A stretch of 64,000 nucleotides of DNA, from the NCBI RefSeq assembly GCF_021568795.1, contig NZ_JAKGUE010000001.1, forward strand, positions 186,001 through 250,000, in the 5' to 3' direction. Shown piece by piece: positions 1 through 64,000 of the stretch. A program made the translations under genes and the position numbers. The stretch is from Dethiosulfovibrio faecalis. Lineage in GTDB: Bacteria > Synergistota > Synergistia > Synergistales > Dethiosulfovibrionaceae. The stretch's first letter is position 1; the number at the start of each line of letters is the position of its first letter. Under the pieces are notes generated by a model. The model was not told the DNA's origin. It searched no databases and saw nothing but the letters and a program-made list of their open reading frames with translations.

Positions 1-1
1 A

Positions 2-1828
2 CAAAAGGAGCTCCAGAAGGAATCGGAGGAGATATCCCAGAAGACCCTGGGAGTTCTCAGGGATATCAGGGACAAGGAGAAAGACCTCAAGAAGAAGATA
101 AGCGAGCTGGAGTCGGAGATATGCAGAAACGCCATTCAGCCCGCCATAGACGACGTCAGAGAGCGTTTCGGCGTTAACGACAAGGTCCTCGGCTGGATAG
201 ACGCCTATACCTCCAGCGTCATAGACAACTTCGGTGTGTTCGTGGCGTCGGCCAGGGACGACAATACCGAGGTCGATTTCAGCGTCTATCAGGTAAACCC
301 CATAGTGTCCAACGACCCGGAAGACGGAGCTCCCGTCATATGGGAGACCAACCCGACCTACTATAACCTCATGGGAAAGGTCGAGTACGAAAGCCGCCAG
401 GGATATCTCTATACCGACTTCAACAAAATAGTGGCAGGAGCCATACTCAAGGCCAACGGAGGATTTCTCGTTTTGGACGTGGACCTGCTTTTGAGAAACT
501 TCATGTCCTACGAGGGACTCAAGAGGGTTTTGAGAACAGGAACCCTCCACATAGAGAACCTGGGCGAACAGTACGGCGCCGTTCCCATGTCGTCCCTCCG
601 TCCGGAGGGAGTGGACATATCGGTCAAGGTCGTGTTGGTCGGTACCCACTATCTGTACCATCTGCTTCAGTACTACGATCCAGAGTTCCGCAAGATGTTC
701 AAACTTCGGGCGGAGTTCACCTCCGACATGGAGAGGACCGCCTGTACCGAGCACCAGATGGCCCAATTCATAACCACGGTCGTCAAAAGAGAGAAGGGGC
801 CTCATTTCACCGCCGAGGCGGTCGCACAGGTCATAGATTGGTCGGCCCGCCTCTCCGGGGATAAGGACCGCCTGTCCATACAGTTCAACCGGATAATAGA
901 GGTCATAGTGGAGGCCATAACATGGGCCAAGCTGGACAAGGCTGAGCTTGTCTCCAGGAGCCACGTGAGAAAGGCGATAGAGGAAACCCGCTATCGAGCC
1001 AGTTTGGTGGAGGAGCGGATCCGTCGTGCCTTCGTGGACGGGGTCATAAGGATAGACACCGAGGGAGAGGCGATCGGACAGATAAACGGACTGGCCGTCA
1101 TAGACCTCGGAGACTATGCCTTCGGACATCCCGCCAGGATAACCGCCAACACATACATGGGCAAGGAGGGAGTGGTCAACATCGAGAGGGAGACCGCCAT
1201 GGCCGGCCCCATCCACAACAAAGGTCACCTCACCTTGAACAGCTATCTCGGCATGAAATACGCCCAGGATATGCCCCTGACCCTGTCGGCCAGCATATCC
1301 TTCGAGCAGAATTACGGAGGCATAGAGGGAGATAGCGCATCCTCCACCGAGCTCTACAGCCTTTTATCCTCTTTGGCGGAGGTCCCTATAGATCAGTCCA
1401 TAGCCGTCACCGGATCGGTGGACCAGTTCGGAAACATCCAGCCGATAGGAGGGGTAAACGAGAAGGTGGAGGGGTTTTTCTCCTATTGCAAGGAGAGAGG
1501 GCTCACCGGCTCCCAGGGAGTGATAATACCCCATCAGAACGAACGGCATCTCATGTTGAACGAGGAGGTCGTAGAGGCCATAGAGGACGGGCTGTTCCAC
1601 GTCTGGAAGGTGCACTCGGTGGACGAGGGAATAGAGGTGCTCACTGGGATACCTGCAGGAAATCCCAACAAGAGGGGCAATTATCCCAAAAACTCCATAC
1701 ACGGTAAGGTCAAGGCCAAGCTCAAGAAGTGGATGAAGGACGCCGCCAGAATACACAAGGAAATGTCCGGAACGGCGGATAAATCGGTAAAAGCCAAGAA
1801 GAATAAGGTGGAGGAACAGCTACTGTGA
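2..1828 (+). CDS. LonC-type ATP-dependent protease, 3' part (5' end outside window)
   Basis: The reading frame is open from base 2, so the gene begins upstream of the window; 608 residues are visible. The start contains a charged coiled-coil stretch, then a region typical of the AAA_32/Lon-related (YcbZ-like) family, including YTDFNKIVAGAILKANGG. The C-terminal half is a Lon peptidase domain. The serine of GDSASS (codon at 1334) and the lysine of GGVNEKVEGF (codon at 1463) are 43 codons apart, exactly the spacing of Ser679/Lys722 in E. coli Lon, so the catalytic dyad is intact. The tail is lysine-rich. Soluble protein quality control is the expected role. The stop overlaps the GTG start of the next gene (GTGA), suggesting coupled translation. 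The Walker motifs cannot be judged because the N-terminus is missing. Confidence 0.9.
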   Translation, partial: QKELQKESEEISQKTLGVLRDIRDKEKDLKKKISELESEICRNAIQPAIDDVRERFGVNDKVLGWIDAYTSSVIDNFGVFVASARDDNTEVDFSVYQVNPIVSNDPEDGAPVIWETNPTYYNLMGKVEYESRQGYLYTDFNKIVAGAILKANGGFLVLDVDLLLRNFMSYEGLKRVLRTGTLHIENLGEQYGAVPMSSLRPEGVDISVKVVLVGTHYLYHLLQYYDPEFRKMFKLRAEFTSDMERTACTEHQMAQFITTVVKREKGPHFTAEAVAQVIDWSARLSGDKDRLSIQFNRIIEVIVEAITWAKLDKAELVSRSHVRKAIEETRYRASLVEERIRRAFVDGVIRIDTEGEAIGQINGLAVIDLGDYAFGHPARITANTYMGKEGVVNIERETAMAGPIHNKGHLTLNSYLGMKYAQDMPLTLSASISFEQNYGGIEGDSASSTELYSLLSSLAEVPIDQSIAVTGSVDQFGNIQPIGGVNEKVEGFFSYCKERGLTGSQGVIIPHQNERHLMLNEEVVEAIEDGLFHVWKVHSVDEGIEVLTGIPAGNPNKRGNYPKNSIHGKVKAKLKKWMKDAARIHKEMSGTADKSVKAKKNKVEEQLL

Positions 1829-2544
1829 GCAGACTTCTGTCCGAGGTGGGGGGCGGGTTACTCAGCTCGTTTTCTTCAGTCGGGGACGATCTTCTATCGG
1901 TGCTCGATGTGCTGGAGGAACTGTGGGGTCAGGAAAAGAACCCCATGGTCTCCGCCTTCGACGATCCCCTGGACGGGCTGATGTTGACAATCCTGTCTCA
2001 GAACACGAACGACAACAACAGAGACAGGGCCTTCGATAAATTGAAGGCCCTGTATCCCCTTTGGGAGGACGTCGCGGCGGTCACCCCCGACGAACTGGCC
2101 GACGCCATAAGGGTCGCCGGCATCGCCAACGTCAAGGCCGCTCGAATGCTGGACGTGCTGAAGATAATCCACGACGAGCTTGGCGAATACGGTCTGACGA
2201 GGCTGAAAGAGCGGGAACCGGACGGCGTAAGGGCCTTTCTCGAGGGTCTTCCAGGCGTCGGCCCTAAGACCGCTGCCTGCGTCCTGGTCTTCGATATGGA
2301 CATCCCCGCCTTCCCCGTGGACACCCATGTCGCCAGGTTCTGCCGTCGGATGGAGTGGGTTGCCCCCTCGGCTAATCCGGTAAGGATACAGGAATATATG
2401 GAGAAAATCGTCCCGGACGAGCGAAAGAAAGGCGCCCACCTCAACATCATCAGTCACGGTAAATCCATCTGTAAGGCTAGGAAACCGATCTGTTCGAGAT
2501 GTCCTCTGGCGGATTCCTGTCCATCCTCGGAAACGGGGAGATAA
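1825..2544 (+). CDS. nth: Endonuclease III-like DNA glycosylase/AP lyase
   Basis: HhH-GPD base-excision repair glycosylase of 239 residues. The helix-hairpin-helix LPGVGPKTAACV carries the catalytic lysine, followed by the essential aspartate in PVDTHVARFCRR. The C-terminus has four cysteines spaced C-X6-C-X2-C-X5-C, the endonuclease III [4Fe-4S] ligand pattern. It should remove oxidised pyrimidines and cut abasic sites. The first 35 residues before the core are longer and more hydrophilic than in E. coli Nth. The GTG start overlaps the stop of the upstream protease gene. Assignment to the Nth/HhH-GPD family is firm; substrate range is inferred. Confidence 0.9.
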   Translation: MSRLLSEVGGGLLSSFSSVGDDLLSVLDVLEELWGQEKNPMVSAFDDPLDGLMLTILSQNTNDNNRDRAFDKLKALYPLWEDVAAVTPDELADAIRVAGIANVKAARMLDVLKIIHDELGEYGLTRLKEREPDGVRAFLEGLPGVGPKTAACVLVFDMDIPAFPVDTHVARFCRRMEWVAPSANPVRIQEYMEKIVPDERKKGAHLNIISHGKSICKARKPICSRCPLADSCPSSETGR

Positions 2545-2572
2545 AGTCCTTTCAGGAAAAGGAGTGTATGAG

Positions 2573-4258
2573 TTGGAATCGTTTAAAAACGTCAAACTCG
2601 GGGATCTTCTTATAAAGTCCAACGTCCTCACGGAAAAACAGCTCGAATCCGCTTTGGAGGAACAGAAGCAGACCGGCATGAGACTGGGAGAGATCCTCCT
2701 GAAAAACGGCAGACTGTCGGAATTTCAACTGGTGGAGGCTTTGTCTAAACAGCTTCATCTTCCGATGGTGTCCACCTCCAGATATCGTCCTATGCCGGAG
2801 GCCCTTCGGCTGATACCTCAGAACGCGGCGGAGAGGCTTCGTGTCATTCCTCTTACTATAACCGACGACGGAAACCTCATGGTGGCCACAGCCGATCCTC
2901 TGGATCTAGTGGCGGCCGACGAACTCAGGATGATATCCGGCAAGGAGATATCCTTCGGACTCTGTCCTGGTTCTCAGATACTCAGGGATCTTGGAAGGAT
3001 ATACACTATGCAGGAATCCCTGGACGACGCCGAGATAGAGGTGGTCGACTCCAGCTCGGAGGGCAGAGAGCTGGATCTGGGGATCGCGATCAGGGATGGT
3101 GCGGCGGCCGACGATGCCCCGGTAATAAAAATCGTCAACAACATACTGGAGCAGGGGGTCAGAGAAGGGGCCTCGGATATACACATAGAGCCTATGGAAA
3201 AAAGCACCCAGGTCCGTTTTCGCGTCGACGGACAGCTTTTCAACGCTTTGGACTTCTCCAGAGGGCTCCACCCCGCAGTGACGTCCAGAATAAAGATAAT
3301 GGGTAATATAGATATATCGGAGAAGAGGAAACCTCAGGACGGAAGGATTCTGATAAGAGTCCTGGACAGAAAGGTGGACCTCCGAGTGTCCACCTTGCCC
3401 ACCATCTATGGGGAGAAAACGGTCATAAGGGTCCTGGACCAGAGCAACGCAATGGTGGGTCTGGAAAAACTCGGATTCGACCAGGAGGATCGGGACAGGC
3501 TGGATCGGCTTCTAAAGATTCCCTACGGGATAATCCTCGTGACCGGTCCCACCGGAAGCGGAAAATCCACAACGCTGTACTCCTTTTTGGAGAGGATAAA
3601 CAACCCCGACGTCAACATAGTGACCATCGAGGACCCGGTGGAGTACTCCATAAACGGCATAAGCCAGGTACAGGTCAGCGAAAAGGCGGGCCGAACCTTC
3701 AGCTCCGTGCTCAGAGCCATCCTGAGACAGGACCCGGACAAGATAATGGTCGGAGAGATAAGGGACGGCGAAACGGCCAATCTCGCCATAAGGGCAGCCT
3801 TGACGGGCCACCTGGTTCTGTCTACCTTGCACACCAACGACGCCACCAGTGCCCCTATTCGTCTGGAGGACATGGGGGTTCCTCCCTTTTTGGTCGCGTC
3901 CTCTCTCATCGCCGTCATAGCTCAGAGACTTGTTCGGCGCCTCTGCGAAAACTGCAAGGAAAGATACGTCATCCCCGACATTCTCTGTTCCGAACTGGGT
4001 ATTCCTCAAGGATCGGAGGCCTATCGACCCCAGGGATGCGACGCCTGTCGGGGAACCGGTTATTCCGGCAGGACCTCCCTGTTCGAGATAATGGAGCTGG
4101 ACGATTCCATAAAGGACGGGATCATAGACCAGGATACCGCCTCTAAAATACGAACCAAGGCTGTCAAGATGGGCATGAGAACACTCCGTGAAGCTGGCGT
4201 TTCCAAAGTCTTGGAGGGCGTCACCAGCATGGAGGAGATGATGAACGTCACGATCTAG
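2573..4258 (+). CDS. pilB: Type IV pilus extension ATPase PilB (GspE/PulE family)
   Basis: Hexameric secretion ATPase that powers pilus assembly at the inner membrane. The N-terminal ~150 residues match the MshEN (GspE-N) domain. The motor domain has Walker A GPTGSGKSTT near residue 325, an Asp box, Walker B in DPDKIMVGEIRD and a His box GHLVLSTLHTND. A tetracysteine zinc site typical of extension ATPases, and absent from PilT, is seen as CENC...CDACRGTGY. I chose the TTG at 2573, preceded by AAAGGAG with 8-nt spacing; an in-frame GTG at 2564 would add three residues but overlaps the Shine-Dalgarno. First gene of a long pilus operon; PilT follows 11 nt downstream. Confidence 0.95.
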   Translation: MESFKNVKLGDLLIKSNVLTEKQLESALEEQKQTGMRLGEILLKNGRLSEFQLVEALSKQLHLPMVSTSRYRPMPEALRLIPQNAAERLRVIPLTITDDGNLMVATADPLDLVAADELRMISGKEISFGLCPGSQILRDLGRIYTMQESLDDAEIEVVDSSSEGRELDLGIAIRDGAAADDAPVIKIVNNILEQGVREGASDIHIEPMEKSTQVRFRVDGQLFNALDFSRGLHPAVTSRIKIMGNIDISEKRKPQDGRILIRVLDRKVDLRVSTLPTIYGEKTVIRVLDQSNAMVGLEKLGFDQEDRDRLDRLLKIPYGIILVTGPTGSGKSTTLYSFLERINNPDVNIVTIEDPVEYSINGISQVQVSEKAGRTFSSVLRAILRQDPDKIMVGEIRDGETANLAIRAALTGHLVLSTLHTNDATSAPIRLEDMGVPPFLVASSLIAVIAQRLVRRLCENCKERYVIPDILCSELGIPQGSEAYRPQGCDACRGTGYSGRTSLFEIMELDDSIKDGIIDQDTASKIRTKAVKMGMRTLREAGVSKVLEGVTSMEEMMNVTI

Positions 4259-4269
4259 GGGGAGATGTC

Positions 4270-5361
4270 ATGTCCTTGTCCGTCAGAATCCACGATCTGC
4301 TGGGAGAGGTTGTAAAGAAGAGGTCCAGCGATCTTCATCTGAGCGTAGGGAACCGTCCGATAATGAGGATCGACGGGTGCCTTGTAAAGGTCTCCAACGT
4401 GGGTGTCGTAGAGGAGGACGATATGGAGACTATCCTGTCGGACGTCCTGTCCGAGGATCAGCGTGAGACCTTTTTCGAGAAGAAAGAGATGGATTTCGGC
4501 TTTTCTTTCAAAAGAGACGACCTGGAGGCCCGGTTCAGAGGAAACTGTTTCTACGAGCTGGGCAATCCCGCCATGGCCCTCAGGCTTATCCCTACGGACA
4601 TAAGGACATTGGATCAACTTTTGTTGCCTCAGGCTCTCGAGTCGCTATGTGAGCAAAAAAGAGGACTGATGCTGGTCACAGGGCCCACCGGACACGGGAA
4701 AAGCACCACGTTGGCGGCGTGCATCCAGCACATAAATTTGACCCGAAAGGAACATATAATAACCATAGAGGATCCTGTAGAATATATGTACAGGTCGGAA
4801 AACTCCGTCGTGCATCAAAGAGAGGTGGGATCCGATACAGCTTCCTTCGCCGAGGCCCTTAAAAGGGCTTTAAGACAGGACCCCGACGTCATCCTTATAG
4901 GAGAGATGCGAGATCTTGAGACCATAGGAGCGGCCATAACAGCTGCCGAGACGGGCCATCTGGTCTTCGCTACCCTACACACCAGGGATGCCTCTCAGTC
5001 TATCGACAGGATGATAGACGTATTTCCTCCCCATCAACAGCAGCAGATAAGGCTTCAGCTTGCGTCATCGCTGATAGGGATCTGCTCTCAGCAGCTTATC
5101 CCTATGCCGGGGGGCGGCCGAGTGGTGGCTACCGAACTGCTCAGGGTGAATCCGGCGGTGAGAAACTGCATAAGAGAGGGTAAGACGGGTCAGATCAAGA
5201 CCATAATGCAGACTGGCTCGGAGGTCGGAATGCATTCCATGGAGCAGGATCTGTCTCGACTGGTGTTAAAGGGCATGTTGACTTTCGAACAGGCCGGAAC
5301 CTATGCCTACGATCGCAAGGACTTCGAGCGCCTCGTGTTCGAGGCCGACGATCTTGGATAA
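4270..5361 (+). CDS. pilT: Type IV pilus retraction ATPase PilT
   Basis: 363-residue PilT-type ATPase for pilus depolymerisation and twitching. The PAS-like N-terminal domain is followed by the motor core with Walker A GPTGHGKSTT at residues 138-147, Walker B in DPDVILIGEMRD, and the PilT-typical HLVFATLHTRDA box. The helical C-terminus resembles the AIRNLIRE region (here AVRNCIREGKT). It lacks the zinc tetracysteine of PilB, supporting the retraction assignment. The P-loop has His where Ser is normal, a small oddity. It sits between pilB and pilC in one operon with short gaps (11 and 8 nt). Confidence 0.95.
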   Translation: MSLSVRIHDLLGEVVKKRSSDLHLSVGNRPIMRIDGCLVKVSNVGVVEEDDMETILSDVLSEDQRETFFEKKEMDFGFSFKRDDLEARFRGNCFYELGNPAMALRLIPTDIRTLDQLLLPQALESLCEQKRGLMLVTGPTGHGKSTTLAACIQHINLTRKEHIITIEDPVEYMYRSENSVVHQREVGSDTASFAEALKRALRQDPDVILIGEMRDLETIGAAITAAETGHLVFATLHTRDASQSIDRMIDVFPPHQQQQIRLQLASSLIGICSQQLIPMPGGGRVVATELLRVNPAVRNCIREGKTGQIKTIMQTGSEVGMHSMEQDLSRLVLKGMLTFEQAGTYAYDRKDFERLVFEADDLG

Positions 5362-5369
5362 GGCGGTGA

Positions 5370-6629
5370 TTGGCCGTGAAATATCGTTATAAGGCGAGAG
5401 CCTCGGACGGGAAAATAGACGTGGGAGTTATAGAGGCCAACGACACCCGATCCGTGGTCGCTCAGATTCGAAAGAAAGGCATGCTGCCAGTCTCCATAGA
5501 GGAGGGAGGCGGATCGGTAAAAGATAAGGATCGATCGTCAGGAGGTTCCCGGTTCTCTTCGTCGGAGGGACTTTTCGGTCGGCTTCAGAGGATCGGTACG
5601 GTGCCGTTGAAGGATAAGGCGGTTTTCTTTCGCCAACTGGCCACTATGGTAAGAGCCGGGGTCAACCTGGGATCCTCTCTGGATATACTGGCGGAACAGA
5701 CTAAAAACAAGATACTCACCGATGGTATCTCCAAGGTCAAGAGAATGGTCGACGGAGGGCAATCCCTCAGCTACTCGATGGGGAAGCTACCGGTCTTCCC
5801 CCCTCTGTCCATATCCATAATCCAGGCCGGAGAGGAAGGGGGATCTCTGGACACCAGTCTCGAGAGGGTGGCCGATTTTCTGGAGCGTCAGGACGCCCTC
5901 AAGAAAAAGATCGTCTCCGCCGTAACCTATCCCGCGGTGGTGATGGCCTTCTCGTTGTTCGTTCTCTATCTCCTGATAACCGTGGTCATGCCCAAGTTCG
6001 CGACGGTATTCACCAACCTGAAAATAGAGTTGCCCTGGGCGACGAGGACGATGTTCTCCTTCGGACTCTGGATGGCCGATAACTGGGTGTATTTCGTCCT
6101 CTCCGTGGCGGGGCTCGTAGCCGCTACGATATTTCTAGCTCGGTGGGGTAGGACCAAACCCTTCATGGACAGGGTCAAACTGAAGTTGCCTATCTTCGGA
6201 GACCTGATATTCAGGGCGGGAATGGCCAGATCCACCAGAACTCTGGCGTCCCTCACCCATTCGGGTATCCCCATTCTCCAGGCCCTGGACATGACGTCTC
6301 GTATCGCGGGAAACACGGTATTCGAGGGGGCGTTCAAGGTTTTGGAGCGATCCGTCAGGAAGGGGGCCGGTCTGGGCGAGACCGCCAGAAACGTCAAGCT
6401 GTTTCCCCCCATGGTGGCCCATATGCTCAGCGTAGGGGAGGAGACCGGCCAGGTGGACGAGATGCTCAACAAGGTGGCCGACTGGTTCGAGCTAGAACTG
6501 GACGAGAAGATAAAGAGGCTCACGTCCATACTGGAGCCCCTTCTGATAGTCTTCGTAGGAGGAATAGTGGCCTTGGTGGCTCTCGCCATCTTTTCACCTA
6601 TCGTTACGGCCATACAGGAGATGCTTTAA
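5370..6629 (+). CDS. pilC: Type IV pilus inner-membrane platform protein PilC (GspF family)
   Basis: 419-residue polytopic platform protein that couples the ATPases to pilin insertion. Two T2SSF domains are seen, about residues 85-210 and 290-410, each with the family signature (QLATMVRAGVNL and TLASLTHSGIPI), separated by hydrophobic helices (residues ~190-215, 230-255, 390-415). The first 60 residues resemble the cytosolic start YRYKARASDGKIDVG common to GspF/PilC. The TTG start at 5370 is preceded by AAGGCGGTGA. It follows pilT by 8 nt. Distinct from the PilC/PilY1 tip adhesin, whose equivalent lies at 9015. Confidence 0.95.
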   Translation: MAVKYRYKARASDGKIDVGVIEANDTRSVVAQIRKKGMLPVSIEEGGGSVKDKDRSSGGSRFSSSEGLFGRLQRIGTVPLKDKAVFFRQLATMVRAGVNLGSSLDILAEQTKNKILTDGISKVKRMVDGGQSLSYSMGKLPVFPPLSISIIQAGEEGGSLDTSLERVADFLERQDALKKKIVSAVTYPAVVMAFSLFVLYLLITVVMPKFATVFTNLKIELPWATRTMFSFGLWMADNWVYFVLSVAGLVAATIFLARWGRTKPFMDRVKLKLPIFGDLIFRAGMARSTRTLASLTHSGIPILQALDMTSRIAGNTVFEGAFKVLERSVRKGAGLGETARNVKLFPPMVAHMLSVGEETGQVDEMLNKVADWFELELDEKIKRLTSILEPLLIVFVGGIVALVALAIFSPIVTAIQEML

Positions 6630-6632
6630 GGC

Positions 6633-6661
6633 TGGACCAATCAAGTGTGTGATGCTATATT
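6633..6661 (+). promoter_or_regulatory. Candidate sigma-70 promoter for the major pilin gene
   Basis: TGGACC at 6633 and TATATT at 6656 are 17 nt apart in the only sizeable gap of the pilus operon. The -10 overlaps a perfect 6-bp inverted repeat CTATAT/ATATAG with a 5-nt loop (6655-6671). A private promoter would let the major pilin be made in excess of the machinery. No sigma-54 GG/GC element was found. Inference from sequence only. Confidence 0.4.
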
Positions 6662-6706
6662 CGGCATATAGATAAAAACATAAAAATAAATGGGAGGAAT
6701 GTGAAC

Positions 6707-7168
6707 ATGAAGATGAGCGATAACGTAAAGGCAAAGAGAGCGAGAAAGGCAAGAGGGTTTACTCTGGTCGAGCTGCTGATAGTCATAATAATCATCGGCA
6801 TACTGGCCGGAGGAATGCTTCTGGTTGCCGGAAGCGGAACCGACAAGGCCAACGCCACCAAGATAGTCAGCGACCTTAGGAGCCTAAAGTCCGCAGCGCT
6901 TATGTACTACGCCGACAACAACGCGTGGCCTGCTGAAGGTGACGTTAAGGACGTGTTGGGAAAGTACATGGACAGAGAGCTTGTTGCAGGAGACTATGAG
7001 TATAAAGTAGTGTCCTTCGACATGGTAGGGTATAAGGGGGATTTGGTTACTAATGAAGAAGGCGTGAGAGAGAAATTGACGTCCATGGCAACTGAAACTG
7101 GTCTTTACAACATAAATGGGACACCATACAACGACAATAACGACGGTGTCTACATGAGGGTTCGCTAG
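6707..7168 (+). CDS. pilA: Major type IV pilin (prepilin PilA-like)
   Basis: Class III signal ARG/FTLVELLIV with a 17-residue positively charged leader, Gly at -1, Phe at +1 and Glu at +5 of the mature protein, then a ~20-residue hydrophobic stem (LLIVIIIIGILAGGMLLVAG). The mature pilin is about 136 residues, with a conserved-looking LRSLKSAALMYYADNNAWP segment as in GspG/PilA pseudopilins. There are no cysteines, so the usual C-terminal disulphide loop is absent. ATG at 6707 is preferred because GGAGG at 6693-6697 is 9 nt away; the GTG at 6701 would be only 3 nt away. The preceding 77-nt gap holds a candidate promoter. Confidence 0.92.
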   Translation: MKMSDNVKAKRARKARGFTLVELLIVIIIIGILAGGMLLVAGSGTDKANATKIVSDLRSLKSAALMYYADNNAWPAEGDVKDVLGKYMDRELVAGDYEYKVVSFDMVGYKGDLVTNEEGVREKLTSMATETGLYNINGTPYNDNNDGVYMRVR

Positions 7169-7172
7169 GAGC

Positions 7173-7556
7173 ATGTCCCGCGGCGCCTTCTCTCTCGTAG
7201 AAACCCTGATAGCCATGCTAATACTGGCGGTCGCCCTGGTCGGTCTGGCGGTAGTTCCGATAGCCACCACCAGGTTGATGGTCCATGGCGCGGAGAGGGA
7301 GAGGGCTACGTCGGTTGCCATGACCAGGCTTGAGGAGGTGGAGGGGGTCCGTCTGGACTCCTCCTCCATCCCCGCCTGGGTCGTGGTGACCAGCGACGAC
7401 AGAGGCTACCTGTGGAATCGAACGGTCCATAGCTCCGCCAGTTCGGACCTCTGGACTGTTACAGTCGAGGTCGAGTGGTCGGGGCTAATGGGAAGCGGAT
7501 CTCTGTCGGTCTCCCGGGATTACGGACCTTTTTCCGTCAGAGGAGGTTCCCTATGA
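7173..7556 (+). CDS. Minor prepilin (PilV/GspI-like)
   Basis: 127-residue protein with a prepilin N-terminus, RGAFSLVETLIAMLILAVAL. Glu+5 is present, but the residue before the expected cleavage site is Ala rather than Gly. The MLILAVALVGLA stem and small beta-rich domain fit the PilV/GspI group of minor pilins that prime assembly. It starts 4 nt after pilA and overlaps the next minor pilin gene by ATGA. Exact subclass is uncertain because minor pilins diverge strongly after the stem. Confidence 0.82.
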   Translation: MSRGAFSLVETLIAMLILAVALVGLAVVPIATTRLMVHGAERERATSVAMTRLEEVEGVRLDSSSIPAWVVVTSDDRGYLWNRTVHSSASSDLWTVTVEVEWSGLMGSGSLSVSRDYGPFSVRGGSL

Positions 7557-8428
7557 TCCGTGTCTACGAAAAGGGGACGAAAAAAAAGAGGGCCTTCACC
7601 TTGCTGGAGGTCTTGATTGCGTTGTTGATAACCTCGCTCGTGGCCGGATCAGCAGTATCCCTCCTTTACACTTATTTGAGAAATTACGAGCAGTCCTCGG
7701 AGTACACGACCGCCCTTGAAAAGGGGCAGATGGTCCTGGCCTATCTGGAGTCCGCGGTCTTATCCGCCGGGCTGGGATTGCCATCCGATCCTGGCGGCTA
7801 TTCTCACTGCGTCGAAAGCGATTCTCTTTTGAAATCCTGGGGCGCTCCTGTCTCCATAGTTGACGAAGGGAAAAGAATTCGGTTGGTTTATGCCGTCCCC
7901 CTGGACGTCGTGACCTCTGCGATGACCGACTTCTCCCCCGGAGGTTCGACCTCGGTTTCTCTTACCGGTAACGTCGGTGGGATGACCTTGGAACAGGCAT
8001 ATCTCTCCAAGTCCTCAGGGCAGAGATGGGTATCATTTTTGTCCGTAGAGGCCCCCTTTGTAACAGATTCAAACGGCAACCCTCTGGATCTGGTTTTCAG
8101 AGGAAAATCTCCGGCGACGTCCGCCCAGCATGACCCTCTTATCATGATTAGGACCATGGAAGCCTACGCCTCCGGCGGGGTCTTCTACGTAAATGACAAT
8201 AACGTGTCATCTCAGCCGGTGGTAAAGGGGGTCCTGAAGGTGTTCTTCGAAGAGCTTCCCGGAAATGTGCTAAAGGTCAGCGTGTTGACCAGAGGGGATG
8301 TCAGGGAAGACAGCCCCGTACCTCAGGAAAACCTGCCGTGGCCTGATGCCGGCGATATGCCCACCGCGGACGACTATCGCTATCGGTTGAGTATGACGAC
8401 CTCTTTTTGGCGGGTGAGAAACAGATGA
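7553..8428 (+). CDS. Minor prepilin (PilW/GspJ-like)
   Basis: 291-residue prepilin with a basic leader (GTKKKRA) and FTLLEVLIALLITSLVAGSA stem; Glu+5 is present and the -1 residue is Ala. Length and the N-terminal stem followed by an ELESAV-like segment (LAYLESAVLSAGLG) fit PilW/GspJ. ATG at 7553 follows GAGGAGGTT and overlaps the previous stop; the longer open frame upstream is not used. The leader codons contain a run of eight A bases (7580-7587), a possible slippage site. Next gene overlaps by ATGA. Confidence 0.82.
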   Translation: MIRVYEKGTKKKRAFTLLEVLIALLITSLVAGSAVSLLYTYLRNYEQSSEYTTALEKGQMVLAYLESAVLSAGLGLPSDPGGYSHCVESDSLLKSWGAPVSIVDEGKRIRLVYAVPLDVVTSAMTDFSPGGSTSVSLTGNVGGMTLEQAYLSKSSGQRWVSFLSVEAPFVTDSNGNPLDLVFRGKSPATSAQHDPLIMIRTMEAYASGGVFYVNDNNVSSQPVVKGVLKVFFEELPGNVLKVSVLTRGDVREDSPVPQENLPWPDAGDMPTADDYRYRLSMTTSFWRVRNR

Positions 8429-9003
8429 GGCGTTCCGGCTTTTCTCTGGTTTTGGTGCTGATAGTCTTGACGGTTGGATCCGCCTTCGTCTTTGCCTCTC
8501 TCTACATAGTGGAGAATTTCCACAGAAGCTCCTCGAGGTCGATAAGAAGGATGGAGATGTACAGCATGGCCGTTTCGGAAATTGAACACATGAAGGCCTG
8601 GTTGACTCTGGAGCTTGAGGATAAGCCCTTCCCCCTGATGAAATATCACGGCGGATATTTCTCCTCCTGGGACGAAGATCCCGACGACGGCGTCTCCTTC
8701 GACGTCCTGCTGGCCAGGGTTGACGATTTCCCCATGATACGCGACGGGTCCACGGGTAACTTGACGTCCAAAACGGCGGTCTACGACCTGGTGTATAGGG
8801 ACAGCGGACTTGCCTATATTGCCGGTTTGCCTCCCAGGCGTTCGGGTGAGTTGCACGTCGCTTCGGAGGGGGAATCCGAAAAGGAGGAGAACTACGGAGG
8901 AAACGTAGAGGGGCTGTCGGTATATCTAGTAAGGACTACAGTAAGGGACGATCAGGGGTTTCACATCACGCTGGAACAGACCGTGGAAAAATCGCAGAAT
9001 TGA
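8425..9003 (+). CDS. Minor prepilin-like protein lacking Glu5 (PilX/GspK-like)
   Basis: 192 residues, with N-terminus MRRSGFSLVLVLIVLTVGSA. The G/F cleavage site is normal but position +5 is Leu, not Glu. Loss of Glu5 is a hallmark of GspK-type tip pseudopilins, which need no partner subunit above them. The domain after the stem is unrecognised. The start at 8425 overlaps the previous stop (ATGA). It sits immediately before the PilY1-like tip protein, matching the minor pilin-PilY1 order of other systems. Confidence 0.78.
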   Translation: MRRSGFSLVLVLIVLTVGSAFVFASLYIVENFHRSSSRSIRRMEMYSMAVSEIEHMKAWLTLELEDKPFPLMKYHGGYFSSWDEDPDDGVSFDVLLARVDDFPMIRDGSTGNLTSKTAVYDLVYRDSGLAYIAGLPPRRSGELHVASEGESEKEENYGGNVEGLSVYLVRTTVRDDQGFHITLEQTVEKSQN

Positions 9004-9014
9004 GGAGGTAGATT

Positions 9015-12000
9015 GTGATGAAAGGTACCGCAGCCTTTAAATATTTTATCGCGTCTTTTCTGTCCTCTTTGTTCCTCTCCCCCTTCGTCGCTGCCGCCTC
9101 AGACCTTCCCAGCGTATTCAAGCCCGTTCCGGAGGAATATTCCACCCCCGTCCCTCCAAACGTCCTTCTGCTCATCGATACGAGCGGCTCAATGCTGTTC
9201 GATCTTGAGGGGGATACCACTCACGGTGACGGAAGCAAGCCCTTTAGCGATCAATATTATTACGGAAGGGACACCGACCCCGGCAACAACGATCCCGACG
9301 ACGGTTCTCTATCGTATTATCCTCCCGTAACCTATCTGTCCGACGAAGAGGTGTCCGATCTTCGATATGATACTCTTCTTGGCCTCATGGGACGAAAGGG
9401 GAATCGCTACCTGCACCCCAACGACAGCAGGATGTACATATTGAAGAAGGTCCTCTGGTCCATCTTCACAGACCCCTCCATGGTGGAGGGCTTGAAGATA
9501 GGTTTATGTACCTATCATCAAAGAGAGAGATATGGCGTTCCGGGAAGCGGATATGTCTCCTATGAGTTCCCCTCTTACTGGGGGGGGTGGTACTGGGAAA
9601 GACAGAGGCTCTCCTGGCAACCCACAGGCGAAAGCAAGGCGCTTATGAGATTGGGGCTGGACGTAATAGGTCCTTTTTTCTATGCTCCGTCGAACTTTTA
9701 CGGCGGCGTGCCGGACGGTAAGCTGGGGACAAGCCACTGGTACGACCTTCTGGCCCTGATAGACGGAGTGGAGACCTCCGAAAACGACGAGTTGAGAGCC
9801 GTCGGTGGCACTCCCTTAGAGAGATCCATCCTTTCCAGAGGCAATAATCCCAAAAATTGCGCCTATGCCTTCATTCAGTCGGAGATAGAGTACCCCTGTC
9901 AGGACAACTGGTTGATAGTCCTCACCGACGGAGAGGACTCCGATCCCAGAGCCAAACCGGAGGACGCTGTCGAAAAACTCTACCGGGCCAACCTAGACGA
10001 TCCCGACTGGCCTAACCCGTATGGAAAAAAAGCTCGGCCGGTCAGGACCTTTGTGATAGGTTTAGTCGATTTTCAGTCTGATACACTCGACGCGATGGCT
10101 GACGAGGGACGGGCTTGGGAGGTGGACGAGAGCATAAAGAAGACCGCCTATTACGCTACAGATACGGACTCCCTCCTGGAGGCGTTTCGAACTATCTTCA
10201 GGTTGATACAGAATGGCAGATCGTCCTCGGTTCCTCCCGACGTTCAGACGAACTTGTCCGAGGAGGGCGATATCGTCTATGCGGCCTCTTTCCTCCCTAG
10301 AACCGACGGTGCATGGCCGGGCTATCTCTACAAGAAAAGACTGACGTCTCCCGACGGATATGAGACTATTTGGGATGGATCGGAAGGGCTGCCTCGGTGG
10401 GACAGGCGGAATATATATCATGCTCCTTGGTACGATTTTTCCGGTGAGTCCCTTTCCGGCAGCAATCTAAAGAGGTTTCCTACGGGAGGGACGGAGGCTT
10501 CCTCCGTGGCCTACCAAGCCGGCGTGAGCGATTCCGATTCGGCTAATTTCGTCCGTTGGGTTCGAGGTGGAAGTTGGAATCATAACTCCGACAGGGTCTC
10601 TCCTATGGTGGATCTCTACAGGGGGGATATCTTGCTGATGGAAGGTCCTCCCGGGACCAGGTCCGACCCCGATTTTAGCTCTTTCGTCTATGAAAACCGC
10701 TCCAGAGACGTGGTGCTCTTTTCTCAGGGGAACGGCGGGATTTTGCAGTTTTTTGACGACGAGACAGGCAGGGAGTTTCTGGGGATTATCCCTCCCAATC
10801 TTCTTTGCCGTTCCCGTCTTGCCGGATTAGTGGACAACCCGGTAGAACCCGAGATGGGAAGTTCCAGGTATCTTCTGGCCGGTCCCATAGTGGTGGAGGA
10901 CGTTAAGATAGAGACTCCCTACGGGGTTACCGGAGAGAGATACAGAACTATCTTGCTGGGGTCCCTCGGCTACGGCGGTTCCGGCCTTTACGCTTTGGAC
11001 GTCACCGATCCCGTCAAGCCCCGTTTCATATGGGCCAGAGATAGCTTGGTCTACTCGGACAACGGTTTTATCCCTGAAGATAACGGGCTGGTGTGGAGTT
11101 ACTCTCAGAAAGGATCCCACCTTACTTCCGGGGATAACGCAGTCCCATCCCTCAGGAGGGTGATAGGAAAGCCTTTTATCGGATGGATAGACGACGGCTG
11201 GGAGAGAAAATGGCTCGCCCTGTTCGGAGCCGGAGCGGGCAGCACTGTAAGATCCTCGGATGGAGCTATCTCCTTTCAACACGTCGACGATCAGGGGGGA
11301 AGGGCCATATACGCTTTGGACGTCTCCGACGGATCGGTGTTTAAAACCATCTCAGACGACAGAATGGGGCAGGTCATCGCCGATGTGGCCGTCAGCAAGG
11401 GGGATGGAAGGCCCGACTATCTCAGAATATCCCGTTCCTACGTCGGTGATACCGAAGGACAGCTGTGGCGCCTCAATTGGGAGGGGAACGATCCCTACAG
11501 CTGGAGTCTAGACATGATAGGGGACCTGGCGGATGGAGAGGATCGGCCTCCTCTGGTGCACGGGGTGGACCTCTCCTTGAAGAACGGACGGAGATGGATC
11601 TTTGCCGCTACGGGAGATCCTTACGATCTTGTCCCTAGAGGGTCCGATCGCCCTGGCTCGAATTGTCTGGTAGGCTTTAAGGAGCCGGACTCGGAATCCG
11701 GAAAGATAGCCAGGGAAGACCTCAAGGTTTTGGTCTTTAACGACGACCTTCTTGACGAGGACGATAGAGAGCCGGGATGGATTATACCCTTGGAGAGAGG
11801 GGAGTTCTCAACGACCCCGCCTTTGATCTACAGGGGAAAGTTTTTTGGAAGCACCTACATAGCTTCTCAGGGGAATCCCTGCGAGCCGGGGATCGCTAAG
11901 CTTTACATGTTGAAAGCTTTTGACGGAGCTGGGGCCTTTTCGGGAAAGTCCAGGAGTCTATCTTTGCCTGGCATTAAGATAACCGGAATGGAGGTCAAGA

Positions 12001-12188
12001 ACGGAAAGGTCGTGATGGGAGTCCTTAATCCCGGCGGTAAGGAAGAAGATGAATTTGATCTTCCCGAGGGGCTGGGTGCTAAAATGGATTCAGACGGAGC
12101 TGTCCTCTCCATAGAGGTTCCCGATGATGAAGAGGGGGGCTCGAATGGGGACGTTATGCGTTCCGGATACTGGAGGAGGTTATGGTGA
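9015..12188 (+). CDS. pilY1: PilY1-like pilus tip protein with VWA domain
   Basis: 1057-residue exported protein. A signal peptide (residues ~1-28, ending AAAS) precedes a von Willebrand A domain whose MIDAS motif DTSGSM starts near residue 56, with the supporting GGTPLERSI threonine and VLTDGEDSD aspartate. The C-terminal half is a PilY1-type beta-propeller with the signature GDTEGQLWRLN. Such proteins sit at the pilus tip and act in adhesion, surface sensing and assembly. GGAGG at 9004-9008 serves GTG 9015 or ATG 9018. The region around codon 189 contains a run of eight G bases (9580-9587). Follows the minor pilins and overlaps the next gene. Confidence 0.88.
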   Translation: MMKGTAAFKYFIASFLSSLFLSPFVAAASDLPSVFKPVPEEYSTPVPPNVLLLIDTSGSMLFDLEGDTTHGDGSKPFSDQYYYGRDTDPGNNDPDDGSLSYYPPVTYLSDEEVSDLRYDTLLGLMGRKGNRYLHPNDSRMYILKKVLWSIFTDPSMVEGLKIGLCTYHQRERYGVPGSGYVSYEFPSYWGGWYWERQRLSWQPTGESKALMRLGLDVIGPFFYAPSNFYGGVPDGKLGTSHWYDLLALIDGVETSENDELRAVGGTPLERSILSRGNNPKNCAYAFIQSEIEYPCQDNWLIVLTDGEDSDPRAKPEDAVEKLYRANLDDPDWPNPYGKKARPVRTFVIGLVDFQSDTLDAMADEGRAWEVDESIKKTAYYATDTDSLLEAFRTIFRLIQNGRSSSVPPDVQTNLSEEGDIVYAASFLPRTDGAWPGYLYKKRLTSPDGYETIWDGSEGLPRWDRRNIYHAPWYDFSGESLSGSNLKRFPTGGTEASSVAYQAGVSDSDSANFVRWVRGGSWNHNSDRVSPMVDLYRGDILLMEGPPGTRSDPDFSSFVYENRSRDVVLFSQGNGGILQFFDDETGREFLGIIPPNLLCRSRLAGLVDNPVEPEMGSSRYLLAGPIVVEDVKIETPYGVTGERYRTILLGSLGYGGSGLYALDVTDPVKPRFIWARDSLVYSDNGFIPEDNGLVWSYSQKGSHLTSGDNAVPSLRRVIGKPFIGWIDDGWERKWLALFGAGAGSTVRSSDGAISFQHVDDQGGRAIYALDVSDGSVFKTISDDRMGQVIADVAVSKGDGRPDYLRISRSYVGDTEGQLWRLNWEGNDPYSWSLDMIGDLADGEDRPPLVHGVDLSLKNGRRWIFAATGDPYDLVPRGSDRPGSNCLVGFKEPDSESGKIAREDLKVLVFNDDLLDEDDREPGWIIPLERGEFSTTPPLIYRGKFFGSTYIASQGNPCEPGIAKLYMLKAFDGAGAFSGKSRSLSLPGIKITGMEVKNGKVVMGVLNPGGKEEDEFDLPEGLGAKMDSDGAVLSIEVPDDEEGGSNGDVMRSGYWRRLW

Positions 12189-12526
12189 CTCTTAAGGGAA
12201 AAACCAGGATCGCAGGGTTTCTTTTTCTGTATTTGTGTTGTCTGGCGTTGCTCCCTAAACGTGCAAGTGCCGAGGCTTTCGAGATCACCGGAACGATAAC
12301 GCGAGTGGAGCGTTCAGCGAAGATTTTCTATTTGAGTCAGGAAGGCGAAATAGTACTCCCCATCCACTGGGACGATAAAACGTCCTTTTTCGACGTGGAT
12401 GATAGCAGGATTTCGTCCGAACGTTTCTTTGATCTCTTTTTCGACAGTTCGACGTGGGTTTCCGTGGAGGCTGGACAAGAGGGAATGTTCGCTTTGTCCG
12501 CTTCGGTAGCTTTGGAAATACAGTGA
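12182..12526 (+). CDS. Small exported protein of unknown function in pilus operon
   Basis: 114 residues, not recognised. A signal peptide is clear (LFLYLCCLALLPKRASA, cleavage likely after ASA), followed by ~85 residues rich in beta-strand-like segments (ITGTITRVERSAKIFYLS, then GEIVLPIHWDDKTSFF), with no cysteines in the mature part. It resembles a small single-domain OB/SH3-like fold by eye only. It overlaps the pilY1-like gene by 7 nt; GTG 12185 is an alternative start better spaced from AGGAGG (12173-12178). Between the tip protein and pilM, so a periplasmic role in pilus biogenesis is a reasonable guess. Confidence 0.7.
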   Translation: MVTLKGKTRIAGFLFLYLCCLALLPKRASAEAFEITGTITRVERSAKIFYLSQEGEIVLPIHWDDKTSFFDVDDSRISSERFFDLFFDSSTWVSVEAGQEGMFALSASVALEIQ

Positions 12527-12538
12527 CGGAGGTTTTCA

Positions 12539-13483
12539 ATGGCTTTATGGAATAGAAAAAAGACCAAAAACGGCTTTGCCGGCTTAGCCATAATGACCAA
12601 CGGGATATATTACCTTGAAATCCTTCGATCCAATTCGATGCTGACGGTCAACCATTATGAGTTCGTCAGTTACGGCCACGGAGCGGTGAAGCAGGATTCC
12701 TTGGTGGATCAGGATGAGGTTGAGAGGGCCATTAAGGAGCTGTCGGATAGAATAGGCGGTTTTAGCTTTGACGTATCTCTTGGAGTTCCCTCCAGAGACG
12801 TCATGATAAAGAACGTCGATTTTCCCGATATGGATACGGAGATGGCCAAAGATGTCCTCCATTGGGAGTTCGACAAAAACTTCCCCTTCGACGCCTCGGA
12901 GGCCCTTTATGATTCGGACGTCATAGAATTGCCCGACGGGGGAAAACAGGATCGCGTTCACCTGGTGGTGGCCGCCGTAAGGAAGAGCAAGATGCAGGGA
13001 TTTCTTGAGAAGCTGGTCGAGTCGGGGGTCCCCTTATCATCGGTGGAACCAAACAACGTAGCCGCTTTCAGGGCGATAAGCAAGGGGATGTCCTCTTCCG
13101 AACAGGGATACATGGTTCTGATAATAGCTGCGGAGTCTATTCAGGTCATGGTAGGCTTTAGGGAAAGCAGCCTTCTATTCCGTTCCGTGCCATTCCCCGC
13201 CGATTCGATGATGTCTCTCGATGAGCTGTCCAACCGGGTGGTCAGCGAGATTCAGGCCACAGGCAACTACGTTCGTACCCTTTTTAGGGGTATTCAATTG
13301 GATACCGTGCTTTTTGCCGGAGATATGTCCGTGAGGGAACAGATCGTCAAAAGGCTGGAGGACGAGTTTGATTTTTCGGTAAAGAGCGTCGATCCTTGGT
13401 TGAAATGGGGCATATCCGATTCGCCCGAGGAAACCGGCGATTCCGATGTGGTCGTTGGTTTGGCTGTGAGGGATCTGCCATGA
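12539..13483 (+). CDS. pilM: Type IV pilus assembly protein PilM
   Basis: 314-residue actin-like cytosolic protein of the PilMNO inner-membrane platform. The family features are the N-terminal GLAIMTNGIYYLEI strand, GVPSRDVMIKNVDFPDM, the LHWEFDKNFPFD motif and the later ATGNYVRT region. PilM binds the cytoplasmic start of PilN. It has a good ribosome site (GGAGG, 12528-12532) 12 nt after the previous gene and overlaps pilN by ATGA. Identification rests on motifs and position; both agree. Confidence 0.9.
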   Translation: MALWNRKKTKNGFAGLAIMTNGIYYLEILRSNSMLTVNHYEFVSYGHGAVKQDSLVDQDEVERAIKELSDRIGGFSFDVSLGVPSRDVMIKNVDFPDMDTEMAKDVLHWEFDKNFPFDASEALYDSDVIELPDGGKQDRVHLVVAAVRKSKMQGFLEKLVESGVPLSSVEPNNVAAFRAISKGMSSSEQGYMVLIIAAESIQVMVGFRESSLLFRSVPFPADSMMSLDELSNRVVSEIQATGNYVRTLFRGIQLDTVLFAGDMSVREQIVKRLEDEFDFSVKSVDPWLKWGISDSPEETGDSDVVVGLAVRDLP

Positions 13484-14055
13484 CCGTTCGTCTTAACCTC
13501 CTGCCTCCGGAGCTGCGTCCGGTAGAGAAGTCCAACAAGGTCAATCTGGTCAAGATCTTGGCCATGTCGATTTCCGCCGCGGCTATGGTCGTCTGTATCG
13601 GGGTCCTGTTCAGCGGTATCCTGCGTTCCTATTCGTTACAGAAAAAAATAGACGAAACCGAGAGCAGGAAAGAGGCCCTTTCCATTCAGTCGGTCAATCT
13701 CATCTCGGAACTGGAACGACTCAGAGAGAAGGAAAGTCTGGTGGCGGCGACTCTGAAGCTTTTACACGGGGATCTTCCTCTTCTGGAGATATTCAGACAG
13801 ATAGAGCTTTCCTTGCCCGATGGAGTCTGGCTGGAGTCATTGAGAGCCGAGCCGGGGAAGCTTCAGATAAACGGGTTTTCCTATAACGAAAACGATGTGG
13901 TCCTGTTCGCTACCGGGTTGATGGAATCGCCGGCGATATCGCAGGTCGGCTTTCCCAATACCAGGAGGGTCTCCAACGAGGGGACAAGCTTGGTCGAGTT
14001 TCGTCTTTTATGCACGGTCTCTGATTTCAAGATCGGTGAGGAGGTATCTCCATGA
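13480..14055 (+). CDS. pilN: Type IV pilus assembly protein PilN
   Basis: 191-residue bitopic inner-membrane protein. The N-terminal MTVRLNLLPPELRP corresponds to the conserved INLLP motif that binds PilM. A single membrane helix lies at about residues 27-48, followed by a periplasmic coiled coil (~50-90) and a ferredoxin-like domain with VWLESLRAEPGKLQINGFS. ATG at 13480 overlaps the pilM stop; an open frame extends further upstream but would remove this overlap. Overlaps pilO by ATGA, indicating tight co-translation. Confidence 0.9.
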   Translation: MTVRLNLLPPELRPVEKSNKVNLVKILAMSISAAAMVVCIGVLFSGILRSYSLQKKIDETESRKEALSIQSVNLISELERLREKESLVAATLKLLHGDLPLLEIFRQIELSLPDGVWLESLRAEPGKLQINGFSYNENDVVLFATGLMESPAISQVGFPNTRRVSNEGTSLVEFRLLCTVSDFKIGEEVSP

Positions 14056-14561
14056 CCGAGCTTAGCTGGAGGAAGGTCTTCGCGATAGCCACCTTTGCGG
14101 TTCCATTGCTGATCCTGTCCCTTGCGTTGATTTTGACCTCTCACGTGGAGCGACTTCAGGAGGAGCTTCTGTCCGTTCAGAGAGATTTTGACGTTTTAAA
14201 ACGACAGACCCTGTCCACGGAGAGGCGTATATCTATGTATAAGGAGATCATCGGTCCCATCTCGGATGCCTCCGTCGTCAACAGCCCCGAAAACGAGGTC
14301 GATCTGTTTTCCCTAGTACAGAGACAGCTTACCGCTAACGGAGTTCTATCCAGGGTTATAGACGAGGCCTCTATGAAGGGGAATACCGGCGATCAAGCCG
14401 TTAAAATAAGTTTTGAGGGCCCTTATTCTTCCTTTATAAAAACTTTGGCCGATTGGAGAAGGCTCGATGTCGCTTTGAGGGTTAAGAGCCTGACCTTTGG
14501 AGGTTTTAAGGATAAGCTAGTCCGAGGCGATATAGTCTTGGAGACGGTGGCGGGGAAGTGA
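14052..14561 (+). CDS. pilO: Type IV pilus assembly protein PilO
   Basis: 169-residue partner of PilN. One membrane helix (residues ~12-32, FAVPLLILSLALILTS), a periplasmic coiled coil (~33-70) and a C-terminal domain with the GPYSSFIKTLADWRRLDVAL segment typical of PilO. It forms heterodimers with PilN and links to PilP and the secretin. Overlaps pilN by ATGA and is followed after 6 nt by the PilP-like gene. Confidence 0.88.
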   Translation: MTELSWRKVFAIATFAVPLLILSLALILTSHVERLQEELLSVQRDFDVLKRQTLSTERRISMYKEIIGPISDASVVNSPENEVDLFSLVQRQLTANGVLSRVIDEASMKGNTGDQAVKISFEGPYSSFIKTLADWRRLDVALRVKSLTFGGFKDKLVRGDIVLETVAGK

Positions 14562-14567
14562 CGTCTG

Positions 14568-15167
14568 ATGGGGTTTAAAACTACGTGGTTGGAAGGTGCC
14601 AAAGGATGGTTTGACGATCTGCTGGAAGGCGATGAGCGGTTTTACAGGGGGGCTCGTTGGACTTTTTTTGCCTTGATCGTCGTTGCCCTTGGCTGGGGCG
14701 GGTTTTGTTTCGTCGCCCTTTGGCGGGGTGCTCATATGGCAGAGTCGGAGAGGACGGTTCGTCCGCTGGATCTATCTAGGGATAGAGAAAGATTGGAAGC
14801 CTTAGCCTTGAATTACGATTCCGTTCAGGCAGAGAGGAAGGACAGCCTTCGCCTAGCCAACGATATCATAAGGATAGGGAGAAATCCGATGGTTCGTATG
14901 GAGGCTCCTAAAAACGTACCGGTGGCCTCTACCGAGCCGTCCGTGGAGGACCTGGTCGACCTGCCTCCTCTGGTGATAGTTCGAGCCGTCATGGTTATGG
15001 GGAAAGATGCCTCCGCCGTGGTGGATATAGACGGAATAGGCAACGGTATGGTGGTGAGAAAAGGAACCACCTTTGCCGATAAAAAAGGTCGATTCCTCGC
15101 CATAGGGACCGATAAGCTGATCTTTCGTTGGAACGGAACCAACGTATCGGTTCCGGTGAATCTCTAG
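14568..15167 (+). CDS. PilP/GspC-like periplasmic linker protein
   Basis: 199 residues. A membrane helix at about 30-51 (FFALIVVALGWGGFCFVALW) is followed by a linker and a small C-terminal beta domain containing VVDIDGIGNGMVVRKGTT and FRWNGTNVSVPV, which resembles the homology-region (HR) fold of PilP and GspC that contacts the secretin N0 domain. PilP is normally a lipoprotein; no lipobox is visible here, and anchoring by a transmembrane helix is GspC-like. Position between pilO and the secretin strongly supports the role. Confidence 0.72.
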   Translation: MGFKTTWLEGAKGWFDDLLEGDERFYRGARWTFFALIVVALGWGGFCFVALWRGAHMAESERTVRPLDLSRDRERLEALALNYDSVQAERKDSLRLANDIIRIGRNPMVRMEAPKNVPVASTEPSVEDLVDLPPLVIVRAVMVMGKDASAVVDIDGIGNGMVVRKGTTFADKKGRFLAIGTDKLIFRWNGTNVSVPVNL

Positions 15168-15188
15168 TCAAGTGGGAGGGCTGTCGAC

Positions 15189-16901
15189 GTGAGAAATAAA
15201 ACTATCGCATTCTTCGTTGTTCTATTTGCCTTTGTCTTTGCGCCGGGACCTCTTTTTTCGGAGCCTCTGCCGCCATCGGTTCTTTCCGGGATAACTCCTC
15301 AACAGGTAGGGGCCGACAGGATAACCGTGACCGTCCAGGGAATGAATCTACCCCGTCCCGAGGTGGCAAATCAGGACGGAGGACGTATAGATCTGATATT
15401 CAAGGGGACCACTGTCCCCTCGTCTCGCTGGGAGAGGATCTACAATTTTCCCCTTCTCTCCAAGGTTGAGATGGATCACGTAGAGGGCGGTTTAAGGGTC
15501 AGGTTCATCACCGGAGAGAAGATAGTTCTTCACTCAGTAAAGGGAGATTCTCCCTGTAACAGGGTTTTTCTAGATTTCAGAACTGTCTCGTCTTTGAACA
15601 GGGAGGATAGTTCCAAAAAGCTGAAGGAGCCCCGTAGGATTCCCACCGACGGAAGCGATCCGTTTCAGACGAACAAGAGGATTTCCGTCGACTTCCGTTC
15701 CGTAGGTATACAGGACGTCTTCAGGATGTTGGCGGACATGATGAAGGTGAACATCGTTCTGGATCCCTCTGTGGCGGAGGTTCCTCCTCTCACCATGAGA
15801 TTCGACGAAGCCCCTCTTCGGGAGGTCTTCGGCTATCTCATGAGGCTTTACGGCCTCAGCTACGCCAAGGTGGGAAAAACCTTGGTGATAGGCTCTCCCG
15901 AGGGTATATCCAAGGTAATGGGAGAGGAGAAGACCAGAGTCTACGATGTGGCCTATTCTGACGTAAAAACTCTTCCGGACATGCTAGGAGGCCTCACAAC
16001 CATACCGAAGGAAAAGATCACCGTGGACGAGAGACTGGGAAGGCTTTTCGTCAAGGGGTCGGAGAATCAGCTCTCCGATTTCGAGAGGGTGCTTCAGACC
16101 GTGGACGATCCAGGCAAGCAGGTCATGCTTCGTGCTAGGATAATAGAGATAAAAGACGAGGCTTCCGACGAACTCGAGACGATGCTCAACGCGGTCTACA
16201 AGCATTGGTGGCTGAGTACCAGTTCCTCCGGAGCCGAGGGTGGCTATTCTTACGTGAAGGACCCCGATACCTACGATCCTCCTACCGGAGAGAACCGACC
16301 TGGAGGTATAGAGTTTCCCGGCATAGAGATACCCGATATAGGAACTGGAGGCATTCGCCTTCTCGATACGGGACTCAAGGCTCTGGTCACGGCCAACAAA
16401 GGCAAGGTGTTGGCCAATCCTTCGGTTATAACGGTCAGTGGTCGGAAGGCGTCTATAAAGTTGGTCGAAAACCTGAAGTATATCTCCGCCAGAGACGATG
16501 CCGGGAACCCAACCTACAGCGACGAGGAGGTAGGTCCAAAGCTGGAGTTTACACCCGTGGTCGGAAGGGACGGTATTATCTCGGTGGAGCTCTCCATCTC
16601 GACTGGAGAGGTCATAGCCTGGAAGGAAGGTAACCAGGGAGAAGAATTTCCCCAGACCAGCGAGAGAGAGGTGGTTACCTCCATAAGGGTGAGAGACGGG
16701 GAGCCCTTCGTGGTCGGAGGGTTGTTCAACGAGAGACATACGGAAAACACCACCAAGATCCCTATACTGGGGGATATCCCTCTGCTGGGAGAGTTCTTCA
16801 AGTCCAAGAGCAAGACGGACGACAGAACGGAGGTCGTCATGGTTGTGATTCCCTATATATTGAACGTCGCCGACGGCCCTATAGAACGATGGGACCTTTG
16901 A
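15189..16901 (+). CDS. pilQ: Type IV pilus outer-membrane secretin PilQ
   Basis: 570-residue secretin. Signal peptide (residues ~1-25), AMIN-like beta domain (~30-130), STN/N0 domain (~160-230, with DVFRMLADMMKVNIVLDPSV), an N1 domain (~240-310), then the secretin pore with ANKGKVLANPSVITVSGRKA and the closing LGDIPLLGEFFKSKSK motif. Short for PilQ because it has one AMIN domain and few N domains. Its presence implies an outer membrane. GTG start at 15189 after GGGAGG. It closes the pilus operon; no prepilin peptidase (PilD) gene is present in the window. Confidence 0.93.
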   Translation: MRNKTIAFFVVLFAFVFAPGPLFSEPLPPSVLSGITPQQVGADRITVTVQGMNLPRPEVANQDGGRIDLIFKGTTVPSSRWERIYNFPLLSKVEMDHVEGGLRVRFITGEKIVLHSVKGDSPCNRVFLDFRTVSSLNREDSSKKLKEPRRIPTDGSDPFQTNKRISVDFRSVGIQDVFRMLADMMKVNIVLDPSVAEVPPLTMRFDEAPLREVFGYLMRLYGLSYAKVGKTLVIGSPEGISKVMGEEKTRVYDVAYSDVKTLPDMLGGLTTIPKEKITVDERLGRLFVKGSENQLSDFERVLQTVDDPGKQVMLRARIIEIKDEASDELETMLNAVYKHWWLSTSSSGAEGGYSYVKDPDTYDPPTGENRPGGIEFPGIEIPDIGTGGIRLLDTGLKALVTANKGKVLANPSVITVSGRKASIKLVENLKYISARDDAGNPTYSDEEVGPKLEFTPVVGRDGIISVELSISTGEVIAWKEGNQGEEFPQTSEREVVTSIRVRDGEPFVVGGLFNERHTENTTKIPILGDIPLLGEFFKSKSKTDDRTEVVMVVIPYILNVADGPIERWDL

Positions 16902-16927
16902 TTCCTTCGTCATGGGGATAATCGACG

Positions 16928-16957
16928 TTGACAGGTACGGTCATAAGTCCGTATTAT
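16928..16957 (+). promoter_or_regulatory. Promoter upstream of efp
   Basis: Consensus -35 TTGACA at 16928-16933 and TATTAT at 16952-16957, 18 nt apart, about 40 nt upstream of the efp start. This is the best sigma-70-type match in the region and separates efp from the pilus operon. No terminator hairpin was found between pilQ and this promoter, so read-through is possible. Confidence 0.65.
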
Positions 16958-16997
16958 TGTGCTATTCGAGACGCGACACGAACTAGGAGGTTCATAG

Positions 16998-17570
16998 ATG
17001 GCACAGGTAGTGGATACAAGCAAGTTTTACCCCGGCATCAAGATATTGTGGCAGGAAGGAATGTGGGAGGTCGTAGAGTTCCAGCACCATAAGATGGGAA
17101 GAGGCGGAGCGGTTGTAAAGACCAAGCTGAGAAACCTCGATACCGGATCGATCATAGAGAACGCTTTCCGCTCCGGAGAGAAATTCGATAGGATCGTCTT
17201 CGAGGAGAAGCCCGCTCAGTTTCTATACCAGGACGGAGATAGCTATGTCTTTATGGACATGGTAAGCTACGATCAGATCTATCTTTCCACCGAGGTGCTG
17301 GGCAAGGCCATCAAATACCTGACGGACAATCTCGAAGTTACTCTGGAGATGTACGGAGAGAGGATCATGGGAATAGAGCTGCCTAACAGCGTGACCCTGA
17401 AGATCATAGAGACGTCTCCTAACTTCAAGGGAGATACCGCCTCCGGCGGTGGAAAACCCGCGACTACCGAGACGGGGCTTACCGTGACGGTGCCGATGTT
17501 CGTGGAGGTCGGAGAGGATATAGTGGTAGATACCAGGACGGGGGCTTATCTGGAACGTGCTAAAAAGTAG
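16998..17570 (+). CDS. efp: Elongation factor P
   Basis: 190-residue, three-domain translation factor that rescues ribosomes stalled at polyproline. The N-terminal KOW-like domain, the central OB domain and the C-terminal OB domain (FVEVGEDIVVDTRTGAY) are all present. The tip loop reads FQHHKMGRGGAVVKTKLRN, where most EF-Ps have FQHVKPGKG...; the modified lysine is replaced by Arg35 (codon AGA at 17100) and the preceding Pro by Met33. GGAGG lies 5-9 nt before the ATG. Founder of an operon-like row with CD1247-type, Asp23 and nusB genes. Identity is certain; the modification state is unknown. Confidence 0.97.
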   Translation: MAQVVDTSKFYPGIKILWQEGMWEVVEFQHHKMGRGGAVVKTKLRNLDTGSIIENAFRSGEKFDRIVFEEKPAQFLYQDGDSYVFMDMVSYDQIYLSTEVLGKAIKYLTDNLEVTLEMYGERIMGIELPNSVTLKIIETSPNFKGDTASGGGKPATTETGLTVTVPMFVEVGEDIVVDTRTGAYLERAKK

Positions 17571-17600
17571 GTCCTCTATCGTTGTCTGAGGAGGTTCGGG

Positions 17601-18041
17601 ATGAGTGCGAGGGAAAAGATAGCCTATATCAAGGGATTGCTCGATGCGGGAACGCCGAGGGACGATTTTGAAATGGCCCTGTACGGTGCTATCGTGGAGG
17701 CCCTCGACGCCGTAGTGGACGACATGGATCGGCAAGATGAATCCTTGGTGGCCTTGACGGAAGAACTGATGGATCTCTCCGATTACTGTGATGGTCTAGG
17801 CGAGGATCTGGACGCCATCGAGGAGGGATGGTTGGGCGATCGGGTATTGGGCCAGGAGGACATCCTCACGGCGGAGGAAGACGAACCGGAAGGGGTCGAC
17901 CTCTATCGGCCGATACTTTGTCCCTACTGTTCCACCATGTTCTACTACAGACCGGACCTATGCGATGAAAACGATACAGTCCAATGTCCCAACTGCAGAA
18001 GGACCTTTGCGCCTTCCGAGGTCGAGCTCGAGGAGGAATGA
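17601..18041 (+). CDS. CD1247-type N-terminal domain protein with zinc ribbon
   Basis: 146 residues. The acidic helical N-terminus (residues ~1-65: REKIAYIKGLLDAG, then EALDAVVDDMDR) matches the CD1247 N-terminal domain found in Clostridia. The C-terminus has a zinc-ribbon, CPYC near residue 104 and CPNC near 130. Function unknown in the family. Clostridial genomes often place it between efp and asp23, as here. GGAGG at 17590-17594. Nothing suggests enzymatic activity. Confidence 0.75.
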   Translation: MSAREKIAYIKGLLDAGTPRDDFEMALYGAIVEALDAVVDDMDRQDESLVALTEELMDLSDYCDGLGEDLDAIEEGWLGDRVLGQEDILTAEEDEPEGVDLYRPILCPYCSTMFYYRPDLCDENDTVQCPNCRRTFAPSEVELEEE

Positions 18042-18048
18042 TTGACCT

Positions 18049-18600
18049 ATGGATGATATGAATCACACTGTGGTCGAGACGGAAAAGACGGAGATCGTCG
18101 ACGTAGAGAGCGCCGTTGCCGAGGCGGAAGGCGAACTTCCGGGAGATGTGGCCGGGAAGGTCCATATATCCGAGGATGTCATAACGGAGCTTGCCAGACA
18201 GGCTCTACAGAAGGTCACCGGAATTCAACCGGCAAGCTCCGGAATTGCTTCCAAGCTTGGGTTGGGGCGAAAGGTGACCGAGGGAGTAAAGGTCTACGTC
18301 GACGAGGGAGAGAATCCGTCCATCTCGGTCGACGCTTTTCTCATGGTGAAATACGGTCTTCGAATTCCCGACTTAGCCTGGGACGTCCAGGAGACAGTAA
18401 AGAACGAGCTGGAGGGGATGACCGGTTACGCCGTCAATTATGTGAACATATACGTTCAAGGAGTGTACTTCGACGAACCGAAAGTCGACGAGTCCTCCGG
18501 GGAAGTCGTCGAGCCAGCGGAGTCTACGGAAGAAGAACCCCGAGATGATAACGAGGCGATAGACGAGCGTTCCGAGACGCAATCAAAGGACCAGGAATAG
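18049..18600 (+). CDS. Asp23/Gls24 family envelope stress protein
   Basis: 183 residues. The central Asp23 domain (about 40-150) shows ISEDVITELARQALQKVTGI and a VYVDEG...ISVDAFLMVKYG beta segment and the VNIYVQGVYFDE end typical of the family. N- and C-terminal tails are acidic and low complexity; the C-terminal ~40 residues are Glu/Asp-rich. Asp23 proteins are membrane-associated through partner anchors in Firmicutes and linked to cell-envelope homeostasis. A terminator follows immediately. The next gene encodes a possible membrane partner. Confidence 0.85.
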   Translation: MDDMNHTVVETEKTEIVDVESAVAEAEGELPGDVAGKVHISEDVITELARQALQKVTGIQPASSGIASKLGLGRKVTEGVKVYVDEGENPSISVDAFLMVKYGLRIPDLAWDVQETVKNELEGMTGYAVNYVNIYVQGVYFDEPKVDESSGEVVEPAESTEEEPRDDNEAIDERSETQSKDQE

Positions 18601-18606
18601 CTTGAG

Positions 18607-18636
18607 GGTCGGCTCGAGTTCGAGTCGGCCTTTTTT
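18607..18636 (+). terminator. Rho-independent terminator after asp23-like gene
   Basis: Ten-base stem GGTCGGCTCG / CGAGTCGGCC (two G-U pairs), AGTT loop, then six T residues at 18631-18636. Lies 7 nt after the stop. The downstream gene begins 15 nt later with no clear promoter, so termination is probably partial. Confidence 0.8.
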
Positions 18637-18651
18637 GATTAGGAGGCCACC

Positions 18652-19134
18652 GTGTACGTAAAGTGGATGGACAACGGTCGAGGTAGAATCTGGCTTTCTA
18701 CGTTAGGGTTGAAGGCCTTCGTGGAGAGCCATCTTCCCGAGGGCGTCAGCTGTAGGGATATCGAGTTTTTAGGTGAGAAAAATCAGATCTTTCTCTCTCT
18801 GGTCTTGAGCGATACCACGTTGTATCTTGATAAGCTGTCGACGTCGGAGGAGCTGACGGAACGTCTCGAGGCTCTCGGGCTCGATGCAGTGGTCTCGTGG
18901 AAGCACGTCTCCGACGTGGAGGGCGAGGACGGTCCGGGGTTGACGGAGCGGCCTTACTTTTGGGGCATAATCGGCGCCGTCGTTGCGGCCCTTTTGAAGC
19001 TTGGACTTAAGGGGACCCTGGAATGTCTTCTGGCAGGTGCCGCTTTTTACGGATTTGCTTTTTTCTTTCGTTCCGATAAGGGGCAGCATTGGACCTCTCG
19101 GATCGCCAGGTTTTTCAAGGAGATGATGGATTGA
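18652..19134 (+). CDS. Membrane protein of unknown function, DUF2273-like C-terminus
   Basis: 160 residues, not firmly recognised. The N-terminal ~95 residues are soluble and mixed alpha/beta with no known motif. The C-terminus has two hydrophobic helices (GIIGAVVAALLKLGLKG and LECLLAGAAFYGFAFFF) followed by a basic amphipathic tail (SRIARFFKEMM). This two-helix-plus-tail layout resembles DUF2273 proteins, which often lie between asp23 and nusB in Clostridia and serve as membrane partners. GTG start after AGGAGG. Overlaps nusB by TTGA. The link to Asp23 is inference from position and topology. Confidence 0.65.
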   Translation: MYVKWMDNGRGRIWLSTLGLKAFVESHLPEGVSCRDIEFLGEKNQIFLSLVLSDTTLYLDKLSTSEELTERLEALGLDAVVSWKHVSDVEGEDGPGLTERPYFWGIIGAVVAALLKLGLKGTLECLLAGAAFYGFAFFFRSDKGQHWTSRIARFFKEMMD

Positions 19135-19562
19135 AGGTCGGACGAGGTCATTATAAAAAACATCGGGCCCGGGAAGTGGCTCTTCAGCTTCTCTATTCCA
19201 TGGACGTGACTAAAAAACACGATGCCGAGAAAGCGTTGAACGATTTTTCCTTCGAGGATGAGATCGACATCGAGGAGGCCGTCAGAGCCCTCTTATTGGG
19301 GGTTATGGACCATCTGGAAGAGATAGACAATCTCATAAACGTCAACGTCGTGGGGTGGAGGGGAGACCGTATGGTCGCAGTGGATCATGCGGCCATACGG
19401 TTGGCCGTTTACGAAGGCCTGATAGCCCGTGTTGTCCCCGTCCCAGTGGCCATATCCGAGGCAGTGGAGCTGGTCAAGGTCTTCGGTACCGACGAATCCG
19501 GTCGGTTCGTGAACGGAGCTCTGGCCAGAATATTCCGCGCCGTTCCGGAAGACGATGAGTGA
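19131..19562 (+). CDS. nusB: Transcription antitermination factor NusB
   Basis: 143-residue all-helical RNA-binding factor that works with S10 at boxA in rRNA antitermination. RAREVALQLLYSMDV at the start, then VDHAAIRLAVYEGL and the C-terminal IAISEAVELVKVFGTDESGRFVNGAL signature region (quoted in part). The TTG at 19131 is chosen because AAGGAG at 19117-19122 is 8 nt away and it overlaps the upstream stop; a longer open frame exists. Overlaps xseA by 8 nt. Confidence 0.93.
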   Translation: MKVGRGHYKKHRAREVALQLLYSMDVTKKHDAEKALNDFSFEDEIDIEEAVRALLLGVMDHLEEIDNLINVNVVGWRGDRMVAVDHAAIRLAVYEGLIARVVPVPVAISEAVELVKVFGTDESGRFVNGALARIFRAVPEDDE

Positions 19563-20781
19563 GGTCGTCCCCAACAGGGGGATCCTCTCGGTAGACGAGC
19601 TGTCCTTTAGGATAAAAGACGCTATAGAGAGTTACCCGGGAATGGGGAAAATAGCGGTCCAGGGCGAGATCGTAGACCTGAAACGACATAGCAGCGGTCA
19701 TTGCTACTTCACCCTATCTGGGCAGGAGAGCCGCATAGCCGGGGTTCTCTTCAGGTCAGATGCCGCCGGGGTCGTCAAATGGCCTCGTCCCGGCGACGAG
19801 GTCGTCGTCGGTGGACGGGTGTCCTCCTATCCTCAGAGAGGGATATACCAGTTGTACGCCAGGAGGCTGTTCCCCTTGGGAAAGGGGGCCATCTCGAGGG
19901 CGAAGGAAGAGCTCAGGGCGAAGCTCTCCAAGGAGGGGATTTTCGCTCCGGAGAGGAAAAGGCCTATCCCTCCCTACCCGGAAAGGATACTGTGTATAAC
20001 CTCCGCCACCGGTGCGGCTTTCAGAGACGTGGTAAAGGTTATGGGGACCAGAAATCCGTCGGTGGAGTTGGTCCTCATCCCTGCTACCGTGCAGGGAATC
20101 GACGGTCCGGACGAGATAGTCGAGGCCTTTGCGAAGGTGCCATCCCTGTTGCCTGCCGATGCGGTGTTGCTCGTCAGAGGCGGAGGAAGCAGAGGAGATC
20201 TCAATCCTTTCGACGACGAGGCGGTTGTGAGGTCCATCTCCTCCTGCCCCGTTTCGGTCGTGGTGGGGGTGGGTCATCAGGTCGACTTCACCCTGTCCGA
20301 TATGGCGGCGGACAGGCGTTGTGCTACTCCCTCGGAGGCGGCAGAGGTGGTCGTCCCCGACAGGACCTACCTCTACAGCCTTCTTTCCAACGGGAAAAAC
20401 CGCCTTAAAAAGGCGATGGAGAGGGAGATCGATCGACTCGCCACCCGCGTCGTCGACAGGGAGATCCTCCTGACTCGACTCGTGGTGGGAGATATCGACC
20501 GTCTTAGAAAGGACGTCGACGGTCTGTCTCGTAGAGCCGTATCTGCGACTGAAAAGACGGTCGTTTCCGAGATCGGGAGGCTTGCAGGGCTATCGGCGGC
20601 TTTGGACGGTGCCTCCCCCCTGAGGATTCTGGGAAAAGGTTACGTTTCCTGTCGAGACGAAGCTGGTACTCCCGTCTGTTCTGTGAGGTCTATGACTCCC
20701 GGTAAAAAAATATCCCTCGATTTTCTGGACGGAAGAGCCGACTGTCGAGTGGAGTCGTCGTGCGTTGTGAAAAGGAGCTGA
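19555..20781 (+). CDS. xseA: Exodeoxyribonuclease VII large subunit
   Basis: 408 residues. N-terminal OB-fold DNA-binding domain (about 10-105) with GHCYFTLSGQESRI, then the catalytic region with ITSATGAAFRDV, the RGGGSRGDLNPFDDE motif and GVGHQVDFTLSD, then a coiled-coil C-terminus and the GKGYVSCRDE end. It degrades single-stranded DNA together with the small subunit XseB. In many genomes xseB follows directly; here the next gene, 5 nt on, is mtnA, and no xseB is visible in the window. Confidence 0.95.
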   Translation: MSEVVPNRGILSVDELSFRIKDAIESYPGMGKIAVQGEIVDLKRHSSGHCYFTLSGQESRIAGVLFRSDAAGVVKWPRPGDEVVVGGRVSSYPQRGIYQLYARRLFPLGKGAISRAKEELRAKLSKEGIFAPERKRPIPPYPERILCITSATGAAFRDVVKVMGTRNPSVELVLIPATVQGIDGPDEIVEAFAKVPSLLPADAVLLVRGGGSRGDLNPFDDEAVVRSISSCPVSVVVGVGHQVDFTLSDMAADRRCATPSEAAEVVVPDRTYLYSLLSNGKNRLKKAMEREIDRLATRVVDREILLTRLVVGDIDRLRKDVDGLSRRAVSATEKTVVSEIGRLAGLSAALDGASPLRILGKGYVSCRDEAGTPVCSVRSMTPGKKISLDFLDGRADCRVESSCVVKRS

Positions 20782-20785
20782 TTGG

Positions 20786-21808
20786 ATGGTCCCCGATACG
20801 TTGAAATGGAACGAAGGGGAGCTTGCCCTTTTGGATCAGACGAAACTTCCATGGGAGGTCGCCTTCGTCCGTTGTAAAACCTGTGAAGAGGTGGCCTCCG
20901 CCATAAAGTCCATGGTGGTGCGAGGCGCCCCTGCCATCGGGGTAGCGGCGGCCTACGGCATGGCTTTGGCCCGTCTGGGCGGAGAGGACATGCAGGAGGC
21001 TAGGTCTCTTCTGATGTCGACTCGCCCTACGGCGGTAAACCTCCGATGGGCCCTCGAGAGGATCGACAGGTTAACCGGAGCCTCTCCTGCCGCTGTCGTC
21101 GGTGAGGCAATGGCGATACATAGGGAGGATCTCAGCATAAACGAGGCCATCGGGGAATACGGAACCAGCCTTATACCGGACGGGGCTACCGTCGTCACCC
21201 ACTGCAATGCCGGAGCCATAGCCACATCTGGCTGGGGAACCGCTCTCGGCGTCCTCAGATCCTGCGTGCGTTCCGGCAAGAGAATTCGGGTGTACGCCGA
21301 CGAGACCCGTCCCAGGCTTCAGGGAGGACGTCTCACCGCCTGGGAGCTTCGGGAGGATGGGATAGACGTCACGGTCATGACCGATGGAATGGCGGCCTGG
21401 CTGATGAAAAAAGAGAAGGTAGACGCCGTCCTGGTCGGAGCGGATCGGATAGCGATGAACGGCGATACCGCCAACAAGATAGGTACCTACGGACTTTCCA
21501 TCGTCGCGAAGTCCCACGGAGTGCCTTTCTACGTAGCCGCCCCTATGAGTACCTTCGACGAAGGTCTTTCCGACGGAGATGGCATACCCATAGAGGAGCG
21601 GGACGGTTCGGAGATAAGATCTCCCTACGGTTCGAAACTGATACCGGAGGACGTTCCGGTCTGGAACCCCGGGTTCGACGTCACTCCCGGCGAGAACGTG
21701 ACCGCCATAGTTACGGAGATGGGGGTTCTCAGACCTCCCTACCTGGAGTCCATAGCGGAGACGATTGACCGTCGTCTAAAAGACGAGAGAGGATGTGCTG
21801 ATCGATGA
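20786..21808 (+). CDS. mtnA: S-methyl-5-thioribose-1-phosphate isomerase
   Basis: 340-residue isomerase of the eIF2B-alpha-like family, converting methylthioribose-1-phosphate to the ribulose form in methionine salvage. RGAPAIGVAAAYGMAL binds substrate phosphate; the catalytic Cys lies in VTHCNAGAIATSGWGTAL and the catalytic Asp in GADRIAMNGDTANKIGTY. Length and motifs distinguish it from ribose-1,5-bisphosphate isomerase. AAAGGAG is 8 nt before the ATG. It overlaps ahcY by ATGA and precedes an MTA/SAH deaminase, forming a SAM-nucleoside recycling set. Confidence 0.93.
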   Translation: MVPDTLKWNEGELALLDQTKLPWEVAFVRCKTCEEVASAIKSMVVRGAPAIGVAAAYGMALARLGGEDMQEARSLLMSTRPTAVNLRWALERIDRLTGASPAAVVGEAMAIHREDLSINEAIGEYGTSLIPDGATVVTHCNAGAIATSGWGTALGVLRSCVRSGKRIRVYADETRPRLQGGRLTAWELREDGIDVTVMTDGMAAWLMKKEKVDAVLVGADRIAMNGDTANKIGTYGLSIVAKSHGVPFYVAAPMSTFDEGLSDGDGIPIEERDGSEIRSPYGSKLIPEDVPVWNPGFDVTPGENVTAIVTEMGVLRPPYLESIAETIDRRLKDERGCADR

Positions 21809-23055
21809 GGAATTTTTCCGTGGCCGACATGGATATGGCCCCTAAAGGCAAGCAGAAACTGGACTGGGCCTGGCAATATATGCCGGTCCTTTCGTCGTTG
21901 GAGAGGCGTTACTCCGATGAGAGACCCTTCGACGGTGTGCGATTGGCCGCCTGTCTTCATCTAGAGGCCAAGACCGCCTGTCTGTTGAGGACCTTCTCCC
22001 GTCTGGGGGCTGAGGTCTTCGCCGCCGGCAGCAACCCCCTTTCCACCCAGGACGACGTCTGTGCCGCTTTGGTCTCCGAAGGGGTGCACGTTTTTAGTCA
22101 CAGAGGCATGGATCACGACAGCTACTTCGGTTATCTTAGAGACGTTTTGAACAGCGATCCGGAGATAATAGTCGACGACGGAGCCGATCTAGTGGCGACC
22201 TTGTTGGACGAGAGGAAGGACCTTATAGGAAAGGTCAAAGGCGGTTCGGAGGAGACCACCTCGGGGGTAAAGAGGCTCAAGGCTATGGAGAGACAGGGAA
22301 TCCTTCCGTTCCCGATGATCTCCGTCAACGATGCGGACAGCAAGTACCTTTTCGACAACCGCTACGGCACCGGTCAGTCCGTGTGGGACGGGGTTATGAG
22401 GACCACAAACAGCCTCATCGCCGGCAAGGTAGTGGTGGTCGCAGGATACGGCTGGTGCGGCAGAGGGGTCGCCATGAGAGCAAAGGCCCTGGGTGCCAGG
22501 GTGGTCGTGACCGAGATAGACCCTCACAGGGCGTTCGAGGCCCTTATGGACGGCCACGAGGTAATGACCATGGATGCCGCCGCACCCTTGGGAGATATCT
22601 TCCTCACCTTGACCGGCAACCTGGACGTCATATGCGCCAGACACATGGATAAGATGAAGGACGGAGTCATACTGGGCAACGCGGGACATTTCGACGTGGA
22701 GATATCGAAGTCCGATCTGACCTCGATAGCCTCCGGTGTCTCCGAGGTCAGACCCAACGTTACCTGCTACAGGACGGAGGACGGTCGAAATATCTACCTC
22801 CTGGGGGAGGGACGCCTGGTTAACCTGGCGGCGGGAGACGGACATCCCATAGAGATAATGGATCTCAGCTTCGCGCTGCAGCTCCTGTCGGCTCTTCACG
22901 TTCACAGGAACCACGAAGACATGGATTCCAGGCTTTATCCGGTTCCGGAGGATATCGACCGTCTGGTTGTTTCCACCAAGCTGGAGTCCCTGGGAGTCTC
23001 TTTGGACGAGCTTTCCGAGTCTCAGAAGGCCTATATGGCAGACTGGAGGGAGTGA
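21805..23055 (+). CDS. ahcY: Adenosylhomocysteinase (or S-inosylhomocysteine hydrolase)
   Basis: 416-residue short, archaeal/Thermotoga-type enzyme that hydrolyses S-adenosylhomocysteine. Substrate residues appear in HLEAKTACLLRT, SNPLSTQDD and NDADSKYLFDN; the NAD+ Rossmann motif is GYGWCGRGVAMRAKALGA. It lacks the ~40-residue insertion and the long C-terminal tail of mammalian enzymes. Translationally coupled to mtnA upstream and followed 4 nt later by an MTA/SAH deaminase gene. In Methanocaldococcus a related enzyme acts on S-inosylhomocysteine after deamination, so the adjacent deaminase leaves the true substrate open. Confidence 0.9.
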   Translation: MRNFSVADMDMAPKGKQKLDWAWQYMPVLSSLERRYSDERPFDGVRLAACLHLEAKTACLLRTFSRLGAEVFAAGSNPLSTQDDVCAALVSEGVHVFSHRGMDHDSYFGYLRDVLNSDPEIIVDDGADLVATLLDERKDLIGKVKGGSEETTSGVKRLKAMERQGILPFPMISVNDADSKYLFDNRYGTGQSVWDGVMRTTNSLIAGKVVVVAGYGWCGRGVAMRAKALGARVVVTEIDPHRAFEALMDGHEVMTMDAAAPLGDIFLTLTGNLDVICARHMDKMKDGVILGNAGHFDVEISKSDLTSIASGVSEVRPNVTCYRTEDGRNIYLLGEGRLVNLAAGDGHPIEIMDLSFALQLLSALHVHRNHEDMDSRLYPVPEDIDRLVVSTKLESLGVSLDELSESQKAYMADWRE

Positions 23056-23059
23056 GTCA

Positions 23060-24334
23060 ATGACGATGCTTCTGAAGGACGTGATGTTTCTCGACGGATC
23101 GATGGATTCTGCGAGGTCCGGCGATATCCTGATCGAGGACGGGAAAATATCATCGGTCGGGAAGGCAGGAAGCCTGATCGGAGACGATATGGTGGACGGC
23201 AAGGGACGGATGGCGGTACTGCCCGGTTTCGTGAACTGTCATACCCATGCCGCCATGAGCCTTCTGAGGGGGTTGGGAGAGGAGAGGCCTCTGAAAGAGT
23301 GGCTGGAAGAACAGATCTGGCCGGTAGAGGCGAACCTCAACCCGGAGAGGATATACTGGGGAACCCGATCCGCCCTCATGGAGATGGCCTCCTCCGGTAC
23401 CACCTGTTTCGGCGATATGTACTTCGAGATGGACAAGGTGACAGAGGCCGCCAAGGCATGCGGTATGAGAGCAGGGATCTGCCGTGGTATAGTCGGAGGC
23501 GACGAATCCAAAATAGAGGAATCGCTCGCTTTGGCCGATAGATATAAAGACGATCCCATGGTAACGGTGCAGATGGGTCCCCATGCTCCCTACACGGTGC
23601 CCTTAGACGTCATGAAGAGGATAGCCTTCTCCGCCAAGGATAAAGGTATGTCCGTACATCTTCACTATCTCGAGACGGAGTGGGAGCTTGGATACCTGAA
23701 GGACGAGTTTGGAACCGGCGCCATGGAATATCTGGAGAAGACCGGATTGTGTGACGTTCCGGGACTCATTCTGGCTCACTGTGTATGGTTCCCGGAGGGC
23801 GAGCTCTCCGATCTGTCGAGGATACCGGCTACTGTGGTACACAATCCCGGCAGCAATCTGAAGCTCGGCAGCGGGGTGGCTCCGGTGAGCTTGATGATCT
23901 CCAGCGGCGTATCGGTGGCCTTGGGCACCGACGGAGCCGCCAGCAACAACCGTCTGGATATGTGGGGCGAGCTGAGAACCGCGGCATTGCTCCATAAAGG
24001 GGTATTGAGAGACCCGTCTATCGTAACCGCCAAGGAGATACTGGACGGGGCTACCTACAGGGGCTATCGAGCTCTGGGGTTCGAGAAAGCCGGACTGATC
24101 AGAGAGGGCTGGAAAGCCGACCTGGTCCTGGTCGATCTGGATGGGCCTAATTACATAGGGGTGAACGAGGAGAACCTGGGGGTTTTTCTCGTATATGCCG
24201 GTTCCTCTTCCGACGTGGCGGGGACCATGGTGGACGGTAGCTGGATCTACATAAACGGGGAATTTCCCGGACAGGACGAGGAAGAAGTCCTCTCCAACGC
24301 CCGTAAGGCACGGGCTGAACTGATACGCCGTTAG
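23060..24334 (+). CDS. mtaD: 5-methylthioadenosine/S-adenosylhomocysteine deaminase
   Basis: 424-residue amidohydrolase. N-terminal small beta domain, then the metal-binding HxH in NCHTHAAMSLLRG (near residue 60), later metal and catalytic residues in SVHLHYLETEWE, LAHCVWF and ALGTDGAASNN. The SxLRG after HxH and the W-rich EEQIWPVEANL segment are typical of MTA/SAH deaminases such as T. maritima TM0936. It converts MTA and SAH to their inosine analogues. ATG 23060 is chosen over the longer frame because it lies just after the ahcY stop with GGAGGGAGTGAG upstream. Confidence 0.9.
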   Translation: MTMLLKDVMFLDGSMDSARSGDILIEDGKISSVGKAGSLIGDDMVDGKGRMAVLPGFVNCHTHAAMSLLRGLGEERPLKEWLEEQIWPVEANLNPERIYWGTRSALMEMASSGTTCFGDMYFEMDKVTEAAKACGMRAGICRGIVGGDESKIEESLALADRYKDDPMVTVQMGPHAPYTVPLDVMKRIAFSAKDKGMSVHLHYLETEWELGYLKDEFGTGAMEYLEKTGLCDVPGLILAHCVWFPEGELSDLSRIPATVVHNPGSNLKLGSGVAPVSLMISSGVSVALGTDGAASNNRLDMWGELRTAALLHKGVLRDPSIVTAKEILDGATYRGYRALGFEKAGLIREGWKADLVLVDLDGPNYIGVNEENLGVFLVYAGSSSDVAGTMVDGSWIYINGEFPGQDEEEVLSNARKARAELIRR

Positions 24335-24349
24335 GGGTGACCGATAATA

Positions 24350-26986
24350 ATGGAATGGAAAAGCGGCAAAGAGATCCGTCGACTGTTCGTCGATTTCTGG
24401 GTCTCCAAAGGTGCCAAACACTACGATAGCTTCTCTCTGGTTCCCGAGGATCCTACTCTATTGTTCACCATAGCAGGTATGGTCCCCTTTAAGAAATATT
24501 ATCTCGGCATAGCCGAACCGGATGTGGACAGCGCAGTAACCTCTCAGAAGTGCGTCCGAACTAACGATATAGACAACGTGGGACGTACCGCCAGGCATCA
24601 TACCTTTTTCGAGATGCTCGGAAACTTCAGCTGGGGCGGGTATTTCAAGAAAGAGTCCATAACCTGGGGGTGGGAGTTCCTCACCGAGGTCATCGGTCTA
24701 GATCCCGACCGTATGTACGCCACCATATATAAGGACGACGAGGAGGCCTTCGACGTCTGGACCAAGGACGTCGGACTTCCCGACAGTCGTATACTTCGCT
24801 TCGGTGAGGACGAGAACTTCTGGTTCATGGGACCTCAGGGACCATGCGGTCCCGACTCGGAGATCCTCTACGACCAGGGACCGGCCTTTTCCTGTGGGCC
24901 GGACTGCAAGCCCGGTTGCGACTGCGACAGATACCTTGAGATATGGAATCACGTGTTCACCCAGTACGATCGCCAGGAGGACGGCTCTCTGCTTCCTCTG
25001 CCGAGGAAGAACATCGATACCGGCATGGGACTGGAGAGACTCACCTCTTTGGTCCAGGGGGTCAGCAACGATTTCGAGACCGATCTGTTCCGTCCCATAA
25101 TGGATCACGTGTGCGATATGGCCGGAATAGGATATGGCGACGGTCCCGAGGGGGATATGGCGGCTAAGGTGATCTCGGACCACATAAGGGCGGTCTCCTT
25201 CATGATAGCCGACGGCATTCTTCCCTCGAACGACGGGCAGGGCTACGTTCTGCGCCGTCTGCTCAGAAGGGCCGCCCGTTACGGCAGGTTGATAGGTCTC
25301 AAAAAGGCCTTTCTGACCGACCTAATACCGAACGTCATGGATATAATGGCCGATCCCTACAGGGAGCTTCTGGACAACCGTCTCACCATAGAGCAGGTGG
25401 TGGCGGTGGAGGAAAAACGTTTCGGTCGTACCCTGGAGCAGGGCAGCGATCTCCTCCATCAGGAGATATCCTCGGTGCTTGCCGGAGATGGAAGCATACT
25501 TTCCGGAGATGTAGCATTCGAGCTTTACGATACTTACGGTTATCCTCTGGAGCTGACCAGAGAGATCTGCGAGGAAAAGGGGCTCTCCGTCGACGAGGAC
25601 GGCTTCCGAAGGGAGATGGAGGTTCAAAGGGAGAGGGCTCGATCCTCCAGCAAGCAGGCTAACGCCGTGATGACCGGAGACCTCTACGCCGAGTTGCTTT
25701 CCGAACATGGAGCTACTCCCTTCTTGGGGTACGATTCCCTTGAGATGGAGGCAGATCTGACAGTTCTGATGAAGGACGGAAAGGTTGTCGACAGCGCCTC
25801 GACGGGAGACTCTGTTGAACTTTTACTGTCCCGAACTCCCTTCTACGCCGAGAGAGGCGGTCAGGTGGGAGATCAGGGCTTCGTCAAGGGAGACGGCTTC
25901 GTCGTAGAGGTGGAGGACACACTTCACCCGGCGGGAGATCTCATAGTTCACAGGGGAATGGTCACCAGCGGAACCGTAAAGTCCGGTTGCGAGGTTAGGG
26001 CGATGGTGGACAGGGACAGGCGGGAAGCCATAACCAAAAACCACACCGCCACCCATCTTCTCCATGAATCGTTGATAAGGGTCCTCGGCGGGCACGTCAG
26101 ACAGAACGGCTCTCTGGTGTCCGACCGATTCCTCCGTTTCGACTATACCCACTTCGAACCTCTGAGCTCCAGCGAACAGGACGAGGTGGAGCTTATGGTT
26201 AACCAGGAGATACAGAACAACAAACCTCTCAAGGTAGACGAGACCGATCTCGCAACCGCAAAGAACCTGGGAGCGAAGGCTCTTTTCGAGGAGAAATATG
26301 GGGACAAGGTAAGAGTGGTATCCATATCGGAGTTTTCCTCCGAGCTCTGTGGAGGGGTCCACGTTCGCGCCACCGGAGAGATAGGTCTGTTCAAGATCAT
26401 CAACGACGAGAGCATAGGATCGGGCATCAGACGCATTACCGCCATGACCGGGATGAACGCCTTCAGAAACTACCAGAACATAACAGGAACCCTGAAAGAG
26501 CTTTCCTCTAATCTGGGGGTCCGTCCGGCCAGGTTGATAGAGAAGATACAGTCCATGGACGAGGAAAACAGGGAGCTTCAGAAAAAGCTTCAGCGCTACA
26601 CGATCCGTTCGGCTATGGATGATCTCAAGGAGAGCGTGGTCAAGACCGACATAGGCCAGGGAGTGTCCCTCTACGTGGCCTCTATAGAAGGGGTTACCCC
26701 CGATCAACTTCGAGAGGTCGGAGACAGCATAAAGGATAAGGACCCCGGATCGGTGACCCTGTTGATATCCAGCGACGGAGATCGTACCCAGATGGTCTGC
26801 ATGGTCGGTAGCGGTGCCGTGGAGAAGGGACTGCACGGAGGGAAGATCGTCAAGGAAGTGGCCGTTTTGTTCGGTGGAAAAGGCGGCGGTAAACCCACCA
26901 TGGCCCAGGCCGGCGGCCCCAAGATCGACGATATGAAGGATATCCTCGATAAGGCTGTGGCCATAGTGAAAGGGTACGTAAAGTGA
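24350..26986 (+). CDS. alaS: Alanyl-tRNA synthetase
   Basis: 878-residue class II synthetase. Catalytic domain ~1-250 (motif 1 to 3 region, HTFFEMLGNFSWGGYFK), tRNA-recognition domain ~250-450, editing domain with the zinc-binding HTATHLLHESL and CGGVHV motifs, and a C-terminal DHHA1/C-Ala region ending FGGKGGGKPTMAQAGG. Full length. Extra cysteines near residues 180-195 (CGPDCKPGCDCD) form a zinc-like insertion in the aminoacylation domain seen in some anaerobe AlaRS. Overlaps ruvX by GTGA. Confidence 0.97.
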   Translation: MEWKSGKEIRRLFVDFWVSKGAKHYDSFSLVPEDPTLLFTIAGMVPFKKYYLGIAEPDVDSAVTSQKCVRTNDIDNVGRTARHHTFFEMLGNFSWGGYFKKESITWGWEFLTEVIGLDPDRMYATIYKDDEEAFDVWTKDVGLPDSRILRFGEDENFWFMGPQGPCGPDSEILYDQGPAFSCGPDCKPGCDCDRYLEIWNHVFTQYDRQEDGSLLPLPRKNIDTGMGLERLTSLVQGVSNDFETDLFRPIMDHVCDMAGIGYGDGPEGDMAAKVISDHIRAVSFMIADGILPSNDGQGYVLRRLLRRAARYGRLIGLKKAFLTDLIPNVMDIMADPYRELLDNRLTIEQVVAVEEKRFGRTLEQGSDLLHQEISSVLAGDGSILSGDVAFELYDTYGYPLELTREICEEKGLSVDEDGFRREMEVQRERARSSSKQANAVMTGDLYAELLSEHGATPFLGYDSLEMEADLTVLMKDGKVVDSASTGDSVELLLSRTPFYAERGGQVGDQGFVKGDGFVVEVEDTLHPAGDLIVHRGMVTSGTVKSGCEVRAMVDRDRREAITKNHTATHLLHESLIRVLGGHVRQNGSLVSDRFLRFDYTHFEPLSSSEQDEVELMVNQEIQNNKPLKVDETDLATAKNLGAKALFEEKYGDKVRVVSISEFSSELCGGVHVRATGEIGLFKIINDESIGSGIRRITAMTGMNAFRNYQNITGTLKELSSNLGVRPARLIEKIQSMDEENRELQKKLQRYTIRSAMDDLKESVVKTDIGQGVSLYVASIEGVTPDQLREVGDSIKDKDPGSVTLLISSDGDRTQMVCMVGSGAVEKGLHGGKIVKEVAVLFGGKGGGKPTMAQAGGPKIDDMKDILDKAVAIVKGYVK

Positions 26987-27399
26987 CGAGAAGAATCGTG
27001 GCTTTGGATATGGGGACCGTCCGAATAGGGGTCGCCATGAGCGACCCCCTGGGATCTTTTGCCCAGGGGGTCGCGGTATGGGATGCCGAAGGAGACTGGC
27101 TCTCCGATTTGAGAGAGCTCGTCACCTCTCGGAACGTCTCCACCGTTGTGGTAGGGCTTCCCATAAGGGAGAACGGGACGAAGGGACCTTCCGCCGAGAA
27201 CGTGGAGGCCAAGACCGAGGCGGTAAGAGAGGCATTTCCCGATTTGGAGATAGTGATGTGGGACGAGAGATACACCTCCACCATAGCCAACAGGGTGCTG
27301 ATCGAGGGAGACGTGTCCAGAAAAAAGAGAAAGGGTCAGGTGGATAAGGTAGCCGCCACAGTGATATTGCAGGGATATCTGGATTCCCTGAGGAGGTAA
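26983..27399 (+). CDS. ruvX: Putative pre-16S rRNA nuclease / Holliday junction resolvase YqgF
   Basis: 138-residue RNase H-like protein of the YqgF/RuvX family. First acidic motif ALDMGTVRIGVAMSD, then VVGLPIRENGTKGPSAENV, WDERYTSTIANRVL and the late VDKVAATVILQGYLD with the final Asp. E. coli YqgF matures the 16S rRNA 5' end; resolvase activity has also been proposed. GTG start overlaps the alaS stop, a common alaS-ruvX pairing, and mutS begins 2 nt after its stop. Confidence 0.92.
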   Translation: MTRRIVALDMGTVRIGVAMSDPLGSFAQGVAVWDAEGDWLSDLRELVTSRNVSTVVVGLPIRENGTKGPSAENVEAKTEAVREAFPDLEIVMWDERYTSTIANRVLIEGDVSRKKRKGQVDKVAATVILQGYLDSLRR

Positions 27400-27400
27400 T

Positions 27401-29980
27401 ATGTTGAAAAGCTTCACCTTGCCGGATGGAGTAAAAATGACTCCTATGTTGGAGCAATTCGTCCGGTGGAAAAACGAGTACCCCGAAGCTCTTCTTTTCT
27501 TTCGCATGGGAGATTTCTACGAGCTTTTTTTCGACGACGCCAAGGTGGCCTCGGAGGTTCTCGATATAGCCTTGACCGCCAGAGACCAGGGCAAAAAGAT
27601 CCCCATGGCTGGGATCCCTCATCATGCGGCGGAGAGCTACCTTGGAAAATTGATAAAAAAAGGCTATCACGTGGCCATATGCGAACAGATGACCGAGCCG
27701 GACGGCCGTTCTCTGGTGGATCGTCAGGTTATAAGACTGGTTACTCCCGGGACCTATCTTCCGGAAGAGACCGGAAACGACGGACGACTGGTCGCGGTTC
27801 GGAGACTGGATCGGCACAGATGGGCGGTTGGATCGCTGGAACCGGGAACCGGTTTTCTGGAGGCGGGGGCGATGCCTTTGGACGAGGTAAGAGGGTTCCT
27901 GTCCGCCTACAGAGGATCGGAGATACTTCGCCCCAAAGGGAAGCTCCCGGAGGAGATAGCTTCCCTTATCGAGAGTGCCCCGATTGTCGAACTGCCTGTG
28001 GAGGAATTCGATCCAGCCGGAGGAGCCAGATGGCTTCAGCATAGATGGGACCTGGCCTCTCTTCAGGGTTTCGGTTTTCAGGATGGCGCTCCGGAAATAG
28101 GGGTCGCTGCAGCCCTGCTTCGTTATCTGGAGGAAACTCAGTTCGGAGCTGCCAGACACGTATCGGGAATAACCCCGGTGCTTTCCTCCCGATATCTGCA
28201 CCTCGACGTAACCACTCAGAGGAACCTCGAGCTTTTCGACGGTGACGGACCGTCTCTTTACGACATACTGAACCGGTGCAAGACGGCCTGCGGAAGAAGA
28301 CGTCTGAGAGAGTGGATAACGAGGCCTTTGATGGATCCAGGGGAAATCTCCCGCCGTCTCGACGTTCAGGAAACCCTTATTAACTCCTCGGACGGATTGA
28401 ACGATCTGCAGGAGGGACTCGGGCGTTGCAAGGATATCGAGAGATCTCTGGCGAGGTTGCACATGCGATCGGGGAATCCCAGGGACCTGGCGGCGGTCAG
28501 GGATACCTTATCCGCTCTCCCCTCCATAGAGGAGGCCCTTAAAAGTGTGGGTTTGTCCCATCTGCTTCCCTGTAACGACGACTTTCACGGCATATCGGAT
28601 CTTCTCTCCAGGGGGATTGAGGACAGTCCGTCCAGGGTTCTCGGAAGCGGAAAAATCGTGAGAGACGGTTTCGACGATAAGCTGGACGAATGGAGGAACT
28701 TTGCCGAGAGAGGTCAGGGATGGCTGAACGATTTTACCCAGAGGGAGAGAGATCGGCTTTCAATTCCCAGGCTGAAGACGGGATATTCCAGGGTCTTCGG
28801 GTATTACGTGGAGATAGGAAAGGGCTCTATGAGGGACGATCTCGAGCTTCCCGAGGATTACAGGAGACGGCAGACCCTGGTTTCGGCTGAACGTTACACC
28901 ACTTCGGAGCTGGGCGATTTCGAGGAAAGAATGTCGAGATCGGAGGGGGAGGTTCGAAAACGAGAGACCGAGTTGTACGGTATGCTCTTGGAGAAAACCC
29001 TGGAAGAGACAGAAAAGCTCCAGTCTCTAGGCAGAGCGTTGGGGAATCTGGATGTCCTGGCCTCCCTGGCGGAGGTCTCCAGAGAGAGAGGATATATCAG
29101 ACCTGAATTCAGCGATGGCGGAGACATCTCGATAAAAGGAGGCCGCCATCCCGTAGTCGAGGCCGTACAGAAAGAAATTCCATTCGTTCCGAACGACGTG
29201 GATATGAAGATGGAAGGAAACAGGTTGGCCATAGTTACTGGGCCCAACATGGCGGGCAAGTCTACCTATCTCAGGATGACCGCCCTTCTCGTCATAATGG
29301 CTCAGATGGGGACCTATATACCGGCGGAATCGGCAGAGCTGGGACTCTGCGACAGGGTTTTCACCAGACTGGGAGCCAGAGATGAACTGGCCTTCGGGAA
29401 CAGTACCTTCATGGTCGAGATGGTGGAGACCGCCAACATACTGCACAACGTCACGGACAGAAGCCTGGTCATTTTAGACGAGGTGGGACGAGGAACGTCC
29501 ACCTACGATGGCATGAGCATAGCCTGGGCCGTCCTGGAGTACCTCCAGGGTGCCTGTGGTCGCTGTCCCAAGGTTCTTTTCGCCACACACTATCACGAGC
29601 TCACCGCTCTGGAGGGGCGGATGCCCCACGTCTTCAACCTGAGGGTGGAGGTGGAGGAGCGTCCGGACGGGGTGACTTTTCTTCACAGGGTGGTTCCCGG
29701 TCCTGCCGATAGATCCTACGGAGTCGAGGTGGCTCGGTTGGCCGGATTGCCCCGAGTGGTTTTGTGCCGGGCTCAGGAGCTTTTGGAACGTTTCGAGAAA
29801 AGTTCGGAAGATGGGGCGTCGGTTCCGGAACCCTCCGTTCAGATGGAGTTTTTCGACCTGAAGGGAGATGCCATAATACAGGAACTAGCCTCTCTATCCC
29901 CGGACGAACTGACCCCTATTCAGGCTCTGGAGAAAATCTACGAGCTGCACGAGGAAGCCCGAAAGGCGGTGAAACCTTGA
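27401..29980 (+). CDS. mutS: DNA mismatch repair protein MutS
   Basis: 859-residue MutS1. N-terminal mismatch-binding domain with the Phe-X-Glu motif in MGDFYELFFDDA, connector, lever and clamp domains, and the ABC-type ATPase with Walker A GPNMAGKSTY, the FMVEM signature region and Walker B VILDEVGRGTSTYDG. The C-terminal tail is of normal length. ATG 27401 is 2 nt after ruvX with GAGGAGG upstream. Its stop overlaps the TTG start of mutL (TTGA), so the two repair proteins are co-translated. Confidence 0.97.
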   Translation: MLKSFTLPDGVKMTPMLEQFVRWKNEYPEALLFFRMGDFYELFFDDAKVASEVLDIALTARDQGKKIPMAGIPHHAAESYLGKLIKKGYHVAICEQMTEPDGRSLVDRQVIRLVTPGTYLPEETGNDGRLVAVRRLDRHRWAVGSLEPGTGFLEAGAMPLDEVRGFLSAYRGSEILRPKGKLPEEIASLIESAPIVELPVEEFDPAGGARWLQHRWDLASLQGFGFQDGAPEIGVAAALLRYLEETQFGAARHVSGITPVLSSRYLHLDVTTQRNLELFDGDGPSLYDILNRCKTACGRRRLREWITRPLMDPGEISRRLDVQETLINSSDGLNDLQEGLGRCKDIERSLARLHMRSGNPRDLAAVRDTLSALPSIEEALKSVGLSHLLPCNDDFHGISDLLSRGIEDSPSRVLGSGKIVRDGFDDKLDEWRNFAERGQGWLNDFTQRERDRLSIPRLKTGYSRVFGYYVEIGKGSMRDDLELPEDYRRRQTLVSAERYTTSELGDFEERMSRSEGEVRKRETELYGMLLEKTLEETEKLQSLGRALGNLDVLASLAEVSRERGYIRPEFSDGGDISIKGGRHPVVEAVQKEIPFVPNDVDMKMEGNRLAIVTGPNMAGKSTYLRMTALLVIMAQMGTYIPAESAELGLCDRVFTRLGARDELAFGNSTFMVEMVETANILHNVTDRSLVILDEVGRGTSTYDGMSIAWAVLEYLQGACGRCPKVLFATHYHELTALEGRMPHVFNLRVEVEERPDGVTFLHRVVPGPADRSYGVEVARLAGLPRVVLCRAQELLERFEKSSEDGASVPEPSVQMEFFDLKGDAIIQELASLSPDELTPIQALEKIYELHEEARKAVKP

Positions 29981-31734
29981 CGATCCATAGATTGCCCCAA
30001 ACTGTAGCCATGAGAATAGCGGCGGGAGAGGTCGTAGAAAGACCGATCTCCGTCGTAAAAGAGCTGATGGAGAACAGTCTTGACGCGGGGTCCTCCAGGA
30101 TCTCCGTATCGGTGATCCAAGGCGGTCGCCTTTCAATCGTGGTCGAGGACGATGGTTGCGGCATTACCCGAGAGGATCTGCCTCTAGCAGTGGAAAGCCA
30201 CGCTACCAGCAAGATATGCTCTATCGAGGACCTCGAGGCCATTGCGACCTTGGGGTACAGAGGAGAGGCCCTAGCCAGCGTGGCGGCGGTGAGCCGCCTG
30301 GACATAAGGAGCAGGACAAACCAAGAGGACAGCGGCTCCTGGCTCAGGATGGAGGGGGGGGGCTCTCCCGAGGTGGACGAGCAGAACTGTCGTGTGGGTA
30401 CCAGGGTACAGGTGGACGATCTATTCTTCAATCTTCCGGCGAGGCGCAAGTTTCTTAAGAGCGCCAGAGCGGAACTTCGAAGGGTAACCAAAGTAGTTCA
30501 GGAGTTTAGCGTCGCCTATCCCTCGGTTGCCTTCATCTTGAACAGCGACGGTAAAAAGATCTACGAGACCCAGGGGACCAGGGACAGGGTGGATGTCCTG
30601 AAGGGCCTTTGGGGGAACGAACCGGAGATACTGACCTCGTCGGGGGCTAGAGGCCCTTACTCGGTCACCCTTTGGTGGCAGAGGATCTCCAAGGTCTCCC
30701 GGGTTTCCGTAATGGCTTTCGTCAACGGCAGGAGGGTGGAGGACGGAACGATCAGGGCGGCTATCTCCTCCGGCGAGACCCATCCGGGAGGGAACTGGGC
30801 CGTATGGATAGAGACCCCGCCAGACGAGGTGGACGTGAACGTACATCCGGCGAAGACGGAGGTCCTCTTCAGACATGGAGGCGATCTCTTTGCCGCGGTC
30901 AGGGACGGAGCGGTCTCCATGAAAGGCCGGACCTTGCCGGAGTGGAAAAGCCGTCCGTTCCCGCGAACAGGATCTCCTGCCGGGGCCTATGCTCCGAAAT
31001 ACGCTCCGAAAGGAGAAGCTCTCTTCAGAGGGGTGGAACCTTTCCCTTCCTCTTCCGGATCCGGCGGCGATACTCGCCCCAGGTCCTTTAAATTTTCCTC
31101 TGTCCCTGCAGCGGAATCCTCATTCCTTCCGATCAGGGAGCAGGTTAGCGACCCCGTGGAGGTGGACGAGGGGCCCCATATCTCATATCTGGGACAACTG
31201 AATTCGGGATACCTCGTTTTCGACGACGGTGGCGACATGGTCTTGATGGACCCCCATGCGGCACACGAGAGGATAAACTTCGAGAGGATAAAGAAGCGCT
31301 GTTCTTCCGGGTACGGAACTCAACACTTAGCCGCTCCCGTTCACCTGCCTCCTACGATGGCATCCGAGGTCGATCACAGGGAGGAACGTCTTGTCTCTGT
31401 CGGTTTCGTCTTTTCCGTCGGCGACGGGGAAACCACGCTGGAGGGGATTCCCGACGTCCCCGGTTGTTCTTCCGTATCTCCCGTCGATATGCTCAGGACC
31501 ACCATCGCCTCGCTGTCGGAAAACACCGATACAGGCGAGATAATGTGGCTGAAGTGGGCTACCTTGGCGTGCAAGGCCTCGGTGAAACTTACCTGGAAGC
31601 TGTCTCGGGAGGAAGCCGTAGCTCTTTGGAGAGATCTCACCCATTGCGAAACCCCCTCCGCCTGTCCTCACGGGAGGCCCGCTGTGTTGAGACTTTCCTC
31701 TGAGAAGATGGCCTCCCATTTCGAGAGGAGTTGA
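29977..31734 (+). CDS. mutL: DNA mismatch repair protein MutL, endonuclease type
   Basis: 585 residues. GHKL ATPase N-terminus: ENSLDAGSS (motif I), DDGCGI (motif II), TLGYRGEALASV (motif III). The C-terminal dimerisation domain has DPHAAHERINFE, an endonuclease DxHA-X2-E-X4-E motif with Pro in place of the usual Gln, plus ACKASVK and CPHGRP, the other metal-site motifs of nicking MutLs. Linker of ~100 residues is Pro/Ser-rich. TTG 29977 overlaps the mutS stop. A run of nine G bases at 30354-30362 falls inside the ATPase domain, a potential frameshift hot spot. Confidence 0.95.
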   Translation: MTIHRLPQTVAMRIAAGEVVERPISVVKELMENSLDAGSSRISVSVIQGGRLSIVVEDDGCGITREDLPLAVESHATSKICSIEDLEAIATLGYRGEALASVAAVSRLDIRSRTNQEDSGSWLRMEGGGSPEVDEQNCRVGTRVQVDDLFFNLPARRKFLKSARAELRRVTKVVQEFSVAYPSVAFILNSDGKKIYETQGTRDRVDVLKGLWGNEPEILTSSGARGPYSVTLWWQRISKVSRVSVMAFVNGRRVEDGTIRAAISSGETHPGGNWAVWIETPPDEVDVNVHPAKTEVLFRHGGDLFAAVRDGAVSMKGRTLPEWKSRPFPRTGSPAGAYAPKYAPKGEALFRGVEPFPSSSGSGGDTRPRSFKFSSVPAAESSFLPIREQVSDPVEVDEGPHISYLGQLNSGYLVFDDGGDMVLMDPHAAHERINFERIKKRCSSGYGTQHLAAPVHLPPTMASEVDHREERLVSVGFVFSVGDGETTLEGIPDVPGCSSVSPVDMLRTTIASLSENTDTGEIMWLKWATLACKASVKLTWKLSREEAVALWRDLTHCETPSACPHGRPAVLRLSSEKMASHFERS

Positions 31735-31738
31735 ATCT

Positions 31739-32695
31739 TTGGCTATTCCGATATTGGCCGTTATAGGCCCTACCGCCGTGGGGAAGACCTCCCTGAGTCT
31801 GGACTTCGCCAAGGCACTGAACGGAGAGGTTATATCGGTGGACTCCAGGCAGGTCTATCGTTATATGGATGTAGGCACCGATAAAGTGGATCATACGACC
31901 AGGAGGGAGATACTGCACCATCTCATAGACGTAGTCGACCCCGATGAGACCTTCAGTGCCGCGGATTTCGCCGAACAGGCAACCGCCGCTGCCGATAGAA
32001 TAAGGGAGAGAGGGAGGGTCCCCATCCTGGTAGGAGGAACGCCGTTTTACTACAGGGCCATGTTGGACGAGGTCCTTACGATCGACGTTCCCTCCGATCC
32101 GGATATCCGAAGGGAGCTGGACGCAGTAGGAGACGAGGAGAACGGTCCTGCCAAGCTACATTCCATCTTGGAGGAGGTGGACCCAGATAGCGCCTCGAGG
32201 CTTCACGTCAACGATACGGTGAGGGTGATAAGGGCCATCGAGATATTCAAGCTCTCGGGCAAGCCCTCTTCCTGGTGGCGCGATCGTCCCAAGAAGGAGA
32301 GCGGACGGTTCGCCCCATTGTATTTCGGTCTGACCAGGCCGAGAGAAGAGCTTCATCGAACGATAGCCAAGAGGGTTCGTCAGCAGTTTCACGGTGGCTA
32401 TCCCGAAGAGGTTCGCTGGCTTCTGGACAACGGTTTCTCTCCCGAGCTCCCGTCTATGAAGGGTTTCGGCTACAGAGAGCTGGTACTCTACCATATGGGT
32501 AAGATGTCTCTGGAGGAGGGAATCGAGTCCGACACCGCGGCTACCAGACGGTTTTCCAAAAGACAGATGACCTGGTTTAGAAAATTTTCTCCCGCCATAT
32601 GGTACGATCTCTCGGAAAAAGAGTATAATAAAGTGTTGTCGTCGATGATCGATGAGGCGGTGCGCCATCTGAGAGCCGGGGGTGTCGTCCTGTGA
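31739..32695 (+). CDS. miaA: tRNA dimethylallyltransferase
   Basis: 318-residue prenyltransferase modifying A37 of tRNAs reading UNN codons. P-loop GPTAVGKTSLSLDFA, the substrate motif ISVDSRQVYRYMDVGTDK, then HLIDVVDPDETFSAADF and GGTPFYYRAML; the C-terminal KGFGYREL and RRFSKRQMTWFRK segments are also conserved. TTG start at 31739 with GAGGAG 8 nt upstream. Follows mutL by 4 nt, the usual mutS-mutL-miaA order, and overlaps ispH by GTGA. Confidence 0.96.
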   Translation: MAIPILAVIGPTAVGKTSLSLDFAKALNGEVISVDSRQVYRYMDVGTDKVDHTTRREILHHLIDVVDPDETFSAADFAEQATAAADRIRERGRVPILVGGTPFYYRAMLDEVLTIDVPSDPDIRRELDAVGDEENGPAKLHSILEEVDPDSASRLHVNDTVRVIRAIEIFKLSGKPSSWWRDRPKKESGRFAPLYFGLTRPREELHRTIAKRVRQQFHGGYPEEVRWLLDNGFSPELPSMKGFGYRELVLYHMGKMSLEEGIESDTAATRRFSKRQMTWFRKFSPAIWYDLSEKEYNKVLSSMIDEAVRHLRAGGVVL

Positions 32696-33519
32696 AAGTA
32701 GCTGTGGCGGAGCCTACGGGGCTTTGTTTCGGAGTTAAGAGGGCCATCCGTACGATGGAGGAAGCCTTGGAGGAGAAGGGAAGGGTCTTCTGTATAGGCA
32801 GCCCTATCCATAACCCTCAGGAGGTTCAGCGATTGGTGGACAAGGGACTGGTCGTAGTGGAAGACGACGATTGGATCCCTCCTGACCAGCCCGTTTTCGT
32901 GAGGGCTCACGGGATATCTCCGGACGTGCATCGGCGACTTCAGGACAAAGGCGCCCGCATAATAGACGGGACCTGTCCTTTCGTTAGAAAAGCTCAGGAG
33001 ATGGCAGGCAGGCTGTCGAGAGAGGGGTATTACCTCGTGGTTCTCGGCGACGAGAACCATCCGGAGATAAAGGGTATCCTAGGTTACGTAGAGGGACCTT
33101 ATATGGTGGTTTCCGGGAAAAAAGATCTCCGAGCTATTGATAAAATCGATAAAATTGGTATTATATCTCAGACGACCCAGCAGGAATCGACCCTCAAGGA
33201 GCTGGTGTCAGAGGTGGTTGGGTTGGCTAGAGAGATAAAGGTCTCCAACACCATATGCAGAGCGACCGTGGAGCGTCAGGAGGCCGTTCGCCGTTTGGCC
33301 GATAAGGTCGACGGTATAGTGATAATAGGTGGCCATAACAGTGCCAATACGGGGAAACTTTTCCGCATTGCGCAGGAGTCCGGCACCCCTGCGCTCTGGG
33401 TTGAGCAAGCGGATCAGCTCGACGGGAGGTGGTTGTCGGGAAAGGGTACGATAGGTATCGCCGCCGGAGCAAGTACGCCGGATTGGCTTATCAAACAATT
33501 ACAACAAGCGATGCTTTAA
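32692..33519 (+). CDS. ispH: 4-hydroxy-3-methylbut-2-enyl diphosphate reductase
   Basis: 275-residue [4Fe-4S] enzyme, last step of the MEP isoprenoid pathway, supplying DMAPP used by MiaA. Cluster cysteines lie in [20 protein letters not shown] and [10 protein letters not shown]; substrate histidines in [16 protein letters not shown] and [10 protein letters not shown]; also ISQTTQQ and [11 protein letters not shown] start overlaps the miaA stop. In many Clostridia IspH is fused to or followed by a ribosomal S1-like protein; here the two are separate genes 32 nt apart. A promoter-like element lies inside the coding sequence. Confidence 0.95.
33137..33164 (+). promoter_or_regulatory. Candidate internal promoter within ispH
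   Basis: TTGATA at 33137 and TATTAT at 33159 are 16 nt apart in a markedly AT-rich patch of otherwise GC-rich coding sequence. It would drive rpsA, starting about 380 nt downstream, independently of the miaA-ispH transcript. Inference from sequence only. Confidence 0.4.
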
Positions 33520-33551
33520 CCATCGCAGGACGTCAGGGGGATGTCAAGATA

Positions 33552-35090
33552 ATGAGTGAAGATATGCAGAACTACACAAACGAGGAAAACATGACCGAGA
33601 CCATGGACGAGTCCGCACCTATGACTATGGAAGAGCTTCTCGAGAGCACCGGTGGGCTCGAGGAGATCCACAGAGGCAAGGTGGTTTCCGGCAAGGTAGT
33701 GGACCAGGTCGACGGTGGATGGCTCGTAGACGTGGGCTACAAATGTGAGGGTTTTCTGCCTACCAGAGAGTGGAGCCATCATATATTGGTCGACGACAAC
33801 GAGGAGCCCGAGCTTGGACAGGAGCTTCAGGTCCAGGTGGTCAACATCCGTCAGGGTGAGGAATCTCAGCTCATCGTCAGCCGTTGGCGCTGCGAGTTCG
33901 ATCGTAGATGGCAGGAGCTGGAGGAGAAGATCTCCGGACAGGAGACTTTCTCCGTCAGAGGACTTCGCAAGGTCAAGGGCGGACTTATGGTGGACTGCTG
34001 TTCGCTAGAGGGATTCATCCCGATCTCCCATCTCGCCGAGGAGGGAAGAGGGGTAAACCCCGGCAAGTTCATCGACGAGGTGTTCGACGTAAAGCTTCTC
34101 GAGAAGGATCGTCGCAAGCGTCGTCTCGTGCTGTCTCGCAGGACCATACTGGACGAAGAGCTCAAAGAACAGAGGGAAAACTTCTACAGGGACGTGACGG
34201 AGGGAACCGTTCTGGAAGGGACGGTCAGTAGCCTCACCTCCTTTGGAGTTTTCGTGAACCTCGGTCCTATCGACGGTCTTGTCCATATCAGCGAGCTTTC
34301 CTGGCAGAGAAACGCCAAGCCCAAGGACATCGCCAAGAAGGGCGACACGGTCAAGGTCAAGGTTATAGGTATAGATCAGGAGCACAACAGGATCTCTCTC
34401 AGCGTAAAGCAGACCCAGAGCGATCCGTGGGAGACCATCACCGAGAGGTGGAAGGACGGCGATACCGCAACCGGAACGGTCACGAACGTAACCGATTTCG
34501 GCGCTTTCGTGGAGGTCGAGGCTGGAATAGAGGGCCTTATCCACATAGGAGATCTGAGCTGGACAAGGATCAAGCATCCTAAAGAGGTTATCAAGAAAGG
34601 CCAGGAGGTCGAGACCGTCGTTCTCAACGTGGATCCGGTCAAGAAGCGCCTCAGCCTCGGATACAAGCAGCTCAACGATCCGTGGGATGGCATAGAGGAC
34701 AGATATTCCAGAGGACAGGATATTCCGGTTAAGGTCGTCCGTCTAGCCGACTTCGGAGCTTTCGTGGAGCTCGAGAAGGGTGTGGAGGGCTTGATCCATA
34801 TATCCCAGCTCAGCACCAGGAGGGTAGAGAAGCCCGGGGATGTCCTATCCGAGGGGCAGGAGGTCACAGCACGGGTGATCGAGGTAAACCCCGACGATCG
34901 TAGGATTCGTCTCAGCATAAGCGCTCTCGAGGAGGGCGATAAGAGGCAGAGGGCTCCTCAGAGTGGAGCTAGGAAGAAAAAATCCGACGGTGCCAACCGT
35001 CCGATGACCAACTTCCAGTCCGAAGAAGGCCCCATAACCCTGGGCGACGCCTTCGGCGAGGCTCTGGGTAACCTATTCGACAAAGAGTAG
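33552..35090 (+). CDS. rpsA: Ribosomal protein S1-like (five S1 RNA-binding domains)
   Basis: 512 residues with an acidic Met/Glu-rich N-terminus and five S1 domains, at about residues 35-105, 120-190, 205-280, 290-365 and 380-450. The last three are the best conserved ([53 protein letters not shown]). The first two are more diverged, as in ribosome-binding S1 domains. It assists mRNA binding to the 30S subunit. ATG 33552 is chosen; an open frame reaching back into ispH is in a different frame from ispH and is not a fusion. A terminator follows. Confidence 0.92.
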
Positions 35091-35114
35091 CATAGACAGA
35101 GTACGTTGCCGCTT

Positions 35115-35146
35115 ACGCCATCCTCCTGAAAAGGGGATGGCGTTTT
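35115..35146 (+). terminator. Rho-independent terminator after rpsA
   Basis: Nine-base perfect stem ACGCCATCC / GGATGGCGT with an 11-nt loop, then TTTT at 35143-35146. Separates the mutS-rpsA run from def-fmt, whose ribosome site begins 11 nt later with no separate promoter seen, so partial read-through is likely. Confidence 0.8.
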
Positions 35147-35170
35147 AGCGTTAATCAGGAGGTTTTTATC

Positions 35171-35665
35171 TTGTCAGATAGAACTATAAGGATATATCCC
35201 GATCCGGTTCTTCGAGAGCCTACCAGGGAGATAGAACGGTTCGACGACGACTTCAGATCTTTCCTAAAGGAAATGGAGTCCTTGATGTACGAGTACGACG
35301 GAGTCGGCCTGGCCGCTCCTCAGGTGGGGGAGTCCCTCAAGGTGGCGGTTATCGCCTACGAGGGAAAGCTTTACGTTTTGGTCAACCCCAGGATAGTCGA
35401 CTATGACGGCCGACAGATGGACCAAGAGGGGTGCCTCAGTTTTCCTGGAATCTTCGAGGACGTAGCTAGGCCAGCTTCTGTGGTGGTGGAGGCTCAGGAC
35501 GAAAACGGAGAGCCCTATTCGGTCGAGGCGGAAGGTTTTCTCGCCAGAGCGATGTGTCATGAGATCGATCATCTGAACGGCAAGCTCATGATAGACCATC
35601 TATCTCCCATGAAAAGAGAGATGGTCAAGAAGAAACTCAAAAAGAGAAAGAAAGAGGATCTATGA
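35171..35665 (+). CDS. def: Peptide deformylase
   Basis: 164-residue metalloenzyme removing the N-formyl group from nascent proteins. All three motifs are intact: GVGLAAPQVG, EGCLSFPG (metal Cys) and HEIDHLNG (two metal His and the catalytic Glu). The C-terminus is lysine-rich (KKKLKKRKK), consistent with ribosome binding. TTG start at 35171 behind AGGAGG. It overlaps fmt by ATGA, pairing addition and removal of the formyl group in one transcript. Confidence 0.96.
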   Translation: MSDRTIRIYPDPVLREPTREIERFDDDFRSFLKEMESLMYEYDGVGLAAPQVGESLKVAVIAYEGKLYVLVNPRIVDYDGRQMDQEGCLSFPGIFEDVARPASVVVEAQDENGEPYSVEAEGFLARAMCHEIDHLNGKLMIDHLSPMKREMVKKKLKKRKKEDL

Positions 35666-36597
35666 GCTGTTGGTTTATGGGAACCGGGAGTTTTGCCTCC
35701 CTCTGCCTGAGCCGCATAGTGGAACTGGGCCTCATCCCAAAGCTGGTAGTGACCATGCCTCCCAGAAGAGGCGGTCGAAGAGGGTTGGCTGAAACCCCTA
35801 CCCCTGTGGACGTCCTGGCTACGGAGCGTAGCTTGAACGTCCACAGATCGATAGACGTAAATTCCGACCGAACTCTGCTGGATCGTATGGAATCGGACGG
35901 TCCCTCGGTTATATTCGTGATCGACTTCGGTCAGAAAGTCGGAGAGCCCTACCTTTCCATCCCGGAATACGGATGCCTGAACGTCCATCCTTCTGCATTG
36001 CCTCTTTACAGAGGAGCCGCTCCGGTCCAGAGGGCCATAATGGACGGAGCCAAGCAAACCGGCGTGACCGTTTTTCGTCTGGTCGAAAAGATGGACGCCG
36101 GGCCGATCCTGATTTCTCAGTCTATCGAGATAGATTCGGAAGAGACCGGCGGAGAGTTACTCTTTCGACTTGCATACATAGGTGGCGATCTTTTGAATAG
36201 AGGGGTACACTTATTGAAAGAGAAGGGAATTTCCCTTCAGGATCAAGATCACCTTAAAGCTACCTATGCCCACAAGATAGACAAGGCCGAGGCTCTTCTC
36301 TCCTGGGAGATGTCGGCTGTTGCTTTTCACAACACCACCCGAGCCCTCAATCCCACCCCGGGAGCCTTCACGTTTTTCCGTGATAAAAGGCTCAAGATAT
36401 GGAGAACCACTCTAACGGAGAAAGACCTAGACGACGTCGTCGGTGCGGTAAGAATAGACGAGGAAGGCTTTCCCGTAGTGCGTTGTTCTTCCGGTTCCGT
36501 AAAATTGATGGAAGTACAGCCTGAGGGCAGGAGGACCATCGACGGGAAGGATTGGTTCAAGGGTTCTCACCTTTCGGAAGGAGATCTTCTGCTATGA
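35662..36597 (+). CDS. fmt: Methionyl-tRNA formyltransferase
   Basis: 311 residues. N-terminal formyltransferase domain with the catalytic Asn and His in LNVHPSALPLYRGAAPVQ and Asp in EKMDAGPIL; C-terminal OB-like domain with the ALNPTPGAFTF signature. It formylates initiator tRNA using 10-formyl-THF. The N-terminal segment SCWFMGTGSFASLCLSRI is shorter than the usual FAGTPxFA motif region but retains MGTGSFA. Overlaps def upstream (ATGA) and the P-loop ATPase gene downstream (ATGA). Confidence 0.93.
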   Translation: MSCWFMGTGSFASLCLSRIVELGLIPKLVVTMPPRRGGRRGLAETPTPVDVLATERSLNVHRSIDVNSDRTLLDRMESDGPSVIFVIDFGQKVGEPYLSIPEYGCLNVHPSALPLYRGAAPVQRAIMDGAKQTGVTVFRLVEKMDAGPILISQSIEIDSEETGGELLFRLAYIGGDLLNRGVHLLKEKGISLQDQDHLKATYAHKIDKAEALLSWEMSAVAFHNTTRALNPTPGAFTFFRDKRLKIWRTTLTEKDLDDVVGAVRIDEEGFPVVRCSSGSVKLMEVQPEGRRTIDGKDWFKGSHLSEGDLLL

Positions 36598-37391
36598 CCC
36601 AAAGCCGAAACAGATTCGTAGATCTCATAAACAGACATTCCTGGCCCAAGGCGATCGCTGTGACAGGAGCTTTGGGTTCCGGCAAGACCGAGTGGGTTCT
36701 TAATCTGGCGTTGGGGTTCAGTTCAGTCGGTGAGGACGTGACCATCGCGGACGTGGACATAATAAACCCCTATTTCTGCATCCGTCAGGTCAGTGAGACC
36801 CTGGAGGACAGTGGATTCAAGGTACTTACCGCTCCGGACAGCGCTAAATGGGCCGATATGCCCCTGGTGACGGCTCAGGTAGACTGGGCACTTTCTGAGC
36901 CCAACGGCAGGTTGCTCATGGACGTAGGGGGAGATGCGGAAGGAGCGCTGGCGTTAAAAAAGTACAAGGATAGAATGGTTTCCGCTGGATATCTGCTTAT
37001 CCTCGTGGTAAACGCCTACCGTCCAATGACCTCGACAGTAGAGGGGATCTCCAAGATGAGAAAACGTATGGAAGAGATCGGCGAACTTGAAGTAGGAGCG
37101 CTGATCTGCAACTCTCACCTCATGACTGAGACTACTGTAGATGTCGTAGAAGAAGGCCTGAAACTGGTGGAGGCTGCCGGAAAAGAGATGGATCTTCCGG
37201 TCCTCTACACCGGAGTGCCACCTCAACTTGACGACGAGGCCGTAAGGAGATTCGCCAGCAGAGAGGCGTCCCCGTGGCCCGTTTCACGATATATGTTGCT
37301 TCCATGGGAAGAGGGTGCCATGTGGTCTACAGGGGTACCCTCCAAAAACCAAGGAGCTCGAATCCTCCGTCAGGAGGCTGACAAGGGCTAA
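36594..37391 (+). CDS. P-loop ATPase of MinD/CobQ-like type, linked to 2-oxoacid oxidoreductase genes
   Basis: 265 residues. Walker A is GALGSGKTE, near residue 30, without the extra lysine of the deviant ParA/MinD motif; ADVDIINPYFCIRQ and LLMDVGGDAEGALAL follow as switch/Walker B-like segments. No DNA-binding or membrane-targeting tail is evident. Substrate unknown. It is coupled to fmt by ATGA and precedes the ferredoxin gene by 41 nt, so a role in maturing or regulating the oxidoreductase is possible. Similar ATPase-ferredoxin-KOR clusters occur in other anaerobes. Function not claimed. Confidence 0.75.
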   Translation: MTQSRNRFVDLINRHSWPKAIAVTGALGSGKTEWVLNLALGFSSVGEDVTIADVDIINPYFCIRQVSETLEDSGFKVLTAPDSAKWADMPLVTAQVDWALSEPNGRLLMDVGGDAEGALALKKYKDRMVSAGYLLILVVNAYRPMTSTVEGISKMRKRMEEIGELEVGALICNSHLMTETTVDVVEEGLKLVEAAGKEMDLPVLYTGVPPQLDDEAVRRFASREASPWPVSRYMLLPWEEGAMWSTGVPSKNQGARILRQEADKG

Positions 37392-37432
37392 AGTAAAGTG
37401 CAGCAAAAAACGCGAGAGGGGTGTTGTTGCTC

Positions 37433-37648
37433 ATGGCAAAAGGGCGAATAGAAGTCGCCGAAGAGTACTGCAAGAGCTGTGGCCTGTGCGTGGCCGCCTG
37501 CCCGGTCAAGGTGCTTCGTATTTCGGATCATCTTAACTCGAAGGGTCACCGTCCAGTGGAGCAGTACAAGGAAGGTTGTATCGGTTGTGGGATGTGTGCC
37601 ATCTCCTGTCCCGATGCGGTCATCGAGGTCTACAAGGAAACGGAGTAG
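37433..37648 (+). CDS. 2[4Fe-4S] ferredoxin subunit of 2-oxoacid oxidoreductase (delta)
   Basis: 71-residue ferredoxin with two complete cluster motifs, CKSCGLCVAACP and CIGCGMCAISCP. It carries electrons from the TPP-dependent catalytic subunits encoded just downstream to external ferredoxin. Start is ambiguous: ATG 37433 gives MAKGRIEV; in-frame GTG 37421 and TTGs 37424/37427 lie nearer the GAGAGGGG (37414-37421). The alpha subunit gene starts 11 nt after the stop. Symbol usage (korD/vorD/porD) depends on substrate, which is not proven. Confidence 0.9.
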   Translation: MAKGRIEVAEEYCKSCGLCVAACPVKVLRISDHLNSKGHRPVEQYKEGCIGCGMCAISCPDAVIEVYKETE

Positions 37649-37659
37649 GGGGGATCGAT

Positions 37660-38718
37660 ATGGCTAAGGTATTAATGAAAGGAACCGAGGCGATAGCTGA
37701 GGCTGCCATCCAGGCCGGTTGCAGATATTTCTTCGGATATCCCATCACACCGCAGAACGAGATCCCCGAGTATATGTCTGCTCATCTTCCCGAGCACGGA
37801 GGGATCTATATTCAGGGAGAGAGCGAGGTCGCTTCGGTCAACATGATACTGGGTGCCGCTGCCACGGGATACCAGGTAATGACCACGTCCTCCAGCCCGG
37901 GAATCTCTCTTATGTCCGAGGGACTCAGCTATATCGCCGGATCGGAGCTTCCGGCTGTCGTGGTCAACGTCATGAGAGGAGGCCCAGGTCTCGGAGGTAT
38001 CCTACCGTCGCAGGCGGACTATCTTCAGGCTACCAAAGGCGGTGGAAACGGAGACTATCATCTGATGGTGTTCGCTCCCAGCACCCTTCAGGAAACGGTG
38101 GAGGTCGTACAGTCCGCATGGGATTACGCCTTCAAATATAGAAACCCGGTCATGATCCTGGCCGACGGCTTCATGGGACAGATGATGGAGCCGGTGGAGA
38201 TAACCCCTCATGAGACGGAGAGAGGGGACTGGAAAAACTGGGGACTGGGAAACAAGGGAACCAGAGAGGGTAAAAAGAGATCTCTTATCAAGAGCATGTA
38301 TCTCACCGCCGAGCTTCTTGAGGCACATAACAGCAAGCTTCAGGAAAAGTACGACAGGATGCAGAAAGAGGACGTCAAGTGGGAGGAGCTTCACGTAGAG
38401 GACGCCGAATTGGTCATAGCTTCCTACGGAACTACCGCCCGTATCGCCAAGTCCGCCATAAGTCACCTGAGAGAGCAGGGGTACAAGGTCGGAATGATCC
38501 GTCCCATAACCCTGTTCCCCTTCCCCTACGAGCCCTTCGAGAAGCTTACCGATAGGGTGAAGCATATTCTAGATCTCGAGATGAACATGGGGCAGATGAT
38601 AGACGACGTCAAGATCGCTACGAAGAGCCGTTTCCCCGTCAGCTTCTACGGTCGTTGCGGTGGAGTAGCCCCCTCGGTCGAAGAGATCGAGAATCAGTGT
38701 AAGCAAATCCTGGGATAG
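37660..38718 (+). CDS. vorB: 2-oxoacid:ferredoxin oxidoreductase alpha subunit (VorB type)
   Basis: 352-residue pyrimidine-binding/transketolase-like subunit. YPITPQNEIPEYM, the ESEVASVNMILGAA segment, MTTSSSPGISLMSEG and the GGPGLGGILPSQADY motif match the KOR/VOR alpha family, closest in style to VorB of branched-chain 2-oxoacid oxidoreductases. It produces acyl-CoA from 2-oxoacids (from valine, leucine, isoleucine or glutamate) with reduced ferredoxin. The ATG at 37660 follows GGGGGGATCG; the longer open frame upstream overlaps the ferredoxin and is not used. Substrate choice is inferred, not shown. Confidence 0.88.
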   Translation: MAKVLMKGTEAIAEAAIQAGCRYFFGYPITPQNEIPEYMSAHLPEHGGIYIQGESEVASVNMILGAAATGYQVMTTSSSPGISLMSEGLSYIAGSELPAVVVNVMRGGPGLGGILPSQADYLQATKGGGNGDYHLMVFAPSTLQETVEVVQSAWDYAFKYRNPVMILADGFMGQMMEPVEITPHETERGDWKNWGLGNKGTREGKKRSLIKSMYLTAELLEAHNSKLQEKYDRMQKEDVKWEELHVEDAELVIASYGTTARIAKSAISHLREQGYKVGMIRPITLFPFPYEPFEKLTDRVKHILDLEMNMGQMIDDVKIATKSRFPVSFYGRCGGVAPSVEEIENQCKQILG

Positions 38719-38730
38719 GGGGTCCTCATA

Positions 38731-39477
38731 ATGGCTGAAACCAAAGTTTATTCTCGTCCTACGACCTGGGCAAAAGACATCCACACCCATTATTGTCCCG
38801 GTTGCGGTCATGGAATAGCCCACAGGATGATCTGCGAGGTCATCGATGAGATGGGCATACAGGAAGAGACTGTCAGCATGTCCCCGGTGGGATGTGCTGC
38901 GATGATGTACGACTATATCGACATAGATTACGTCGAGGCAGCTCATGGTAGAGCTCCGGCAACCGCCACCGGTATCAAAAGGGTTCTCCCGGACAAGTTC
39001 GTCTTTACCTATCAGGGAGACGGAGATCTGGCCTCCATCGGCATGGCAGAGATCGTCCACGCCGCCAACAGGGGGGAGAAGTTCTGCACCTTCTTCATCA
39101 ATAACGCCATATACGGCATGACCGGTGGACAGATGGCACCTACGACCCTTATAGGTCAGAAGGCCACCACCTGTCCTCAGGGAAGAGATCCCGAGCTTGC
39201 AGGATTTCCTATGAGAATGTGCGAGATGCTTGCCACACTGGAGACCCCTGCCTATATAGAGAGAGTCTCTTTGGCCAAGCCGAAGTACATCATGCAGGCC
39301 AAGAAGGCCTTTCAGAAAGCCTTTAACTACCAGAAGGAAGGCAGAGGGTTCTGCTTCATAGAGGTCCTCTCCACCTGCCCCACCAACTGGGGTATGAACC
39401 CGGTGGAGGCCTTCGAGTGGCAGATAGAGAAGATGATCCCCTACTATCCTCTGGGCGTCTTCAAGGACTTCGAGTAA
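38731..39477 (+). CDS. 2-oxoacid:ferredoxin oxidoreductase beta subunit (TPP-binding)
   Basis: 248 residues. TPP/Mg2+ motif GDGDLASIGMAEIVHAANR followed by NNAIYGMTGGQMAPTT, and the N-terminal CPGCGHGIAHR with the cysteine pair characteristic of KOR/VOR beta subunits. YDYIDIDYVEAAHGRAPATA is also typical. It holds the thiamine cofactor and, in KOR/PFOR relatives, a [4Fe-4S] cluster near it. Sits between alpha and gamma genes with 12-13 nt gaps. Confidence 0.9.
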   Translation: MAETKVYSRPTTWAKDIHTHYCPGCGHGIAHRMICEVIDEMGIQEETVSMSPVGCAAMMYDYIDIDYVEAAHGRAPATATGIKRVLPDKFVFTYQGDGDLASIGMAEIVHAANRGEKFCTFFINNAIYGMTGGQMAPTTLIGQKATTCPQGRDPELAGFPMRMCEMLATLETPAYIERVSLAKPKYIMQAKKAFQKAFNYQKEGRGFCFIEVLSTCPTNWGMNPVEAFEWQIEKMIPYYPLGVFKDFE

Positions 39478-39490
39478 GGGGGCCGGTGAT

Positions 39491-40054
39491 ATGTCCGATA
39501 AGTTTTACATGGATCTTCTAGCCGCCGGCTTCGGCGGACAGGGAATAATGATGTTGGGGCAGTTGGTAGCCTATTCGGGAATACACCAGGGACGTCACGT
39601 GACCTGGATTCCCGCCTACGGTCCCGAGATGCGCGGAGGTACCGCGAACTGCTCCTGCGTGGTGAGCAGCGAGGAGATCGGATCTCCCGTCGTGGGCTCC
39701 GCCGACGTAGTGGTTGTGATGAACCAGCCTTCGCTGGAGAAGTTTGCTCCCAGGGTCAAGCCCGGTGGGTATCTCATCTACAACAGCGATCTCGTTGAGT
39801 ATTCCTCTCCCAGGACGGACGTAACGGTCCTTCCCGTTCCGGCTCAGACGATGGCCCACGATCTCGGAAGCGACAGGGTTGCCAACATAATAATGCTCGG
39901 AGTTATCGTCAAGGCCTCCGGCATGGTGTCCAAGGAGGATGCTCTTGAGACCATAAAGGAGAAGCTTGGAGCCAAGAAACCCAAGTTCCTTCCGATGAAC
40001 CTCGAGGCCTTCGACAAGGGTATGTCCGTAGCCGAAGAGCTGATAAACAGATAG
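39491..40054 (+). CDS. 2-oxoacid:ferredoxin oxidoreductase gamma subunit
   Basis: 187 residues. GFGGQGIMMLGQLVAYSGI is the family's opening motif, then YGPEMRGGTANC and NQPSLEKFAPRVKPGGYLIYNS. The gamma domain helps bind CoA and completes the four-part enzyme. Start ATG 39491 follows GGGGGCCGGTG. Last gene of the oxidoreductase set; the Nudix gene starts 3 nt later, so it belongs to the same transcript. Confidence 0.9.
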   Translation: MSDKFYMDLLAAGFGGQGIMMLGQLVAYSGIHQGRHVTWIPAYGPEMRGGTANCSCVVSSEEIGSPVVGSADVVVVMNQPSLEKFAPRVKPGGYLIYNSDLVEYSSPRTDVTVLPVPAQTMAHDLGSDRVANIIMLGVIVKASGMVSKEDALETIKEKLGAKKPKFLPMNLEAFDKGMSVAEELINR

Positions 40055-40057
40055 CCC

Positions 40058-40600
40058 ATGGATCAAAGGGAGAGGTCGATAGCCTCCAGGTCGGTTTACG
40101 AGGGGAATATACTGAACCTTCGTGTGGACGACGTGGTAATGCCAAACGGTAGAGAGACCAAGAGAGAGGTCGTCGAACATTCTCCCGCGGTCGGAATCGT
40201 GGCCGTTCAGGACGGATGTCTGTTTTTGGTGGAACAGTTCAGATATGCGGTGAGAACCTCTATCTTGGAGATCCCGGCAGGCATAGTCGAAAAGGGTGAA
40301 TCCCCCTTCGAGACCGCTTGCAGGGAGATACAGGAGGAGATAGGCTATCGAGCCGACCGAATGGAGGAGATCGGGAGACTATACACATCTCCGGGGTTCA
40401 GCGAGGAAGAACTGATTTTCTTCTGGGCCGAGGGGCTCTCCCCTTCGAAACTTCCCGCCGACGACGACGAATCGATCGTGGTACGCAAAGTGCCTATATC
40501 TGAAGTTTGGAATATGATCCGAGACGGGACGATCCGAGACGGTAAGACCGTTGCGATCCTTTCCCGACTGGCTTTAGAGGGAAAAATAGCATATCATTAA
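40058..40600 (+). CDS. nudF: ADP-ribose pyrophosphatase-type Nudix hydrolase
   Basis: 180 residues. The Nudix box is complete from the glycine of AGIVEKGE to the REIQEEIG acid cluster, and IPAG upstream plus LYTSPGFSEEELIFFWA fit ADP-ribose pyrophosphatases. It hydrolyses ADP-ribose to AMP and ribose-5-phosphate. Weak ribosome site; starts 3 nt after the gamma subunit stop, probably by coupling. A strong terminator follows at once. Confidence 0.9.
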   Translation: MDQRERSIASRSVYEGNILNLRVDDVVMPNGRETKREVVEHSPAVGIVAVQDGCLFLVEQFRYAVRTSILEIPAGIVEKGESPFETACREIQEEIGYRADRMEEIGRLYTSPGFSEEELIFFWAEGLSPSKLPADDDESIVVRKVPISEVWNMIRDGTIRDGKTVAILSRLALEGKIAYH

Positions 40601-40623
40601 GGGAGGCCTTGTGCCTCCCTTTT
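40599..40623 (+). terminator. Rho-independent terminator after nudF
   Basis: Stem AAGGGAGGC / GCCTCCCTT (nine pairs), CTTGT loop, with TTTT at 40620-40623. The stem begins inside the nudF stop codon. Ends the def-to-nudF transcript. Confidence 0.88.
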
Positions 40624-40650
40624 CGTTATCCTTCGTCAGGAGCTGAGTCT

Positions 40651-41544
40651 ATGACGTCTTTCTCTTCCATCCTAGGACAATTTTTAAGCTATCTCTCTCT
40701 GGAGCTGGGCGAGAGCCAGAACACCTGCAAAGCTTACCGTGTCGATATAAGTCAATGGAACGATTTCTGTTCCCGATCGGGCAGGGATTCCGTTGCCTCC
40801 GACTCGGACCTTTACGGAAAATACGTCCACTATATGAGATCGATCGACCTTGCTCCGGCTACGATTCAGAGGAAGTGCGCCGCGGTCAGGACATGGATTA
40901 ACTTCTTGGTCGTGGAGGGCTATGTCTCGGACGATGTCCCTATGCCGACCTTGCCGGATAGGCCTAAAAGACTGCCTCAGCTTTTGACCGAAGGCGAGAT
41001 CTCCAGGCTTTTAGGGGCCTGTGACGGGGACCCCATGGGGTATCTGGACTTCAGGGATAGAGCCATATTGGAGACCCTTTACGGATGTGGCCTGAGGGCC
41101 TCCGAGCTATGTTCTCTGAAGCTGAGGGATCTTCAATTCGAGAGGGGCAGTATGATAATATTCGGCAAGGGGAGCAAAGAGAGAATGGTCCCCTTGGTGG
41201 GAAGCGCTAGACGGTGGATTGAGCGTTTTATAGACGAGGCAAGGCCGTCGGTGGTAAAAGAGGGCGTCGACCAGGTTTTCCTGTCCAGAAACGGACGTCC
41301 AATGAGGCGGGAGTCTCTGTGGAAGATGATAAGAAAAAGAGGCTCCGTTGCAGGTATCTCTCAGAGTCGTCTTCATCCTCATGTGATAAGACATACCGTG
41401 GCCAGCCATCTTCTAAGAAGAGGCATGGATCTTCGGACTCTGCAGGAGTTTCTGGGACACGAGTCCATCGGCACTACGGAAAAGTATCTTCATTTCGATC
41501 AGGAGCTGCGGGATGTCTACGACCGTAGTCATCCTAGAGCATAG
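40651..41544 (+). CDS. xerD: Tyrosine recombinase XerC/XerD
   Basis: 297 residues. SAM-like N-terminal core-binding domain (~1-90) and catalytic domain with Arg in GLRASEL, Lys in GKGSKER, His-X2-Arg in HVIRHTVASHL, His in LGHESI and the nucleophile Tyr in TEKYLHFD. These match housekeeping Xer proteins that resolve chromosome dimers at dif rather than integrases. ATG 40651 is chosen with AGGAG 8 nt upstream. Followed by nucleoside phosphorylase genes, as in Clostridia. XerC versus XerD cannot be separated from sequence alone here. Confidence 0.88.
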   Translation: MTSFSSILGQFLSYLSLELGESQNTCKAYRVDISQWNDFCSRSGRDSVASDSDLYGKYVHYMRSIDLAPATIQRKCAAVRTWINFLVVEGYVSDDVPMPTLPDRPKRLPQLLTEGEISRLLGACDGDPMGYLDFRDRAILETLYGCGLRASELCSLKLRDLQFERGSMIIFGKGSKERMVPLVGSARRWIERFIDEARPSVVKEGVDQVFLSRNGRPMRRESLWKMIRKRGSVAGISQSRLHPHVIRHTVASHLLRRGMDLRTLQEFLGHESIGTTEKYLHFDQELRDVYDRSHPRA

Positions 41545-41564
41545 ATACCCAGGAGGTAGATCGT

Positions 41565-42383
41565 ATGATCAAAAAGATAGACGAGGCGTTAAGTACTATA
41601 AAGGACAGAGTCGGCTTTACCCCGGATATCGCGGTGGTACTGGGCTCCGGGCTAGGAGCCTTGGCCGATGCCATAGAGAATCCCATAGTGATTCCCTACG
41701 AGGAGATCCCCCATTGGCCTATGTCGACGGCTCCAGGCCATGCCGGTAGGCTGGTGGCAGGGTCTTTCTGCGGTAAATTCGTCGTAGCCATGCAGGGAAG
41801 GCTGCATTTCTACGAGGGCTATCAGATGGACCAGGTCGTCTTTCCGGTAAGGGTATTCGGAAGATGGGGAATACCCTATTTCGTGGCCTCCAACGCCAGC
41901 GGCGGGATAGGTTACGGACTGGTGCCAGGGGATATGGTCTTGATACACGACCACATCAACCTCATGGGCACCAACCCTCTGATAGGTCCCAACCTCTCGG
42001 AACTGGGAGAGAGGTTCCCCGATATGTCCTACGCCTACGACAGGGATCTTCTGGATATAGCCGAGGAAGTGTCGAGGGATAAAGGAATAACAACAAGAAG
42101 AGGGGTATACGTGGCCTTCACCGGGCCTTCCTACGAGACCCCGGCGGAGATACGCATGGCCCGTACCCTTGGGGCCGATGTGGTCGGCATGTCCACCGTT
42201 CCGGAGGTCATAGTGGCCAGACAGGCCGGCATGAAGGTCTTCGCCGTCTCCTGCGTGGCCAACTATGCAGCAGGTATGACCGCTTCGGCTCTTTCCGAGC
42301 AGGAGGTCCTCGACGAGATGGGCAAGGCAGCGGGAAAGCTTACCGCCCTTGTCGGCGGGGTAATAGAGAAGCTGGAAATGTAG
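41565..42383 (+). CDS. punA: Purine-nucleoside phosphorylase (trimeric type)
   Basis: 272-residue PNP family I protein. VLGSGLGALADAI (phosphate loop), STAPGHAGRL, QGRLHFYEGY, SNASGGI, GPSYETPAEIR and GMSTVPEV are present. The base-binding Asn is kept in VSCVANYAAG, pointing to 6-oxopurines (inosine, guanosine). Cleaves purine nucleosides to base and ribose-1-phosphate. AGGAGG lies 8-13 nt before ATG. Two nt before pdp, forming a nucleoside salvage pair. Confidence 0.93.
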   Translation: MIKKIDEALSTIKDRVGFTPDIAVVLGSGLGALADAIENPIVIPYEEIPHWPMSTAPGHAGRLVAGSFCGKFVVAMQGRLHFYEGYQMDQVVFPVRVFGRWGIPYFVASNASGGIGYGLVPGDMVLIHDHINLMGTNPLIGPNLSELGERFPDMSYAYDRDLLDIAEEVSRDKGITTRRGVYVAFTGPSYETPAEIRMARTLGADVVGMSTVPEVIVARQAGMKVFAVSCVANYAAGMTASALSEQEVLDEMGKAAGKLTALVGGVIEKLEM

Positions 42384-42385
42384 CC

Positions 42386-43696
42386 ATGTTCGACGTCTTG
42401 AGGTTCATAGAGACCAAAAGGGACCGAAGGAAACACGATAAAGGGGATATCGAGGCCTTCGTGACCGACGCTCTGACCGGACAGGTAAAGGAATATCACA
42501 TCGCCGCCTGGCTGATGGCGGTCTACCTCAACGGGATGGAGGAGGACGAGCTCCTGAGCTTTACCTCCGCTCTCGCCGAATCGGGAAAGAGGGTTTCCTT
42601 CCCTAAAGGATTGAACTGCATCGATAAACACAGCACCGGCGGCGTGGGAGACAAGACCTCTATGGTTCTGGTCCCCTTGGTGGCCTCCTGCGGCGTTCCG
42701 GTGGCAAAGCTCTCGGGGAGAGGGCTTGGCTTTACCGGAGGTACTGTGGATAAGCTCGAATCGATCCCGGGATTCAGGGTCGATATGTCTCTGGCAAATT
42801 TCAGCGATCAGGTGGAGAGGATCGGTTGCGCCATCGCCGGTCATTCTCACGATCTGGCGCCGGCGGAGGCCCTTTTCTACGAGCTCAGAGACGTGACCTC
42901 CACCGTTCAATCCGTACCTCTCATCTGTTCGAGCATCGTGAGCAAGAAGATCGCCGGGGGAGCCTCCGGCTTCGTCTTCGACGTAAAATACGGTTCCGGG
43001 GCGTTGATGGAGAGTCTTCAGGACGCGGAGATCCTGGCGAAATCCCTGGTGGACGTATCCGATAAGCTGGGTTTCCCAAGCTCTGCCCTCATAACCTCCA
43101 TGGAACAGCCACTAGGAAGATGGGTAGGAAACTCTATGGAGGTTGTCGAAGCCATAGAGGTTCTGGGAGGCGGTGGACCTGAGGATACGGTGGATCTGTG
43201 TCTTGATCTTGCGGGAGAGATGATCTTTCAGGGCGGCCGGGCCGATTCTCCCGATTCGGGGCGGGCCATGGCCCGAAATGCCCTTGATTCGGGAGAGGGA
43301 CTGAGAAAATTCGCCGATCTCGTCAGAGAACAGGGTGGAACGGAGGAGGTTCTCTTTAATCCTGAAAGATATCTCAAACACGGTCCGATGGTGCACGAGG
43401 TTAAAGCCGAGACCTCCGGTTTCGTCTATTCGGTGGACACCAAATCCGTCGGAGAGGCGGTCCGCAGGATAGGCGGTGGACGAATGAACAGGGAAGATCA
43501 GGTAGATCCCGGCGCCGCTATAGAGATAATGGTCGGTATCGGCGATTCCGTTACGGCAGGACAGCCTTTGATGAGGCTTTTCTGTAACGATAGATCCCTG
43601 GCCGATTCAGGCGTTCCCTTTGTTGCGGGAGCTTTTTCCATTCGGGAGGAGCCTTCCGAGGCGCCTAAGCTGGTTCAGGAGAGGATAGGAAGGTAG
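42386..43696 (+). CDS. pdp: Pyrimidine-nucleoside phosphorylase
   Basis: 436 residues of the thymidine/pyrimidine nucleoside phosphorylase family. Helical N-terminal domain, then the phosphate motif KHSTGGVGDKTSMVLVP, KLSGRGLGFTGGTVDKLESI, and DVKYGSGALM in the alpha/beta domain; C-terminal PYNP domain with the GGGRMNREDQVDPGAAIE stretch. Degrades uridine, thymidine and deoxyuridine. Normal length. The next gene begins at the base after its stop codon. Confidence 0.94.
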   Translation: MFDVLRFIETKRDRRKHDKGDIEAFVTDALTGQVKEYHIAAWLMAVYLNGMEEDELLSFTSALAESGKRVSFPKGLNCIDKHSTGGVGDKTSMVLVPLVASCGVPVAKLSGRGLGFTGGTVDKLESIPGFRVDMSLANFSDQVERIGCAIAGHSHDLAPAEALFYELRDVTSTVQSVPLICSSIVSKKIAGGASGFVFDVKYGSGALMESLQDAEILAKSLVDVSDKLGFPSSALITSMEQPLGRWVGNSMEVVEAIEVLGGGGPEDTVDLCLDLAGEMIFQGGRADSPDSGRAMARNALDSGEGLRKFADLVREQGGTEEVLFNPERYLKHGPMVHEVKAETSGFVYSVDTKSVGEAVRRIGGGRMNREDQVDPGAAIEIMVGIGDSVTAGQPLMRLFCNDRSLADSGVPFVAGAFSIREEPSEAPKLVQERIGR

Positions 43697-44101
43697 ATGG
43701 CCCTCATCCTTCGTCTGTTGCGGCTTCTGCTTCCCCTGTTTCTGTTTTATCTGATCGGCAAGATACTGAGGAGTTTCATAGCCGTTTATATGTATCAGAG
43801 AAGCCGGGGAGGCGGTGGATTTGGCGGATTCGGTTATGGAAATCCAGGCGGGGAGAGATCTGGAAGCGGAGGATTCTCCTACGATGGTCGTTCGACGATC
43901 GATCCCTATATCGTACTGGGTTGTTCCAGATCCAGTTCTACCGACGAGATAAAGAAAAAATACAGAGAGCTTATAGCCAAGTATCACCCCGATAGATTCG
44001 TGGGGATGAGTCTGGACGACGATTTCGTGAAATTGGCTTCGAAAAAATTTCAGGATATACAGGCCGCCTACGATTCCATAAGGAAAGAGAGGGGTTTTTG
44101 A
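43697..44101 (+). CDS. Membrane-anchored J-domain protein (DjlA-like)
   Basis: 134 residues. One N-terminal membrane helix (LILRLLRLLLPLFLFYLIGKIL), a Gly/Ser-rich linker (~residues 35-60), and a C-terminal J-domain (~68-132) with the HPD motif in IAKYHPDRF and the FQDIQAAYDSIRKERG helix like that of DjlA. It should stimulate DnaK at the inner membrane. The TerB domain of DjlA is missing, so this is a minimal version. Its ATG directly abuts the pdp stop codon. Client unknown. Confidence 0.8.
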   Translation: MALILRLLRLLLPLFLFYLIGKILRSFIAVYMYQRSRGGGGFGGFGYGNPGGERSGSGGFSYDGRSTIDPYIVLGCSRSSSTDEIKKKYRELIAKYHPDRFVGMSLDDDFVKLASKKFQDIQAAYDSIRKERGF

Positions 44102-44119
44102 CGACTGCTTTCCTCGGGG

Positions 44120-44148
44120 TTTTCAAATCGATCCTTATGGGGTACAAT
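44120..44148 (+). promoter_or_regulatory. Promoter for tRNA-Sec gene
   Basis: TTTTCA at 44120-44125 and TACAAT at 44143-44148 with 17-nt spacing; the expected start is about 8 nt before the tRNA 5' end. Moderately close to consensus. Confidence 0.5.
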
Positions 44149-44163
44149 ACATCACGTTTCGCT

Positions 44164-44262
44164 GGAAGCGAATGTGTCCTGGTGGGCGCCCCGGGCTTCA
44201 AACCCGCGCGGGAGGCGGTATAGGCCGTCTCCGGTGAGTTCGATTCTCACACGCTTCCGCCA
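44164..44262 (+). tRNA. selC: tRNA-Sec (anticodon TCA)
   Basis: 99-nt selenocysteine tRNA with encoded CCA. Acceptor arm GGAAGCGA / ACGCTTCC, 6-bp D stem GTGTCC / GGGCGC with a 4-nt loop, anticodon loop CTTCAAA with TCA at 44198-44200, an 8-bp variable arm GGAGGCGG / CCGTCTCC, and a 5-bp T arm GTGAG-TTCGATT-CTCAC. The 6-bp D stem, long variable arm and 13-bp acceptor-plus-T layout are unique to bacterial tRNA-Sec. The eighth acceptor pair is an A-A mismatch and the outermost anticodon-stem pair C-C. It implies UGA recoding in this organism; selA, selB and selD are not in the window. Confidence 0.92.
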
Positions 44263-44272
44263 AAATTAAGAC

Positions 44273-44302
44273 AAAAAGCCGCCTGTAAGGGCGGCTTTTT
44301 TT
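44273..44302 (+). terminator. Rho-independent terminator after tRNA-Sec
   Basis: Stem AAAAAGCCGCC / GGCGGCTTTTT (11 pairs), TGTAAG loop, followed by two more T. Strong and correctly placed 10 nt after the CCA end. Confidence 0.9.
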
Positions 44303-44318
44303 ATGGTCTCATATATGC

Positions 44319-44324
44319 TATAGT
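44319..44324 (+). promoter_or_regulatory. Tentative -10 element for the FMN riboswitch transcript
   Basis: TATAGT lies 10 nt before the aptamer. No good -35 is seen; the correctly spaced position falls in the T run of the preceding terminator. Confidence 0.3.
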
Positions 44325-44333
44325 TTCGACAGC

Positions 44334-44460
<127 letters not shown>

Positions 44461-44547
44461 TGCCGCATCTTAAATGGACATTCCCCCCCTTTTGCCTTCC
44501 CTTGTCCCGAGCCATGGTATCTCTATTCTCTCGGGAGGTCTCTTCAA

Positions 44548-45186
44548 GTGGAACTAACGTGTACATCCAAATGCAGCTGCCCAGTGGAACAGGCCCTTTC
44601 GTCCCTCAGAAGAGGGGAGGGGGTCCTTGTCGTCGACGATAGGGACAGGGAGAACGAGGCGGACCTGATTTTCTCCGCCCGATCCCTCACCGAGCCGCAG
44701 ATGACTAGGCTTATTCGGGACTGCAGCGGCATAGTGTGTCTCTGCATGACCGAGGAGAAGGCCAAAAACCTGGACCTTCCTCCGATGGTATCGAAGAACA
44801 CCAGCCGTTACGGAACGGCTTTCACCGTCTCCATAGAGGCGGCGGAGGGCGTTACCACCGGAGTGTCCGCCTCGGACAGACTGACCACCGTCAAGGCAGC
44901 GTCGGCGGAGGGTGCGATTCCCTCCGATATACATCGCCCCGGCCATGTCTTTCCTCTTGTGGCCCGTCCAGGAGGTCTCCTGGAGCGACGGGGACATACG
45001 GAGGCCACGGTCGATCTTATGAGGTTGGCGGGGTTGGACCCCGTCGGGGTCCTCTGCGAGCTTATGGACCCCGACGGATCGGGCGAGATGGCCAAGGGCG
45101 AGGCCGTAGAGGAATACGGAGCAGCCAATGGTTATCCCATACTGTCCGTGGAGGAGATTGTATCCTTCCTCGGGGAGAGAGGTTAG
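44548..45186 (+). CDS. ribB: 3,4-dihydroxy-2-butanone 4-phosphate synthase (stand-alone)
   Basis: 212-residue RibB close in style to the E. coli enzyme ([60 protein letters not shown]). It makes the four-carbon unit of riboflavin from ribulose-5-phosphate. The acidic metal motif is [10 protein letters not shown] instead of [10 protein letters not shown], so the third residue is Arg and the Gly is Ala; the metal Glu and substrate Arg/Asp are kept. GTG start with GGGAGG 9 nt upstream. It is the only gene under the FMN riboswitch and duplicates the RibB half of ribBA at 52559. It converges on clpB with overlapping stop codons. Confidence 0.9.
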
Positions 45187-47780
45187 TCTATCTTAACCGC
45201 CAGCTCTCCGTCTTCGACGGAGACGGCTACCTCCATCGCGTCCCTCGGGTCGGCGATAATGGCCCTCGCTATCTTGCTCTCCAGGACGTGGCTTATGAAT
45301 CTCTTCAGAGGCCTGGCGCCGTAGACCGGATCGTATCCGTCGGCTCCGATCTTTCTCATCGCCTCGTCGGTAACCTTCAGGATAACGTTTCTATCCTTTA
45401 GGCGGGAGCGTAGGTCCTCGAGGAGCAGGTCCACTATGAGGACTATCTGTTCCTGGTTCAGAGGAGTGAACAGGACGATGTCGTCGACCCTGTTCAAGAA
45501 CTCCGGGCGGAAATGTCCTCTGAGCTCTCCCATAACCGAGTTCTTGACGTCCTGAGGTATCTCCCCGGACGGCATGATTCCCTGAAGCAATCCGGCGGAG
45601 CCTATGTTGCTGGTCATTATTATCACGGTGTTCTTGAAGTCGACGGTCCTGCCGTGGCTGTCGGTTATCCTGCCGTCGTCCAGTATCTGCAGGAGGACGT
45701 TGAAGACGTCCCTGTGGGCCTTCTCTATCTCGTCGAAGAGGACCACGCTGTAGGGCTTTCTGCGGACCGCCTCGGTGAGCTGACCTCCGTCTTCGTAGCC
45801 CACGTATCCCGGAGGGGAGCCTATGAGACGGGCTACCGAGTGTTGTTCCATATATTCGCTCATGTCGATCCTGACGATGTTTTCCTCAGTGTCGAAGAGG
45901 GATTCGGCCAGGGCCTTGGCCAGCTCGGTCTTGCCGACCCCTGTCGGTCCGAGGAATATGAAAGAACCTATGGGACGGCGAGGGTCTTTTATGCCGGCTC
46001 TGGCCCTCATTACGGCGTTGACCACCAGGTCCACCGCCTCGTCCTGGCCTATGACCCGGCGATGGAGGATCTCGTCCAGTCGGAGAAGCTTTTCCCTCTC
46101 TCCCTCGACCAGTCGCGAGACGGGGATGCCGGTCCACTTGCTGACGATCTCGGAGACCTCCTCCTCGGTGACCTCTTCCCTGAGGAGCCTGGTACCTCCG
46201 GCTTCCTCCATGGCCCTCTCCCTTTCGGCCAGTTCCTTACGGAGATCGGGAAGCCTTCCGTGCTTCAGCTCGGCGGCCCGGTTCAGGTCGTAGTTTCTCT
46301 CGGCTTCCTCGATCTCTCGGCCGATTCGATCTATCTCCTCCCGGACGGAACGGACCGACTGGATTCGTTCTTTTTCCGCCTCGTAGCGGGACCTGAGGGA
46401 GGCGGCCTCCTCACGGAGGTCCTGGAGCTCCCTCTGGAGTTCCTTGAGCCTCTCGGCGCTGGCTTGGTCGTCCTCCTTCTTTAGGGCGGCCTCCTCGATC
46501 TCCAGTCTCATGACCTTTCTGGAGACCCCGTCCAGCTCGGAGGGCATGGAGTCTATCTCGGTTCGGAGCATGGCGCAGGACTCGTCTATGAGGTCTATGG
46601 CTTTGTCTGGAAGGAAGCGGTCGGTTATATAGCGGTCCGATAGTACCACCGACGCCACCACGGCGCTGTCCGTTATCCTTACGCCGTGATGTACCTGAAA
46701 GCGTTCTCTGAGACCTCTAAGTATGGATATGGCGTCCTCGACAGACGGAGGATCCACCATGACGGGCTGGAAACGCCTCTCCAGGGCGGCGTCTTTCTCG
46801 ATGTAGCGCCTGTATTCGTCCAGAGTGGTGGCTCCTATACAGTGGAGCTCCCCTCTGGCTAGCATGGGCTTGAGCATGTTGCCGGCGTCCATGGATCCCT
46901 CGGTCTTGCCGGCTCCGACTATGGTGTGGAGCTCGTCTATGAAGAGAAGAATTCGGCCGTCGCTTTCTCTGACCTCGTTAAGGACCGCCTTCAATCGTTC
47001 CTCGAACTCGCCTCGATACTTTGCTCCGGCGACCAGGGAACCCATATCCAGCGCGAAGACCCCGTGCCCCTTGACGCTGTCCGGAACGTCTCCGTTCAGT
47101 ATCCTCTGGGCCAGGCCTTCCACTATCGCCGTCTTGCCCACGCCGGGTTCGCCGATGAGGACGGGATTGTTCTTTGTCTTTCTAGACAGTATACGGATGA
47201 CCCTCAGGATCTCCTCGTCCCGGCCTATGACGGGATCGAGTTTGCCGTTTTTGGCCTGTTCGACCAGGTCTACTCCGTATTTCTTCAGGGCCTCGTAGGT
47301 GGTCTCGGGGGTGGCGCTCTGGACCCTCTGGTTTCCTCGAAGGGAGGTGAGAGCTTTTAGGAAGCGATCTCGATCGACGCCGCAGGAACGGAGCAGTTTC
47401 GCCACCGGGTCTGGGGCTCCGTCCACCATGGTACCGAATATGTGCTCCACCGATACGTATTCGTCCTTGAGTTCCTTCGCTCTTTCCTGGGCTGACAGCA
47501 GCATCCTCGACAGCCTCTGGGAGACGTAGATCTTCTCGGGATCGTAGCCGCCTCCGCTTATCCGGGGCTTCTTCGACAGAGCGTCTCGGAGAGATGCCCT
47601 CACCGGCTCAATCGGGACGTCCATCCTGTCGAACAGGGATGGGACAAGGCCGTCCTCCTGAGAGATAAGCGCCGACAGGAGATGCTCGACGTCGACCTCC
47701 TGGTGTCCCTCTCTTATGGAGATGTCCCTGGCGGCTGAGAGGGCCTCCTGAGATTTTAAAGTCATTTTCTGTAGGTCCAT
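45183..47780 (-). CDS. clpB: ATP-dependent disaggregase ClpB
   Basis: 865-residue Hsp104/ClpB. N-terminal Clp repeat domain (~1-145), AAA1 with Walker [11 protein letters not shown], the middle coiled-coil domain (~390-520) that separates ClpB from ClpA/ClpC, and AAA2 with [10 protein letters not shown]. No ClpP-binding loop is evident. It resolubilises aggregates with DnaK. The start at 47780 is chosen because GAGGAGG is 8 nt upstream; an in-frame ATG at 47825 would add 15 residues but would begin inside the promoter/operator region. A sigma-70 promoter and CtsR-like operator lie directly upstream. Only clpB and cysS lie on this strand. Confidence 0.96.
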
Positions 47781-47798
47781 GGGGTAAGCCTCCTCTTG

Positions 47799-47815
47799 TT
47801 TGACCTTTCTTGACG
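47799..47815 (-). promoter_or_regulatory. CtsR-like heptad operator upstream of clpB
   Basis: On the minus strand CGTCAAG-AAA-GGTCAAA, a tandem heptad with 3-nt spacing. The CtsR consensus of Firmicutes is GGTCAAA-NNN-GGTCAAA: the second half matches 7 of 7 and the first 5 of 7. It starts 1 nt after the -10 box, a position where a bound repressor would block transcription. No CIRCE (HrcA) repeat is present. Whether this genome has ctsR is unknown. Confidence 0.5.
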
Positions 47816-47816
47816 T

Positions 47817-47845
47817 ATGATACAAGGTCAGGCTTAGTCAGTCAA
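47817..47845 (-). promoter_or_regulatory. Sigma-70 promoter of clpB
   Basis: Minus-strand -35 TTGACT (47840-47845) and -10 TATCAT (47817-47822) with 17-nt spacing, placed ~30 nt upstream of the clpB Shine-Dalgarno. No sigma-32-type promoter is obvious. Confidence 0.7.
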
Positions 47846-47853
47846 GGGGGGGT

Positions 47854-47879
47854 AAAAAAAAGCGGCCGAAGCCGCTTTT
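47854..47879 (-). terminator. Rho-independent terminator of cysS
   Basis: Minus strand reads AAAAGCGGC-TTCG-GCCGCTTTT followed by further T (eight in a row). The TTCG tetraloop makes a very stable hairpin. It ends cysS 16 nt after its stop and insulates the clpB promoter. Confidence 0.92.
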
Positions 47880-47894
47880 AGATCGCTTTTTAGT

Positions 47895-49304
47895 CTATAT
47901 TTTTTTCTTCCACTTGGTTCCCTGTGGGGTGTCCTCTAGTATGACTCCCTTGGCCGCCAGCTGATCCCTTATGGCGTCGGACGTGGCAAAGTCCTTGGCG
48001 GATCGGGCTTCCTCTCTCTTTCGGATCAGGGACTCGATCTCCTCCGAGTCGTCGTCTTGACCGTCCGAATCCAGGCCTATCAGGCCCATTATGGAGTCGA
48101 CGTCCCGGAAGAAATCCTCTACCGCCTTTATGCTCTCCGAGGACAGGGAGTCGCTGTCCTTGAGGTAGCCGTTCACGGTGGAGACCGCCTCGAATATATG
48201 TCCTATGGCACCGGCGGTGTTGAAGTCGTCGTCCATGGCCGCGACGAAATCGTCTCTGTGCCGCTTTATGGACTCGACTACGTCGTCCTGTTCCTGGGAA
48301 TGAGGACGGTTGTCGACGGCATAACGGAAGTCGCTCCAGCAGTTGTGGAGCCTTTCCAGGGCGGCGGTGGCCTGCTGGAGGCCCTCGGGACCGAAGTTAA
48401 CCGGCGACCTGTAGTGGGCACCGAGCATGAACATCCTTATTGCAAGGGGGGAGTAGTGTTTTCTGGCCTCCCTGGCGGTCATGAAGTTGCCCAGCGACTT
48501 GGACATCTTTTCCTTGTCTATGAGGATATATTCGTTGTGGAGCCAGTAGCGTACGAAGATCTCCTCCGTAGCGGCCTCCGCTTGGGCTATCTCGTTTTCG
48601 TGGTGGGGAAAGGTCAGGTCCGTCCCTCCCGAGTGGATGTCCAGGGTGTTGCCCAGGTATTTCATCGCCATGGCGCTGCACTCTATGTGCCATCCCGGTC
48701 GTCCCTTGCCCCAGGGGCTGTCCCAGGCCGGTTCTCCTGGCTTTTGGGCCTTCCAGAGGACGAAGTCGAGGGGGTTTTTCTTGGAGCTGTTTACCTCTAT
48801 CCTGGACCCGGACTGTAGTTCCTCTATGTTCTGTCGAGAGAGTTTGCCGTAGCCCGGGAAGGAGGATACGTGGAAGTAGACGACTCCGTCGACCTCGTAG
48901 GCGTGTCCCGATTCCTCCAGCCGTCTTACCAGGTCTACTATCTCCTCGATGTGTTCAGTGGCCCTGGGGTAGTGGGTGGCCCTCTTTATGCCCAGGGCGT
49001 CGGCGTCCTCGAAGTAGTCCGCGATGGTCTTCTCCGCCAGCTCCTGGACCGTTATGCCCATCTCGTTGGCGCGGCTTATCATCTTGTCGTCCACGTCGGT
49101 GAAGTTTTGGACGAAGGTTACCCTGTAGCCCGAGAATTCCATGTAACGTCGAAGGACGTCGAAGACGATGAAGGGTCTGGCGTTGCCTATATGGAAGTAG
49201 TCGTAAACCGTGGGGCCGCAGCTGTAAAAGCCGACCTCGCCGTCCTTTAGGGGGACGAAGGGCTCTTTTTTTCTTGTTAGATCGTTGTATAGAACAAGAC
49301 TCAT
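47895..49304 (-). CDS. cysS: Cysteinyl-tRNA synthetase
   Basis: 469-residue class I synthetase. YSCGPTVYDYFHIGNARPF has the zinc Cys and the HIGH-type motif (HIGN); WHIECSAMAMKYLG and FPHHENEIAQAEA supply further zinc ligands; KMSKSLGNF is the second ATP motif. C-terminal anticodon-binding DALR domain. Full length. Divergent from uvrC across a 111-nt gap; a minus-strand TATAAT at 49361-49366 is a possible -10. Followed by a strong terminator, then clpB on the same strand from its own promoter. Confidence 0.97.
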   Translation of the reverse strand: MSLVLYNDLTRKKEPFVPLKDGEVGFYSCGPTVYDYFHIGNARPFIVFDVLRRYMEFSGYRVTFVQNFTDVDDKMISRANEMGITVQELAEKTIADYFEDADALGIKRATHYPRATEHIEEIVDLVRRLEESGHAYEVDGVVYFHVSSFPGYGKLSRQNIEELQSGSRIEVNSSKKNPLDFVLWKAQKPGEPAWDSPWGKGRPGWHIECSAMAMKYLGNTLDIHSGGTDLTFPHHENEIAQAEAATEEIFVRYWLHNEYILIDKEKMSKSLGNFMTAREARKHYSPLAIRMFMLGAHYRSPVNFGPEGLQQATAALERLHNCWSDFRYAVDNRPHSQEQDDVVESIKRHRDDFVAAMDDDFNTAGAIGHIFEAVSTVNGYLKDSDSLSSESIKAVEDFFRDVDSIMGLIGLDSDGQDDDSEEIESLIRKREEARSAKDFATSDAIRDQLAAKGVILEDTPQGTKWKKKI

Positions 49305-49360
49305 GACGTGAAACCTCCATCTTTTCGTTTGGGTGGAACTGGATTTCCAGATACATACTG

Positions 49361-49368
49361 ATTATACT
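49361..49368. promoter_or_regulatory. Overlapping divergent -10 elements between cysS and uvrC
   Basis: The sequence ATTATACT reads TATACT toward uvrC (49363-49368) and TATAAT toward cysS (49361-49366, minus strand). Matching -35 boxes are weak on both sides (TGGATT at 49340 for uvrC). If both are used, transcription of the two genes would be mutually exclusive at any moment. Confidence 0.35.
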
Positions 49369-49415
49369 GTTCCTCTAATATTTTTCCACTTTTTCACCTA
49401 TGTTCGGAGGTAGCC

Positions 49416-50885
49416 ATGACGGATCGACTGGAACGTCTCAAAAAATTGGTACGAACCTTTCCCAACAGGCCGGGGGTCTATCTCATGCACGGCTCCGACG
49501 GCGAGATCATATACGTGGGTAAGGCGAAGTCGCTTAAGAAGAGGGTCTCGTCCTACTTTCGGCACGCTTCCGGCTACGCTTCCCCAAGGCTCAGGAAACT
49601 GGTGGCCTCCATAGAGGATATATCCACCATAAGGACCGAGACCGAGGCGGAGGCCCTCATAGTGGAGTCACGTCTGATAAAGAAGATAATGCCTTTCTTC
49701 AACGTGGATCTCAAGATGAACGAACGATATCCATACGTCCACGTCACGGACGACGATTTTCCAAGGCTGGAGGTGACTCTCCGCAAGGGCGAGGGACTCC
49801 ATATAGGTCCCTATGTAAGCGCCGGAGAGCTTCGGAGAGTGTTGCGGCTGATAGAGAGATATTTCCCCCTCAGGACCTGCCGACACGATTTTTCCAAGGT
49901 CCATCTGAGTCGTCCCTGCCTGAGACACTCTCTGGGAAAGTGTCTGGCTCCCTGCGTGGGGTTTTGCTCCAAAGGCGAATACGGAGACGTCCTCGACGAC
50001 GTGGTACTGTTGCTTCGGGGACAGACGCTGGAGGTTACCGACAGGCTCAGAAAGAGGATGGACAGGAGGGCCAGGGAGATGAGGTTCGAGGAGGCGGCGA
50101 GACTCAGGGATACCCTGAGGGCCCTGTGGCGTTTCTCCAGGCAGAAGGTGTCCGCCACACTGTCCGCCGATCTGGACGAAGATACCTGGCAGGTACTTTG
50201 CGATCTTCAAGGAATAGTCGGCTTGCCTACCGTTCCCTGGCGCATCGACGGTTTCGACATTTCCCATTCGTCGGGACACGAGACCTACGGGGTGGTCGTG
50301 GTCTTCGAACAGGGGTTGCCCAACCCATCCCTATACAGGCGCTTCGGCATAAGGGAGGTCCAGGGCATAGACGATTTCAGGTCAATGAGGGAGACCGTGA
50401 CCAGGAGATACAGAAAATGTCTGGAGGGAGAGGCCCCTCTTCCTCAGCTCATACTGATAGACGGAGGTCCCGAACAGCTTCGCTTCGCCTCCGAGGCCCT
50501 GTCGGAGCTGGGCCTTTCGATCCCGGTGATATCCCTAGCGAAGAGGGAGGAACTCGTCTTCACCTTGGATTCGGAGGAGCCTATCGAGTTGGAGAGAAAC
50601 GACCCGGCGTTGAGGTTGCTCCAGAGGGTGAGGGACGAGTCCCATCGCTACGCCATAACGACCCACAGAGGGAAGAGACAGGAGCGGCTCAGACGCTCCG
50701 CCTTGGAGGAGATCCCCGGAATAGGTAAGCGCAGGGCAGCCGCCCTTCTTGCTCGGTTCGGAAGCGTCCAGCAGATCGCCAGGCTCGGAGAATCCGCTCT
50801 GATGGAGGTTTCCGGAATAGGGAAATCCCACGCCAGGAATATATTGAGACATCTCGGAGGTATCGACGATGAAAAACAGGGTTGA
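49416..50885 (+). CDS. uvrC: Excinuclease ABC subunit C, compact form
   Basis: 489 residues against about 560-610 in most bacteria. GIY-YIG nuclease (GVYLMHG, IIYVGKAKSL) makes the 3' cut; a cysteine cluster (TCRHDF, RPCLRHSLGKCLAPC) and the UVR motif (residues ~205-240) follow; the RNase H-like 5' nuclease keeps its catalytic Asp in FDISHSSGHE, Asp in LILIDGGPEQL and His in RDESHRYAI; tandem helix-hairpin-helix motifs (EIPGIGKRRAAAL, VSGIGKSHA) end it. The missing ~100 residues lie between UVR and RNase H. All catalytic residues remain, so it is probably active. Overlaps ribD by 17 nt. Confidence 0.93.
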   Translation: MTDRLERLKKLVRTFPNRPGVYLMHGSDGEIIYVGKAKSLKKRVSSYFRHASGYASPRLRKLVASIEDISTIRTETEAEALIVESRLIKKIMPFFNVDLKMNERYPYVHVTDDDFPRLEVTLRKGEGLHIGPYVSAGELRRVLRLIERYFPLRTCRHDFSKVHLSRPCLRHSLGKCLAPCVGFCSKGEYGDVLDDVVLLLRGQTLEVTDRLRKRMDRRAREMRFEEAARLRDTLRALWRFSRQKVSATLSADLDEDTWQVLCDLQGIVGLPTVPWRIDGFDISHSSGHETYGVVVVFEQGLPNPSLYRRFGIREVQGIDDFRSMRETVTRRYRKCLEGEAPLPQLILIDGGPEQLRFASEALSELGLSIPVISLAKREELVFTLDSEEPIELERNDPALRLLQRVRDESHRYAITTHRGKRQERLRRSALEEIPGIGKRRAAALLARFGSVQQIARLGESALMEVSGIGKSHARNILRHLGGIDDEKQG

Positions 50886-51939
50886 AGACGCCACCTATAT
50901 GAGGAGAGCCCTCAGTCTTGCTATGAGAGGGACCGGCTACACGTCCCCTAACCCCATGGTCGGATGCGTCATAGCGAGGGACGGTGAGATACTGGGAGAG
51001 GGGTATCACCGTCGTTGCGGAGCCCCCCATGCGGAGAGGGAGGCATTGAGATCCGCTGCCGGAGGGGTAGCGGGTGCCACTGCCTACGTTACGCTGGAGC
51101 CCTGTTCCCATCACGGCAAGACCCCTCCTTGTGCTCCCGCCCTGGTTGAAGCCGGTATATCGAGGTGCGTCGTGGCTACGGTAGACCCGGACCCCAGAGT
51201 TTCTGGGCGGGGAATCGAGATACTTCGTTCCGCCGGGGTGGACGTGTCCATCGGGGTTTTAGAGGAGGAGTGTCGGTGGCTCAACAGAGGGTTCATCAAA
51301 GGAGCTCTCGCCGGCATGCCCTGGGTAACGGTAAAGGCCGCCCTCAGTCTGGACGGCGATATGTCCCTCCCGGACGGGAAAAGCAAGTGGATAACCAACG
51401 GTACCTCCAGGGTAAAGGCTCATCTGCTCAGGTCCGAATCGGATGCGGTCATGGTCGGCAGAGGCACGGTAACCGCGGACGACCCCGCCTTGACCGTGAG
51501 GGATGCTCCAGGAAGGTCGCCTATTCCCGTCGTGATCGGAGGGATCGATGAAAATCGGCGTGTCTTTCTGGACGATAGATGTATAATCTATACAAAACGA
51601 TTCGCAGGGCTAAAGGGAGAGAGGCTGATCCCAGAAAAGAACGGACAGGTCGATCTGGAGACGGTCCTGAGAGATCTCTACGGATCTGGAGTCAGGAGAC
51701 TGCTGGTGGAGGGCGGAGGACGTATCATCTCGTCCCTTCTGAGTGATGGTCTCGTCGACGAGGTCTCCTTGTTCGTGGCCCCCAAGATTATGGGGAATGG
51801 ACAGACGATGACGCCCGGCATGATTTTGTCTTCGATGGAGGACTCGATGAATTTATCTCTGATCTCGTGCAGAGATCAGGATGGAGATCTATGGTTGGAG
51901 GGGGTTTTCCCTTGTTCACGGGACTTATTGAGACGGTAG
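50869..51939 (+). CDS. ribD: Bifunctional riboflavin deaminase/reductase RibD
   Basis: 356 residues. Deaminase half (~1-145) with TSPNPMVGCVIA, zinc motifs HAEREAL and PCSHHGKTPPC; reductase half (~146-356) with KAALSLDGDMSLPDGKSKWI and LLVEGGGRIISSLL. It performs the two steps after GTP cyclohydrolase II. Its start lies inside the uvrC 3' end, so the rib genes depend on uvrC transcription or an unseen promoter; no FMN riboswitch precedes it. Confidence 0.95.
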   Translation: MKNRVEDATYMRRALSLAMRGTGYTSPNPMVGCVIARDGEILGEGYHRRCGAPHAEREALRSAAGGVAGATAYVTLEPCSHHGKTPPCAPALVEAGISRCVVATVDPDPRVSGRGIEILRSAGVDVSIGVLEEECRWLNRGFIKGALAGMPWVTVKAALSLDGDMSLPDGKSKWITNGTSRVKAHLLRSESDAVMVGRGTVTADDPALTVRDAPGRSPIPVVIGGIDENRRVFLDDRCIIYTKRFAGLKGERLIPEKNGQVDLETVLRDLYGSGVRRLLVEGGGRIISSLLSDGLVDEVSLFVAPKIMGNGQTMTPGMILSSMEDSMNLSLISCRDQDGDLWLEGVFPCSRDLLRR

Positions 51940-52565
51940 GAACGGTTCGTTCCATAGGAAGGAGCGACGGGGTCTTCGTGATCTCCGTCGATGCCGGTTC
52001 TATGGCGGATACGCTCTTTCAAGGAGAGTCTGTCGCGGTCTCCGGTGCCTGCCTGACCGTAAGGTCGTCCGGAGGAGGGCGATTCGAGGCAGACGTGACG
52101 GAGGAGACCATGAAGAGGACCAGGTTTTCCTCTCTTAGGCCCGGGGACAGGGTGAACCTGGAGAGGGCTCTAAGGCTGGACAGCGGTCTGGACGGGCATA
52201 TAGTGACGGGGCATGTTGATGGGACGGCGATATTGAGGTCTTTCGTCCGTTCTGGCGGTTCGTCCGAGATGATCTTCGAGATTCCGTCGGAACTAAAGAG
52301 GTACGTCGTCCACAAGGGGTCCATCGCATTGGACGGCATCAGCCTTACGATAGCGTCTTTGGACGGTCCTCTGGTCTCCGTGGCGGTGATACCGACCACC
52401 CTGAGCGATACCAATCTGTCCAACCTATCTATAGGGGGCGTTGTTAACCTGGAGGTCGACGTGTTAGGACGTTACGTCGAGCGCCTTCTGGGTTTGAAGG
52501 TAGAGGAGAGCTCCCCCCGTGGGGGGGGATTGAGCATTGAACGACTTGACGAAATCGGATGGTGA
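51912..52565 (+). CDS. ribE: Riboflavin synthase alpha chain
   Basis: 217-residue protein with two lumazine-binding barrels, each opening with the family motif: [12 protein letters not shown] with SGACLTV, then [10 protein letters not shown] with ALDGISLTI. It dismutates two lumazines to riboflavin. TTG 51912 is chosen because this gives the conserved MFTGLIE start and GGAGGGGG lies 6 nt upstream; it overlaps ribD by 28 nt. Near the 3' end, C6 and G8 runs (52513-52528) sit back to back. Overlaps ribBA by 7 nt. Confidence 0.94.
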
Positions 52566-53809
52566 TGGCTGTGAGTTCGAATAAAGACATTTTTGCTTCC
52601 ATAGAGGAAGCCATAGAGGATATATCTAAAGGTAGGATGGTCGTCGTCGTGGACGACGAAGACAGGGAAAACGAGGGCGATCTCGTGATGGCAGCCGAAT
52701 GTGCCACAGCCGAGTCGGTAAACTTCATGATCCGCCACGCCAGAGGTCTGGTCTGCGTGCCAATAACGGAAGAGCAGGCCTCCCAGGTCGGTCTGGAGCC
52801 TATGGTGAGGGAAGGGAGCGACCGTCATGGAACCGCTTTCACCGTCAGCGTGGACCTTAGGGAAGGAACGACCACCGGCATATCGGCGGAGGAAAGGGCC
52901 ATGACGGCCAGGGCTTTGGCCGATCCCGGGACCGTTCCGTCAGATCTGATGAGGCCGGGGCATGTGTTTCCTCTCGTAGGAAGAAACGGGGGAGTTCTTA
53001 AACGGTCGGGACACACCGAAGCGGCGGTGGACCTGGCGAGGTTGGCCGGAATGAGTCCCGCCGGGATGATATGCGAGATCATAAAAGACGACGGATCCAT
53101 GGCCAGACTGACCGACCTCGGTGAGTTTTGCCGCGAACACGGTCTCAAGCTGATCTCAATAAGGGATCTCATAAGATACAGGACCGAGAGGACCGTTCTG
53201 GTTGAGAAGGTGGCTGAGATAGTCCTTCCCACCGAGTACGGCGATTTCAAGGCTCATGCCTACAGGAGCCTTCTGGATGATGTTCCGGACAAGCTTCACA
53301 TCGCCTTGGTGAAGGGCGATCTCGACGGAGAAGTCCCCGTTCTGGTAAGGGTTCATTCCGAGTGCATGACGGGAGATGTCTTCGGATCCCTGCGATGCGA
53401 CTGCGGTCCTCAGCTTCACGCCGCCCTTTGTGCGGTGGAAAAGGAAGGCAGAGGGGTGGTTCTGTATATGCGTCAGGAAGGTAGGGGAATCGGCTTACTG
53501 GAAAAGCTGAAGGCCTATCGTCTTCAGGAGGAAGGGATGGATACGGTGGAAGCCAACGTCGCCCTTGGTCATAAACCGGATCTCCGGGATTACGGACTGG
53601 GCGCCCAGATACTTAAGGACCTCGGGCTCTCCAGTATCAGGCTTATGACCAACAATCCCCTCAAGGTCGTGGGGTTGGAGGGATACGGTCTGACCATAGA
53701 GGAACGGGTTCCGGTGATAATAGAGCCGAACGAACATAACCGCAGATATCTGGCTACCAAGGAAGCCCGCATGGGGCACGTCCTTCACCTTAAGGATATT
53801 TTGAACTGA
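52559..53809 (+). CDS. ribBA: RibBA: DHBP synthase / GTP cyclohydrolase II
   Basis: 416 residues. RibB half (~1-205) with the intact [11 protein letters not shown] motif, [20 protein letters not shown] and [11 protein letters not shown]; RibA half (~210-416) with the zinc cysteines in [29 protein letters not shown] and the [12 protein letters not shown] and LMTNNPLKV motifs. It supplies both riboflavin precursors. No clear Shine-Dalgarno; ATG 52559 overlaps the ribE stop, suggesting coupling. Both halves look active, making the separate ribB at 44548 redundant. Confidence 0.95.
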
Positions 53810-53822
53810 GAGGAGCTAAGTC

Positions 53823-55585
<1,763 letters not shown>

Positions 55586-55591
55586 TCTTAT

Positions 55592-55626
55592 AGGAAAAAC
55601 GCCGGCTTCTGGCCGGCGTTTTTCCT
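55592..55626 (+). terminator. Rho-independent terminator after serS
   Basis: Fifteen-base perfect inverted repeat, AGGAAAAACGCCGGC / GCCGGCGTTTTTCCT, with a TTCTG loop; the T run is within the 3' arm. The symmetric A/T flanks could work in both directions. Confidence 0.92.
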
Positions 55627-55654
55627 GGAAAATAGCCGGGTCCGCTGGTACAAT
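55626..55654 (+). promoter_or_regulatory. Candidate promoter for the tagA-CBS-V-ATPase operon
   Basis: TGGAAA at 55626-55631 and TACAAT at 55649-55654, 17 nt apart, just after the serS terminator and 65 nt before the first gene. It is the only promoter-like site found for the whole row to the window end. Confidence 0.45.
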
Positions 55655-55718
55655 AGAAACGATGTTATACAGAGCGGTACTCCAAAGAGAGTATCCTTGA
55701 AGGGAGCCTTTTTTCGTC

Positions 55719-57455
55719 GTGATACATTATCTTTCCTCCTCGACTGCTTTTGTCCTATCCTCCCTGGTGCTCGTGTCGTTCATGTTGCAGAGACTCTACC
55801 GGAGGACTTTATCGAAAGAACGTTATTTTTATATGAGAGATCTGACTCTGGTGGGAGTCTGGATGCTGTTTGCCCTTTGGACCGGAGACAGCGAAATTCG
55901 TGTCGTCGTAGGTATGGCGTTGTTGGGGTCTATAGTCGGCATGGTGCAGCACACTTCTCCGAACAAGAAACTCTCTTGGCTTTTCGGAGTGGTCGGCTTT
56001 TTTTTCGCCCTGGTAGGTCCTAGAATCTCATTCGTAGGCATGCCGGGAGGGCAATATCTTTATCTTTCCTCTTATTCATCGATCCTGATGACAGCCCTTT
56101 GGGTGACGGTTTTTCCTCTTTTGTTTCAGAGATTGGACGATATTCCTGGGTTGGCCGGACATCTTCTCGGGGTAAGTTTTTCCTTAACCTTGCTGATATC
56201 CTCGATTTCGGGGCAACAGGTAGGAGACGCTTTTCTCATGTCTATTGCGGGGGTCTCTTTCGTCGCGGTCTTCTGGAGCAGACTGGGCCATAACTATCGC
56301 CAGCTTGGAAAGCCCCTTTCCTCGTTTTGGGGTATGTTGGTGGCGGGGGCCTCTCTGGTCGGGGTGACCAAGGGTGTGACCTTCACCACTTTGATGGTGA
56401 TACCGATGGGGCTCTACGCTCTTCCGATGATGGAGCTATCCCTGTATTTGGTCAGCCATGCTGTCCCTCTGGGTAAATGGGGCAACGTGTCCATCTATCA
56501 CAGGATGATGGACAGAGGGGTGGATCATCCTGGTGCGGTCAAGTTCGTCACGTTCCTCTGTCTTTTGATCGGTACGGTAGTATCCTTCGTGCAGATAGGC
56601 ATAAACGATACCACCAGGCCGGCCTTTTTATCCCTTTTGGCTGTGTCTATAGCAGTAGTGGTCTCCTGCCTCAAAGGTTCGCAAAGCAGGGCTAGAACCG
56701 GTCTTTGGGGAGTCCGTATCGATGGCATGTCGATGAACTACGCTCTTTCCAAAGTAAGGGGAAGGTTTTTGTCCGGGGCTCCGTCTGCCATGATAGTGAC
56801 GGCTAACGCCCTGTCTTTTTATAGGGCTAAAAAAGACCCTCTGTACAGGGAAATTGCGGATTCAGCCTGGCTTACCCTGCCTGACGGTGCCGGATTGGTC
56901 TGGGCTCTTAAGTTCTTGGGCGTTCCTGTGGTCGAGCGGGTGGCCGGCATCGATTTTATGCATGGATTATGCCGTCTTGCCGCAGTGGAGAGATGGCCTA
57001 TCTATCTGCTGGGAAGTAAGCCCGATGTCGTATCCTCTGCCGCCGTCGAACTGGAGCGACTTTATCCCGGCTTAAAAGTCGTAGGCTATCGTGACGGTTA
57101 TTTCGACGATTTGGAGGATCAAGATATCCTGCAGGGCATTCGGAGTTCGGGGGCTAAGCTCCTCTTTACTGCCTTGGGTGTTCCTAAACAGGAGGCCTGG
57201 TTGAGCCGTTATCTTCCCGAGATGGACGGTGTCGTCGGGGTCGGTGTCGGAGGAAGTTTCGACGTGATATCCGGAAGGCTTAGAAGGGCTCCTCTTTTGT
57301 GGCAAAAATGTGGTCTGGAATGGCTGTATAGACTTATTCAGGAACCTTGGCGTTTGCGCCAGGATGTCGATTTGGTGTTGTTCGTATTCTCCGTTCTATT
57401 GGAGAAGATAGGGTTCTCCGGCTGGAGGGGTAAAGATGAAAACCATCGTAGCTGA
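55719..57455 (+). CDS. WecG/TagA/CpsF glycosyltransferase fused to decayed WecA/TagO-like membrane domain
   Basis: 578 residues. The C-terminal ~240 (from ~335) are a TagA-type transferase: TANALSFYRA, LPDGAGLVWA with the catalytic Asp near 389, RVAGIDFMHGL, YLLGSKPDV, ALGVPKQEAWL, GVGGSFDVISG and GLEWLYRLIQEPWR. The N-terminal ~310 are about ten membrane helices whose order mirrors WecA/TagO, and VGVTKGVTF...YHRMMDRGVDH corresponds to the end of that family. However, the catalytic Asp pairs, the MGDTGS loop and the HLHHR motif are lost (QH, no GDTGS, SIYHR). The result looks like a tethering pseudo-domain. GTG start; overlaps the CBS gene by 20 nt. Confidence 0.82.
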   Translation: MIHYLSSSTAFVLSSLVLVSFMLQRLYRRTLSKERYFYMRDLTLVGVWMLFALWTGDSEIRVVVGMALLGSIVGMVQHTSPNKKLSWLFGVVGFFFALVGPRISFVGMPGGQYLYLSSYSSILMTALWVTVFPLLFQRLDDIPGLAGHLLGVSFSLTLLISSISGQQVGDAFLMSIAGVSFVAVFWSRLGHNYRQLGKPLSSFWGMLVAGASLVGVTKGVTFTTLMVIPMGLYALPMMELSLYLVSHAVPLGKWGNVSIYHRMMDRGVDHPGAVKFVTFLCLLIGTVVSFVQIGINDTTRPAFLSLLAVSIAVVVSCLKGSQSRARTGLWGVRIDGMSMNYALSKVRGRFLSGAPSAMIVTANALSFYRAKKDPLYREIADSAWLTLPDGAGLVWALKFLGVPVVERVAGIDFMHGLCRLAAVERWPIYLLGSKPDVVSSAAVELERLYPGLKVVGYRDGYFDDLEDQDILQGIRSSGAKLLFTALGVPKQEAWLSRYLPEMDGVVGVGVGGSFDVISGRLRRAPLLWQKCGLEWLYRLIQEPWRLRQDVDLVLFVFSVLLEKIGFSGWRGKDENHRS

Positions 57456-57906
57456 AGACATTATGAGCCGAGATCTCACGGCGGTGATGTCTCAAGACCG
57501 CGTTTTCGACGCCATCCATGTACTGTACTCTCATGGGTTGTCCGGTCTTCCCGTTATAGACGATGATTGGAGGTTGGTCGGGTATCTGTCCGAGTCGGAT
57601 ATTCTGAAGCCAACCATCCCGACCTATCTCGAGATATTGGCTCAAAGTACGTTTTTCGGAAACGAGGAAAACCTTCTTTTTCAGCGTTTTGGAGCTATGA
57701 AGAACGACCTGGTTCAGGATTTTATGCAGAAAGACCCCGTTTTCGTCTCTTCCGATACGAGCATAATGACCGTTGCGGATATGATGCTCAGAAAGAAGTT
57801 CAAGCGTCTTCCCGTTACCGAAGAGGGCAGGCTGATAGGGATAATCGACAGAGGTGCTTTTTGCGAGTTTCTGATGGAAGGCGGTATCGAGGGTGTCTCA
57901 TCGTAA
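57436..57906 (+). CDS. CBS-pair domain protein
   Basis: 156 residues made only of two CBS motifs (about 8-60 and 92-150): VAEDIMSRDLTAVMSQD...GLSGLPVIDDD...VGYLSESDIL and VQDFMQKDPVFVSSD...RLPVTEEG...IGIIDRGAF. The first repeat has the Ser-X-X-Asp ribose/phosphate-binding pattern, the second does not. CBS pairs sense AMP, ATP or SAM. It overlaps the glycosyltransferase gene by 20 nt and the first V-ATPase gene by 14 nt, so translation is coupled to both. Target unknown; the V-ATPase is a candidate. Confidence 0.85.
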   Translation: MKTIVAEDIMSRDLTAVMSQDRVFDAIHVLYSHGLSGLPVIDDDWRLVGYLSESDILKPTIPTYLEILAQSTFFGNEENLLFQRFGAMKNDLVQDFMQKDPVFVSSDTSIMTVADMMLRKKFKRLPVTEEGRLIGIIDRGAFCEFLMEGGIEGVSS

Positions 57907-58261
57907 GGATAACCCCGTCGACTCCCTTTCCTCGACTCTATGGTCCGTCGAAAACGATCGACTGGAGCAAAGCAGGATTGAGTTGGCGGCGGATCTAGCC
58001 CAAAAGGAGAAAGAGATAGAGGCCGAGCTGGACATGGCCAAGTCGAGGCTGAAGGAGATGGCGGACCGAACCATAGAGTTGTTGGGGGAGGAGTTTGCCG
58101 CTATGGAGTCCGAGGTGTTGGATGAAGAGAGGCGAGGTCGGGCCGAGAACCTCAAGGTTCTTGAGAGTTTAAGGGAGGATCTCTCCCATTGCGGGATGGA
58201 GGATATCGTGGATAAGGCCTTTACCCTGATCGCTTTTCCCGAAAAGGAGGATTGCTCTTGA
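57893..58261 (+). CDS. V-type ATPase peripheral stalk subunit G/H
   Basis: 122 residues, almost entirely a charged heptad-type helix (EIEAELDMAKSRLKEMADRT and onward), the pattern of V/A-ATPase subunit G/H, which pairs with subunit E in the peripheral stalk. Sequence is too low in complexity for identification by motif alone; its place at the head of the operon, as in Thermus (G-I-L-E-C-F-A-B-D), supports the call. GTG start at 57893 inside the CBS gene; the stop overlaps the TTG start of subunit I. Confidence 0.75.
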   Translation: MSHRKDNPVDSLSSTLWSVENDRLEQSRIELAADLAQKEKEIEAELDMAKSRLKEMADRTIELLGEEFAAMESEVLDEERRGRAENLKVLESLREDLSHCGMEDIVDKAFTLIAFPEKEDCS

Positions 58262-60174
58262 TCCGTAAGATGATCCGAGTTGCCATATGGGGTTTGACCT
58301 CAAGGCAGAGAGAGATCGTCTCTTTTCTTCACGATCAGGGAGTCCTGCACGTGGAGCATGGAGAGACCGTCAGGATAACCGATGAGGAAGCCGACTCTCT
58401 GCGCCTTCTCAGAGGCAAACTGTTGGGTATGATCGAATCCCTTGAATGGGATAGTTGGAACGAGATAAGGGACGAGGATCTAGACGACTTAGGTCGGAAT
58501 CTGACCTTGCCTTTCTCTCAGATGATAGAGGAAACGAACAAAAGTTTGGACCATTTCAAAAAAGAGCTATCCGATCTTCTGGAACGGAGAGAGGAAGCTC
58601 GACGTCTTAGGAATAAGCTCAAGGGAGCCAGCCATATATCGGTACATTTCAGATCCTTCGTACAGTCAGAAAACGAGGAGAATAGGGATGCGTCGATATG
58701 GTGGCTTCGAAAGGAGCAGGTTCCGAAGATCCTGTCAGAGATTCAATCCATCCTCGTGTCCGATCATAGTGGAAGGGGCCCCGTCCCCGAGCTCCATCAT
58801 CATGTCTTTCATATAAGAGAAAAAGAGAGTCTTCTTGCCGTGGGGATCCCTCTGGAATATCGCGGGCCGGTCAATCTATGCCTAGAATCGGAGGGTCTCG
58901 TTTCCTGGACGCCTCCAGGATGCGATCCCGGTACGGGATTGCTCCGATGTATGGAGTACATGGACGAAAAGTTGAAAGAGAATCCAAAAGTCTGTGATTG
59001 CATAGAGGATACACTTTCCGGTGTTAGGACTCAATGGGGGAGTCGTCTAGGAGCATTGTTCATATTGATAGATGAGAGACTCGAAGAGCTGGTCGTCGAA
59101 CAGAGGGGAAAGGACATGGGAGAGGCGTTCATGTTGGAGGGCTGGCTTCCCGAGGACGAGCGAGATCCCCTATGTGAAAAGCTGAAAAAAGTCTTCGGTG
59201 ATGACGTCATGGTTCGTTGGCGATATCCTACCTCCGATGAATGGCAGGTGGTACCCACTGCTATATCGAATCCAACCTTGTTCAAGCCTTTCGAGATATT
59301 TTTGAAGCTGGTCTCACCTCCGAGCTATAGAGGTACCGATCCTACTGTGATGATAGGAATATTCTTCCCCTTCTTTGCAGGATGTATCATAGGGGATGCC
59401 GGTTATGGGGTTGTTTTAGCGTCTTTGGCCTGGTGGATAAGAAAGAGGACAGACAATCCGATGGTAGCCGACGGGGCATTTGTTTTGCTGACCATGGCCT
59501 TTTGGAGCGTTATCTGGGGTGTAATCTACGGAGAATATTTTGGAGACGTAGCTCACCGTATTTTCGGCATAGAGCCCTTGGTGGTAGAGAGGTCTCATGC
59601 GGTTGTTCCCGTTCTGGCTTTCACAGTGGCCTTGGGGCTGGCCCATATATTGTTGGGATTGGCGTTGGGCGTGATAGAGGGGATCAAGAACAGATCTCAC
59701 CACCTGTGGATGGAGCGTGGAGGAAATATAGTGGTAATTCTCTCTATGATCGGGGCTTTATGTGCCACTAAAGGGGTTATACCACAGAGTTTCTTCTCCG
59801 TCTCTATGATAGTCTTGGCGATCGGCCTGATATTGTTGATAGCCGGAGGCGGAGTTGGAGGGCTTGTCGAATCTATGAGCTCTTTCGGCAGCATCCTCAG
59901 CTATGTGAGGATAGGTGCGATCGGTCTTTCCTCGGCCATATTGGCCATGGTTGCATCCAAGTTCGTCGATGTGTTGGGTGTTTCCTTTTTAGGGATTTTT
60001 ATCGCTTTAGCGATACATCTGTTAAATTTCGTTTTGGCGACGGCCGAGTCGGGGCTGCATTCCGCCAGGCTACACTACGTAGAGTTTATGGGTAAATTTT
60101 ACAGTGGCGGGGACACCGAATATCGTCCTTTCGCAAAGAAGAGAAGGAGGAGTTTCAATTGGAAAAAGCGATGA
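58258..60174 (+). CDS. atpI: V-type ATP synthase subunit I (a-type)
   Basis: 638 residues. The N-terminal half (~1-345) is a cytosolic arm with coiled coils that joins the peripheral stalks; the C-terminal half has about seven membrane helices beginning near PTVMIGIFFPFFAGCIIGDAGYG and including ESMSSFGSILSYVRIGAIGLSSAIL, which carries the arginine facing the c-ring. TTG 58258 is chosen: AAAGGAGG at 58243-58250 is 7 nt away, while TTG 58252 is too close. Overlaps subunit K by 16 nt. Confidence 0.94.
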   Translation: MIRKMIRVAIWGLTSRQREIVSFLHDQGVLHVEHGETVRITDEEADSLRLLRGKLLGMIESLEWDSWNEIRDEDLDDLGRNLTLPFSQMIEETNKSLDHFKKELSDLLERREEARRLRNKLKGASHISVHFRSFVQSENEENRDASIWWLRKEQVPKILSEIQSILVSDHSGRGPVPELHHHVFHIREKESLLAVGIPLEYRGPVNLCLESEGLVSWTPPGCDPGTGLLRCMEYMDEKLKENPKVCDCIEDTLSGVRTQWGSRLGALFILIDERLEELVVEQRGKDMGEAFMLEGWLPEDERDPLCEKLKKVFGDDVMVRWRYPTSDEWQVVPTAISNPTLFKPFEIFLKLVSPPSYRGTDPTVMIGIFFPFFAGCIIGDAGYGVVLASLAWWIRKRTDNPMVADGAFVLLTMAFWSVIWGVIYGEYFGDVAHRIFGIEPLVVERSHAVVPVLAFTVALGLAHILLGLALGVIEGIKNRSHHLWMERGGNIVVILSMIGALCATKGVIPQSFFSVSMIVLAIGLILLIAGGGVGGLVESMSSFGSILSYVRIGAIGLSSAILAMVASKFVDVLGVSFLGIFIALAIHLLNFVLATAESGLHSARLHYVEFMGKFYSGGDTEYRPFAKKRRRSFNWKKR

Positions 60175-60377
60175 TTGCCTTGGCTGCTGCTCTGGCGGTT
60201 GGACTGCCCGCACTTGCTACCGCGATCGCTCAGGCTAAAATAGGAAGTGCCGCTGCCAGTACTATAGCGGAAAAGCCGGAGACCGCGGGGACGATGATAA
60301 TTTTGGAGGCGATTCCCGAGACGATGGTTATATTGGGCTTCGTCGTGGCTATAATGCTCATCCTTCAATTTGCGTGA
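60159..60377 (+). CDS. atpK: V-type ATP synthase subunit K (c-ring proteolipid)
   Basis: 72-residue single hairpin with two membrane helices (~5-33 and ~44-71). The ion-binding Glu54 is in EAIPETMVIL on helix 2, followed by Thr55; helix 1 has Gln25 in ATAIAQAKIG. The Gln plus Glu-Thr combination is the Na+-binding signature of rotary ATPase c subunits, so sodium coupling is likely. TTG start with GGAGGAG upstream. Small two-helix form, unlike the doubled four-helix NtpK of Enterococcus. Stop overlaps subunit E (GTGA). Confidence 0.9.
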   Translation: MEKAMIALAAALAVGLPALATAIAQAKIGSAAASTIAEKPETAGTMIILEAIPETMVILGFVVAIMLILQFA

Positions 60378-61006
60378 TGACCGTCTCCGATAGATCCGAT
60401 CTGGAGGATTTTCTCTCTTCTATCCGTAAGGAAGGGGAGGAACGCCTGGAGAAAAGGAGATCGGAGATAGAGGATCGCATCGCCGATATGATAGCTCTTC
60501 GCAGGCAAGAGGTCGAATCCCTGATGAAGGATATGAGGGAGGAGCAGCGAAGAAAGATCGATGGCATGAGGCGAGAATCCAGGCTGAAGCTAAGGGGAGA
60601 GATGCAGAGAGCCGTCGAGGATATCCAGAGAGAGCTTGCGGAAAAGGTAAGAATAGCTCTTGAAAAACGACTGGATTCATTGACGGTATCCGAGGGTGAC
60701 TATCTAGCCTCGGTGGAAGCTTTGACCGATGAGGCTTTGTCTGTTTTGGGAGAGGACGCCTCTTTCTCGGTATCGCCCTCTTTGGTGGATTGCCTTTCCC
60801 GCGACGGTCGCGCTCCGTCACCTCTCGACGAGGACGATTGGGGTGGCTGTGTGGCAGTCGACACAGAAGGAGGGGCCGTAGTTGACAACACCTTCAGATC
60901 CAGGCTCGATAAGGTCTTCCAAAGGGCAATCGGAGAGTTGGCTGTCCGGTTTGATGAGGTCATGGAAAGACACCCTGACGTTCGGGGACGACTACGGCTA
61001 TCTTAA
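60374..61006 (+). CDS. atpE: V-type ATP synthase subunit E
   Basis: 210 residues. The first ~110 form a long Arg/Glu-rich helix (peripheral stalk) and the C-terminal ~95 a globular domain with WGGCVAVDTEGGAVVDNTF and RLDKVFQRAIGELAVRF, the V-ATPase subunit E signature area. It connects the stalk to the catalytic A/B head. GTG start overlaps the subunit K stop; its 3' end overlaps subunit C by about 50 nt. Confidence 0.9.
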   Translation: MMTVSDRSDLEDFLSSIRKEGEERLEKRRSEIEDRIADMIALRRQEVESLMKDMREEQRRKIDGMRRESRLKLRGEMQRAVEDIQRELAEKVRIALEKRLDSLTVSEGDYLASVEALTDEALSVLGEDASFSVSPSLVDCLSRDGRAPSPLDEDDWGGCVAVDTEGGAVVDNTFRSRLDKVFQRAIGELAVRFDEVMERHPDVRGRLRLS

Positions 61007-61994
61007 CGCGAGGCTTGGAGGAGAATGGGGGTATTTCTACCCTTATTCCTTTTTTTACGGTATGGCGGACAAGAATTTGGAAGAGCTGGAACAGATCTTC
61101 CTTTCGAGCCCTTATTCATCCCACTATCGTAAGGAGTTAGCCACCTCGGAGACGTCGGTTTTAGAGCGCATAAAGAGGTCTATGGCGGCGGGATCGGCGG
61201 AGAAATTTCGTAAGATGAAAAACTGGTCTCCCGAAGAGGGGAAGATCTTGATGCCGATAATATCCATAAGGGCCGATATATACAACGGCAGAGCTCTGAT
61301 AAGAAAGTATCACAGCGATAGAGCTCCTGTTACAGCGCCTAAATGGCATGATTACGGTTTTCTAGGCGGAGATTTTTTCGACGAGATATGGAGAGAGGGG
61401 AATCACGTAGCGGAGGCTATCGAGCTGTGTTACCGTCTAGGTTCTCCTGCGGCCTTCGCCTTGTCCGAGGCATTGGACGTGCTCCAATCGTCGGGAAACC
61501 TCGCTATGGCGGAGAGAAATTATCTAAAGGGATTGCTCTCCATATGTTACGGATCCCTCAAAAGAAAAAACGATAATTACGCTTTGGTCGAAGATTACCT
61601 TGGTCGGACGGTGGATCTTTGGAATCTCCTCATATGGTTCAGGAGAAATAGCGGAGATTCGGCTTTCCCTGTAGAGTATCTCGACGGTGGAGCTTTTTTC
61701 CCCGTGAATCGTCTCGAGGAAAGCAAGACTATAAAATCCCTGTTGCGGCACACCCCTTGGATGGAGGCTTCCATCTCGGAGGAAGACAGACATTCCGAGG
61801 TCGGGCGAATCTTACAGGATAAATTCTTCAGGTGGCAGATATCCCAGAGAAGAAAGAGTTTTATGGGTATCGGAGTTGCCATGGCCTATATGGCTCGCCA
61901 GATAGTGGAGTGGCGAAACATGGAACTGTTGGCCGTGGGCTTGGCCGCAGAGCTTTCGCCGGAGAGGATTCGTACCCTCCTGTGGAAAATTTAG
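60954..61994 (+). CDS. atpC: V-type ATP synthase subunit C
   Basis: About 346 residues, all helical, of the V-ATPase C/d family, which forms the socket on the c-ring. The DDYGYLNARLGG start and the late EWRNMELLAVGLAAELSPERIRTLL segment match the family. The start is uncertain: ATG 60954 gives the expected N-terminus but no good ribosome site precedes it, and the open frame continues upstream to 60882. Either way it overlaps subunit E. Confidence 0.85.
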   Translation: MRSWKDTLTFGDDYGYLNARLGGEWGYFYPYSFFYGMADKNLEELEQIFLSSPYSSHYRKELATSETSVLERIKRSMAAGSAEKFRKMKNWSPEEGKILMPIISIRADIYNGRALIRKYHSDRAPVTAPKWHDYGFLGGDFFDEIWREGNHVAEAIELCYRLGSPAAFALSEALDVLQSSGNLAMAERNYLKGLLSICYGSLKRKNDNYALVEDYLGRTVDLWNLLIWFRRNSGDSAFPVEYLDGGAFFPVNRLEESKTIKSLLRHTPWMEASISEEDRHSEVGRILQDKFFRWQISQRRKSFMGIGVAMAYMARQIVEWRNMELLAVGLAAELSPERIRTLLWKI

Positions 61995-62007
61995 AGGAGG
62001 CCCGCCG

Positions 62008-62280
62008 ATGGAAGATCCGCAGCGAACTGTAGTGTTGGGACGCAGGCTCTTCATAGACCTATGGAGTCTTTTGGGGTTGGAGCCGGTATCATGCGAGACC
62101 CCGGAGATGCTAAAAGACTGTCTACCCAGGATGTTGGACAGAGACGACGTGGTCTGTATCGTCGTCGAGGAAAGCTGGTTCGACAAAGTTCCCGTTGCCC
62201 TTAAGACGAGACTTGAGCGGATGGAAAAACCCCTTTGGGTCACCTTACCTACGTTGAATATAGAGGAGCACATGGAATGA
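62008..62280 (+). CDS. atpF: V-type ATP synthase subunit F
   Basis: 90-residue Rossmann-like central-shaft subunit. VVLGRRLFIDLWSLLGLEPV and DDVVCIVVEESWFDKVP are the conserved strands, and PLWVTLPTLN corresponds to the P-x-I-x-x-P end of the family. Slightly short (family ~100). GGAGG 6 nt before ATG region (61994-62007). Its stop overlaps the subunit A start (ATGA). Confidence 0.85.
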   Translation: MEDPQRTVVLGRRLFIDLWSLLGLEPVSCETPEMLKDCLPRMLDRDDVVCIVVEESWFDKVPVALKTRLERMEKPLWVTLPTLNIEEHME

Positions 62281-64000
62281 GAAGAGAATCCACTATATGG
62301 GGTATCGCAGGACCGGTCATAAGGGCTGCCGTCGATTTCCCGGTATCGATGTACGAGGTCGTTCATGTCGGCCGTCAACGTCTATTGGGAGAGGTCGTCA
62401 GGATACAAAAGGGCACGGTTGACATTCAGGTCTATGAAAATGCCGACGGGATCGCTGTGGGCGATCCTCTTTTTTTCTCTGGCAATCTTCTTTCGGTAGA
62501 GCTGGCTCCTGGACTTCTGGGTTCGGTTTTCGACGGTATCGGTCGCCCTCTGAAGGTGCTGGGTAAAGAAGGCCCCTTTTTGGAGAGAGGAAGATCTATT
62601 CCGACGGTCGACAGGTCGAAACTCTGGCATTTTATCCCCCTCCTCAAGGTCGGAGACAGAGTGAACCCGGGGGATATCGTCGGGACGGTGAAGGAGTGCG
62701 ATGCCGTCGAACATCGCATAATGGCTCCCCCGGATTTCCGATCCTCCGAGATACTTTCGATCTTAGCGGAAGGCGATTATACCGTAAATACAGTCATTGC
62801 GACCTGTGACGGAGGAGATATATCCATGTTCCAGAGATGGGACGTGAGAAGATCTCGACCTGTAGGGAAGCGTCTGAACCTGGATAGGCCACTGATAACC
62901 GGTCAAAGAGTTTTGGATACCCTGTTTCCCCTCGCTCTAGGCGGGGCCGCTGTCTTGCCCGGTGGATTCGGAACGGGAAAAACGGTTACCCAGCAGTCGA
63001 TAGCGAAGTGGTGCAACGCAGACGTAATAATATACATAGGATGCGGCGAGAGAGGCAACGAGATGACGGAGGTCCTTGAGGAATTTCCGGAGCTAAAGGA
63101 CCCCTATAGGGACGCTCCCCTGATGGACAGGATGATCTTGATCGCCAACACCTCCAATATGCCAGTTGCGGCCAGGGAAGCCAGCGTCTATCTCGGTATA
63201 ACCATGGCCGAGTACTACAGGGACATGGGGTTGAACGTGGCTATAATGGCCGATTCCACCTCTCGTTGGGCCGAGGCCCTCAGAGAGATCGGAGGGCGAC
63301 TGGAGGAGATGCCCGGAGAGGAAGGATATCCTGCCTATCTGGGAACCCGACTGGCCGAATATTACGAAAGGTCCGGCCGATCGGTACTTCTGGGATCTCC
63401 GGAGAGAGAGGGGTCCATAACGGTTATCAACGCTGTCTCTCCTGCAGGTGGAGATTTCTCCGAGCCGGTCACCCAGGCTAGTCTGAGGCTCTCAGGGGTC
63501 TTCTGGGCCTTGGATAAGACCTTGGCTCAGCAGAGGCATTTCCCCTCTGTTCAATGGAATCAAAGCTACAGTCTTTACGAACAGGAGATGGAGCGGTTCT
63601 ATCGGGAAGAGGTCTCCGATCTGTGGGACGACCTAAAAGCCTTTCTTAGAGGGCGTCTCGCCCTGGAAAGAGAGCTCAGAAATCTGGTCCAGCTGGTCGG
63701 CAGAGACGGGCTTTCCGATAAGGATAAATGGATTCTGTCGTTCGTGGACATATTGAAATCGGTTTATCTCCAACAAAATGCGTTTGACGATGTCGATGCC
63801 AGCTCATCCTTGAAAAAACAGTTTTCCCTTTTGTCCAATCTTAAAAGATTGGACGATATGGTGGTTGCTGCCCTGTCCTCGGGAGCCAGGCTCGAGACTA
63901 TATCCGATTTCCCCATGGTCAGGGACCTTCTCGATCTTCGAGGACAGGATGAGACATCGATGGGGCGAAACTTTTCGTCCTGGATCTCCAAGTTGGAGGA
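62277..64000 (+). CDS. atpA: V-type ATP synthase catalytic subunit A (3' end outside window)
   Basis: The frame stays open from ATG 62277 to the window edge; 574 residues are visible of a usual ~580-590. N-terminal beta barrel, the V/A-specific bulge (~95-180), then P-loop GGFGTGKTVT (near residue 230), catalytic GERGNEMTEVL, ADSTSRWAEALREI and the helical C-terminal domain. It hydrolyses or makes ATP in the V1 head. The B and D subunit genes are expected just beyond the window. Confidence 0.95.
   Translation, partial: MRRESTIWGIAGPVIRAAVDFPVSMYEVVHVGRQRLLGEVVRIQKGTVDIQVYENADGIAVGDPLFFSGNLLSVELAPGLLGSVFDGIGRPLKVLGKEGPFLERGRSIPTVDRSKLWHFIPLLKVGDRVNPGDIVGTVKECDAVEHRIMAPPDFRSSEILSILAEGDYTVNTVIATCDGGDISMFQRWDVRRSRPVGKRLNLDRPLITGQRVLDTLFPLALGGAAVLPGGFGTGKTVTQQSIAKWCNADVIIYIGCGERGNEMTEVLEEFPELKDPYRDAPLMDRMILIANTSNMPVAAREASVYLGITMAEYYRDMGLNVAIMADSTSRWAEALREIGGRLEEMPGEEGYPAYLGTRLAEYYERSGRSVLLGSPEREGSITVINAVSPAGGDFSEPVTQASLRLSGVFWALDKTLAQQRHFPSVQWNQSYSLYEQEMERFYREEVSDLWDDLKAFLRGRLALERELRNLVQLVGRDGLSDKDKWILSFVDILKSVYLQQNAFDDVDASSSLKKQFSLLSNLKRLDDMVVAALSSGARLETISDFPMVRDLLDLRGQDETSMGRNFSSWISKLE

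Follow-up and report, generated by a model that had tools for sequence, protein, structure and literature searches.

In most bacteria, the tip of elongation factor P (EF-P) is a lysine that is often chemically modified, and the EpmA, EpmB and YmfI pathways act on this lysine. Where the tip is an arginine instead, rhamnosylation by EarP is often assumed. Does an arginine tip imply rhamnosylation? The 64,000-nucleotide stretch of Dethiosulfovibrio faecalis DNA analysed here (the window) encodes an arginine-tipped EF-P, for which a preliminary description left three options: an unmodified EF-P, an EarP user in a new phylum or a new modification. We argue that it is probably an ordinary, single housekeeping EF-P of the Thermus type, with an arginine tip that works without rhamnosylation. 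The observations behind this reading are the sequence itself, the order-wide arginine, the single gene copy, the lack of EarP and RmlC and a near-identical loop in Thermus.

The product of the efp gene (Table 1) begins MAQVVDTSKFYPGIKILWQEGMWEVVEFQHHKMGRGGAVVKTKLRN and has the KOW-like N domain and two OB domains of an EF-P. All three Pfam domains (PF08207, PF01132 and PF09285, the KOW-like, OB and C-terminal EF-P domains) score above cut-off, and the NCBIfam efp model TIGR00038 gives 233.2 bits against a curated cut-off of 185.8. In a Foldseek search of the PDB the top matches are EF-Ps, with Thermus thermophilus 1UEB ranking second. The AlphaFold model has a mean pLDDT of 88, and of 77 for residues 31-40. 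A single PF01132 match in the 99.7%-complete genome makes this the sole EF-P gene found.

Table 1. Features in and around the efp locus of the window.
Feature	Position	Strand	Basis
1057-aa ORF upstream of pilus genes	9015-12188		
Secretin (PilQ-like), upstream neighbour, no relation to EF-P modification	15189..16901	+	PF00263, 131 bits
AGGAGG ribosome-binding site, 7 bases 5' of efp ATG	16985..16990	+	direct sequence reading
efp, elongation factor P, complete, 190 aa	16998..17570	+	ORF and translation; Pfam and NCBIfam matches
Seven-residue tip loop K32-M33-G34-R35-G36-G37-A38	17091..17111	+	sequence; flanking predicted strands
Arg35 codon AGA	17100..17102	+	alignments: equals E. coli Lys34, T. 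thermophilus Arg32
Zinc-ribbon-like protein	17601-18041	+	Pfam
Asp23	18049-18600	+	Pfam
ORF without assigned identity	18652-19134	+	
NusB	19089-19562	+	Pfam
XseA	19555-20781	+	Pfam
WecG/TagA-family glycosyltransferase, 38 kb from efp, outside the conserved block	55719-57455		

Positions 17091-17105 read AAG ATG GGA AGA GGC, which encodes K32 to G36 within the wider loop HHKMGRGGA. The predicted strands 21-31 and 39-46 of the AlphaFold model bracket loop 32-38, and hence R35 is the tip residue. A lysine-type EF-P has Lys at the tip and Pro at position -2; here we find Arg35 and Met33 instead. The arginine at the modification site, as first described, is therefore real: it lies at the tip of the loop in a complete ORF. 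The loop is not, however, non-standard for an Arg type, as the same description had it. In a survey of EF-Ps the Arg type accounts for 14.75%, and only 2.33% of Arg-type EF-Ps carry Pro at -2 (PMC6544042). Thus Met33 is the expected companion of the arginine and not a second oddity.

An arginine tip also occurs in EfpL (YeiP) of Escherichia coli, where it was reported to be unmodified by mass spectrometry (PMC11611912). The window protein could thus be an EfpL-type paralogue and not the main EF-P. The scores refute this identity: 114.4 bits for the yeiP model against a cut-off of 264, and 123.4 against 216, whereas the efp model passes its own cut-off (233 against 186). EfpL exists beside an EF-P and has an extended loop, while the window protein has a loop of ordinary length and is the only EF-P in its genome. 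We give this alternative practically no chance.

How far does the arginine reach? An EF-P match is present in 172 of 188 Synergistota genomes, and all 167 Synergistales genomes with a match have an Arg tip. These calls come from a DNA pattern of the loop (94 genomes), from individual reading (66) and from other loci (seven); the pattern required AAG as the Lys codon, and genomes missed for this reason were read singly. Among 102 distinct Synergistales proteins all six Arg codons (CGC, AGA, CGG, CGT, AGG and CGA) are used at the tip, and residues 34-38 are invariably GRGGA. At residues 32-33, 97 of the 102 proteins read KM; the other five, from the genus to which Pyramidobacter belongs, read MK. 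With 167 of 167 genomes and six codons, both chance and a sequencing error at 17100 are ruled out.

The preliminary description also asked whether the M-G-R loop is phylum-wide, and it is not. The Lys loop HVKPGKGQA occurs in five genomes, which belong to two deep Synergistota families outside Synergistales. Hence the arginine is a trait of the order, not of the phylum. The Lys-type EF-P of these five genomes shares only about 37% identity with that of Synergistales, by either replacement through transfer or deep divergence.

Three genomes (G113, which is a single-contig congener, G062 and G028) gave no EF-P match despite an estimated completeness of 93-100%. The gene xseA, 2 kb downstream of efp in the window, was not found in these genomes either. 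In all three, a missing or diverged stretch is therefore more probable than the loss of efp alone. In another genome (G082) efp falls into two overlapping frames, likely by a frameshift or an assembly error, with an intact loop. Among the papers that we searched, none on EF-P names Synergistetes.

If the arginine were rhamnosylated in the usual way, EarP should be found. A search of the genome for EarP, the check proposed at the outset, came back empty with both Pfam and NCBIfam: there is no EarP (PF10093) in the D. faecalis genome and none (TIGR03837) in 188 Synergistota genomes, where the best match reaches 12.4 bits. Matches of 10-12 bits to the EarP model in 15 Synergistota genomes are noise, as true EarPs score 256-496 bits. 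Our positive controls were drawn from EF-P genes on plasmid-collection records, where earP and efp occur as pairs (Shewanella baltica pSbal01, Ilyobacter polytropus pILYOP01 and, without annotation, Fusobacterium vincentii). TIGR03837 gave 496, 256 and 361 bits on these EarPs, respectively, and when run together with them found no match in D. faecalis or five Synergistota relatives. The F. vincentii record (NZ_CP084075), labelled a plasmid, is chromosome-sized at 2.1 Mb. EarP was likewise not found in 198 genomes of the phylum of a Desulfonauticus record, which could not serve as a control, nor in the control genomes of Thermus composti and Deinobacterium chartae, both of which have an EF-P.

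Rhamnosylation also depends on a supply of rhamnose. RmlC is required in the usual route to dTDP-L-rhamnose. It is absent (PF00908) from the 99.7%-complete genome of D. faecalis and present in 69 of the 188 Synergistota genomes (missing from 119), or in 46 of 116 good ones. Hence modification with rhamnose, by the usual route and known enzymes, cannot be the rule throughout the order. In D. faecalis itself, with neither EarP nor RmlC, rhamnosylation of EF-P is very unlikely, although a non-canonical epimerase is possible.

Alternatively, a highly divergent EarP that uses dTDP-L-rhamnose could modify this EF-P, which would still make it an EarP user in a new phylum. Like the EarP-type EF-Ps of Shewanella, Pseudomonas, Neisseria, Fusobacterium and Ilyobacter, the window EF-P (KMGRGGA) has an Arg tip without Pro at -2 (PMC6544042), and the data do not reject a tree that joins Synergistales with the EarP type (AU p 0.175). 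However, EarP matches in the 188 genomes stay at noise level, with positive controls that extend to Fusobacteriota, and RmlC is lacking in D. faecalis and most of its relatives. No earP adjoins efp in the nine loci that we compared, in agreement with what was first described for the window. The landmarks of the protein differ as well: three EarP-type EF-Ps that we read, all neighbouring earP, have SGRN[AS]A and RGDT[ST]GKV, while the window EF-P has KMGRGGA and KGDTASGG. We regard a divergent EarP as very improbable, and the claim of an EarP user in a new phylum as contradicted by the 188 genomes, the working control and the missing RmlC.

With the known Arg-modifying enzyme missing, the EF-P is most likely of the plain-arginine kind, as known from Thermus. 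Yet Arg35 could carry an undescribed modification, such as methylation, another sugar or another group, added by an enzyme whose gene lies at a distance from efp. Since over half of bacteria have none of the known EF-P modification enzymes (PMC6544042), further ones may exist. The invariance of residues 34-38 in 102 proteins fits recognition by an enzyme, but contacts with the ribosome predict the same.

The neighbourhood of efp offers no conserved candidate for such an enzyme. The order efp, zinc-ribbon-like protein, Asp23, nusB, xseA is kept in nine other Synergistales loci, and neither the block from 17601 to 20781 nor these nine loci contain a glycosyltransferase or another obvious modifying enzyme. 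The secretin gene pilQ occurs in all nine neighbourhoods; in six of them it immediately precedes efp. Further upstream in the window, the 1057-aa ORF contains seven PP sites and has no Pfam match at 1e-10; weakly similar ORFs (26-30%) lie upstream of efp in three relatives. The similar Thermus type, cited as working without modification (PMC2821294), speaks against an undescribed modification too, and we consider such a modification unlikely. The broader proposal, in which the EF-P of Synergistales, perhaps together with the Thermus and Thermotoga types, would bear an undiscovered Arg modification that is independent of EarP and rhamnose and due to an enzyme with a distant gene, also seems unlikely to us.

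Can an EF-P work with a plain arginine? EfpL of E. coli functions with an Arg tip that is unmodified by mass spectrometry (PMC11611912), and thus an unmodified Arg tip can work. In contrast, EF-Ps of the EarP kind function poorly when rhamnose is missing (PMC6544042; PMC4739656); where tested, they are then nearly inactive and, in E. coli, can even be inhibitory (PMC6544042). This counts against a bare arginine, although the Thermus-type loop differs. Neisseria, for its part, stays viable with an unmodified Arg32 (PMC4739656).

On the plain-arginine reading, when a ribosome stalls at consecutive prolines, EF-P would bind between its P and E sites, and the unmodified arginine would take over the contacts made in other EF-Ps by a modified lysine. 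The 41 window ORFs taken as genes (17,435 aa) contain 29 PP sites and zero PPP, and hence there is work for an EF-P. Both the bare state of Arg35 in the native protein and its contacts with the ribosome are inferences; sequence alone cannot show the former.

To place the protein among other EF-P types, we computed a tree without the loop columns. In it, the EF-Ps of Synergistales group together (100/100), next to those of Thermotogota with moderate support (89/82), and the EarP-type EF-Ps form a clade of their own (100/98). One-clade tests that join Synergistales with Thermus, with Thermotogota and Thermus, with the Lys-type Synergistota or with the EarP type all give p > 0.05, and none is rejected.

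The Thermotogota EF-P also has an Arg tip without Pro, in the loop KHF[TMRK][GA]RGSG, whose flanking residues differ from those of Synergistales. Each of 61 Thermotogota genomes searched has one EF-P, none of 30 Thermotogota EF-Ps read has a Lys tip, and four genomes tested have no EarP above cut-off. Three Thermotogota EF-Ps (KHHMAMGRG) have Met at the tip and are nested among Arg-tipped ones.

Related loops occur elsewhere: HTHKGRGGA in a WOR-3 group and HHKQGRGDA in a Zipacnadia genome. A Chthonomonas calidirosea MAG has HHKPGKGGAV, which keeps Lys and Pro, shares His-His before and Val after with the Arg types and looks intermediate. Gln-type loops have no basic residue at the aligned tip; we saw them in relatives of Thermodesulfovibrio (HVKMQQRAP) and in WOR-3 (RTAQRRA), at nine loci from Nitrospirota and uncultured lineages and two from WOR-3.

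An order whose EF-P has an Arg tip while its genomes lack EarP and, for the most part, RmlC clearly separates this tip from rhamnosylation. It makes testable whether an unmodified arginine replaces the modified lysine in the only EF-P of a cell. The contrast within the phylum, between the Arg of Synergistales and the Lys of two deep families, could serve to test the role of the residues that flank the tip. A new Arg modification, possible as far as the sequences go, would be the most interesting remaining point.

Arginine at the peptidyl-transferase centre has long been known from the EF-P of Thermus thermophilus. This protein (1UEB) aligns to the window EF-P over its full length (2.5e-47), with 43% identity in the structure alignment. 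Its loop (1UEB, 4V6A) is HQKLGRGGA, compared to HHKMGRGGA in the window. The two loops are equal in length, have Arg at the tip followed by GG and lack Pro at -2; they differ at -2 (Leu in Thermus, Met in the window) and at -4 (Gln and His, respectively). The window EF-P thus shares the loop K-[LM]-G-R-G-G-A, the single copy and the lack of EarP, which was not found in our control Thermus genome either. A clade of Synergistales and Thermus EF-Ps is not rejected (AU p 0.493), in a tree with poorly separated deep branches.

An unmodified Arg EF-P is therefore the best supported of the three original options, but it is not new. Arg32 of T. thermophilus, which contacts C75 and 23S phosphates, is cited as an example of an EF-P adapted to the lack of modification (Bailly and de Crecy-Lagard, PMC2821294), and Thermus and Deinococcus are listed among the Arg-type EF-Ps (Yanagisawa et al., PMC4739656). 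Most likely, then, the Arg-tipped EF-P without EarP that is already known from Thermus here extends to Synergistales.
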